From assembly GCA_017964485.1 (NCBI GenBank), contig JAGCRW010000011.1, forward strand, positions 1-37,048: DNA of 37,048 nt. Reading direction: 5' to 3'. The notes under the pieces were generated by a model that saw nothing but the letters and a program-made list of their open reading frames with translations, did not search any database and was not told the DNA's origin. The DNA comes from Muribaculaceae bacterium. GTDB taxonomy: Bacteria > Bacteroidota > Bacteroidia > Bacteroidales > Muribaculaceae. Position numbers and translations under genes: made by a program. This document shows positions 1-37,048 of the stretch, in pieces (the first letter of the stretch is position 1; the number at the start of each line of letters is the position of its first letter).

Positions 1-263
1 ACCGTCGTGGAGGTTTGGGCGACATGAAGTGTAAGAAGCTACTCAACAGCATCCTTAACGAGATGCTTGAGCCAATTCGCCAGCGCCGTCACGAGCTGGA
101 GCAGGACATTCCTGAAATCTACAACATATTGCGTCGTGGTACCGAGAAAGCCCGCGAAACTGCAGCCCAAACTATGGATGAGGTGCGCAACGCAATGAAA
201 ATAAACTATTTCGACGACAAAGAACTAATCCAACAACAGTCAGAATATTTCCGTTCTAAATAA
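1..263 (+). CDS. trpS: Tryptophan-tRNA ligase, C-terminal end (partial)
   Basis: The gene is cut by the left edge; the reading frame is open from base 3, giving the last 86 residues. TrpRS is a class I synthetase that charges tRNA-Trp in the cytoplasm. The fragment begins with a glycine-rich GGLGDMK segment and continues as helices rich in charged residues, with LEPIRQRRHELEQD and GTEKARETAAQTMDEVRNAM. This is the pattern of the C-terminal helical region of bacterial TrpRS (the LGYGDxK...PxRERR...GAxKAR.xAxxTxxxVRxAMG type). The ATP-binding HIGH and KMSKS motifs would lie outside the window. The ORF can be opened at a TTG at base 15, but that is internal and not a real start. A perfect hairpin follows the stop. 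The identification rests on pattern memory of the family tail only. Confidence 0.75.
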   Translation, partial: RRGGLGDMKCKKLLNSILNEMLEPIRQRRHELEQDIPEIYNILRRGTEKARETAAQTMDEVRNAMKINYFDDKELIQQQSEYFRSK

Positions 264-267
264 AACT

Positions 268-300
268 ATGATTAGGGGCCGCATAGCGGCCCCTAATCAT
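268..300. terminator. Perfect 15-bp hairpin between convergent trpS and cca-ogt
   Basis: Arms at 268-282 and 286-300 pair perfectly around a 3-base ATA loop; the stem core is GGGGCCGC. Read on the minus strand it is followed by a T-rich tract (AGTTTTATTT), so it is a good intrinsic terminator for the minus-strand pheS-nth-cca operon. On the plus strand the following bases are AT-rich but without a clean U run, so trpS termination there is less certain. Confidence 0.8.
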
Positions 301-353
301 TATAATACCTATCTCTTATTAGCAGCAACAAAATGGTTTGTTACCTAGATTAG

Positions 354-2279
354 TTACATGTTGCTTGCTTCCATATTTAGCAGGAAGAGTTTCTTGTCCA
401 CTCCACTTGAATAGCCTCCTAAAGTGCCATCAGAGTAAATTACACGGTGGCATGGAATAATGATGGGTACGGGATTGGCACCGTTGGCTTGCGCGACAGC
501 TCTGACGGCTTTTTCGTCACCCACTTTGTTGGCCTCTTCTTTGTAGCTTATTGTTGTGCCGTAAGGAATATCTCGAAGCACTCTCCACACTTTCATTTGA
601 AAGTCCGTGCCAATGAGGTGCAGCGGTAGCGAGAACTCCTGGCGGTTGCCATTGAAATACTCTTTGAGCTGCTTAATACAATTCTCGAGCAACGGAGTCG
701 CGGTGTTACACAATTCCATTCTCATCTTGGCAGCCAGTTCCGAAAAGTCACTCTCACCAAACTCTATCGCAGCGATGCCTGTGGCAGTAGCAGCAATGGA
801 GATTTTTCCCATAGGAGAATCTATGGCTACACAATTCAGCTTGCCGGCGTTTACTGGCTTAATGCCCAGTTCCTCAGCCTTTTGCATCATGAAGTTATGC
901 GCCTGTGCATAATCGTTTGAAATCACCCCATCAAGAATGGCATCTTTTATCGCCTCTTTGATTTCGCCAACTGGACGTGAAGGCTCAAGACCGAAAGTAT
1001 CCATAATCTCCTTGCCATCAACTGGCGGCTGGAAGTTGCGCACTCGGTCTTTTTCTTCAATGTCGATAATCTTCTGTTTCACAAGTTCATAGTTCTCGCG
1101 AAATCGTTTCACCTTCTCTTGGTTCTTGCTGGTAATATCAGCCCGGCACAAAGTCATCAGGTCATCGATGTCATCGCCAGCTTCAAAGAGCATGCGGCGC
1201 ACTGCCGAGTCGGTGACTTCCTCTTCTACAAGCGCGATGGGGCGCATGTGCAGTCCCACGAGTTTCTTCACATACTTCATGTTCTCGTTCAACGGCAAGC
1301 GCATCTTTGCGAATATGCGCGGAACCATTTTCTCGCCTATGAAATTGTGGTTATGGAAAGTCCAACCCTGCTTCTCGTCCCAGTGCTTAGTGGCAGGTTT
1401 GCCAATGTCGTGGAACAGAGCCGCCCAGCGCAACCACTCGTTATCGCTCTCAGCAGCCACATTGTCGAGCACTTGCATGGTGTGAAGAAAGTTGTCTTTA
1501 TGACCACGACCATTAACGGTGTCCACGCCTTTGAGCTGAGCAAGTTCAGGGCATATAAGAGGCAGCAAGCCACTTTTGTCGAGCAGGAAAAAGCCACGCG
1601 AGGGCACTGGCGAGCGCATGATTTTCATCAGTTCATCGGCAATACGCTCACGGGTGATTATTTTGATGCGTTCAGCGTTGCGCTTGATGGCAGCAAAGGT
1701 ACCTTCCTCAATCTCAAAACCAAGCTGCGTGGCAAACCTCACAGCGCGCATCATGCGCAGTGGGTCATCACTGAAGGTGATATCGGGGTTGAGCGGAGTG
1801 CGGATGAGACGACGCTCCATATCTCCAATTCCATCAAATGGGTCAAGCAACTCGCCCCAGCGGTCATGATTGACCGAAATCGCCATCGCATTGATGGTGA
1901 AATCGCGGCGACACTGGTCATCGTTGAGAGAGCCATCCTCCACTATAGGGTTGCGACTATTGCGATTGTAGGACTCACGGCGTGCCCCCACAAACTCCAG
2001 TTCCATACCCATTGCCTTGACTTGAGCGGTGCCATAGGTCTTAAAAACCGACAGGTGCGACTTGTTGGGACCGAACTTCTGAGCCACACGTTTGGCAACC
2101 TCAATGCCGCTGCCCACTGTCACGAAGTCAATGTCCTTTGACCTACGCCCCAGGAAAATGTCGCGCACATATCCCCCCACCACGTAACATTCACGGTTCA
2201 TCTCGTCGGCAACTTCGCCAATAAGCCGGAAAGCCGGGTGAGACAGATGCTCAAGTATGTTGTCTTTGCTGGTGTTCAT
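354..2279 (-). CDS. cca: CCA tRNA nucleotidyltransferase fused to O6-alkylguanine-DNA alkyltransferase
   Basis: A 641-residue two-domain protein. Residues 1 to about 480 are a complete class II CCA-adding enzyme: GGYVRD (35-40), the metal-binding DID (49-51), RRDFTINAMA (124-133), DPLRMMRAVRFA (172-183) and an HD motif in FHDIGK (H290, D291). It adds or repairs the 3' CCA of tRNAs. Residues about 482-641 are a full methylated-DNA-cysteine S-methyltransferase (Ogt/MGMT) with the DNA-binding helix region RAVAQANG and the acceptor site PCHRV (C610), ending GGYSSGVDKKLFLL. That domain removes alkyl groups from O6-guanine. The start is the ATG at 2279 because it overlaps the nth stop (ATGA, 4 bases), implying translational coupling; a longer in-frame start at 2348 would lie inside nth. 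Both domains keep their catalytic residues. The individual domains are certain; how widespread the fusion is I cannot tell from the sequence. Confidence 0.95.
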   Translation of the reverse strand: MNTSKDNILEHLSHPAFRLIGEVADEMNRECYVVGGYVRDIFLGRRSKDIDFVTVGSGIEVAKRVAQKFGPNKSHLSVFKTYGTAQVKAMGMELEFVGARRESYNRNSRNPIVEDGSLNDDQCRRDFTINAMAISVNHDRWGELLDPFDGIGDMERRLIRTPLNPDITFSDDPLRMMRAVRFATQLGFEIEEGTFAAIKRNAERIKIITRERIADELMKIMRSPVPSRGFFLLDKSGLLPLICPELAQLKGVDTVNGRGHKDNFLHTMQVLDNVAAESDNEWLRWAALFHDIGKPATKHWDEKQGWTFHNHNFIGEKMVPRIFAKMRLPLNENMKYVKKLVGLHMRPIALVEEEVTDSAVRRMLFEAGDDIDDLMTLCRADITSKNQEKVKRFRENYELVKQKIIDIEEKDRVRNFQPPVDGKEIMDTFGLEPSRPVGEIKEAIKDAILDGVISNDYAQAHNFMMQKAEELGIKPVNAGKLNCVAIDSPMGKISIAATATGIAAIEFGESDFSELAAKMRMELCNTATPLLENCIKQLKEYFNGNRQEFSLPLHLIGTDFQMKVWRVLRDIPYGTTISYKEEANKVGDEKAVRAVAQANGANPVPIIIPCHRVIYSDGTLGGYSSGVDKKLFLLNMEASNM

Positions 2280-2908
2280 TTTTTGATGTAATACTTGCAA
2301 AATTGGTTGATGCCACAGTTGAGGCAATCGGGTTTGAGGGCTTTGCACACGTAGCGGCCATGCAGAAGCAGCCAGTGGTGGGCATTGTAGCGGTCTTCCT
2401 CGACAATGTGGCGAGTGAGAGTATTCTCTACCTCAATAGGTGTTTTGCCGTTAGCCAGACCTGTGCGGTTTGCCACTCTAAACACATGAGTATCAACAGC
2501 AATTGCCGCTTTATGGAATACTACGCCCATTATCACATTGGCGGTCTTGCGCCCTACTCCAGGCAAGCGCGTAAGCTCCTCCATAGTGCTTGGCACTTCG
2601 CTGTTGAATTCGCTGACGAGCATCGCTGCCATGGCTTGCAAGTGGCGTGCCTTGTTGTTAGGATAAGACACGCTGGCAATATAAGGCAGTATGTCGTCGG
2701 CTGTAGCAGCAGCCATCGCCTGTGGCGTGGGATAAGCGGCAAAGAGTGCCGGTGTGACAAGATTAATGCGTTTATCGGTGCACTGAGCCGAGAGGATCAC
2801 AGCCACAAGCGTCTCAAAGGGATTTGAGAAATGCAACTCGGTGGAAGGATTAGGATTCTCGCGCTTGAAATGCTCAATGATGGCCTTGTATCGTTCTTTA
2901 ATAGTCAT
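2276..2908 (-). CDS. nth: Endonuclease III
   Basis: A 210-residue base-excision-repair glycosylase/AP lyase that removes oxidised pyrimidines from DNA. The helix-hairpin-helix LPGVGRKTANVI carries the catalytic lysine (K121), and the catalytic aspartate is D139 in VDTHVFR. The C-terminal [4Fe-4S] loop is intact with the exact family spacing C-x6-C-x2-C-x5-C (C188, C195, C198, C204). Length is normal. It lies between pheS and cca-ogt in the same direction, and its stop overlaps the start of cca-ogt by four bases. This places two DNA-repair activities, Nth and the Ogt domain, next to each other in one operon. Confidence 0.97.
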   Translation of the reverse strand: MTIKERYKAIIEHFKRENPNPSTELHFSNPFETLVAVILSAQCTDKRINLVTPALFAAYPTPQAMAAATADDILPYIASVSYPNNKARHLQAMAAMLVSEFNSEVPSTMEELTRLPGVGRKTANVIMGVVFHKAAIAVDTHVFRVANRTGLANGKTPIEVENTLTRHIVEEDRYNAHHWLLLHGRYVCKALKPDCLNCGINQFCKYYIKK

Positions 2909-2922
2909 GTGTTCTTAGTTTA

Positions 2923-2951
2923 AAGGGGAGCTGTTGTGCGCAACTCCCCTT
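2923..2951 (-). other. Hairpin in the pheS-nth spacer
   Basis: Eight-base arms at 2923-2930 and 2944-2951 (AAGGGGAG / CTCCCCTT) enclose a further TTG/CAA pairing, with a three-base bulge. There is no U run after it in the minus-strand transcript, so it looks more like a partial terminator, RNA-stability or processing element between pheS and nth than a full stop. The function is inferred. Confidence 0.5.
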
Positions 2952-2972
2952 GATACAGTACATCGTTTATTC

Positions 2973-4013
2973 TCAATGAGTATGCTCAAACTGTCGCAGG
3001 AAACGCACGTCGTTCTCGCTGAACATGCGCAGGTCTTTGACCATATATTTGAGGTTGGTGATGCGCTCCACACCTACGCCAAATGCGTAACCTGTGTAAA
3101 CCTTGCTGTCGATGCCGCATAGCTCAAGTACGTTAGGATCTACCATACCGCATCCCAAAATCTCTACCCAGCCAGTGTGCTTGCAGAAACCGCAGCCTTC
3201 GCCGCCGCAAAGCATACACGATACATCCATTTCGGCGCTAGGCTCAGTGAATGGGAAATAGCTAGGACGCAGACGAATCTTGGTGTCGGGACCAAAGAGC
3301 TCCTTAGCGAAGTAGAGAAGCACCTGCTTGAGGTCGGCAAACGACACGTTTTTGTCGATATAAAGACCCTCAATCTGGTGGAAGAAGCAGTGAGCGCGAG
3401 CTGTGATTGCCTCGTTGCGATAGACGCGTCCTGGGCAGATGATGCGGATAGGAGGTTGCGTGGTCTTCATCACACGTGATTGCACCGAACTGGTGTGACT
3501 GCGAAGCACGATGTTGCGCGTCACGTCTCCACCCTTGTCCTCATTGATGAAAAAGGTGTCTTGCATATCGCGGGCGGGATGGTCGGCAGCAAAGTTCAGC
3601 GAAGTGAACACATGCATATCGTCCTCTACCTCAGGACCGTCGGCAAGCGTGAAGCCCAGTCGCGAGAAGATATCGATAATCTCCTTACGAACAGTAGATA
3701 TGGGGTGGCGAGTGCCTATCTCCTCAGGGAATGCAGGGCGGGTGATGTCGATTTTGTTGGCAACAACCTCTTTAGCCTTGAACTCTTCCTTAAGTGAGTT
3801 GATTTTCTCTGTTGCGAGAGTCTTGAGCTCGTTAAGACGCTGGCCAAACTCCTTCTTTTGATCATTAGGGACATTACGGAACTCATTGAAGAGATCGGAG
3901 ATTTCACCCTTCTTACTCAAATATTTAATGCGCAACGCCTCAAGAGCTTCGCTGCTATCGGCCTTTAAATCTGCAATTTGCGCCTTTAATTCCTCTATTC
4001 TATCTAATAACAT
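2973..4013 (-). CDS. pheS: Phenylalanine-tRNA ligase alpha subunit
   Basis: The catalytic subunit (346 residues, normal length) of the alpha2-beta2 class II PheRS, which charges tRNA-Phe in the cytoplasm. Residues 1-85 form the N-terminal coiled-coil arm that contacts tRNA. Motif 2 is around GRVYRNEAITARAHCFFHQ and motif 3 is in FGVGVERITNLKY near the end. A four-cysteine knuckle (C266, C269, C274, C277) is inserted before WVEILGCGMVDPNVLE; from memory it is usual in Bacteroidota PheS and may bind zinc. The beta subunit gene pheT is not in the window. pheS heads the minus-strand run pheS-nth-cca-ogt, and a -7-like box lies about 38 bases before its ATG. Confidence 0.97.
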   Translation of the reverse strand: MLLDRIEELKAQIADLKADSSEALEALRIKYLSKKGEISDLFNEFRNVPNDQKKEFGQRLNELKTLATEKINSLKEEFKAKEVVANKIDITRPAFPEEIGTRHPISTVRKEIIDIFSRLGFTLADGPEVEDDMHVFTSLNFAADHPARDMQDTFFINEDKGGDVTRNIVLRSHTSSVQSRVMKTTQPPIRIICPGRVYRNEAITARAHCFFHQIEGLYIDKNVSFADLKQVLLYFAKELFGPDTKIRLRPSYFPFTEPSAEMDVSCMLCGGEGCGFCKHTGWVEILGCGMVDPNVLELCGIDSKVYTGYAFGVGVERITNLKYMVKDLRMFSENDVRFLRQFEHTH

Positions 4014-4050
4014 ATCTTATTGATTTGTGTGTTTCTTGAAAAAAATCATG

Positions 4051-4058
4051 CAAAATTA
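4051..4058 (-). promoter_or_regulatory. Candidate -7 box for pheS
   Basis: Read on the minus strand this is TAATTTTG, matching the Bacteroidota -7 consensus TAnnTTTG, and it leaves a short leader before pheS. No TTTG is found 19-21 bases upstream; that position is instead occupied by tandem 7-base repeats (4071-4098). Confidence 0.5.
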
Positions 4059-4070
4059 CAAAAAAGTTTA

Positions 4071-4098
4071 CAGTTATCAGTTATCAGTTAACAGTTTT
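4071..4098. repeat. Four tandem 7-base units (CAGTTAT type) before pheS
   Basis: Units are CAGTTAT, CAGTTAT, CAGTTAA and CAGTTTT in direct tandem. Read towards pheS they are AAAACTG-like and end 12 bases before the candidate -7 box, covering the region where a -33 element would sit. A related array in the same orientation relative to its gene lies before dsbD (15726-15760). Confidence 0.7.
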
Positions 4099-4159
4099 TT
4101 TGAGACAAACACAACAAAAATGCGAGTAAGCAAGAGATGGCTGAACTTGTTCAATGCCT

Positions 4160-4238
4160 AAGATAGACTTCATCTCGGCATAAAAAATCAAAAAAAATGT
4201 TTTTTATTTTGTTCTGCACTATGTTTGCACTATCTTTG
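4160..4238 (+). repeat. Promoter-bearing hairpin repeat, copy C (upstream of mlaD)
   Basis: This is a diverged copy, in opposite orientation, of the element at 5636-5715 and 28223-28302. The outer stem is AAGATAG (4160-4166) with CTATCTT (4230-4236). The other copies have AAATTAG/CTAATTT in the same place, so two base pairs have changed on both sides. An A-rich/T-rich inner stem lies around 4183-4209. Shared blocks with the other copies include CTCGG, an AAAAATCAAAAA tract and TTTGCACTA. Its distal end supplies the mlaD promoter. Confidence 0.65.
4208..4238 (+). promoter_or_regulatory. Promoter of the mlaD-like gene
   Basis: TTTG at 4208-4211, a 19-base spacer and TATCTTTG at 4231-4238 match the Bacteroidota consensus (TTTG, 19-21 bases, TAnnTTTG). 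A second -7-like octamer, TATGTTTG, lies 11 bases earlier (4220-4227) but has no well-placed -33 box. The leader to the ATG at 4285 would be about 40 bases. Confidence 0.75.
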
Positions 4239-4284
4239 CAGGTTGAAATAAATAAGAACACATTATCAATAGATTAAAATATCG

Positions 4285-5235
4285 ATGAAGAAAAATATAA
4301 TTATAGGCGCAGTAGTGGTTCTGGCATTGGGATTGCTCTACTGGGGAATCGAGTTCCTGAAGGGCGTAAACCTCTTTGAGCCAAAGAATTATTACATAGC
4401 GCGTTTTGAGAAGGTTGATGGTTTGACTGTTTCGGCTCCAGTGACTGTGAACGGTTTCCAGGTGGGTCTGGTTAAGGAACTGAACTTTGACTACAATACC
4501 AACGAGATAGAGGTGAAGATGAGCCTTGACGATGACCTTAAGATTCCCATGGGCTCATCGGTGTCGTTATCGAGCGGGCTGCTTGGCGGCGCGTCGCTTG
4601 TTCTTAATCTTACTAAAAATGAAGCCTACCATAAGGTGGGAGATGTGATTCCGAGCGCGGTAAATGCCGGACTGATGGACAAGGTGGGCAGCGACATCAT
4701 GCCTCAAGTGAACGAGATAATGCCCAAGGTGAATGATATCCTCGCCAATGTGAACACCTTGACGTCAAATCCCGCTTTGCATAACTCGGTGTCGCAGTTT
4801 GACGACATCACTCAAAAAATCAACGCCAGCGCCAAAGATTTAACTGTGTTGATGAACAACCTCTCGGCCCTATCGCAAAACCTCAACGGCAGTGTGCCTG
4901 GTGTGATAAACGGATTCAGCGGCATCGAGACCAAGGTTGATGGCACGATGAGCAATATACAGACACTCACATCAAACTTAAACAATAAAGTTAACGACCT
5001 TCCTACCCAGCAGTTGCAACAGACAATCAATGACTTGAATGCCACACTTGCCAACCTGAAAGTGCTGACTGCTGAGTTGAGCAGTAAACTTAACGACCGC
5101 AACTCTTCTTTAGGCTTATTACTGAATGACAGGCAGTTGTATGACAACGCCAATGGAGTGGTCATGAGTCTCGACTCATTGCTGATTGACTTAAAAGCCA
5201 ATCCCAAGAAATACGTGACCATTAAAGTCTTCTAA
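4285..5235 (+). CDS. MCE/MlaD family lipid-transport protein
   Basis: A 316-residue envelope protein. Residues 4-24 form an N-terminal membrane anchor and about 36-115 form the MCE domain (YYIARFEKVDGLTVSAPVTVNG, GLVKELNF, IPMGSSVSLSSGLLGGASL). The rest is a long amphipathic helical region rich in Asn, Leu and Ser, as in substrate-binding MCE proteins of phospholipid transporters. MlaD homologs form hexameric rings that carry lipids between inner and outer membranes together with a permease (MlaE) and an ATPase (MlaF). Neither partner is in this window, so they would be encoded elsewhere. The gene has its own promoter (4208-4238) and a strong terminator (5256-5292), so it is probably monocistronic. 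The family call is firm; the transported lipid is unknown. Confidence 0.9.
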   Translation: MKKNIIIGAVVVLALGLLYWGIEFLKGVNLFEPKNYYIARFEKVDGLTVSAPVTVNGFQVGLVKELNFDYNTNEIEVKMSLDDDLKIPMGSSVSLSSGLLGGASLVLNLTKNEAYHKVGDVIPSAVNAGLMDKVGSDIMPQVNEIMPKVNDILANVNTLTSNPALHNSVSQFDDITQKINASAKDLTVLMNNLSALSQNLNGSVPGVINGFSGIETKVDGTMSNIQTLTSNLNNKVNDLPTQQLQQTINDLNATLANLKVLTAELSSKLNDRNSSLGLLLNDRQLYDNANGVVMSLDSLLIDLKANPKKYVTIKVF

Positions 5236-5255
5236 AAAGAATGATGGCCTAAGAA

Positions 5256-5292
5256 AAAATGCTTATTTGGAATCATTCTAAATAAGCATTTT
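5256..5292 (+). terminator. Intrinsic terminator after the mlaD-like gene
   Basis: Perfect 13-base arms at 5256-5268 (AAAATGCTTATTT) and 5280-5292, an 11-base loop, then CTTTATTTTTATATTT. It begins about 20 bases after the stop codon. Confidence 0.85.
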
Positions 5293-5635
5293 CTTTATTT
5301 TTATATTTGGATTTTAAACATCAACAAATAAAGGACTTTTACATTTTAGCTGGAAGCAGTTTTGCTTATTATTTATAGTAGTGGACAACTCTAAGGTATT
5401 GAAATATAGGAGTGTGTGATATTGATACTTACCCTGTTTAAAGTGAGTAATGCAAAGCACTGATAATCAATGACGTTATAACTGTTTCAAAAAAAGCAAA
5501 TTTTTTTTCATTTTTTTTTAAAGAAATATAGTACGAAATTTGTACTGCTAAAACAAGCCCATTATAGTGCCGTTTTCATAAATCATTACTTGAGAATTAT
5601 TTTTTCTCTAGTGGTTAAATGACACGCATATAGGG

Positions 5636-5715
5636 AAAATTAGTGCAAACCGAGAGAAGAATAAAATGAAAAACTAAGATTTTCATTTTTACTTCCGAGG
5701 CGCCGCCTAATTTAT
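5636..5715 (-). repeat. Hairpin repeat, copy A (dnaA leader), promoter boxes decayed
   Basis: An 80-base element, identical to copy B (28223-28302) at 70 of 80 positions without gaps. The outer stem pairs AAATTAG with CTAATTT, and the inner 10-base stem pairs AAAATGAAAA with TTTTCATTTT. Compared with copy B the inner stem has a compensatory G-C to C-G exchange. In the promoter orientation it points away from dnaA, and the two boxes read TTTA and TAATTTTC instead of TTTG and TAATTTTG. It ends 15 bases before the dnaA ATG. Confidence 0.8.
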
Positions 5716-5730
5716 ACAAAAAGAGTTAAA

Positions 5731-7125
5731 ATGAACGAAGATCAAAACATACAATTGTGGAATAAATGTCTAGCGATACTTCGCGACAATTTGGACACCG
5801 AGCAGTTTAATGCTTGGTTTGCCCCTATCGTCGCCCAGAAGTACGTAGACAATGAGCTCACATTGAGAGCGCCATCTATGTTCTTTGTTCAGCAAATCGA
5901 GCAGCGCTACTTCCAGCTTTTCAGCGCCACGCTGCGCAGGGTGTATGGCAATGATGTTAAGCTCTTCTACACCTATAATATAATAAACGACAATCCTGAC
6001 TCGAAGGTTACTATTGCCCATGACAATGCTAGCGCAAAACTTAATAGTGCTATTTCTCGGCAGACTCAGCAGGTTTCCAACCCGTTTGACTCGGTAGAGC
6101 TTGACGACATTGACCCTCAGCTCAACCCCCGCTACACCTTTGAGAACTATTGCACCAGCATGAGCAATAAGCTTGCTGTGAGCGTGGGCAAGGCCATTGC
6201 CGATGACCCCAACTGCAAAACATTCAATCCGATGTTTGTGTTTGGAACTACTGGCGTTGGCAAGACTCACCTCATCCAAGCGATAGGTATCAGGATTAAG
6301 GAGAAACGCCCACGCACTCGTGTGCTATACACAACGTCGCGCATCTTCGAGCTTCAATACACCACCGCTATCACCAAGAATAAGCTTAACGATTTCATCA
6401 ACTTCTATCAGAGCATTGATGTTCTAATTCTTGATGACATCCAGGAGCTTGCTGGAAAAACTGGAACGCAGAATACGTTCTTCCACATTTTCAACCACCT
6501 GCATCAAAACCAGAAGCAGCTCATCATGTCGAGCGACTGCTGCCCATCGGACCTTGATGGCATGGTGCCACGATTGATTTCACGTTTCAAGTGGGGAATG
6601 ACGGTAGAGCTCTATAAGCCTGATATTGAGCTGCGTCGAGGCGTGCTGAGGATGAAAGCTGCACAAGATGGCCTTGAGCTGAGCGATGAAGTGATAGAAT
6701 TTATAGCCCAAAACGTCACTGATAGCATCAGAGACTTAGAGGGAATCGTTGTTGCCCTGCTGGCTCATGCCACGATGCTCAATCAGGAGATCGACCTGGA
6801 GTTGGCTAAGAAGGTGATAGGCAACACAGTGAATGTGGGCAAGAAGCAGTTGTCGTTTGAACTGATAGCCGAGACAGTATCGCGCTTCTACAATATCGAC
6901 GAGCAACTTCTCTATGGCAAGTCACGCAAGCGTGAGATTAGCGACGCCCGCCAGTTGGTAATGTACCTTACCAAGAAGAAGACTCAGATGTCGTCGACCA
7001 ACATTGGTCAGAAACTGTCACGCGACCATGCCACAGTGCTCCACGCTTGCAAGCAGATTGAACAGCGGCTATCGATAGAAAAGAAATTCAGGCACGAAGT
7101 TGAGATGATAGAAAACGAACTGTGA
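5731..7125 (+). CDS. dnaA: Chromosomal replication initiator DnaA
   Basis: A 464-residue AAA+ initiator that binds DnaA boxes at oriC, melts the origin and loads the replicative helicase. Domain I (about 1-85) opens with IQLWNKCLAILRDNLDTEQFNAWF. A polar linker of about 40 residues follows. Walker A is GTTGVGKT (172-179) and Walker B is LILDD (232-236), followed by IQELAGKTGTQNTFFHIFNHL. The DNA-binding domain IV carries the DnaA signature RDHATVLHACK (431-441). Length is normal. No clear promoter is visible; the leader includes a structured repeat (5636-5715). dnaA ends at a convergent terminator shared with proS. Having dnaA here makes a nearby origin possible, but no box cluster was seen. 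Confidence 0.98.
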   Translation: MNEDQNIQLWNKCLAILRDNLDTEQFNAWFAPIVAQKYVDNELTLRAPSMFFVQQIEQRYFQLFSATLRRVYGNDVKLFYTYNIINDNPDSKVTIAHDNASAKLNSAISRQTQQVSNPFDSVELDDIDPQLNPRYTFENYCTSMSNKLAVSVGKAIADDPNCKTFNPMFVFGTTGVGKTHLIQAIGIRIKEKRPRTRVLYTTSRIFELQYTTAITKNKLNDFINFYQSIDVLILDDIQELAGKTGTQNTFFHIFNHLHQNQKQLIMSSDCCPSDLDGMVPRLISRFKWGMTVELYKPDIELRRGVLRMKAAQDGLELSDEVIEFIAQNVTDSIRDLEGIVVALLAHATMLNQEIDLELAKKVIGNTVNVGKKQLSFELIAETVSRFYNIDEQLLYGKSRKREISDARQLVMYLTKKKTQMSSTNIGQKLSRDHATVLHACKQIEQRLSIEKKFRHEVEMIENEL

Positions 7126-7199
7126 CAGCCAAAGCCTTGAAGATTTGATTATCACAGTTTTTTGACAACAAAATCTCAGTTTTGTACCTAACAACAAAC

Positions 7200-7240
7200 A
7201 ATCACCCCCGCCAACGACATCGCGTTGAGCAGGGGTGATT
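7200..7240. terminator. Bidirectional terminator between dnaA and proS
   Basis: Outer arms AATCACCCC (7200-7208) and GGGGTGATT (7232-7240), with a nested CAACG/CGTTG stem (7212-7216 with 7223-7227). A T-rich stretch follows on the plus side, and on the minus side TGTTTGTTGTTAGG follows. The two genes converge here, so one hairpin can serve both. Confidence 0.75.
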
Positions 7241-7256
7241 TGTTATGCATAGGGAA

Positions 7257-8738
7257 TTAGTAGTTTCTCGCAAAGATCACGCGGCATTTCGAGGGCTTGC
7301 CAGTTAGCATGTCAACTCCTTCCTCAGGCTCGGCATCCAGCGGAATGCAGCGAATTGTCGCCTTTGTCTCCTCCTTGATGCGGTCTTCGGTCTCGGGAGT
7401 GCCGTCCCAGTGAGCCAGGACAAAGCCGCCCTTCTCGATTTGCTGCTTAAAGTCTTCGTAGTTGTCAACCTTATAGGTCATTTCGTTACGGAAGTTTAGG
7501 GCTTTCTTGTAAATGTTGTCTTGAATCTCATCGAGAAGATTCTTGACGGCATTCTCGATGCCCTCAAGCGAAGCACTTGACTTCTCGAGCGTGTCACGGC
7601 GCATCACCTCGATTGTGCCGTTGGCAATGTCACGAGCGCCGAGCACCAGTCTAACTGGCACGCCCTTGAGCTCGTAGTCGGCAAACTTGAAGCCAGGTCG
7701 CTTGTTGTCGGCATTGTCATATTTTACCGAGATTCCCATAGCGCGCAGGTTTTCCACAATAGGATTAACCTTAGCGTTAATCTCATCAAGTTGGTCTTGG
7801 TTCTTGTAAATAGGAACTATCACTACTTGGATAGGAGCCAACTTAGGAGGCAGCACCAGACCGTTGTCGTCGCTGTGAGTCATGATGAGCGCTCCCATAA
7901 GGCGGGTTGAAACACCCCATGAAGTAGCCCAAACAAAGTCGAGCTTGTTCTCGTTATTGACAAATTTCACGTCAAATGCCTTTGCGAAGTTATGGCCTAG
8001 GAAGTGTGATGTTCCTGACTGCAAGGCCTTGCCGTCTTGCATCATTGCCTCAATGGTGTAGGTCTCAAGAGCGCCAGCAAAGCGCTCGTTGGCCGATTTC
8101 ACGCCCTTAACAACAGGCAGTGCCATATATTTCTCGGCAAAGTCGGCATATACGTTCAGCATCTTTATAGCCTCTTCTTGCGCTTCCTCCTTTGAGGCGT
8201 GAGCAGTATGACCCTCTTGCCACAGGAACTCAGCAGTGCGCAGGAACATACGTGTGCGCATCTCCCATCTAAATACGTTTGCCCACTGATTGATGAGCAA
8301 AGGCAGGTCGCGATAAGAACTTATCCAATTGCGATAGGTGTTCCAGATGATGGTCTCGCTGGTTGGTCTTATGATAAGTTCTTCTTCGAGACGTGCTTCG
8401 GGGTCAACCACTACCCCATTTCCTTCAGGATCGTTTTTGAGACGGTAGTGAGTCACCACTGCACACTCTTTAGCAAAACCTTCCACATGGTCGGCCTCAC
8501 GGCTTAGGAACGATTTGGGGATAAGAAGAGGAAAATATGCGTTCTGCACTCCAGTTGCCTTAAACATATCATCGAGCTGACGCTGCATCTTCTCCCAGAT
8601 GGCATATCCATAAGGTTTGATTACCATACACCCTCTCACAGCCGATTGCTCGGCGAGGTCGGCCTTAATCACCAAGTCGTTATACCATTGCGAATAGTTG
8701 ACGCTTCTCTTTGTTAAGTCTTTAATTTCAATAGCCAT
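7257..8738 (-). CDS. proS: Proline-tRNA ligase, archaeal/eukaryotic-type short form
   Basis: A 493-residue class II synthetase that charges tRNA-Pro. Conserved stretches include [22 protein letters not shown], the motif 2 region [19 protein letters not shown] followed by [12 protein letters not shown], the proline-pocket segment [15 protein letters not shown], and motif 3 in [12 protein letters not shown]. It lacks the large editing insertion of E. coli-type ProRS and ends in a C-terminal tyrosine (ARNY), as in the archaeal/eukaryotic-type enzymes, with an anticodon-binding domain from about 290. It is the last gene of the minus-strand run DUF4290-rimM-ompA-like-proS, 16 bases after the preceding stop. 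The start is the ATG at 8738 ([11 protein letters not shown]). Confidence 0.96.
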
Positions 8739-8754
8739 TTCTATAAATATGATT

Positions 8755-9375
8755 TTAATATCGTTTATTCAATTGGTTCTTTTTCGCATTCTCAAGCATT
8801 AAATAGTCAGGAATCAAGTACACAACAAGCCTGCGGTTCATACGACGGTTGTTCATTGAGTTGTTCTCAAGAATGGGGTTGCTATTACCGAAGGAGAAAG
8901 TCGAAATGTATTTCTGGCAGTTGGTGTAAATTGAGAACCATTCGGCAATGCTTTTTATGCGCTTATCGGTCAAGTCCTTGCAATATTGTGGCGAGCCTGT
9001 ATTGTCATGATACATCGCTAAAGCGGCATGATAGAAACCAGGCGTTCTCAGAAAATGCGCGATCTTATACAGAATATCATTGGCTTTACTGCTTACGTCA
9101 GTCGCGTTTGCCTCAAAGAACAGGTCGGCAGGGAAAGTGATTGCTATCACTTCACCATTTCTTACCATATTGACATTGTAATCTCTTACAAGATCGTTGA
9201 CCAGTCTAGACTGGTATTCCACGATGGCGTTGCGCACTTTGCTGTCTTTTATCGCTGGCGAATTGATGGCCTCATCAATATTACGATAATTAATGCTCTG
9301 TGCTGTTACCGAGAGGCAGCACACCGAGGCAATAATCAAAACAACTAATCTCATGTTACAAAACAACTTGTTCAT
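8755..9375 (-). CDS. OmpA-domain periplasmic/outer-membrane protein
   Basis: A 206-residue protein with a signal peptide ([19 protein letters not shown], cleavage probably after the AQ at about residue 26). The second half, about 75-195, matches the OmpA C-terminal peptidoglycan-binding fold: [20 protein letters not shown], a Tyr/His-rich strand with [20 protein letters not shown] in the NxxLSxxRAxxV position, and [13 protein letters not shown] at the end. No membrane beta-barrel is encoded; the part before the domain is a short helical segment. It probably tethers the envelope to peptidoglycan or acts as a small accessory protein. It lies 13 bases after rimM and 16 before proS in one operon, which suggests co-transcription rather than shared function. 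An alternative start is the internal ATG at 9354. Confidence 0.8.
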
Positions 9376-9388
9376 ATCACATTACGTT

Positions 9389-9910
9389 TTATAAATCTAA
9401 CAGATCGCCAGGGACCTCCATTTTAATTATTCTTTCTTTACTGTTGAAATCGACAATAAACTCTTCCACTGCGGGAATGAGAACCTGCTTTCCGTTGGTT
9501 GTCTCGATGACAAAGAGTACGTTAGCAGTAGAATCATCTATATCTACGATATTGCCTTTCAGCCCGTTTACCTCTGCGTTAAAGCCTATGAAGAAATCAA
9601 CTGGCACTTGGTCTTCATCTTCGAGCACTCCGTTGTACTCATCGCGTTTCACATAGATGTCTTTATTCACCAGCATCGCGGCATCCTGGTCATTGTTGAT
9701 GTCGTCAATAGTGAGCAGAAACACCTCTTGCGACTTGTTGCGGAATTCCTTAACAAAAAATGGCACAAAAATTCCATCGATGTCACACACAATGCAAGAA
9801 CAATTGTCAAGCACCACCCCGGGAGCATTTATCGTTGCCGATATCTCCCCATTGATGCCATGAGTCTTGTTAAATTTGCCAATGGCGATTATTTCATCGC
9901 GGGTAATCAT
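9389..9910 (-). CDS. rimM: Ribosome maturation factor RimM
   Basis: A 173-residue 30S-subunit assembly factor that binds ribosomal protein S19 and helps mature the 16S rRNA head region. The N-terminal domain starts with IAIGKFNKTHGINGEISA, the RimM signature. The C-terminal PRC-barrel includes DFFIGFNAEVNGLKGNIVDI and VLIPAVEEFIVDFNSKERII, ending in PGDLLDL. It lies 12 bases after the DUF4290 gene. In many Bacteroidales murA lies between those two genes (recalled gene order, not checked); here there is no room for it. Confidence 0.93.
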   Translation of the reverse strand: MITRDEIIAIGKFNKTHGINGEISATINAPGVVLDNCSCIVCDIDGIFVPFFVKEFRNKSQEVFLLTIDDINNDQDAAMLVNKDIYVKRDEYNGVLEDEDQVPVDFFIGFNAEVNGLKGNIVDIDDSTANVLFVIETTNGKQVLIPAVEEFIVDFNSKERIIKMEVPGDLLDL

Positions 9911-9922
9911 TGTGCTTTGTTT

Positions 9923-10516
9923 TTATTTCTTCTTTTTCTTCTTAGTCGCTTGTTGCTGTGCTGGAGCCACCTTGAATTGGTGCAGCTTATGAGTTGCAGG
10001 GTCTAGGATTATCTGCCCTTTGGAAAAATATTCCAAATCTTTGAAAATCTTAGCGTCTTCAACATCCTCGTTGCTTATTTGATAGATGAGCTTCTTCATG
10101 TGGTTTGCGATAAGCATCACCAATGCCTCCTTCTCATCGCCGTCGGGGTATTCGCAAGCACGCTGAATCATCTGGTCAACAATCTTGCCATAATGACGCA
10201 TTTTTATGCCTTCGTGCTTGTATTTAATGGGAACGGGCTTGGTGTTGAGATTCTCGGGTTTTACAACTTCGTATGGATAGTCTATGTCGAGTGTGAAGTT
10301 GCTCATTATCGCCAGGTGGTCCCATAGCTTGTGCTGATAATCGGTCTCCTGCTTGAGTTGCGGAAACAGGTTGCTCATGGTGTTGATGATAGAGCGTGCG
10401 CACTTGTTACGTTCCTCGCGGTCTTCGATAGTGCAGCAGTAGTCCACCATTTGCTGGATATTTCGGCCATACTCAGGCAGAGCCAGTTTCTTGAGTTGTG
10501 AGTTATAGGTAAGCAT
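9923..10516 (-). CDS. DUF4290 family protein
   Basis: A 197-residue cytoplasmic protein of the Bacteroidota-restricted DUF4290 family, with no known enzyme activity. Recognisable segments are MLTYNSQLKKLALPEYGRN at the start, a central LWDHLAIMSNFTLDIDYPYE, and YGKIVDQMIQRACEYPDGDEK. It is all-helical in appearance and has no signal peptide or membrane segment. It ends in a run of six lysines. It is first in the run with rimM, the OmpA-like gene and proS, and has a TAACTTTG box 25 bases before its ATG. The family call is from memory of the N-terminal motif; the role is unknown. Confidence 0.8.
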   Translation of the reverse strand: MLTYNSQLKKLALPEYGRNIQQMVDYCCTIEDREERNKCARSIINTMSNLFPQLKQETDYQHKLWDHLAIMSNFTLDIDYPYEVVKPENLNTKPVPIKYKHEGIKMRHYGKIVDQMIQRACEYPDGDEKEALVMLIANHMKKLIYQISNEDVEDAKIFKDLEYFSKGQIILDPATHKLHQFKVAPAQQQATKKKKKK

Positions 10517-10540
10517 ATAGTTTCAATCAAAAATAGGGTG

Positions 10541-10548
10541 CAAAGTTA
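10541..10548 (-). promoter_or_regulatory. Candidate -7 box for DUF4290-rimM-ompA-proS
   Basis: On the minus strand it reads TAACTTTG (consensus TAnnTTTG), leaving a leader of about 18 bases. No TTTG is seen at the -33 distance. Confidence 0.5.
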
Positions 10549-10573
10549 CAAATAATTGATGACATGTAAAGCC

Positions 10574-11266
10574 TTAAAGAACCTTTTTCTTCGGAATTGT
10601 GGCTTGAAAGTCCTTCAAATAGAGAGGAGTTGAATAGGCCACATCAATGAAATGCCCTTCTCTGAACGCTTTCTCGGCGAGAGCAAGCATATCTACTGCC
10701 ACGGGCTTGACATCGGGCATAAATTGCACATTTGAATGCTTGATAACGTCTTTTGCTTTTTGCGCTCCGTTACCAATCAGCACAAGGTGATGGTTGGTAA
10801 GCAGAGAGGCAAACGAACTCTCGTCGAGGATCATGGCTTGCGGTTCCATAACGGCCTCAAGAGCGCTGTTATACACAGCAGTATAAACCTCCATGCGACG
10901 TGCGTCAATCATGGGCACATAAAGGGTATCGTCATCGAAGAACTCCTTGAACATCGCTGTAACAGTGAGCAGCTGCAAAGTGTTGACTCCAATCAGCGGC
11001 AACTCAAGACCAAACGCCAAGCCCTTGGCCTGCGAAAGACCAATGCGCAAGCCTGTGTAGGAGCCAGGACCTATGCTCACGGCGATGGCGTTGAGCTTCA
11101 TCTCTTTGCGTTTAGCGGTATTGAGCATATCATTGATGAACTGGCTCAATAATGTGGCGTGGTTTAGGCCATCATAATTCTCGTGATGGTCAACTATCTG
11201 TCCATCACTGCTTAATGCCACTGAGCACACAGCGGTCGAAGTTTCTATATTGAGGATGTTGGCCAT
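10574..11266 (-). CDS. tsaB: tRNA N6-threonylcarbamoyladenosine biosynthesis protein TsaB
   Basis: A 230-residue member of the ASKHA family. Together with TsaD and TsaE it transfers threonylcarbamoyl to A37 of ANN-decoding tRNAs (t6A). The N-terminal half contains ILNIETSTAVCSVAL and the hallmark GPGSYTGLRIGLSQAKGLAF; the C-terminal half is shorter and divergent, ending in YLKDFQATIPKKK. It is the catalytically inactive scaffold paralog of TsaD; tsaD and tsaE are not in the window. It has its own -7 box (11287-11294), divergent from the secreted-protein gene at 11349, and lies 57 bases before DUF4290 on the same strand. Confidence 0.93.
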   Translation of the reverse strand: MANILNIETSTAVCSVALSSDGQIVDHHENYDGLNHATLLSQFINDMLNTAKRKEMKLNAIAVSIGPGSYTGLRIGLSQAKGLAFGLELPLIGVNTLQLLTVTAMFKEFFDDDTLYVPMIDARRMEVYTAVYNSALEAVMEPQAMILDESSFASLLTNHHLVLIGNGAQKAKDVIKHSNVQFMPDVKPVAVDMLALAEKAFREGHFIDVAYSTPLYLKDFQATIPKKKVL

Positions 11267-11286
11267 AATCTTTCAAAAATTTAGTG

Positions 11287-11294
11287 CAAAGTTA
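11287..11294 (-). promoter_or_regulatory. Candidate -7 box for tsaB
   Basis: The minus-strand octamer TAACTTTG matches TAnnTTTG and lies 21 bases before the tsaB ATG. No -33 TTTG is seen at the usual distance. Confidence 0.5.
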
Positions 11295-11317
11295 CATAAA
11301 AAATTGCAATCTTTATG

Positions 11318-11325
11318 TACCTTTG
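11318..11325 (+). promoter_or_regulatory. Candidate -7 box for the secreted protein at 11349
   Basis: TACCTTTG matches TAnnTTTG and lies 24 bases before the ATG at 11349. With the tsaB box it forms a compact divergent promoter pair whose -7 boxes are only 23 bases apart. Confidence 0.5.
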
Positions 11326-11348
11326 CAAAAATAATAAAAACACAAATC

Positions 11349-12443
11349 ATGGAAACAATCAAGAACAATTTACTGAGCTCATTTGTTTTGTTATTGATGA
11401 TAGCATTAGGGAGCAATGCCTACGCATTTACTCCAATTGAAAAGCATGTGATTATCAATGGCAAAGATTTTGTTTATCACACACATCACGACCCTAAAGT
11501 AACACCAATCTTTAAAGTAAATAAAGAAGATTTTGGCTTGTTCCTGAATGGCGTGGCTTGTGCCAGCCCACAAGAAATTGACTCTGTAAGGTTAATTGAG
11601 ATCACCAAATGGGCCGACACTCCGTCGTTCACTGTGGTTTGGATGTATGTTGACTACAATAATATCAATCGTCAAAGCGAGCACTACCTGGCAACCTATA
11701 AGAAGACCGGTGGCGTGATTGATGCTATACTTGCTGCCACATGGTTAGAAATTCGTAAAATAGCTGAGGGAAGATATCTTTTCCCAAAGGATGGCTATTA
11801 CTATGCTACTGAGATATCTGATTATTTAAATCCGGCTGTCACTCTCGATGAGAAATCGGCGACAGTGGGTCGAAAGTTTGTCACAAAGTACGGTACAGAG
11901 AAAGAGAATGTTACCAATATTGAAGAAGGAGAGATGGTCACAACTTATTCTATTGACAATAAGGGCAAAATATATTACGCTAAGACCGACAAGAGCTCCA
12001 AGCGCGGCAACAAGAATGTTCTCGACGAGGCCACTGGCAAGATGAAAATCACCGAGCACACCGATTTCGCGACATTGGGACTTGGCATGGCGCTTATCGA
12101 AACTTACACTAAGCCGTCGAGTTACACGCTGACTCCTGCCGAGTATCAGAAGATAGAAAAAGAACTCCAAGCACTTGAGGCGAACCAAGAAATCAAAGCA
12201 AGCGAAGAGGCCAATAAAGACCTGCAAGAATTAAAGGAGAAGATTGAGAAGTGGCAAAAAAATCTTATCTACCAAAACCCACAGAAATGGCTCAATTGGT
12301 ACTACAAGAACAAGACTGCCTCGCTCGACATGCTCAAGCGCAACATCGCAGCCGATGCCAATCTCGCCAAATTCATGAGTGCCGAGGTGGCAAAAATCAA
12401 GCTTAAAGCCCAGCGCTTGTGGTGGAAGAAACACATTAAATGA
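11349..12443 (+). CDS. Secreted protein of unknown family, paralog 1
   Basis: I do not recognise this 364-residue protein. It has a clear signal peptide (METIKNNLL, a hydrophobic stretch, cleavage probably after SNAYA at about residue 26), so it is exported. The mature part looks mainly like beta strands up to about residue 230. A charged helical segment of about 60 residues follows (QKIEKELQALEANQEIKASE), then a basic tail rich in tryptophan (KWQKNLIYQNPQKWLNWYYKN, then LWWKKHIK at the end). It is homologous to the protein at 34636-35667: both share a TYKxxGGxID segment, an SATVxRxF segment, a YxIDxxGxI segment and WQKxLxYxNxxxWLxW near the C terminus. The start is the ATG at 11349, downstream of a -7 box; the longer frame from 11250 would overlap tsaB. 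No catalytic motif is obvious. Confidence 0.85.
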   Translation: METIKNNLLSSFVLLLMIALGSNAYAFTPIEKHVIINGKDFVYHTHHDPKVTPIFKVNKEDFGLFLNGVACASPQEIDSVRLIEITKWADTPSFTVVWMYVDYNNINRQSEHYLATYKKTGGVIDAILAATWLEIRKIAEGRYLFPKDGYYYATEISDYLNPAVTLDEKSATVGRKFVTKYGTEKENVTNIEEGEMVTTYSIDNKGKIYYAKTDKSSKRGNKNVLDEATGKMKITEHTDFATLGLGMALIETYTKPSSYTLTPAEYQKIEKELQALEANQEIKASEEANKDLQELKEKIEKWQKNLIYQNPQKWLNWYYKNKTASLDMLKRNIAADANLAKFMSAEVAKIKLKAQRLWWKKHIK

Positions 12444-12468
12444 AATAACAATTAATGGGCAAAATAAA

Positions 12469-12502
12469 AGCGGTTGACATGCAATAACGCATATCAACCG
12501 CT
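12469..12502. terminator. Convergent terminator between the secreted-protein gene and glmM
   Basis: Arms 12469-12482 and 12489-12502 pair over 14 bases with one mismatch (core AGCGGTTGA/TCAACCGCT) around a 6-base loop. AACTTTTT follows on the plus strand, and a T-containing stretch follows on the minus strand, so it can serve both converging genes. Confidence 0.8.
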
Positions 12503-12521
12503 AACTTTTTCATAATTCATT

Positions 12522-13916
12522 TCACCCAATCAGCGACTCGACGATTTTCTTCACGTCTTCGCCAAGTTTTTGGGCTTTCTCCATTGTGTGGGCCTCGCTG
12601 TAGATGCGGATGATGGGCTCAGTATTGCTCTTGCGCAGGTGTGCCCAACCGTCCTCAAAGTCAATCTTCACGCCGTCGATAGTGGTGAGATTCTCGTTTT
12701 TGTAGTGCTCTTCCACTGCTTTGAGAATCTTGTCAACATCCATGTCGGGAGTGAGTTGCAGCTTGGTTTTGGCAATGCTGTACTGGGGATAAGTGGCCTT
12801 GAGTTCGCTCACCTTCTTTCCGCTCTTGGCGAGCAATGTAAGGAAGAGAGCCACGCCCACGAGGGCATCACGGCCATAGTGCAATTCGGGATAGATTACT
12901 CCGCCATTGCCCTCGCCACCAATCACAGCACCTGTGCGGCGCATCTCGGTGGTCACATTCACCTCGCCCACGGCAGCAGCAGTATAGGTGCAGCCATGAG
13001 CCTGAGTCACGTCACGCAATGCGCGCGACGACGACAGGTTAGAAACCGTTGAGCCTGGAGTGTGCGATAGCACATAGTCGGCAACTGCCACCAGGGTATA
13101 TTCCTCAACAAAGAACTCGCCGTTCTCCATCACAATTGCCAAGCGGTCAACATCGGGGTCTACAACAAAACCCACATCGGCCTTGCCCTGCTTCATAAGG
13201 TCCTGAATAGCTGTCAAATTCTCTGGAATTGGCTCTGGGGTATGCCCAAAGTTGCCAGTCGGGTCGCAGAACAGCCTGATAATATTCTCGCTCTTCACAC
13301 CCATTGACTCTAGTAATTTGGGAATTGCAACGCCACCTATCGAGTTAACGGCGTCAACTGCGACTTTGAAATTTGCGTCCTTTATTGCCTCAACGTCAAC
13401 AAGTTTCAAGGCCTTAACAGCATCGATATGGCGGCGCAAGTAGGTATAGTTCTTCTGCTCACGGCCCAGTTTGTCAACTGGAGCATAGTCAAACTCCTCG
13501 GCCTCAGCGATGCGCAACACTTCTTTGCCCTGTGCGTCAGTCAGAAACTCGCCATTCTCGTTGAGCAGCTTCAGCGCATTCCACTGCTTTGGATTGTGCG
13601 ATGCAGTTATAATAATTCCGCCGCAAGCCTTCTCCCATACTACAGCAAGCTCGGTGGTTGGAGTCGTTGCAAGGCCAATATTCACCACGTCAAATCCCAT
13701 TCCAGTGAGGGTACCCACAACAATATTGAGCACCATGCGTCCCGAGAGACGCGCGTCACGTCCAACAACAATGACATTTGACTCACTTGACGAGTTGCGA
13801 CGAATAAACGTAGCATAAGCCGTCGTAAACTTCACAATATCTAATGGCGACAAGCCATCACCAGCAGGGCCTCCGATAGTACCTCGAATGCCTGATATTG
13901 ATTTAATTAATGACAT
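12522..13916 (-). CDS. glmM: Phosphoglucosamine mutase
   Basis: A 464-residue alpha-D-phosphohexomutase that interconverts glucosamine-6-P and glucosamine-1-P for UDP-GlcNAc, peptidoglycan and LPS synthesis. The phosphoserine loop is TASHNP (S106), the metal loop is DPDVDR (253-258), the sugar-binding loop is GEGNGG (334-339), and the phosphate-binding RKSNTEP lies near the C terminus. The opening SGIRGTIGG is typical. A related phosphomannomutase activity cannot be excluded from sequence alone, but length and context favour GlmM. It is the last gene of the nrnA-DUF4827-glmM run, 21 bases after the lipoprotein gene. Confidence 0.92.
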   Translation of the reverse strand: MSLIKSISGIRGTIGGPAGDGLSPLDIVKFTTAYATFIRRNSSSESNVIVVGRDARLSGRMVLNIVVGTLTGMGFDVVNIGLATTPTTELAVVWEKACGGIIITASHNPKQWNALKLLNENGEFLTDAQGKEVLRIAEAEEFDYAPVDKLGREQKNYTYLRRHIDAVKALKLVDVEAIKDANFKVAVDAVNSIGGVAIPKLLESMGVKSENIIRLFCDPTGNFGHTPEPIPENLTAIQDLMKQGKADVGFVVDPDVDRLAIVMENGEFFVEEYTLVAVADYVLSHTPGSTVSNLSSSRALRDVTQAHGCTYTAAAVGEVNVTTEMRRTGAVIGGEGNGGVIYPELHYGRDALVGVALFLTLLAKSGKKVSELKATYPQYSIAKTKLQLTPDMDVDKILKAVEEHYKNENLTTIDGVKIDFEDGWAHLRKSNTEPIIRIYSEAHTMEKAQKLGEDVKKIVESLIG

Positions 13917-13937
13917 AATTGCAATATATTTAGAGAA

Positions 13938-14519
13938 TTAAATTTGATTACGGAAATAGCGCACATGATACAAGAATGGCCTAACATTCGAGATTTCGCT
14001 TGCCCAGCCATATTGCGACTTGATGATAAGATTCACCTCACTCTCAACGCCTAAGAAGTTCAAAGGCATCTGTATGCCATAACCCCACTGCGCCGAAGTG
14101 GTGAGTGTGTAGTTTCCATATTGGAAAGAAGTGGGTGCGAGATTCATGTCATTCTCATTGCCCTCACCTATCATTTCACCATAGGTGTACCAATAATATA
14201 AATCATAACGCATATAACGGAAGTAGATTCTCTCTGAGTCCTTTGCCTTGTCGGTCTTGCGGTCGCCAGCTTTGAGCACTTGCATGTATACATTGCCCTC
14301 GGGATCTATTCTATAATATGGTGCGTCCTTACCCACCTCAAACACCGTGTCACTTGGTATCTCATTAACCACACGGCAGTTTGCCAGGTAAGCGTTAGTG
14401 GCATGGCGTTCTTTCTCGAGCAATTCGGCATAGCTCTCGCTGTCGCTGCACGAAGTCATGCAGAAAATTGTTGCCAATGCGAGCAGGAAGAATAACTTTT
14501 TAGTATTTCTCATTTTCAA
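13938..14519 (-). CDS. DUF4827 family lipoprotein
   Basis: A 193-residue exported lipoprotein. It has a basic N terminus, a hydrophobic stretch and a lipobox ending FCMTSC-SDS at about residues 19-24, so it would be lipidated at that cysteine and anchored in the envelope. The mature part starts with YAELLEKERHATNAYLANCRVV, a pattern I associate with DUF4827, a Bacteroidales-specific family that tends to lie beside glmM. The remainder resembles a PPIase-like (FKBP-type) beta-rich fold in its VYMQVLKAGD and VNLIIKSQYGW segments, but no catalytic claim is justified. It lies 6 bases after nrnA and 21 bases before glmM. Confidence 0.78.
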   Translation of the reverse strand: MKMRNTKKLFFLLALATIFCMTSCSDSESYAELLEKERHATNAYLANCRVVNEIPSDTVFEVGKDAPYYRIDPEGNVYMQVLKAGDRKTDKAKDSERIYFRYMRYDLYYWYTYGEMIGEGNENDMNLAPTSFQYGNYTLTTSAQWGYGIQMPLNFLGVESEVNLIIKSQYGWASEISNVRPFLYHVRYFRNQI

Positions 14520-14525
14520 AATATA

Positions 14526-15545
14526 TTAATTATCGGTTTTTACTTTCTCTACTATCTTTTTAAATATCTCAACAGCCTCGGCCATTGTGCCATAGAACTC
14601 CCCTGCCGCGGCGTTTTTGTGACCACCACCACCAAAATAGGTAGCACACAGGGTATCAACTGCAAAGTCGCCCTCGCTGCGCATCGACACCTTTATGCAG
14701 TCCGGGTCCTCACGCATGAAGGTCGACCAATACACACCTTTCACCGAAAGGGGGCGGTTCACAAGTCGCTCGGTGTCACCTGTCTTGTAGTTAAAGGTCT
14801 CAAGGTCGTTTTTGTCAAGGGTTATCAGCGCAATGCTGTCGTTGATGATGGTCATCTTATTGAGCAAGGCATAACTATGCAACTTCAGGCTATTTAGTGG
14901 CACTGTGTCCATTGCTTGTTTGTAGAGATAAGGCTTGTCTATGCCATACTCCATGAGCCGAGCCATTATCTCATACACCTCTGGGTAAGACGAACTCCAA
15001 GCCAGGTTGCCTGTATCGGTCATCATTCCCACAAACAGCAACGATGCCACTTGCTTGTCAACATATTGTAGCCAGTCACCCTCTCTTAAGATGCGATATA
15101 CCACCTCGCATGTTGATGACAACTGTGGAAACGAGAACACTAAGTCAAATGCTGGTGTCGGATTCAGGTGATGGTCAATGAGCACTTTGGGAAGCTTGCT
15201 CTCTTTTAGCAGAGGGCTCATCTTGTCAACACGGTCGATATCATTATAGTCAAGGCACAAAATCAACTGTGTGTTCCTGATGATATTGCCGGCACGCTTC
15301 TCGTTGAAGGTGAAGGTGACAACGTCAAAAGCATCGAGCATAAACTCCAGCGACTGCGGCAACTGGTCAGGAATGATTACAGTGGCATTCTTGCCCATGT
15401 TCCTCAAGGCAAGACACAACCCCAGACTCGACCCAATGGCATCGCCGTCGGGCTTCTTGTGGCAGGTGATGACGATGCGGTTAACATCAGTCACCATCTT
15501 CTTGAACTGCTCAAGATCTTTGGGGTTAATAATATTATTTATCAT
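14526..15545 (-). CDS. nrnA: DHH-family oligoribonuclease/pAp phosphatase (NrnA-like)
   Basis: A 339-residue DHH/DHHA1 phosphoesterase. NrnA enzymes degrade nanoRNAs and dephosphorylate 3'-phosphoadenosine 5'-phosphate. The DHH domain shows TCHKKPDGDAIGSSLGL near residue 28, the LCLDYND metal ligand segment, and DHHLN at about 123-127. The DHHA1 domain ends with FGGGGHKNAAAG. All metal-ligand motifs are intact and the length is normal. It is the first gene of the nrnA-DUF4827-glmM run, with a -7 box 33 bases before the ATG. Closely related DHH proteins acting on cyclic dinucleotide products are the main alternative. Confidence 0.88.
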   Translation of the reverse strand: MINNIINPKDLEQFKKMVTDVNRIVITCHKKPDGDAIGSSLGLCLALRNMGKNATVIIPDQLPQSLEFMLDAFDVVTFTFNEKRAGNIIRNTQLILCLDYNDIDRVDKMSPLLKESKLPKVLIDHHLNPTPAFDLVFSFPQLSSTCEVVYRILREGDWLQYVDKQVASLLFVGMMTDTGNLAWSSSYPEVYEIMARLMEYGIDKPYLYKQAMDTVPLNSLKLHSYALLNKMTIINDSIALITLDKNDLETFNYKTGDTERLVNRPLSVKGVYWSTFMREDPDCIKVSMRSEGDFAVDTLCATYFGGGGHKNAAAGEFYGTMAEAVEIFKKIVEKVKTDN

Positions 15546-15577
15546 GCCTTGATTTCAATTTTTGGCTTTCAAAGGCA

Positions 15578-15585
15578 CAAAGGTA
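15578..15585 (-). promoter_or_regulatory. Candidate -7 box for the nrnA operon
   Basis: The minus-strand octamer TACCTTTG matches TAnnTTTG. The nearest CAA (TTG on the minus strand) is only 15 bases further, so no standard -33 box is seen. Confidence 0.45.
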
Positions 15586-15725
15586 GGAATAAATTTAATA
15601 CAATAGCATTATGTTAGGTTTTTTTTAGAGTTATGATGTGCTCAAAATAATGCATAATAAGTTTTTTAAATTATTAAACAAAAAAATTCACATCAACTTG
15701 TGTGGAAAAATACTATATCCTGCGA

Positions 15726-15760
15726 AAAACTGAAAACAAATAACTGAAAACTGAAAACTA
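15726..15760. repeat. Five tandem 7-base units (AAAACTG type) before dsbD
   Basis: Units are AAAACTG, AAAACAA, ATAACTG, AAAACTG and AAAACTA in direct tandem. They end 5 bases before the dsbD -7 box and cover the expected -33 region. They match the array before pheS (4071-4098) in unit length, sequence type and orientation relative to the gene. Confidence 0.7.
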
Positions 15761-15765
15761 TTTAC

Positions 15766-15773
15766 TATCTTTG
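15766..15773 (+). promoter_or_regulatory. Candidate -7 box for dsbD-mazG-topB
   Basis: TATCTTTG matches TAnnTTTG and lies 29 bases before the dsbD ATG. The -33 zone is occupied by tandem heptamers rather than TTTG. Confidence 0.55.
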
Positions 15774-15802
15774 CCGTTTGAAATCTAAAATCAATCTTTG
15801 AA

Positions 15803-17830
15803 ATGCAAACCAAACGACTTCTTAACATTCTCATTGCGATTACTCTGTGTGCCTTCGTCACACAAGCTCAGATGCTCAACCCAGTGAAGTGGACCAAAAG
15901 CATCAAAATGACCGATGACAAAAATGGTGTCATTACTTTCACTGCCAACATCGACAAAGGCTGGCACATGTATTCTAACGACACGCCCGATGGAGGCCCC
16001 ATCCCACTGAGCATTAAGTGGGATAAAAAAGAGGGAGTCAAGCTTGTGGGTGGACTCAAACACAGCAAAGCGCCACAAACACTCGACGACGAGATGTTTG
16101 GCATGAAAGTGCGGCAATGGGAAGGAACAGTCTCTTTATCGCAGAATTTTACCACTACCGCCGACAAATACAAGATAGAAGGAGAAGTCAGCTATCAGGC
16201 GTGCAGTGATCAAGGCTGCTTGCCAGGCAGTGAGCTGTTTGACTTCAGCGGCACTGTTGACAGCAAAGATAAGGCCAAAGAAGATACTAAAGAAGAAAAA
16301 AACGATGAAGAAACCGTTGAGGAAGAAGTCGTAGAAGAGGCGGCTGCCGATGATGCTGCCATCGATTCGTTATCAGAGGCATCTTCATCGATGAACACAA
16401 GCAGCGACCTCTGGGCGCCAGTGAAGTTCAACGACGCACAGGCCGAAGGCACCGAGGGCAACAGCAACTCCCTGTGGTTCCTGTTCTGGACGTGCTTTTT
16501 AGGAGGTTTCATCGCACTGCTCACACCTTGCGTGTGGCCCATAATTCCTCTTACAGTTAGTTTCTTCTTAAAGAAAGGTAACAGCAAGAGCAAGTCAATA
16601 TCAAGTGCCGTAACCTATGGTTTGTCAATTATCGTTATTTATGTGCTGCTTGGACTGCTCGTTACTGCAATATTTGGTGCCAACGGTCTTAATGCCCTTG
16701 CCACCAATGCCGTGTGCAACATCATATTCTTCTTGTTGCTGGTAGTATTTGCCATCTCGTTCCTCGGAGCGTTTGAGATAAAACTCCCCGACTCATGGTC
16801 GAGCAAGATGGACAATCGCGCCGAGAAGACAACGGGCTTGCTGAGCATCTTCTTCATGGCGTTCACATTGGTAATTGTATCGTTCTCGTGCACTGGTCCT
16901 ATCATTGGCACATTGCTCGTTCAGACTGCCACAAGCGGCAGCAAAGTAGGTCCCATTGTGGGAATGTTTGGCTTCGCTTTGGCTCTAGCCATACCTTTCA
17001 CATTGTTTGCACTGTTCCCCTCAATGCTCAAGAAACTGCCAAAGTCGGGAAGTTGGCTCAACACCGTCAAGGTGGTGCTTGGCTTCCTTGAGTTGGCTCT
17101 ATCGCTCAAATTCCTCTCGGTTGCCGACCTTGCCTATGGTTGGCACATTCTCGACCGCGAGACATTCCTCGCCCTGTGGATAGCAATTTTCGGGCTTTTG
17201 GGCCTCTACCTGCTTGGTATGCTGCACCTCAAGAGCGATGGCGAGAAGAAGCCAATTGGCGTTGTTCGCCTGATGCTCGGCATCATTACATTAGCCTTTA
17301 CCGCCTATCTCATTCCTGGTTTGTGGGGCGCTCCGTTGCGCACAACCAGCGCTTTCGTGCCACCTATGTATACCCAAGACTACAACACCAATCCCGAGAC
17401 CGTCAAAGAGTGGGAAGACTTTGAGGCTGGCGTTGCTGCTGCCGAGAAGAACGGCAAACCGATATTCCTGGAGTTCTCGGGCTATGGCTGCGTGAACTGC
17501 CGCAAGATGGAGAGCGCCGTGATGGGTGTTGACAAGGTGAAGAATGAGCTTAGCGAGAACTTCACTCACATCCGCCTCATGGTTGACGACAAGACCGAGC
17601 TCGACAAGCCTATCACAATCGAGAAGGACGGAAAGGTAGTGAAGAAAATCAGGACCGTTGGCGACAAGTGGAGTTACCTGCAAGAGGTTAAGTTCAACGC
17701 CAATTCCCAGCCCTATTATGTGGTGCTCAACTCAAAGGGCGAACTCATGTCGGGACCATTTGTTTACAAAGAAGACATCGACGGTTTCCTCGACTTCTTG
17801 AAACGTGGAAAAGAGAAATATGAAAAGTAA
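15803..17830 (+). CDS. dsbD: Thiol:disulfide interchange protein DsbD
   Basis: A 675-residue membrane protein that passes electrons from cytoplasmic thioredoxin to periplasmic reductases. A signal peptide (residues 1-22) precedes an N-terminal immunoglobulin-like alpha domain with its cysteine pair in YQACSDQGCLPG (C134, C139). About 40 very acidic residues (roughly 155-195) link it to the membrane domain of about eight helices, whose cysteines are C243 in TPCVWP and C363 in FSCTGP. A C-terminal thioredoxin-like domain carries CVNC (563-566). All three redox pairs are present, so the relay is complete. The acidic linker is longer than I expect in E. coli DsbD. The mazG start lies inside its last codons (11-base overlap), so the two are co-translated. 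Confidence 0.94.
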   Translation: MQTKRLLNILIAITLCAFVTQAQMLNPVKWTKSIKMTDDKNGVITFTANIDKGWHMYSNDTPDGGPIPLSIKWDKKEGVKLVGGLKHSKAPQTLDDEMFGMKVRQWEGTVSLSQNFTTTADKYKIEGEVSYQACSDQGCLPGSELFDFSGTVDSKDKAKEDTKEEKNDEETVEEEVVEEAAADDAAIDSLSEASSSMNTSSDLWAPVKFNDAQAEGTEGNSNSLWFLFWTCFLGGFIALLTPCVWPIIPLTVSFFLKKGNSKSKSISSAVTYGLSIIVIYVLLGLLVTAIFGANGLNALATNAVCNIIFFLLLVVFAISFLGAFEIKLPDSWSSKMDNRAEKTTGLLSIFFMAFTLVIVSFSCTGPIIGTLLVQTATSGSKVGPIVGMFGFALALAIPFTLFALFPSMLKKLPKSGSWLNTVKVVLGFLELALSLKFLSVADLAYGWHILDRETFLALWIAIFGLLGLYLLGMLHLKSDGEKKPIGVVRLMLGIITLAFTAYLIPGLWGAPLRTTSAFVPPMYTQDYNTNPETVKEWEDFEAGVAAAEKNGKPIFLEFSGYGCVNCRKMESAVMGVDKVKNELSENFTHIRLMVDDKTELDKPITIEKDGKVVKKIRTVGDKWSYLQEVKFNANSQPYYVVLNSKGELMSGPFVYKEDIDGFLDFLKRGKEKYEK

Positions 17831-18620
17831 GAATAGCCGCGAGCAGAAACTGGAAGCGTTTGGCTCGCTGCTCGACGTGATTGACAACCTGCGAGAGAAG
17901 TGCCCCTGGGACTCGGTGCAGACTAACGAGAGCATGCGTCCTAACACCATCGAGGAGGCCATGGAGCTTGCCGAGGCGCTGCTGGGCGATGACAACGACA
18001 CCATCAAAAAAGAACTTGGAGATGTACTTCTCCATGTTCTTCTTTATGCCCGCATCGGTGAGGAGAAAGGCGCCTACGACATCGCCGAAGTGTGCGATTC
18101 CCTGCGCCAAAAGCTTATCTACCGCCATCCGCACATCTACGGCAACGACAAGGTTAGCGGCGTGAAAGAGCTGCTTGAGCATTGGGAAGTCATCAAGATG
18201 AAGGAAAAAGGCGGCAACAAGACCGTGCTGAGCGGAGTGCCTTCTACCCTGCCCTCACTCATTAAAGCTGAGAGAGTACAAGAGAAAGCCGCCAACGTTG
18301 GTTTTGACTGGGAGAAAAAGGAAGACGTGTGGGACAAAGTAAAAGAAGAACTCACCGAGGTGGAAACCGAGATGAAAGCAGGAAATGAGGCCAACATAGA
18401 GAAGGAGTTTGGCGACCTGTTCTTTGCTATGGTCAATGCCGCAAGGCTTTATGGCGTGCGTCCCGATAATGCTCTCGAGAAGACAAACCTCAAATTCATC
18501 GCTCGCTTCAACCATGTGGAGAAGCGCGCCAAAGAGCTAGGTAAGCACCTCAACGAGATGACTCTTGCCGAGATGGACGAACTATGGGATGAAGCAAAAT
18601 ACTTAAAATTAGGCGAATGA
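17820..18620 (+). CDS. mazG: Nucleoside triphosphate pyrophosphohydrolase MazG
   Basis: A 266-residue all-alpha NTP pyrophosphatase that cleaves NTPs and dNTPs to NMP and PPi, thought to clear aberrant nucleotides. There are two tandem MazG domains. The first has CPWDSVQT, the metal-binding EEAMELAEAL and ELGDVLLHV, then RHPHIYG. The second has KEELTEVETEM and EFGDLFFAMVNAARLYG. The length matches the two-domain E. coli type. The ATG at 17820 is preferred over a GTG at 17805; it overlaps the end of dsbD by 11 bases. The stop overlaps the topB start (ATGA), so the dsbD-mazG-topB run is translationally coupled. Confidence 0.94.
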   Translation: MKSKNSREQKLEAFGSLLDVIDNLREKCPWDSVQTNESMRPNTIEEAMELAEALLGDDNDTIKKELGDVLLHVLLYARIGEEKGAYDIAEVCDSLRQKLIYRHPHIYGNDKVSGVKELLEHWEVIKMKEKGGNKTVLSGVPSTLPSLIKAERVQEKAANVGFDWEKKEDVWDKVKEELTEVETEMKAGNEANIEKEFGDLFFAMVNAARLYGVRPDNALEKTNLKFIARFNHVEKRAKELGKHLNEMTLAEMDELWDEAKYLKLGE

Positions 18621-20677
18621 AAGTTTGTGTCACAGAGAAACCAAGTGTTGCGAGAGACATAGCACGACTGCTTGGAGCCAACGACCGCCACGAAGGCTAC
18701 TTCGAGGGCAACGGCTATCAAGTGACATGGACTTTTGGTCATCTGTGCACTCTGAAAGAGCCCAATGACTATACCGACAAATGGAAATATTGGAGCCTGG
18801 CGGCATTGCCTATGATTCCGCAACACTTTGGCATAAAGCTCATTGAGGACGATGGCATAAAGAAACAGTTTAAGGTTATAGAGACTCTTATCGCTAGTGC
18901 CGACGAGGTCATCAACTGCGGTGATGCCGGCCAAGAGGGAGAACTGATTCAGCGCTGGGTATATCAGAAGGCACGCTGCGACAAACCTGTGAAACGCCTG
19001 TGGATTTCGTCACTTACCGACGAGAGTATCCGCGAAGGTTTCCAGCAGTTGCAAGATGCCTCAAATTTTGACAACCTCTACTATGCTGGCCTTTCTCGTG
19101 CTATAAGCGACTGGATTCTCGGCATGAATGCCACACGCCTTTATACCCTAAAATATCGCAACTCCTATTCACGCAACGTGCTGTCTATTGGGCGAGTACA
19201 GACTCCTACCCTAGCCTTGATAGTTGCCCGACAGCGTGAGATAGAGAACTTTGTGCCCGAGGACTATTGGGAAATCAAGACCAAATATCGCGACACCATT
19301 TTCAACTCAACTAAAGGCAGATTCAAGACCGAGTCCGATGCCAGCGTGATAGTCGAGAATATCAAGGACTTCCCGCTCACGGTGACCTCGGTTAGCAAGA
19401 AAAAAGGCAAAGAGGCGCCGCCACGTCTTTTTGACCTCACCAGCCTTCAAGTAGAGTGCAACAAGAAGTTCTCTTACAGCGCCGATGAGACATTGCGGCT
19501 AATCCAGTCGCTATATGAGAAAAAAGTAACCACTTATCCGCGTGTTGACACCACCTACCTGAGCGACGACATCTACCCCAAAATTCCAGGCATCATGCAA
19601 GCCATGAAGCCCTACGCTGCTCTCACACAGCCACTTCTTGCTGGCAAATTGCCCAAGAGCAAGAAGGTTTTTGACAACAGCAAAGTTACCGACCATCATG
19701 CCATAATCCCCACCAATGTAGATCCTGCCAGCGTTTTCTTAACACGTGAGGAGAAATTCGTTTATGACCTTGTCGCCAAGCGGTTTATCGCGGCATTCTA
19801 CCCCGATTGTGAGTTTTCGACCACTACGGTTATGGCAAAAGTCAATGAATATGAATTCAAGGCCACTGGCAAAGAAATTCTCAAAGACGGTTGGCGAGTG
19901 ATTTACAATAAGGATAAAGCACAGACAGCCGATGCTGAAGGCAAAGACAAAGATGAGGACGACAACGGCATAATGCCCACCTTTGTCGAGGGCGAGAGCG
20001 GTCCTCACGAGCCTTCATTGCTCAAGAAGACCACCCAACCACCTAAGTACTACACCGAGGGAACACTGCTGCGCGCCATGGAGACAGCAGGTAAATTTGT
20101 AGATGACGACGAACTCCGCGATGCCATGAAAGAGAACGGCATAGGGCGACCGTCCACACGTGCCGCCATCATCGAGACACTGCACAAGCGCCATTACATC
20201 GCCAAGCAATGCAAGAGTCTGGTCGCCACAGCGGCAGGCATTCAGCTCATCGACACTATTAAGGAGGAACTGCTTAAGTCGGCAAAGCTCACTGGATTGT
20301 GGGAAAACAAATTGCGTAAAATAGAGCGTGGCGAGTTCAGTGCTCAGCAGTTTATCAACGAGTTGAAAGCACTTGTCAACGAGATAGTACTCAACGTGTT
20401 GCGTGACAATTCCAGCACCATAATATCAGTGCCAAGCGACGAGGAGAAAAAAAAGACTGAAGGAGAGAAAAAGCCACGCAAGCCACGACTCAAATCACTA
20501 GAGGAGATCAAATGCCCAAAATGTGGCAAGGGACACATCATCAAAGGCCGCACCGCATACGGATGCAGCGAGTTTCGTAGCGGTTGCGATATGCGTCTGC
20601 CTTTCGACACCTACCCTGCCGATCTCACCCCCGCCAAGCTTAACACCATGATCAAGAAATCTTTTAAACAAAAATAA
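18617..20677 (+). CDS. topB: DNA topoisomerase III
   Basis: A 686-residue type IA topoisomerase that decatenates and relaxes DNA through a 5'-phosphotyrosine link. The Toprim domain opens with VCVTEKPSVARDIA and contains the acidic DAGQEGE (103-109). The catalytic tyrosine is Y307 in TTYPRVD, followed by TDHHAIIPT and the ENGIGRPSTRAAIIE segment. After a lysine-rich linker (EEKKKTEGEKKPRKPR) there is a C-terminal zinc finger with CPKCGKG...GCSEFRSGC. Length and order fit TopB rather than TopA. Its ATG overlaps the mazG stop by four bases. Confidence 0.95.
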   Translation: MKVCVTEKPSVARDIARLLGANDRHEGYFEGNGYQVTWTFGHLCTLKEPNDYTDKWKYWSLAALPMIPQHFGIKLIEDDGIKKQFKVIETLIASADEVINCGDAGQEGELIQRWVYQKARCDKPVKRLWISSLTDESIREGFQQLQDASNFDNLYYAGLSRAISDWILGMNATRLYTLKYRNSYSRNVLSIGRVQTPTLALIVARQREIENFVPEDYWEIKTKYRDTIFNSTKGRFKTESDASVIVENIKDFPLTVTSVSKKKGKEAPPRLFDLTSLQVECNKKFSYSADETLRLIQSLYEKKVTTYPRVDTTYLSDDIYPKIPGIMQAMKPYAALTQPLLAGKLPKSKKVFDNSKVTDHHAIIPTNVDPASVFLTREEKFVYDLVAKRFIAAFYPDCEFSTTTVMAKVNEYEFKATGKEILKDGWRVIYNKDKAQTADAEGKDKDEDDNGIMPTFVEGESGPHEPSLLKKTTQPPKYYTEGTLLRAMETAGKFVDDDELRDAMKENGIGRPSTRAAIIETLHKRHYIAKQCKSLVATAAGIQLIDTIKEELLKSAKLTGLWENKLRKIERGEFSAQQFINELKALVNEIVLNVLRDNSSTIISVPSDEEKKKTEGEKKPRKPRLKSLEEIKCPKCGKGHIIKGRTAYGCSEFRSGCDMRLPFDTYPADLTPAKLNTMIKKSFKQK

Positions 20678-20690
20678 TTATTCCCTTTTG

Positions 20691-20713
20691 TAGGGACAAG
20701 GCCTGCCTTGTCC
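20691..20713 (+). repeat. REP-like GTAG-hairpin after topB
   Basis: The bases GTAG (20690-20693) are followed by a perfect 8-base hairpin, GGACAAGG (20694-20701), loop CCTG, CCTTGTCC (20706-20713). A GTAG foot on a short palindrome is the form of REP sequences handled by RAYT transposases. No U run follows, so it is less likely to be the topB terminator. No RAYT gene is in the window. Confidence 0.5.
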
Positions 20714-20767
20714 GTTGGGAGCAGGGGGTATGATGGATAAAATAAAATCAATATATCATTTGAAATC

Positions 20768-20947
20768 ATGAATGATTCTTGGCAATATATAATCGTTGGC
20801 ATTATAGTAGCTGTCGCCTTTGCTCTGGCGGCACGCAGCATCTACCGCGCCATTACACACAAAAAATCAGCCCTCAACCCCTGCGACAGCTGCAAACTCA
20901 AAGACACTTGCAAGAAAAACAAGCAAAACTGCGACCAGGCAACATAA
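20768..20947 (+). CDS. Small Cys-rich membrane protein (FeoB-associated-like)
   Basis: A 59-residue single-pass membrane protein. Residues 7-22 are hydrophobic (IIVGIIVAVAFALAAR). A basic stretch follows, then a cysteine-rich tail with C39, C42, C48 and C55 (NPCDSCKLKDTCKKN). The architecture, N-terminal helix then CxxC-rich cytoplasmic tail, resembles the small FeoB-associated Cys-rich membrane proteins, which may bind iron or another metal. No feoB is in the window, so that name is only a resemblance. It sits 90 bases after topB, beyond a REP-like hairpin. Codon use and the clean ATG-to-TAA frame support it as real; the protein is below the size that ORF callers often keep. Confidence 0.7.
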   Translation: MNDSWQYIIVGIIVAVAFALAARSIYRAITHKKSALNPCDSCKLKDTCKKNKQNCDQAT

Positions 20948-21069
20948 TTCTTCAAACGAACGACGGCAATTTTCTTCATATTTGTTGTTTAAAGTTAATA
21001 ATTAACCTATATTTGTATATTGTACATATAAGAAAATATGTTACTTGTTTTTCTTCTGTCTGCGAAAAC

Positions 21070-22128
21070 TTAAGCATGCAGGATTTTGTAGATTAGTTCT
21101 CGCAGTAGCGCATTAGCGTCTTGGCGGGACTTTATGCCTTTGCTTTTGGTGTCGCACTCTCTAATCCAAGAGATTATATTCACGCAGGCAAGGGTATTAT
21201 AGTATCTTGAGGCCTCTTCAAACTTCTTGACTCTATATGCTGATTTAGTGCCAACAGCAGCCATTAGTCCCGCTTGTGAGCGGTCGGTTGCGGCTCTATA
21301 TAGAAGAAGTTTTGAGAAATAACCAAACAGCATACTAACCGTCACCACCGTGGGATTAGCCTTTGGATTCTTTTCATAATAGTTGATAATCTCAAACGCC
21401 TTCTTGGCATTACGGCGCGAGAGGGCTTCTTCAAGTTCAAAGTTGTTGTAGTCCTTACTGATGCCTATGTTTCGCTCTATGAGTTCGGGGGTGATGCGCT
21501 TGTCATCTTTTACGAGGATTTTAAGTTTATCAATCTCGGTATAGAGTCTTGAAATGTCATTTCCCACATTAGAGGCAATCATCGACAGCGCCTTCTCGTC
21601 GATGGAGCAGCCCTGCGATTTGATATAGTCCAAAGCCGCTAGCTCCATAGGCCTGCCTTCTCGCAGTTTGTCGCTACGGAACACCACGCCCGAGTTATTC
21701 TTCTTAACAGCATCGACAAATTCCTTGCCTTTGATAGCCTCATTCTTGTTGCACACCACCAAGATGGTTGTTGCCATAGGCTGAGCAGCATAATGCTTCA
21801 ACTGGTTGAGTTCGTTGGCTGTTCCTTTGTTGTTGGCCTTTCCCACCACTTGTGCTTCCCTGATTACCACAACCTGATGCTGTGCCATTGCAGGATATTG
21901 CTTGCACATGCTGATGACATTACGGATGTCGGTGATATCGGCGCCATAGATGATGTTGAGGTTGAAGTCACGCTCATCCTCTGTAAGGGCGTTCTCGACA
22001 ATGGCTTCCTCAAGCCGGTCGATGAAGTATCCCTCCTCTCCATGCAAGACATAGATAGGCCTAAAATTTTTAGCATTAATCTCTTTCAATAAGCCCGAAA
22101 ATGTAACATCATCTTTTTTTGCTGCCAT
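21070..22128 (-). CDS. holA: DNA polymerase III delta subunit
   Basis: A 352-residue clamp-loader subunit that opens the beta clamp. The AAA+-like fold is visible without catalytic P-loop residues, as expected for delta: PIYVLHGEEGYFIDRLEEAI near the start, AMAQHQVVVIREAQ at about residue 80-93, LVVCNKNEAIKGKEF, DISRLYTEIDKL around 190, and the C-terminal collar region with FGYFSKLLLYRAA. Length is normal. It is divergent from the PD-(D/E)XK orphan at 22219. A weak -7-like TGTCTTTG (22143-22150, minus) lies 15 bases before the ATG. Confidence 0.93.
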   Translation of the reverse strand: MAAKKDDVTFSGLLKEINAKNFRPIYVLHGEEGYFIDRLEEAIVENALTEDERDFNLNIIYGADITDIRNVISMCKQYPAMAQHQVVVIREAQVVGKANNKGTANELNQLKHYAAQPMATTILVVCNKNEAIKGKEFVDAVKKNNSGVVFRSDKLREGRPMELAALDYIKSQGCSIDEKALSMIASNVGNDISRLYTEIDKLKILVKDDKRITPELIERNIGISKDYNNFELEEALSRRNAKKAFEIINYYEKNPKANPTVVTVSMLFGYFSKLLLYRAATDRSQAGLMAAVGTKSAYRVKKFEEASRYYNTLACVNIISWIRECDTKSKGIKSRQDANALLRELIYKILHA

Positions 22129-22218
22129 AATTACTTTTTTTTCAAAGACAAGAATGCGTAGTTCAGAAATTTTCCGTAAATTTACAACATATTTTGCAGA
22201 CTAACAAACAAAAAAATC

Positions 22219-22674
22219 ATGCAGAGATTAAATCTCCCTGAATATCAATTTAATATAAAAAAAAGAGAGGATGCTTTTATTATCCTTGACCCGCTGCGAC
22301 GGCGATGGGTAGCTCTCACTCCCGAAGAGTGGGTGCGACAAAACTTCGTGCGGTTCTTGATTGAAGACAGGGAATTTCCCGCTGCATTGATGAATAATGA
22401 GATTTCACTCACGCAAAATGGCATAAAGCGCCGCTGCGACACACTCATCGCCGACCGCCAAGGGGCGCCGCTGGTGATTGTGGAGTATAAGGCTCCCACT
22501 GTGGAGATTACGCAAAAGGTCTTTGACCAGATAGTGCGTTACAATATGGTGTTGCAGGCGAAATACCTGATTGTGTCAAACGGCATGAGCCACTACTGCT
22601 GCAAGATTGACTATGAAAACAACAGCTATAGCTTTTTGGAAGACATACCATGCTATGGCCAGCTAAATCAATAA
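22219..22674 (+). CDS. Orphan HsdR N-terminal-like PD-(D/E)XK nuclease-fold protein
   Basis: A 151-residue protein resembling the nuclease-fold N-terminal domain of type I restriction HsdR (HSDR_N_2 type), without helicase or specificity subunits nearby. The catalytic-type residues are in place: D74 in RRCDTLIADR and E89-x-K91 in IVEYKAPT, with an upstream acidic residue in TPEEWVRQ. After this come a helix QKVFDQIVRYN and a strand YLIVSNG. It is not a truncated restriction gene, because it starts and stops cleanly and, from memory, the same lone domain next to holA occurs across Bacteroidales. Seven bases separate its stop from the UvrD-like helicase start, so it may act with that helicase. 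Its biological role is not established. Confidence 0.82.
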   Translation: MQRLNLPEYQFNIKKREDAFIILDPLRRRWVALTPEEWVRQNFVRFLIEDREFPAALMNNEISLTQNGIKRRCDTLIADRQGAPLVIVEYKAPTVEITQKVFDQIVRYNMVLQAKYLIVSNGMSHYCCKIDYENNSYSFLEDIPCYGQLNQ

Positions 22675-22681
22675 CAAGAAT

Positions 22682-25030
22682 TTGGAAGACTATTTAAATA
22701 AACTCAACACTCAGCAGCGCGACGCGGTACTTTATTGCGAAGGGCCACAGCTGGTGATAGCCGGCGCAGGCTCGGGGAAGACACGTGTGCTTACCTACAA
22801 GATTGTGCACCTGCTCAAACTGGGCTATTTCCCATCACACATAATGGCGCTGACATTCACCAACAAAGCCGCTGGTGAGATGCTGGAACGCATTAAGGCG
22901 CTGGTAGGCTACGAGGTGGCTAAACACCTGTGGATGGGAACATTCCACTCTATCTTCGCCAAACTGCTGCGCATCAATGCCGACCGCATTGGGTTTGACC
23001 ATGATTACACCATCTACGATACCAGCGACTCGCGTTCGCTCATCAAACTCATCATCAAAGATATGCAACTCGATGACAAGGTGTATAAACCCGCCACAAT
23101 TCAGTCGCGCATCTCGATGATGAAAAATGCACTAATCACACCTTCTTTTTATGAGAATAATCGCCAGCTCCGTGAGGAGGATGAGAGAACCAAACGACCG
23201 CTGACAGCCGAGATATACAAGACTTATTGTCACCGCTGCAAGATTGCCGGAGCAATGGATTTCGACGACTTGCTGGTATATACCAATATACTGCTGCGCG
23301 ACAACCCCGACATCCTCAAGAAATATCAGGAGCGATTTGAGTATATTTTAGTTGATGAGTATCAAGATACTAACTTCGCCCAGCATCTTATCATCACCCA
23401 GCTCGCAAAGAATCACAACCATGTGTGCGTGGTGGGCGACGACGCTCAGAGTATCTACTCCTTCCGTGGCGCGAATATCTCTAATATACTTGATCTGAAA
23501 AAGTCGTTCCCCAAACTGCAGACCTTCAAACTCGAGCGTAACTACCGCTCCACTAAAAACATTATAGGTGCGGCAAACTCATTGATTGACAAAAACAAAC
23601 GTCAAATCAAGAAGAATATTTACAGCGAGAATCCTGTGGGGACAAAGGTAAATGTGGTAGAATGTTACAACGACTATGAGGAAGCCTACGTTGTGGCCAG
23701 CACCATCTTGTCGCTAAAGGCGCGTGAGGGGTGCAGCTATGAGGACTTTGCTGTGCTTTATCGCACTAATGCTCAATCGCGCGTGCTGGAGGAGGCTCTA
23801 GGAAGCGGTGGCTTGAAGAATAAGCATGGCGACAAACGCCGTCCAATCCCCTATCGCATCTATGGCGGCCTCTCGTTCTACCAGCGCAAAGAAATCAAAG
23901 ACGCTCTGGCATATTTCCGACTAACTATCAACCCCAATGACGATGAGGCGCTGCGACGTGTCATCAACTTCCCCGCACGAGGCATCGGCCAAACAACGAT
24001 GGCAAAGGTGCAGCATTGCGGTATCGAAGGAGGTGTGAGCATGTGGCAAGTGTTGAACAATCCGCAGCAACATCGCCTAGATGTGAACAGCGGAACGATG
24101 AGGAAACTGCAAGCCTTTGTTGAACTTATCAACGGTTTTACAACGCAAGACCAAGCGGGCGTCAATGCTTACGAACTGGGACGTATTATCATCGAACGCA
24201 GTGGCATTATGGCTGAGTTGATGAAAGAAAAGTCGGTAGAGAATATCAGCAAACAAGAGAACCTCGATGAGTTGCTTGCCGCGATGCACGACTTTGTTGA
24301 TGAGCAAGAAGAGCAAGGCTCAAATGAGATAAAAATGACCGATTTCCTTGCTCAAGCATCGCTTGCCACTGACCAAGATACCGACAAGAGCACTGGCGAG
24401 TGCGTAACGCTGATGACCGTGCACGCCGCTAAGGGGCTAGAATATAAGAACATAATAATCGTGGGCGTGGAGGAAGACCTGTTCCCCTCAGGCTTGAGCA
24501 AAGATTCTCTTGCTGCCATCGAAGAAGAGCGACGACTGCTGTATGTCGCGATCACCCGTGCCGAGAAAAACTGCGTCATCACCTACGCCAAGTCGCGTTT
24601 TCGCAATGGCAGTACCCAAAATTGCAAACCCAGTCGCTTCATCCACGATATTGACCCGCAGTTCTTGTCGATGGGTGCTACCAGCAGCAGTAAATCAAAG
24701 AATGACAACAGTTTTGACAGCTACATGACCGAGAGGCGCAGGGGCTTTGAAACCCTAAGAAGCGAATATGTCACACCCACCAGGACGCAACCGTCATTCA
24801 GGCCTGTCACTCAAAGCACTCCCCCACCCGCTACGGCGGCAAGCGGAGACTTCACCCTTCATACTCTCAACGAGATTAGCGAGGGAAGCATTATTCAGCA
24901 CTACAAGTTTGGCCAAGGCACAATCGCAAAAATAGACACCAGTGTCAGCGATACGAAAATTGTGGTGGAATTTGACGTTATGGGCCAACGCACATTGCTA
25001 CTAAAATTCGCCAAGTTTAAGATATTGTAA
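22682..25030 (+). CDS. UvrD/PcrA-type superfamily 1A DNA helicase
   Basis: A 782-residue 3'-to-5' helicase used in repair and clearing of recombination intermediates. Motifs in order: Q-motif LNTQQRDAV, Walker A GAGSGKTR (28-35), Walker B ILVDEYQDTN, motif III GDDAQSIYSFRGA, motif IV ERNYRSTKNI, motif V TVHAAKGLEYKNI followed by EEDLFPS, and motif VI LLYVAITRAEKN. The C terminus after about 660 is a low-complexity linker, then a Tudor-like segment (IQHYKFGQGTIAKID), as in PcrA. The only in-frame initiator is a TTG at 22682, since an in-frame stop lies at 22664-22666 and no ATG or GTG lies between. It begins 7 bases after the preceding stop. Confidence 0.93.
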   Translation: MEDYLNKLNTQQRDAVLYCEGPQLVIAGAGSGKTRVLTYKIVHLLKLGYFPSHIMALTFTNKAAGEMLERIKALVGYEVAKHLWMGTFHSIFAKLLRINADRIGFDHDYTIYDTSDSRSLIKLIIKDMQLDDKVYKPATIQSRISMMKNALITPSFYENNRQLREEDERTKRPLTAEIYKTYCHRCKIAGAMDFDDLLVYTNILLRDNPDILKKYQERFEYILVDEYQDTNFAQHLIITQLAKNHNHVCVVGDDAQSIYSFRGANISNILDLKKSFPKLQTFKLERNYRSTKNIIGAANSLIDKNKRQIKKNIYSENPVGTKVNVVECYNDYEEAYVVASTILSLKAREGCSYEDFAVLYRTNAQSRVLEEALGSGGLKNKHGDKRRPIPYRIYGGLSFYQRKEIKDALAYFRLTINPNDDEALRRVINFPARGIGQTTMAKVQHCGIEGGVSMWQVLNNPQQHRLDVNSGTMRKLQAFVELINGFTTQDQAGVNAYELGRIIIERSGIMAELMKEKSVENISKQENLDELLAAMHDFVDEQEEQGSNEIKMTDFLAQASLATDQDTDKSTGECVTLMTVHAAKGLEYKNIIIVGVEEDLFPSGLSKDSLAAIEEERRLLYVAITRAEKNCVITYAKSRFRNGSTQNCKPSRFIHDIDPQFLSMGATSSSKSKNDNSFDSYMTERRRGFETLRSEYVTPTRTQPSFRPVTQSTPPPATAASGDFTLHTLNEISEGSIIQHYKFGQGTIAKIDTSVSDTKIVVEFDVMGQRTLLLKFAKFKIL

Positions 25031-25036
25031 TTCGTT

Positions 25037-26173
25037 ATGAACACTCCTTATTATATAGTCTATGAAGAGAAGTTGAGGCGGAATCTCGATCTTATCACTC
25101 GCGTGAGCCGTGAGAGCGGCACTAAAATCATTATGGCGTTTAAGGCCAACGCCTTGTGGCGCACGTTTCCCATTTTCAGGGAGTATGGCATCTGCTCTAC
25201 TGCCAGTTCGGTAAACGAGATGCTTCTCGCCAATGATAAGTTGCACTGCAAAGCTCACACCTATTGTCCTGCCTATACCGAACAGACCATCAAGCAATAT
25301 ATCGCTGGCAGCAGTCACATCACGTTCAACTCGGTAGACCAATTCATAAGGTTCAAGCCTTTTATCGATGAACATAACGCCACAATGCCCAGTGATCGCA
25401 TCAGCTGCGGCCTGCGCATCAACCCCATGTGCTCGGTGATTGAGACCGACATCTACAATCCATGCTGCCCAGGGTCACGATTTGGCATCCTCTGCGAAAA
25501 CTTGACGCACTTGCCCGATGGCATCGAGGGTTTCCACTTCCATGCGCTGTGTGAGTCAACGTCTCACGACCTTGCCAAAGTGCTTGACGCTATGGAAGAG
25601 CAGTTTGGTCAGTGGCTACCGCAACTTAAGTGGATAAACATGGGAGGTGGACACCTGATGACTCACAAAGACTATGACGTGGAGCATCTGATTCATCTGA
25701 TTCAAGACTTCAAAAAACAGCATCCTAATTTGGAGGTAATTTTGGAACCAGGCAGCGCGTTCTGCTGGCAGACGGGCGACCTGGAGGCAACTGTCGTTGA
25801 TGTGGTGGAGAACAGCGGCATCAGGACAGCGATTGTTAACGTGTCATTTGCCTGCCACATGCCCGACTGTCTGGAAATGCCCTACAAACCAGTTATCACA
25901 CAAGCACTTCCAGAGGTTGACACAAGCCACCCGACCTATCGCATAGGCGGCAATTCGTGCCTGAGCGGAGACTATGTGGGTGACTGGAGTTTTGACCACG
26001 AACTAAAGGCTGGCGACCGCCTTACATTTGAGGACATGAACCATTACACAACGGTTAAGACCAATATGTTCAATGGCATCTCACACCCCTCAATAGTGCT
26101 ACAGCACCTTGACGGGACAATTGAGACGTTAAGGGAATTTACCTACGAGGATTACAAGTCTAGGATGAGCTAG
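25037..26173 (+). CDS. nspC: Carboxynorspermidine/carboxyspermidine decarboxylase
   Basis: A 378-residue PLP enzyme of the alanine-racemase fold (fold type III) that decarboxylates carboxyspermidine to spermidine, or carboxynorspermidine to norspermidine. The PLP lysine is K36 in MAFKANAL. Other conserved parts are FHFHALCES, INMGGGHLMT (phosphate loop), LEPGSAF and the substrate-site NSCLSGDYVGDW. The dehydrogenase that makes its substrate is not in the window. It starts 6 bases after the helicase stop, suggesting transcription as the third gene of the run from 22219. No clear terminator is seen between it and the converging ABC-F gene. Confidence 0.94.
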   Translation: MNTPYYIVYEEKLRRNLDLITRVSRESGTKIIMAFKANALWRTFPIFREYGICSTASSVNEMLLANDKLHCKAHTYCPAYTEQTIKQYIAGSSHITFNSVDQFIRFKPFIDEHNATMPSDRISCGLRINPMCSVIETDIYNPCCPGSRFGILCENLTHLPDGIEGFHFHALCESTSHDLAKVLDAMEEQFGQWLPQLKWINMGGGHLMTHKDYDVEHLIHLIQDFKKQHPNLEVILEPGSAFCWQTGDLEATVVDVVENSGIRTAIVNVSFACHMPDCLEMPYKPVITQALPEVDTSHPTYRIGGNSCLSGDYVGDWSFDHELKAGDRLTFEDMNHYTTVKTNMFNGISHPSIVLQHLDGTIETLREFTYEDYKSRMS

Positions 26174-26268
26174 ATATTAATGGACAATGCATAATGCAGA
26201 TTTGAGTCTTGAGGGGTTGTTAATGTATTGCTCCGCAGTGCGGCGTTCACTAGCAAAGCGACAAAACT

Positions 26269-28200
26269 TTAAGTCCTTTCAGCTATTAACTCCAGTGCCT
26301 CGCTTGCCTCTTCCCATTGCGCCATGATTTCCTCGAGCTGGTGGTTTAGCTGCTCGTGGCGGGAATAGATTTCAGGATCGGTGGCATTGCCTTGCGACAG
26401 TTGCTCCTCAATCTCGGCTATGGCAGCCTCGGTGTCGGCAATCTGCTGCTCGAGTGTTTTCACACGCTTCTCAGCGCGGCGCACTTCTCGCTCATGCTCC
26501 TTCTTCTCCTGATAGCTGAGTTTTGATGCCGTCATTATCCTTTCCTGCTGTGGAGCAGCGATTTTCTCCTTTATTTCAAGCTGTTGCAGCGACTGAATCT
26601 TCTTTTTCTCAAGGAATTCATAGATGCCGCACAGGTGCTCACGCACGCGATGGTTGCCAAACTCATAGACCTTGCTCACTAGTCCGTCGAGGAAATCGCG
26701 GTCGTGCGAGACAACAATCACAGTGCCATCAAAGTCGGCAATGGCGCTTTTGAGTATGTCTTTGGTGCGCATGTCAAGGTGGTTGGTAGGCTCATCAAGG
26801 ATAAGCAGGTTAACCGGCTGGAGCAGCAGTTTGAGCATCGCCAGTCGTGCTTTCTCGCCTCCCGACAGAACCTTCACCTTCTTCTCACTCGCCTCGCCGC
26901 CAAACATAAATGCGCCCAGCAGGTCGTTGATGCGAGAGCGAATATAACCCACTGCCTCATAGTCGATGGTGTCAAATACTGTTATATCCTCATTGAGCAG
27001 TTGTGCCTGATTTTGAGCAAAATATCCTATCTTCACGTTGTGGCCTATCTGAAGACTTCCATTGAAGGGAATCTCATTCATTATGCACTTGACAAGAGTT
27101 GACTTGCCAGCGCCGTTCTTGCCCACAAACGCCACCTTCTCGCCGCGTTTAATAGTGAAAGAGACATTGCTGAACACATTCAGGTCACCATAGTTCTTTT
27201 TCACATCCTCGGCGATGATTGGATAGTCACCCGAACGCGGTGCAGGAGGAAACTTGAGGCGAAGATGTGTGTTATCCACCTCATCAATCTCGATGCGCTC
27301 AACCTTCGCCAACTGCTTGATGCGGCTCTGCACCTGCACAGCCTTAGTGGCTTTATAGCGGAATTTTTCAATAAACTCTTCGGTATCCTGAATCATCTTC
27401 TGCTGGTTGTCGTAGGCGCGGCGCTGCTGCTCCAAGCGTTCCTTGCGCAACTCTACGAAATGTGAGTAATTCACTTGATAGTCATAGATTTTGCCAAGCG
27501 AAATTTCAATAGTACGAGTGGTCACATTGTCAATGAAAGCGCGGTCGTGGCTCACCAGCAGCAACGCACCACGACGAGTCTTGAGGAAATCTTCTAGCCA
27601 CTGAATCGATTCAATGTCAAGGTGATTAGTAGGCTCATCGAGCAGCAGTACATCTGGACGCTGAAGAAGCAGTTTGGCAATCTCCACACGCATGCGCCAA
27701 CCGCCGCTGAACTCGCTGGTGGGACGGTCGAAATCGCTACGCTCGAAGCCCAAGCCTATTAAAGTCTTCTCTAACTCAGCCTCATAATTCTCGCTCTGCA
27801 TCATAGCGCGCAGGTCGGTTTTCTCCGAAAGTCGCTCCAGCAAAGCCTGGTAATCATCGCTCTCATAATCGGTGCGCTCTGCAATCTCCTTATTGATGGC
27901 ATCAATCTCTCGGTCAAGCTCTTTAATATGGTCAAAGGCTTTTGCAGCCTCCTCGCGAAGGGTGCAGTTGTCAACGAGCCGCATCTGCTGCGGCAGGTAA
28001 CCAATGGTCACATCGCTCGGCTTAGACACGCTGCCACCAGTAGGAATCTGCAAGCCAGCGATAATCTTAAGCATGGTAGATTTGCCCGCACCATTCTTGC
28101 CAACAAGAGCGATCCTGTCGTTCTTGTTGATCACATAATTTATATTGTCAAACAACGGCCGAGCACTAAACTCAACCTTGAGATTCTGAATTGAAATCAT
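26269..28200 (-). CDS. ABC-F family ATPase
   Basis: A 643-residue protein with two ABC ATPase domains and no membrane segments. ABC-F proteins act on ribosomes or as translation factors. Domain 1 has Walker A GKNGAGKST (34-42), signature SGGWRMR and LLLDEPTNHLD. The interdomain linker, about 80 residues, is rich in Arg, Gln and Lys (the P-site tRNA-interaction region). Domain 2 has GKNGAGKST, LSGGEKARL and LILDEPTNHLD. A C-terminal coiled coil, about 555-640, has alternating charged heptads. The chosen start (ATG at 28200, MISIQNLKVEF) places the first strand at the N terminus; the longer frame to 28263 would run into a hairpin repeat. That repeat supplies its promoter. The subfamily (Uup-like or other) is uncertain. 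Confidence 0.93.
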   Translation of the reverse strand: MISIQNLKVEFSARPLFDNINYVINKNDRIALVGKNGAGKSTMLKIIAGLQIPTGGSVSKPSDVTIGYLPQQMRLVDNCTLREEAAKAFDHIKELDREIDAINKEIAERTDYESDDYQALLERLSEKTDLRAMMQSENYEAELEKTLIGLGFERSDFDRPTSEFSGGWRMRVEIAKLLLQRPDVLLLDEPTNHLDIESIQWLEDFLKTRRGALLLVSHDRAFIDNVTTRTIEISLGKIYDYQVNYSHFVELRKERLEQQRRAYDNQQKMIQDTEEFIEKFRYKATKAVQVQSRIKQLAKVERIEIDEVDNTHLRLKFPPAPRSGDYPIIAEDVKKNYGDLNVFSNVSFTIKRGEKVAFVGKNGAGKSTLVKCIMNEIPFNGSLQIGHNVKIGYFAQNQAQLLNEDITVFDTIDYEAVGYIRSRINDLLGAFMFGGEASEKKVKVLSGGEKARLAMLKLLLQPVNLLILDEPTNHLDMRTKDILKSAIADFDGTVIVVSHDRDFLDGLVSKVYEFGNHRVREHLCGIYEFLEKKKIQSLQQLEIKEKIAAPQQERIMTASKLSYQEKKEHEREVRRAEKRVKTLEQQIADTEAAIAEIEEQLSQGNATDPEIYSRHEQLNHQLEEIMAQWEEASEALELIAERT

Positions 28201-28221
28201 CTTATGCACTAAAAAGTGAGA

Positions 28222-28252
28222 CAAAATTAGTGCAAACCGAGAGAAGTACAAA
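28222..28252 (-). promoter_or_regulatory. Promoter of the ABC-F gene, inside repeat copy B
   Basis: On the minus strand, TTTG (complement of 28249-28252), a 19-base spacer and TAATTTTG (complement of 28222-28229) match the Bacteroidota consensus. The leader to the ATG at 28200 would be about 15 bases. The -33 box lies in the inner stem of the repeat and the -7 box in its outer stem. Confidence 0.75.
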
Positions 28253-28302
28253 ATCAAAGACAAAGTTTTTGATTTTTATTTCCAAGGTGCCGCCTAATTT
28301 AT
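28223..28302 (-). repeat. Promoter-bearing hairpin repeat, copy B
   Basis: An 80-base element matching copy A (5636-5715) at 70 of 80 positions without gaps. The outer stem is AAATTAG/CTAATTT and the inner stem AAAATCAAA with TTTGATTTT. The ten differences include a swapped G-C pair in the inner stem and a C to T change that keeps a G-U pair. It lies between the divergent ABC-F and dus genes and carries the ABC-F promoter. Confidence 0.8.
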
Positions 28303-28320
28303 CAAAAATTACATACAAAA

Positions 28321-28351
28321 TTTGATTTAGGGAAATTTTATTGTACTTTTG
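28321..28351 (+). promoter_or_regulatory. Promoter of the tRNA dihydrouridine synthase gene
   Basis: TTTG (28321-28324), a 19-base spacer and TACTTTTG (28344-28351) match the Bacteroidota promoter consensus exactly. The leader to the ATG at 28368 is about 10 bases. Confidence 0.8.
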
Positions 28352-28367
28352 CAAAAAAGACAGAACT

Positions 28368-29294
28368 ATGATAAATGATATTAAAATATTTGCAGCGCCG
28401 GTGCAAGGGATTACTGATTGCCATTGGCGTAATGCGCATCATGAGATTTTTGGTGGAACAGATGGTTATTTCGGACCGTTTATGCGTGTGGAACACAAGG
28501 AGATACGCAAACGTGACCTATTTGACGCTAATCCTGAAAACAATACCGTGCCATCGTTCACACCTCAGATTCTCGCCTGCCAGCCTAAAGACGCTCTGCG
28601 CATGGTAGAGGCTCTGAAGGAGATGGGACACAGCTCCATCGACATCAACCTTGGGTGTCCATTTCCTCCTATCGCTCTGCATCACAAAGGCTCAGGACTG
28701 CTGCAATATCCCGATGAGGCAGAGAAGCTATTCAAGGCTCTGAGCAAGGTTGAGGACGTTACCTATAGTGTGAAGATGCGCTTGGGCTGGGATGAACCAA
28801 TTCAATGGAGAGACATTATTCCGCTCTTTGACCTAATTGAGCCTACTCACATAACCGTGCATCCTCGCACGGGACGGCAGCAGTACAAAGGTGTGCTTGA
28901 CCTTGACCAATTCAACGCCATTGTCGCCTCATGTCACTACCCTATCATCTACAATGGCGAACTGAAAACCCTCGACGACATCTCGCGCATGAGCATGATA
29001 CTGCCTGGCATCGCAGGTATGATGATAGGTCGTGGACTTATAGAAGACCCCGCCATGCTCTGTCCAGGAAAAGCGACAGCCGACAACTACTGCGAACTCC
29101 ACAACCGTCTGCGTGACGCTTACACCGAGCAACTCAACGGAGGCGAGCACCAACTGCTCTTGAAAATGAAGTCGCTCTGGGAAACCTTCCTTCCCAACGC
29201 TCCACACAAGGCGTTAAAAGCCATCAAAAAAGCCACCTCAATGGCAAAATATAATGTAGCCGTAAGCGAACTTTTCTATAGTCTTGAGGAATAA
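28368..29294 (+). CDS. tRNA-dihydrouridine synthase
   Basis: A 308-residue FMN enzyme that reduces uridines in the tRNA D-loop. It opens with FAAPVQGITDCHWRNAH, the Dus start pattern (APMxGxTD). DINLGCPFPPIALHHKGSGLL carries the catalytic cysteine in NLGCP. VKMRLGW, THITVHPRTGRQQYKG, IIYNGELKT and MIGRGLIEDP form the FMN and phosphate sites. The start is the ATG at 28368 (MINDIKIF); the frame can be opened at 28341, inside the promoter, which is unlikely. The subtype (DusA/B/C) is not assigned. A MITE-like element begins directly at its stop codon. Confidence 0.93.
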   Translation: MINDIKIFAAPVQGITDCHWRNAHHEIFGGTDGYFGPFMRVEHKEIRKRDLFDANPENNTVPSFTPQILACQPKDALRMVEALKEMGHSSIDINLGCPFPPIALHHKGSGLLQYPDEAEKLFKALSKVEDVTYSVKMRLGWDEPIQWRDIIPLFDLIEPTHITVHPRTGRQQYKGVLDLDQFNAIVASCHYPIIYNGELKTLDDISRMSMILPGIAGMMIGRGLIEDPAMLCPGKATADNYCELHNRLRDAYTEQLNGGEHQLLLKMKSLWETFLPNAPHKALKAIKKATSMAKYNVAVSELFYSLEE

Positions 29295-29298
29295 CAAA

Positions 29299-29475
29299 GG
29301 GGTGTTCTATAAATTGCTCGAGTCAGATTGTTTTAGATTTTTGAGCAGATTTAGCTTCAACTGCGCAGTGATAGTAGCGAGCTACAGCTCAAGCAGTTGA
29401 GGTGAAAGATGCAAAAAAGGAAAACAATATGACCGAAACAACAAAAACACATATTAGGAATTTATAGAACGCCCC
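29299..29475. mobile_element. MITE-like element with terminal inverted repeats and 5-bp target duplication
   Basis: A 177-base element bounded by 17-base inverted repeats: GGGGTGTTCTATAAATT (29299-29315) and its complement at 29459-29475, with one mismatch. It is flanked by direct repeats ACAAA at 29294-29298 and 29476-29480, the expected trace of insertion. The two halves pair imperfectly along the whole length (shared blocks ATTGTTTT and TCAACTGC) around a palindromic centre GTAGC-GA-GCTAC (29374-29385), so the element can fold into one long hairpin. It has no coding frame, so it would be non-autonomous. It begins at the dus stop codon without altering it. Confidence 0.68.
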
Positions 29476-29477
29476 AC

Positions 29478-29514
29478 AAAAAGGGCATGCCATAAAATAT
29501 TCATGACACGCCCT
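29478..29514 (-). terminator. Strand-specific terminator of the ior operon
   Basis: Arms AGGGC (29482-29486) and GCCCT (29510-29514) extend inward over 13 bases. The interior A-C mismatches on the plus strand become G-U wobble pairs in the minus-strand RNA. The hairpin is followed on the minus strand by CCTTTTTGT. It therefore folds well only in the transcript of the CoA-transferase gene, 22 bases after its stop. Confidence 0.75.
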
Positions 29515-29536
29515 CCTTCTCAGTAATGTATTGTTT

Positions 29537-30829
29537 CTATTTGTAGCGCAAGAAACTGTAGCCGAAGCGCTCGTAGGCTGCGCGTTCGAGTTCTTCTCGG
29601 TCGTCAGGATGGGCGATTGAGATGAGCGCTCTCGCACGCTCTGCCATACTCTTGTTGCGCAGGTACACGATGCCGTGCTCAGTAACGACATACTGAGTCT
29701 GGAGCCTTGTGGTCACCACGGCGGCGCCTGGAGTGAGAGTAGGCACAATCTTGCTTTTGCCCTTACCTGTGCGTGATGGCAAAGCGATGAAAGTCTTGCC
29801 CTCGGGATTGAGAGCAGCACCATACATAAAGTCGTGCTGACCGCCAACGCTTGAGAAAATCATTGTGCCAATACTGTCGGCGCACACCTGGCCAGTTAGG
29901 TCAACCTCAATAGCACTGTTGATAGCTATTGGGCGAGGGTTCTGACGGATAACCTGTGGGTCATTTGTATATGCCACGTCATAGAACTCCACGTCCTCGT
30001 TGAAGTCGAGGAAGTCGTACATGCGCTTTGAGCCAAGCGCGAGACTTGCCACGCTCTTACCAGGGTGAATCTTCTTGAGGCTGTTGTCAATCACGCCTTC
30101 CTCAATGAGACGCACCACGCCGTCGGTCATCGCCTCGGTGTGAAGGCCCAAGTGCTTATGGTTCTTGATGCCGGCAAGCACAGCGTTGGGGATACCACCA
30201 ACACCAATCTGCAATGTAGCGCCATCGGGAATCTCAGCGGCTATAAATCCACCTATCGCACTCTCGATGGGTGTGGATTCACCAAACTCCATTGCCAGCG
30301 GTGGCTCATCGCAGCGCACTGCGGCAGCTATCTCGCTCTCGTGAATCTTGGCAGCGCCACAAAGGTAAGGCATGCTGTCGTTAATCTGCGCGATAATAGT
30401 CTTCGACATCTCTACTGCGCTGAATGCCAAGTCGGCACTCATACCATAACTGCAATAGCCATCATTATCAGGGGGCGAGCAGTTCAGGAATGTCACATCC
30501 ACTGGCAGTTGCTTGCTACGGAAAAGGAAGGGAATCTCGCCCAAGAAGGCAGGAATTACCTCGCCATATCCCTGTGCCACCCACTTACGCTGGTCGCCAC
30601 TGAGGAAAAGGCTCTTGGTGATAAACGAGTCCTTATACTCGGGGTTGCACAGCGGGCACTCGCCATAAGGCACGTTGAAAGCCGAATACACCACCACGTC
30701 GCGCAATTCGCTCGCACGGCGTGCCAATGCGCTCTGCAGCACCACAGGAATCGCAGTACTGCCCATGCAGTAGATATGGTCTCCACTCTTGACAAGGCGC
30801 ACCGCCTCGTCGGCACTCATGTAATTCAT
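29537..30829 (-). CDS. Acetyl-CoA hydrolase/CoA-transferase family protein (acyl-CoA:acetate type)
   Basis: A 430-residue Cat2/4-hydroxybutyrate-CoA-transferase-like enzyme that moves CoA between an acyl group and acetate. Conserved parts are FNVPYGECPL, the glycine loop GVGGIPNAVL (209-218), LGLHTEAMTDGVV with a glutamate (E232) at the position I expect for the thioester-forming residue, NSAIEVDLTGQV and SSVGGQHDFMYGA. Length is normal. It is last in the operon iorA-iorB-aminotransferase, and its ATG overlaps the aminotransferase stop by one base (TAATG). That coupling suggests its substrate is the aryl-acetyl-CoA made by IorAB, yielding a free aryl acid plus acetyl-CoA. Substrate choice is inference; butyryl- or succinyl-CoA are alternatives. 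Confidence 0.88.
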   Translation of the reverse strand: MNYMSADEAVRLVKSGDHIYCMGSTAIPVVLQSALARRASELRDVVVYSAFNVPYGECPLCNPEYKDSFITKSLFLSGDQRKWVAQGYGEVIPAFLGEIPFLFRSKQLPVDVTFLNCSPPDNDGYCSYGMSADLAFSAVEMSKTIIAQINDSMPYLCGAAKIHESEIAAAVRCDEPPLAMEFGESTPIESAIGGFIAAEIPDGATLQIGVGGIPNAVLAGIKNHKHLGLHTEAMTDGVVRLIEEGVIDNSLKKIHPGKSVASLALGSKRMYDFLDFNEDVEFYDVAYTNDPQVIRQNPRPIAINSAIEVDLTGQVCADSIGTMIFSSVGGQHDFMYGAALNPEGKTFIALPSRTGKGKSKIVPTLTPGAAVVTTRLQTQYVVTEHGIVYLRNKSMAERARALISIAHPDDREELERAAYERFGYSFLRYK

Positions 30830-32148
30830 TATTTCTTGCTCTTTTGAAGTTCTACAAACATTGCCAGTCGCTCATCAAGGGCCTGAATGTGCCACTCGCT
30901 GTTGAGTTGCGACACACATGCTCGGATGCCTGGCTGCTTGCTGCCGGTAGTATTGAGCGTAATTGCCGAAATACCACACAGCATCAAGTCGTTTAGCAAC
31001 TGGGAGTCGCTCATACCTTCGTAGCCAATGGTATAATAGAAGCCGTCGGCAAGGTCTTGGTCGCCATCCTTGTCATAGATGATGTTGAAGCCATGCTTTA
31101 AGAATATCTGCTTAGTGATCTTGGCACGGCGACCATACTCACGCACCTCATCGACAAACTTGTAAGTGCCATCGGCAGCAGCCTTCATCATAGCAGCAAG
31201 TGCATGCTGAGCTGAGTGGGAAGTTCCAGATGAAGCCACATACAGATAAGTAAAGATGAAGTTATCACCCATACGGCCAATGCCATAGCGATTGCGCAGA
31301 GCAGGATACTCACGGTTAAACAACTTCTTGCTGAATGCCACCACAGCTATGCGCTCTCCAGCGTAGCTGAAAATCTTCGAACCCGACATCATAAAGATAT
31401 AGTTGTCGGTATATTTAGCGACAGTAGGCTGGAATGGAGGCTCAAAAGGCACAGACTTGTCGGTACGGAAATCCATGCACAAATAAGCATGGTCCTCGAG
31501 CACTATCATGTCATATTTGTTGGCCATCTCGCCTATAATCTGCAGCTCCTCATCGGTCAGGCACACCCACGATGGGTTGTTGGGGTTAGAATAGACGATA
31601 GCAACGATATTGCCCTTAGAGCAATACTCCTCGAGTTTGCCGCGAAGTTTCTCACCACGGAACTCATAAATGTCAAATTGCTCATGCTTGATGCCCTGCA
31701 CAGCTGCTTGCATCACATGAGGAGCGAAGCCTGGTTGCACATAGAGGATGGTGTCTTTGGCTGGGTCGAGCTGTGAGCACTCGAGCATCAGGTTCATACC
31801 AGCCTGCATCGAACCAACTGTGGGAATGATGCACTCGGGAGTGATGTCAACGTCGATAAATGCCTTGATAAATCGAGAGGCGTTCTCCTTGAGCTCTGGC
31901 AGACCGCTGATGGCGGGATAAATGCTTGCTATGCCATTGTCGAGAGCTGCTTTCTGGGCCTCAACGCCCACCTGACCTGGAGCTAAGCCTGGAACTCCCA
32001 CTTCAAGACGCAAGAACTTCTCGCCGGCAGCCTTCTCCATTTCGGCTGCAATAGCGGCACACTGTCGGATGGTAGTCTTTGACACATCGGTCAAGTCACG
32101 CTCAGCCAAAATATCGTTTAGAACTTGTTGTTTTATAGGAAAACTCAT
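30829..32148 (-). CDS. PLP-dependent class I/II aminotransferase (aromatic substrate likely)
   Basis: A 439-residue fold type I aminotransferase. PLP-site residues visible are N190 in YSNPNNPS, D219 and Y222 in LEDHAYLC, the Schiff-base lysine K258 in MMSGSKIFSYAGERI, and an arginine in GIRACVSQ near the C terminus for the substrate carboxylate. The family would convert an amino acid to its 2-oxo acid using 2-oxoglutarate. It stands 32 bases after iorB and overlaps the CoA-transferase by one base. Since IorAB uses arylpyruvates, the likely substrates are Phe, Tyr and Trp. It could instead act on other hydrophobic amino acids; sequence alone does not decide. Confidence 0.87.
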   Translation of the reverse strand: MSFPIKQQVLNDILAERDLTDVSKTTIRQCAAIAAEMEKAAGEKFLRLEVGVPGLAPGQVGVEAQKAALDNGIASIYPAISGLPELKENASRFIKAFIDVDITPECIIPTVGSMQAGMNLMLECSQLDPAKDTILYVQPGFAPHVMQAAVQGIKHEQFDIYEFRGEKLRGKLEEYCSKGNIVAIVYSNPNNPSWVCLTDEELQIIGEMANKYDMIVLEDHAYLCMDFRTDKSVPFEPPFQPTVAKYTDNYIFMMSGSKIFSYAGERIAVVAFSKKLFNREYPALRNRYGIGRMGDNFIFTYLYVASSGTSHSAQHALAAMMKAAADGTYKFVDEVREYGRRAKITKQIFLKHGFNIIYDKDGDQDLADGFYYTIGYEGMSDSQLLNDLMLCGISAITLNTTGSKQPGIRACVSQLNSEWHIQALDERLAMFVELQKSKK

Positions 32149-32180
32149 AGTTGTTTATAGTTGTCTTATAGATAATTATG

Positions 32181-32765
32181 TTATTTGTTCTTTTGTGCAA
32201 ACTCGTAACCGGCCTTGAATGCGGCGATATTGGTCTCAACTATTGCATCGCCCTTGCTTGCAAAAACATTGGTTATGCCCTCAAGCAGCTGCTCGGGTTT
32301 GAGCATCTCGAGCACCGAAGCAGCGGCACCCAGCAGCACCATATTGGCGCTACGTGGCGACTTCACTTCCTTAGCAATAGTATCAACGTCGATCATAATC
32401 ACATTGCCTTGCTTTTTGAGTTCCTCATTAACAGCCTCCATCTCGGGATAGTTGGGGATGTTGACAAAAGGAGTTGTATTAGTGATTACCCAACCATTAG
32501 GGTTCAGATACTGTACATAGCGCAGAGCTTCCATTGGCTCGAGCGATATGATAAGGTCGCAAGCGCCGTGTGCGATAAGGTCGCTACTGATGGGAGCATC
32601 AGAGAGACGAAGATTGCTCTGCACGTCACCACCACGCTGGCTCATGCCGTGAACCTCGGCTTGTTTCAAGTAGATACCCTCTTTCAGGGCAGCCCAACCT
32701 ATGATAGTAGCAATGGAGAGGATGCCTTGTCCGCCCACACCGCAAAGAATTATATCTTGTTTCAT
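32181..32765 (-). CDS. iorB: Indolepyruvate:ferredoxin oxidoreductase, beta subunit
   Basis: A 194-residue subunit corresponding to the gamma domain of pyruvate:ferredoxin oxidoreductases. It opens with DIILCGVGGQGILSIATIIG, followed by QAEVHGMSQRGGDVQSNLRL, both hallmark segments of the family, and ends with SPRSANMVLLGAAASVLEML. With IorA it oxidatively decarboxylates aryl pyruvates to aryl-acetyl-CoA while reducing ferredoxin, and is oxygen sensitive, so an anaerobic habit is implied. It starts 36 bases after iorA. The length is normal for IorB. Confidence 0.94.
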   Translation of the reverse strand: MKQDIILCGVGGQGILSIATIIGWAALKEGIYLKQAEVHGMSQRGGDVQSNLRLSDAPISSDLIAHGACDLIISLEPMEALRYVQYLNPNGWVITNTTPFVNIPNYPEMEAVNEELKKQGNVIMIDVDTIAKEVKSPRSANMVLLGAAASVLEMLKPEQLLEGITNVFASKGDAIVETNIAAFKAGYEFAQKNK

Positions 32766-32801
32766 GATTTGAGAATTTTTATTTGTTAGATGTGGATAGA
32801 A

Positions 32802-34403
32802 TCATTGTTTTGCTTTGGCTTTAGCGTGACGCTTTGCTGTCTGGATGCACTCGCGACGAGCGATAATAACCGACACGCCTTTGTAGTTGATTTCCTCGTC
32901 AATAACCTTCTCCATGTCAGGATAGTTCTTGGGCAGAGGAACAATAACACGTACATGAGCGGGATCAACACCCACACCATAGCAAATCTGCTCAAGACGA
33001 CCTGTACCAGCAGAGTCTTGACCGCCTGTCATACCAGTAGTGAGATTATCGCTGATGCAAAGAGTGATATTAGCCTTCTCATTAACTGCATCGAGCAGAC
33101 CCGTCATACCGCTATGAGTAAAGGTCGAATCGCCAATCACTGCAACAGAGGGATGCACGCCAGCATTGGCAGCGCCAACCGACATAGTGAGTGACGCACC
33201 CATCTCAACGCAAGTCTGGAAAGCATGGAAAGGAGCCAACCAACCGAGAGTGTAGCAGCCGATGTCGGCAAATACGCGAGCAGTCTCATAGTTCTTCAAC
33301 ACATTATTGAGTGCAGTGTAGAAATCACGGTGACCGCAACCCTGGCACAATGCTGGTGGACGAGGCACGGTAACTGTTGCTGCAGCATGTGACTCAAGTG
33401 GAGCCATACCCAAAGCAGCGCGAAGCACATCGGGATTCAACTCACCAGTACGAGGCAGAGTGCCATCAAGGCGTCCCTTAATCTCAATTGGCAATTCAAG
33501 CACACCACGAAGCACTTTCTCAACCAGAGGCTGACCTTCCTCCACTACCATAATGCTCTTGCACTCGGTAGCGAGCTTGCGCACCATCTTCTTAGGCAAT
33601 GGATACTGCGTAATCTTTAGCACGGGGAATGGGCATCCTTCTGGATAGTTCTCCATAAGGTAATTGAAAGCAATACCGCAAGTGATTATACCCATTGAGT
33701 GGTCAGGACCGTCAATATACTGGTTCTGACCCATAGTGCAAGCGTCTTCCTCAAAGGCAAGAATGTCTTTTACGAGCTGGTCGTTGCGCATGCGGGCATT
33801 TACTGGCAGTGTTACCCATTGGCGTGGATTCTCAGGGAAGTGAATCTCATTTTGCTCAAGCTGTTCGCTAGTCTCAACAATGGCGCGCGAGTGAGCCATG
33901 CGTGTTGTTAGGCGCATGAGCACAGGAATTCGGTTCTTCTCGCTGTAGTCAAAAGCGCATCGCACCATCTCGTAAGCCTCTTGCTGAGAAGATGGCTCAA
34001 AACATGGCATCATTGCGAAGTCGGCATAGAAGCGAGAATCCTGCTCATTCTGCGACGAGTGCATTGAAGGGTCATCGCAAGCAACTATAACCAAGCCACC
34101 ATTGGCACCAGTCACAGCACTGTTGACGAAGGCGTCGGCACACACGTTCATGCCAACGTGCTTCATACACACCATGGCGCGCTTGCCGGCATAGCTCATG
34201 CCCAAAGCCTCCTCCATGGCAGTCTTCTCGTTAGCACTCCAACGGCAATGCACGCTGCCAGCGCGTCCTTGCTCACTCTTTTGAATAAACTCGGTAATCT
34301 CGGTCGATGGGGTACCAGGATAGGCCCACACGCCGCTTAATCCGGCATGCAGTGCGCCAAGTGCCAAGGCCTCATCGCCAAGTAGCAAATGTTTACTTTT
34401 CAT
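32802..34403 (-). CDS. iorA: Indolepyruvate:ferredoxin oxidoreductase, alpha subunit, lacking the ferredoxin domain
   Basis: A 533-residue thiamine-pyrophosphate subunit. The N-terminal half is the pyrimidine-binding domain (GLSGVWAYPGTPSTEITE and, further on, CMKHVGMNVCADAFVN). The C-terminal half binds the diphosphate: CQGCGHRDFY and GDSTFTHSGMTG (from residue 424) ending SDN at 453, the TPP motif. Archaeal and many bacterial IorA proteins, about 600-650 residues, continue with two [4Fe-4S] clusters; here the protein stops at ARRECIQTAKRH plus a lysine/alanine tail, with no CxxCxxC motif. Electrons must then leave through another route, presumably external ferredoxin. It is first in the operon with iorB, the aminotransferase and the CoA-transferase. 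No canonical promoter box was found upstream. Confidence 0.93.
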   Translation of the reverse strand: MKSKHLLLGDEALALGALHAGLSGVWAYPGTPSTEITEFIQKSEQGRAGSVHCRWSANEKTAMEEALGMSYAGKRAMVCMKHVGMNVCADAFVNSAVTGANGGLVIVACDDPSMHSSQNEQDSRFYADFAMMPCFEPSSQQEAYEMVRCAFDYSEKNRIPVLMRLTTRMAHSRAIVETSEQLEQNEIHFPENPRQWVTLPVNARMRNDQLVKDILAFEEDACTMGQNQYIDGPDHSMGIITCGIAFNYLMENYPEGCPFPVLKITQYPLPKKMVRKLATECKSIMVVEEGQPLVEKVLRGVLELPIEIKGRLDGTLPRTGELNPDVLRAALGMAPLESHAAATVTVPRPPALCQGCGHRDFYTALNNVLKNYETARVFADIGCYTLGWLAPFHAFQTCVEMGASLTMSVGAANAGVHPSVAVIGDSTFTHSGMTGLLDAVNEKANITLCISDNLTTGMTGGQDSAGTGRLEQICYGVGVDPAHVRVIVPLPKNYPDMEKVIDEEINYKGVSVIIARRECIQTAKRHAKAKAKQ

Positions 34404-34590
34404 TATTTCGAAAATTGTTGTTTATGTTATGTGTATTCTTTATTTTGCAATATTTATACCCTCTCTAGGATATGTTCTGAAATTTTGGACTAAATTACTA
34501 CATTTTCCCGAAACAGCAAAATATAACTGTGATTTTAATTATTTTTATTGAAAAAGTAATCATCATCACTGCTTTTATCGAGCATTAACC

Positions 34591-34628
34591 ATAAAAAAGT
34601 TTTGACAAAAATGCCAAAACTTTTTTAT
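34591..34628 (-). terminator. Terminator of the secreted-protein gene (paralog 2)
   Basis: Perfect 14-base arms at 34591-34604 and 34615-34628 (ATAAAAAAGTTTTG type) around a 10-base loop. On the minus strand the distal arm itself ends in a six-T run. It begins 8 bases after the stop codon at 34636. Confidence 0.8.
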
Positions 34629-34635
34629 AGATTCT

Positions 34636-35667
34636 TTACTTGAGGATTTTGTTCCAAGAGTGTTTCAGTTTGTTGTCACCAAGCATTTTCACTTCTTTCC
34701 TGAACCAGTCGTTAAACACTTCATCGTCGGCAAGATTCTGTTTCAAGAGTTCCATAGAATTGCTCTTCTGGTTTTTGTTCAGCCAAATGAGCCAGGGATC
34801 GGAGTTACGATACATCAAGCGTTTCTGCCAGTCTTTGAGTGAGGACAAGCATTTTGAAGCCTCATTTTTAACAGCCATATCACCAGCATTGAAATAGTTA
34901 TTGAATAGAGCCAACTTTCCTTCAAACAGTTCAGCTATCTTCTCATAACTTGCTGGTTGGGTGTAAAACAATATCACATTCCATCCCATGCCTATGGTGC
35001 GGCACTCGTTCGACTCTCTCACCTCGATGTTGTCGTGCCTTGCGCCAGGTATGCTCCTGTTAGGCTCAACGGTCCATATTGAGTGCTTTGTTATACCATC
35101 ATCGGGACGAGTTATATTGCCCGATTTGTCAATATCATATCTCATGGAAATTTTTCCCTCTTCAGAGATGCGTGGCCCACCGTTGCCGGTTTCCACAAAA
35201 CTCTCGAAGTTTCGAGTTACTGTGGCAGAATTCTCTTCAAGAGTAAACTCATGATTTCGTGGCGACATCCTCGTTCTCTCTATGGTGTTCTCAGTAATTT
35301 TGATATCATCCTTGCACAACACCAACGCCCCATCAATGATGCCTCCATTGGGTTTGTAAGTCACCAAATAATAGTAAGTGTTAACATCTGGAACTCTAGC
35401 GACAAGCAGCGCCACTGTATAGTTTTTAGATTCTTTCCATTCTGTTACATGCACATTGGCCGTCATTAATTCAGAATAATCGCCACAGTACACACCTTTC
35501 AGGAATGTGGCGTTATGCTCCTCTGGCACATAGGCCGATGTGCAGTTTTTATCACTACACTCTAGGTTCACGCCATTAATCTTCACAAAGGTCAAACCAG
35601 GTTTCGCATTAGCTATTGCCACTATTGCCATCATCAGCACAGCAATAAATAATCTTGTTTTATTCAT
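34636..35667 (-). CDS. Secreted protein of unknown family, paralog 2
   Basis: A 343-residue exported protein without a recognised domain, homologous to the protein at 11349-12443. It has a signal peptide (MNKTRLFIAVLMMAIVAIANA, cleavage before KPG). Shared segments are TYKPNGGIIDG, SATVTRNF, YDIDKSGNI, GMGWNVI and DWQKRLMYRNSDPWLIWLNK, in the same order and spacing as in paralog 1. It has more cysteines (CSDKNC near residues 38-43 and several later), so disulfides are likely in the periplasm or outside. The ATG at 35667 is chosen because it starts the signal peptide; the longer frame to 35712 would overlap the M48 gene. It lies 38 bases after that gene and ends at a strong terminator. Function unknown. 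Confidence 0.85.
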   Translation of the reverse strand: MNKTRLFIAVLMMAIVAIANAKPGLTFVKINGVNLECSDKNCTSAYVPEEHNATFLKGVYCGDYSELMTANVHVTEWKESKNYTVALLVARVPDVNTYYYLVTYKPNGGIIDGALVLCKDDIKITENTIERTRMSPRNHEFTLEENSATVTRNFESFVETGNGGPRISEEGKISMRYDIDKSGNITRPDDGITKHSIWTVEPNRSIPGARHDNIEVRESNECRTIGMGWNVILFYTQPASYEKIAELFEGKLALFNNYFNAGDMAVKNEASKCLSSLKDWQKRLMYRNSDPWLIWLNKNQKSNSMELLKQNLADDEVFNDWFRKEVKMLGDNKLKHSWNKILK

Positions 35668-35705
35668 AACTTGATAATATCTTAAAAATGAAAAAATCCA
35701 ATTTA

Positions 35706-36914
35706 TTAGCAAATCGACTCCAGGCTCGGCATATAGTTACGCTGTATTGACTCGGCAATCGCCGATGCCACTTCCATTTCGCTTAGAGCGATGCTTGCGC
35801 CAAAGTTATACAATAACTCAACTTCATTACGTGCAATAACCTTGTCGCTCAAAGCAATGTGAATCATGTATTCAAGCAATCCCAGTCTCATACCTGGATT
35901 AATCTTGAGAATGTTCTCTACCGAGTCATTGAAGATTGCCCCCACATCGCCTTGGGCTATCTCCTCAAGGTATTTGCGTGGGAATATTTTCAGGCGGGCC
36001 AACATCTCGATGATTTGGTTTACCTCGTCTTCTTTCACCTTCTTGTCACTGCTTGCCACTATGAGTCCTGCCGAGGCGATGAAACGAGCCATGTACTCAT
36101 CAAGCTCGCTGTCGCCAACCTTGAGGAGGATGGAGATGAGTTCATCCATGCCCTTCTGAAGTTCTTCCTGAGTCTCGCAAGTAGCAAACAGGTTGAGAGC
36201 CTGCACCCTAATGGGATTTACTGGATGAGATGAACGGCTGATGCCTTTATCCTTCAAGAAATATTCCAAGCGGCGGTTATTGTCGGCGATAAGGGCGTCA
36301 ATGCTCACATTCATCTTTTCCAAGTCAAGCCCCGACGCCATCTTAAAGAACGCTGTCACGCACACGCCCAAGTTCTCTGTTGCCATATAGCCATAGCGGT
36401 CGGCAACTAGTTCGGCAAGCTGCTCATGAAGGCGTATCTTGTATTGCAAAGTCACGGGTACTGCCGCCTCGGGCGGGAACACAAAATTTATGAGTCTTGC
36501 CAGCGCAGTGTCTTTGTTGATCAAGTGACCAAGCTCATGACCAATGACAAAGCGCAGCTCATCGTTGCTCATCAGGTCGAAGAGCGCCGAGTTCACATTC
36601 ACAATGTGGTGCTCGCCCTCATCTTCGGCAGCAAGCGAAAAGGCATTGACATCGCTGTCGCCAGTGATGTAGAAATCTACCTCGTCCTTGATTTTTAGTT
36701 TCTTTTTTACATCCTGACAAAGTTTATAGAAGTCGGGCAAGAGCTCCTTCTGCACTCTTAGGCTATGTCCCTCCATACTGCTACGCCAATATGCGTCGCG
36801 ACTCGAGGTCTTTGTCTTGCGAAGCACTTCTTCAACTATCTCGCCCTGCAAGGCATTATAAATCTGCTTACCAAGCTGTTTCTCTAATTCAAGTTTAGGA
36901 TTTAATTTACTCAT
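35706..36914 (-). CDS. M48-family metallopeptidase with C-terminal TerB-like domain
   Basis: A 402-residue protein without signal peptide or membrane helices, so probably cytoplasmic. Residues about 50-235 are an M48-like zinc peptidase: FVIGHELGHLINKD holds HExxH (126-130) and the third ligand is probably E168 in AELVADRYGY. From about 255 the protein is all-helical with two acidic-residue segments, ASAGLIVASSDKKVKEDEVNQI and IHIALSDKVIARNEVELLYNF, shaped like the metal-binding loops of TerB (tellurite-resistance) domains. Typical M48 proteases of the HtpX or BepA type are membrane or periplasmic, so this cytoplasmic peptidase-TerB arrangement is less usual. It precedes paralog 2 on the same strand. 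A TATATTTG box lies 39 bases upstream. Substrate unknown. Confidence 0.85.
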   Translation of the reverse strand: MSKLNPKLELEKQLGKQIYNALQGEIVEEVLRKTKTSSRDAYWRSSMEGHSLRVQKELLPDFYKLCQDVKKKLKIKDEVDFYITGDSDVNAFSLAAEDEGEHHIVNVNSALFDLMSNDELRFVIGHELGHLINKDTALARLINFVFPPEAAVPVTLQYKIRLHEQLAELVADRYGYMATENLGVCVTAFFKMASGLDLEKMNVSIDALIADNNRRLEYFLKDKGISRSSHPVNPIRVQALNLFATCETQEELQKGMDELISILLKVGDSELDEYMARFIASAGLIVASSDKKVKEDEVNQIIEMLARLKIFPRKYLEEIAQGDVGAIFNDSVENILKINPGMRLGLLEYMIHIALSDKVIARNEVELLYNFGASIALSEMEVASAIAESIQRNYMPSLESIC

Positions 36915-36952
36915 ATAGATATGGTTTTAGTTCCTTAAGTATTTCCAACCTG

Positions 36953-36960
36953 CAAATATA
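36953..36960 (-). promoter_or_regulatory. Candidate -7 box for the M48 gene
   Basis: The minus-strand octamer TATATTTG matches TAnnTTTG and leaves a leader of about 32 bases. No TTTG is present 19-21 bases further upstream. Confidence 0.45.
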
Positions 36961-37005
36961 ACAATAAATTCATTTACTATATTATATTCAACTAACAATT
37001 TGTCA

Positions 37006-37048
37006 CTATTTCACCTCAATTACTGTTGCGGCAGTGTGAGCCGTTGCT
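37006..37048 (-). CDS. C-terminal tail of a minus-strand gene (partial)
   Basis: On the minus strand the window begins inside an open frame that gives ATAHTAATVIEVK and then TAG at 37006-37008. The sequence reads like a protein C terminus with a closing beta strand, and the AT-rich non-coding stretch starts right after the stop, at the promoter region of the M48 gene. Thirteen residues are too few to name a family. Confidence 0.35.
   Translation of the reverse strand, partial: ATAHTAATVIEVK

Follow-up and report, generated by a model that had tools for sequence, protein, structure and literature searches.

The window, i.e., the whole stretch of 37,048 nucleotides analyzed here, carries a short hairpin repeat between an ABC-F ATPase gene and a divergent gene, and two further copies of the repeat lie at lower coordinates (Table 1). 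The element is ~70–90 bp long, and the focal copy comprises 80 bases. The preliminary description had aligned positions 28223–28302 with 5636–5715, and we obtained the same result: 70 of 80 ungapped positions are identical, the dnaA-side copy has G/C and the ABC-F copy C/G at element positions 33 and 49 (a compensatory swap), and position 57 is C in the former and T in the latter.

Table 1. Coordinates of the genes, repeat copies, and candidate promoter boxes in the window.
Feature	Position	Strand	Remarks
TATCTTTG-subfamily copy	4156..4241	+	46 nt 5′ of MlaD-domain gene at 4285
dnaA-side copy	5632..5717	-	between dnaA start and the gene upstream; boxes decayed (TTTA, TAATTTTC)
ABC-F ATPase gene	26269..28200	-	two ABC_tran stretches and ABC_tran_Xtn
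Repeat 5′ of ABC-F, putative promoter	28222..28303	-	predicted promoter end at low coordinate; absent in L141 and L145
-7 box of ABC-F copy, TAATTTTG	28222..28229	-	candidate box, matches TTTG/TANNTTTG consensus
-33 box of ABC-F copy, TTTG	28249..28252	-	19 nt 5′ of -7 box
Native -7 box of ABC-F, probable remnant	28304..28311	-	now TAATTTTT; TAATTTTG in both empty relatives
Divergent gene beside ABC-F	28368..29294	+	putatively tRNA-dihydrouridine-synthase-like, by sequence resemblance

It had also been proposed that the repeat delivers a promoter. Both predicted boxes and their spacing were found upstream of the ABC-F gene as described, and they match the consensus given for Bacteroides fragilis promoters in PMC9330008. 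The distance to the gene needed correction: the ATG begins at 28200, and 21 nt, not 15–20, separate the -7 box from the start codon. The TTTG at 28222–28225 coincides with the TTTG of the insertion target. On the comparative evidence given below, promoter delivery is probable for the ABC-F copy, but it did not hold for the dnaA-side copy, which we rejected as a dnaA promoter because its box end is directed away from dnaA and both boxes are broken. The remaining copy is a diverged member (81.6 bits with the covariance model) that carries the box TATCTTTG, preceded at 19 nt by TTTG.

A second palindromic repeat (AAAAATGCGA..TAAGCGAG .. GCGAGCGTGAGCATTTTATC) adjoins or interrupts some copies of the element. 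It was found at seven distinct places in the own-genome stretches searched (L035, L039, L044, L053, L059, L065, and L074), and at about 4116–4158 of the window, where it was matched by eye only.

Copy number, structure, and distribution

The preliminary description had made its claim depend on further copies in this genome. In the assembly of the host, a rumen bacterium (2.73 Mb, 120 contigs), blastn gave 46 matches at E ≤ 1, and a covariance model built from 26 copies gave 54 copies at E ≤ 3.4e-6, its 87 rows including weaker matches and reverse-strand echoes of the same places. The partial blastn matches lay at or beside the listed copies when compared by eye, and no parent element with the same ends was found in this genome by blastn at E ≤ 1. 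The inverted ends read AAATTAG/CTAATTT, and the target duplication is at most 4 bp (TTTG), often non-identical on the left and right. The main subfamily has TTAG, GTAG is present only within the stem of the TACCTTTG subfamily, and the TATCTTTG subfamily has ~9 extra bases at its left end.

The copies at 28222 and 5635 fold better than 200 of 200 shuffles on either strand, and the 4159 copy alone did not fold significantly better than its shuffles (z about -1). Among 107 copies (106 distinct) from the host genome and its relatives, changes on both sides were observed in 17 of 23 pairs, 95.4% of the cells pair vs. 83.0% after shuffling, and the covariation score is 0.345 vs. 0.119; this alignment was fitted to the model and is thus biased toward structure, and slid controls pair in 39–52% of cells. 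In the unfitted first alignment of 26 copies, both-side changes occurred in 8 of 23 pairs. No excess of G·T over A·C was found (29 vs. 37, p = 0.39, a rough test because the copies are related), and neither strand was favored, so the hairpin symmetry looks like a constraint on DNA, which fits better than one on RNA.

It is very improbable that the repeat is an RNA element, i.e., a terminator, leader, or small RNA acting in read-through transcripts. The stable predicted fold of two window copies and the 22 of 53 own-genome copies that lie after a same-direction gene would agree with such a role; however, the G·U excess is missing on both strands, the predicted promoter of the element points outwards, and no Rfam match was found at gathering scores in the window or in L032.

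With covariance model R1 at E ≤ 1e-6, the element was detected in at least 56 of 61 genomes of the genus (0–64 copies per genome), at least 36 of 119 genomes in a sample of the family (12 of 30 genera), and at least 22 of 295 genomes in a sample of the order (14 of 184 genera, 13 of which belong to families other than the host's); these counts are lower bounds because filters were stricter and the number of candidates scored was limited (at most 15 per genome in the order sample). The closest named loci belong to metagenome-assembled genomes labeled Muribaculaceae, Prevotellaceae, Porphyromonadaceae, or Bacteroidales, and many of their names refer to ruminants or the rumen. The model was used here because the pattern TTGCACTANNTTTGC, tried as a marker for the phylum and order, mostly marks plain promoters: most of the 15 loci inspected by eye were of this kind, without the hairpin, and the model matched only 2 of 20 such loci. 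In viral sequences, a strict pattern gave no matches and a looser pattern gave two, of which L335 is, by eye, a chance match. The other, L336:5531–5609 (IMGVR_UViG_3300014039_000545), appears by eye to be a complete member of the TACCTTTG subfamily; it lies on a putative viral contig of 47 kb, which suggests possible carriage of the element by phages.

Placement of the copies relative to genes

Placement was analyzed for 53 own-genome copies, i.e., the 54 copies minus one cut by a contig end, with gene starts called by a simple codon-usage gene caller. A same-strand start occurs within 200 nt of the box end in 48 of these copies, compared with 765 of 1,994 position-orientations (38%) in a null set of copy-free intergenic DNA from the same stretches (p about 3e-15). 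None of the 53 copies lies inside a called gene, and the opposite end faces a start in only 14. TTTG is found 19–20 nt 5′ of the -7 box in 45 copies. The integrity of the box is tied to facing a gene: 42 copies have an intact TAnnTTTG and face a start, none has an intact box without facing one, and the broken boxes are divided between 6 facing and 5 non-facing copies (Fisher p = 1.6e-4), although broken-box copies may be under-sampled because they score lower with the model. Two of the six broken-box, gene-facing copies are the upstream members of tandem pairs, and in another, C9:1215, TAACTTTG starts 2 nt further on. In the relatives, represented by one high-scoring copy per genome (2 of 54 were left out as too short), 42 of 52 copies face a start no more than 200 nt away, and no copy falls within a gene. 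Ten of the 50 intact-box copies in this set have no start within that distance; eight of these have a same-strand gene further on, one has a minus-strand gene, and one has none called.

The downstream genes are unrelated to one another. Pfam matches at 1e-10 were obtained for 27 of 30 scanned proteins, including DNA primase, class I tRNA synthetase (E/Q), topoisomerase IV A, CTP transferases, polyprenyl synthetase, and class II aldolase; several of these genes are usually essential. At C61, a TPP riboswitch (L032:2112–2263; 53.7 bits vs. a gathering score of 54.3) that precedes a TonB-dependent receptor gene begins 12 nt after the box, which makes a transcription start just outside the element plausible. 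The consensus boxes, the decay of the boxes that do not face genes, this riboswitch, and the position of the element as the nearest promoter before usually essential genes all suggest that it acts as a promoter.

At dnaG (L048:2088–2103), the -7 box ends about 5 nt before the ATG in both the filled and empty forms, which suggests that the dnaG mRNA is leaderless or nearly so.

Empty sites and insertion junctions

At the ABC-F locus, a protein search with the divergent gene yielded 15 named loci. The same intergenic region lacks the element in RGIG7531 (L141) and RUG13112 (L145), and RUG12310 (L144) has a copy on the ABC-F side, although the insertion base is not identical. In RGIG8108 (L142), a copy lies instead at the -7 box of the divergent gene, where the empty form TTGTACTTTTG|CAAAAAAGAC corresponds to the filled form TTGTACTTTTG|GATAAATTAGG...GCACTAATTTTG|CAAAAAAGAC. 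The remaining 11 loci have a different upstream region.

This comparison was extended to 20 own-genome sites, hand-picked for clean ends near a gene, and to draft assemblies of relatives. Orthologs were readable at 18 of the 20 sites, an empty relative was found at 14 of the 18, and at 13 of the 14 a native TAnnTTTG carries the element at its 3′ end, these octamers being derived from hand-chosen strings. Among the first 12 sites, seven had an empty ortholog at a native TAnnTTTG, namely those of fbaA, an RlmL-like methyltransferase, a penicillin-binding protein, dnaG, a ThiF-family gene, a SpoU methylase, and a kdsB-like gene, these names being putative and based in part on Pfam matches. The dnaA site was empty in two relatives, with an insertion point that could not be aligned, and C88, C1, C61, and C23 were filled or not alignable in the relatives examined. 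The other eight sites included two without a usable ortholog (C35 and C113:47760), and all six of the rest had an empty relative at TAnnTTTG, matched by eye. All five relatives were empty at C113:6411 and all three at C71:2818; one relative each was filled at C94 and C104. Eleven relatives lack the element at fbaA, where only one leader (L275) aligns, and the leader alignment at the SpoU site (C44) is offset by 1 or 3 nt. At C41:39345, another TAnnTTTG lies closer to the gene than the targeted one, which is upstream of it. Among the representative native promoters, only those of fbaA and dnaG have an exact -33 TTTG. The repeat is real, abundant, and mobile, and the filled state is probably the derived one.

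Strong structural conservation and consistent placement could also be expected of a fixed regulatory element, such as a regulon operator or an insulator kept by selection. However, copy numbers of 0–64 within one genus, the empty orthologs at 14 of 18 readable sites, and the unrelated functions of the downstream genes make this explanation very improbable.

The two junctions differ in the origin of the nn bases of the box. The right box carries the nn of the element (AT, or TC in the TATCTTTG subfamily) regardless of the native bases. It reads TAATTTTG even where the native nn is not AT but CC, CT, or AC, as at C69, dnaG, the ThiF-family gene, C44, the kdsB-like gene, fbaA, C71:2818, and L142. 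In the left box, the native nn is preserved at C69, dnaG, the ThiF-family gene, C44, C71:2818, C41:39345, C90, C113:6411, L142, and in the window, and a different nn is found at the kdsB-like gene, C9, C94, and C104; the left box of fbaA could not be judged, as an older truncated copy lies upstream. Since the right nn is that of the element and the left nn is mostly native, the exchange most likely takes place within TTTG. The left four bases, natively TTTG, are now GTTA at C69 and C71:2818; TTTA at dnaG, the ThiF-family gene, and C44; TTTT at C9, C90, and in the window; TTTG at the kdsB-like gene, C41:39345, and L142; and ATTG or TCTG at C113:6411, C104, and C94. The altered bases may be either element-borne sequence or the result of later decay. 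As a separate observation, native TACCTTTG appears as TACCGTTA at the left junctions of two independent insertions, C69:9200 and C71:2818 (L037 and L058), which are rather alike for random decay.

Across all 53 copies, the left flank is TAnnTTTG in 7, TAnnTTT with another last base in 8, one step further off in 18, and unlike it in 20, the last group including truncated copies and subfamily copies whose left end is extended. TAnnTTTG is missing on the left of all five copies that do not face a gene. Several copies are arranged in tandem and joined at a box, and junctions such as GCACTAATTTTGGATAAATTAGGC form an inverted-arm site.

These flanks bear on the possibility that an ordinary repeat, like a miniature inverted-repeat transposable element (MITE), inserts at any TTTG or at random and survives only where a promoter is rebuilt, so that the specificity for -7 boxes reflects selection. 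The 20 unlike left flanks agree with this, as do some non-facing copies (C26, C98:58136, and the dnaA-side copy) whose left flank ends in TTTG without TA. On the other hand, if every TTTG within 210 nt were equally likely to be used, all 13 insertions would fall on TAnnTTTG boxes with a probability of about 1.5e-5, an argument weakened by the fact that the sites were hand-chosen, and insertions slightly 5′ of the native promoter should be equally harmless. Overall, we consider that selection among unspecific insertions is unlikely to account for the pattern, while retaining it as the chief competitor.

Insertion model and comparison with known systems

The best explanation, and in our judgment a highly probable one, is that the element is a non-autonomous, promoter-homing mobile repeat that inserts at the -7 boxes of Bacteroidales genes. 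The idea of a structured repeat that delivers a promoter is supported by sequence comparison, and it needs to be extended: beyond bringing a promoter, the element appears to enter an existing -7 box and to assume its position. In this model, a hairpin of about 70–90 bp would insert in one orientation at TAnnTTTG, with the exchange inside TTTG. The left side would keep the host TAnn followed by TTT(G/A/T) or a GTTA-like remnant, and on the right side, the element would supply TTTG-N19/20-TAnn, followed by TTTG and the unchanged host leader. The native promoter would be pushed about 80 bp upstream, and the full promoter of the element would drive the gene from the old position, so that the element would contribute the -33 box as well as the TAnn half of the -7 box, while the host leader stays in place. 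Insertion would be tolerated even before usually essential genes because a complete promoter replaces the native one in place. Tandem arrays would result from the insertion of a new copy into the box of an older one, and mobilization would presumably occur in trans, by a recombinase or transposase recognizing the box.

It is an evenly balanced question, in our view, whether a recombinase recognizes the -7 box itself, as a sequence or as the melted open promoter, and swaps the upstream half of the promoter by a Campbell-type exchange within TTTG; such an exchange would be consistent with a tyrosine recombinase. If so, each jump would swap the upstream promoter half, including that of essential genes, and keep the start site and leader. 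Promoters would then be homogenized over time across the genome and across Bacteroidales, and the spread to dozens of core-gene promoters without killing the host would be explained. The insertions would represent a natural experiment on promoter swapping in Bacteroidota that predicts transcription starts almost to the base, and the question of which enzyme targets promoters becomes testable.

Within the mobile reading, a Y1 (HUH) transposase, IS200/IS605- or RAYT-like and acting via single-stranded DNA, seems distinctly improbable as the mobilizer. The hairpin, the target tetranucleotide at the left end, and the lack of a duplication beyond 4 bp fit Y1 chemistry. However, in the 61 genomes, the number of Y1 genes does not correlate with that of elements (Spearman -0.08, p = 0.53); 5–54 copies occur in 10 genomes that have no Y1 match, and 1–7 Y1 genes occur in five genomes that have no element match. 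In this comparison, genes may be missing from draft assemblies, and an enzyme may have been lost once the element had spread. An element copy lies within the examined flanks of only 1 of 30 Y1 genes, and no strand asymmetry was observed. A Y1 or RAYT mobilizer is thus not supported, there being neither correlation nor linkage.

Among known systems, CTnDOT of Bacteroides resembles the element in that its integrase IntDOT has a target (GTANNTTTGC) resembling a -7 box and performs a Campbell-type exchange, whereas CTnDOT itself is large and conjugative. Like the element, BrickBuilt and the other MITEs of Porphyromonas gingivalis are Bacteroidales repeats without coding capacity; they are longer than the element and were set apart by description. 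BrickBuilt contains a minisatellite, according to PMC4596501. REPs and REPINs with RAYTs are also intergenic hairpins of high copy number in tandem arrangement, but PMC3733652 describes REPs as 20–40 bp long and tagged by GTAG or CGTC at one end, while the element measures 70–90 bp, has no such foot tag, and is not linked to a Y1 gene.

The Correia element (CREE) of Neisseria is similarly short, non-coding, mobile, flanked by inverted repeats, and present in many copies. According to PMC2649163, one end of CREE carries a -35 box and part of a -10 box, so that insertion can complete a promoter; insertions are often at TA and some at CA; and strain FA1090 has 18 potential promoters of that type, 15 of a second type, and 76 CREE 5′ of a gene. 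A promoter at the gene-facing end is a predicted trait of our element too, in 42 of 42 intact-box copies of the host genome. In contrast to CREE, 42 of the 53 copies combine an intact Bacteroidota -7 box with a gene-facing position, and the sites in empty relatives are native -7 boxes. The target and ends of CREE are absent here: the element targets TAnnTTTG with exchange in TTTG, and its ends are unlike the CCGGTACGG end of CREE (PMC2649163). Putative mobile promoters are short repeats to which promoter activity is ascribed (Matus-Garcia 2012; van Passel 2014; both as summarized in PMC8049555). The element agrees with this notion in that its predicted promoter is repeated before unrelated genes, with an occupancy that varies among relatives.

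By the traits compared, the element is not a Correia element, a REP, or a member of an Rfam family. A literature search, in which most subscription journals were out of reach, returned no promoter-bearing repeat that inserts at an existing -7 box and rebuilds the box in place. The element would work in the manner of those Correia elements whose insertion completes a promoter, and it would fit the mobile-promoter idea. Promoter-bearing mobile repeats are already known; what is new is that native -7 boxes are regularly used.
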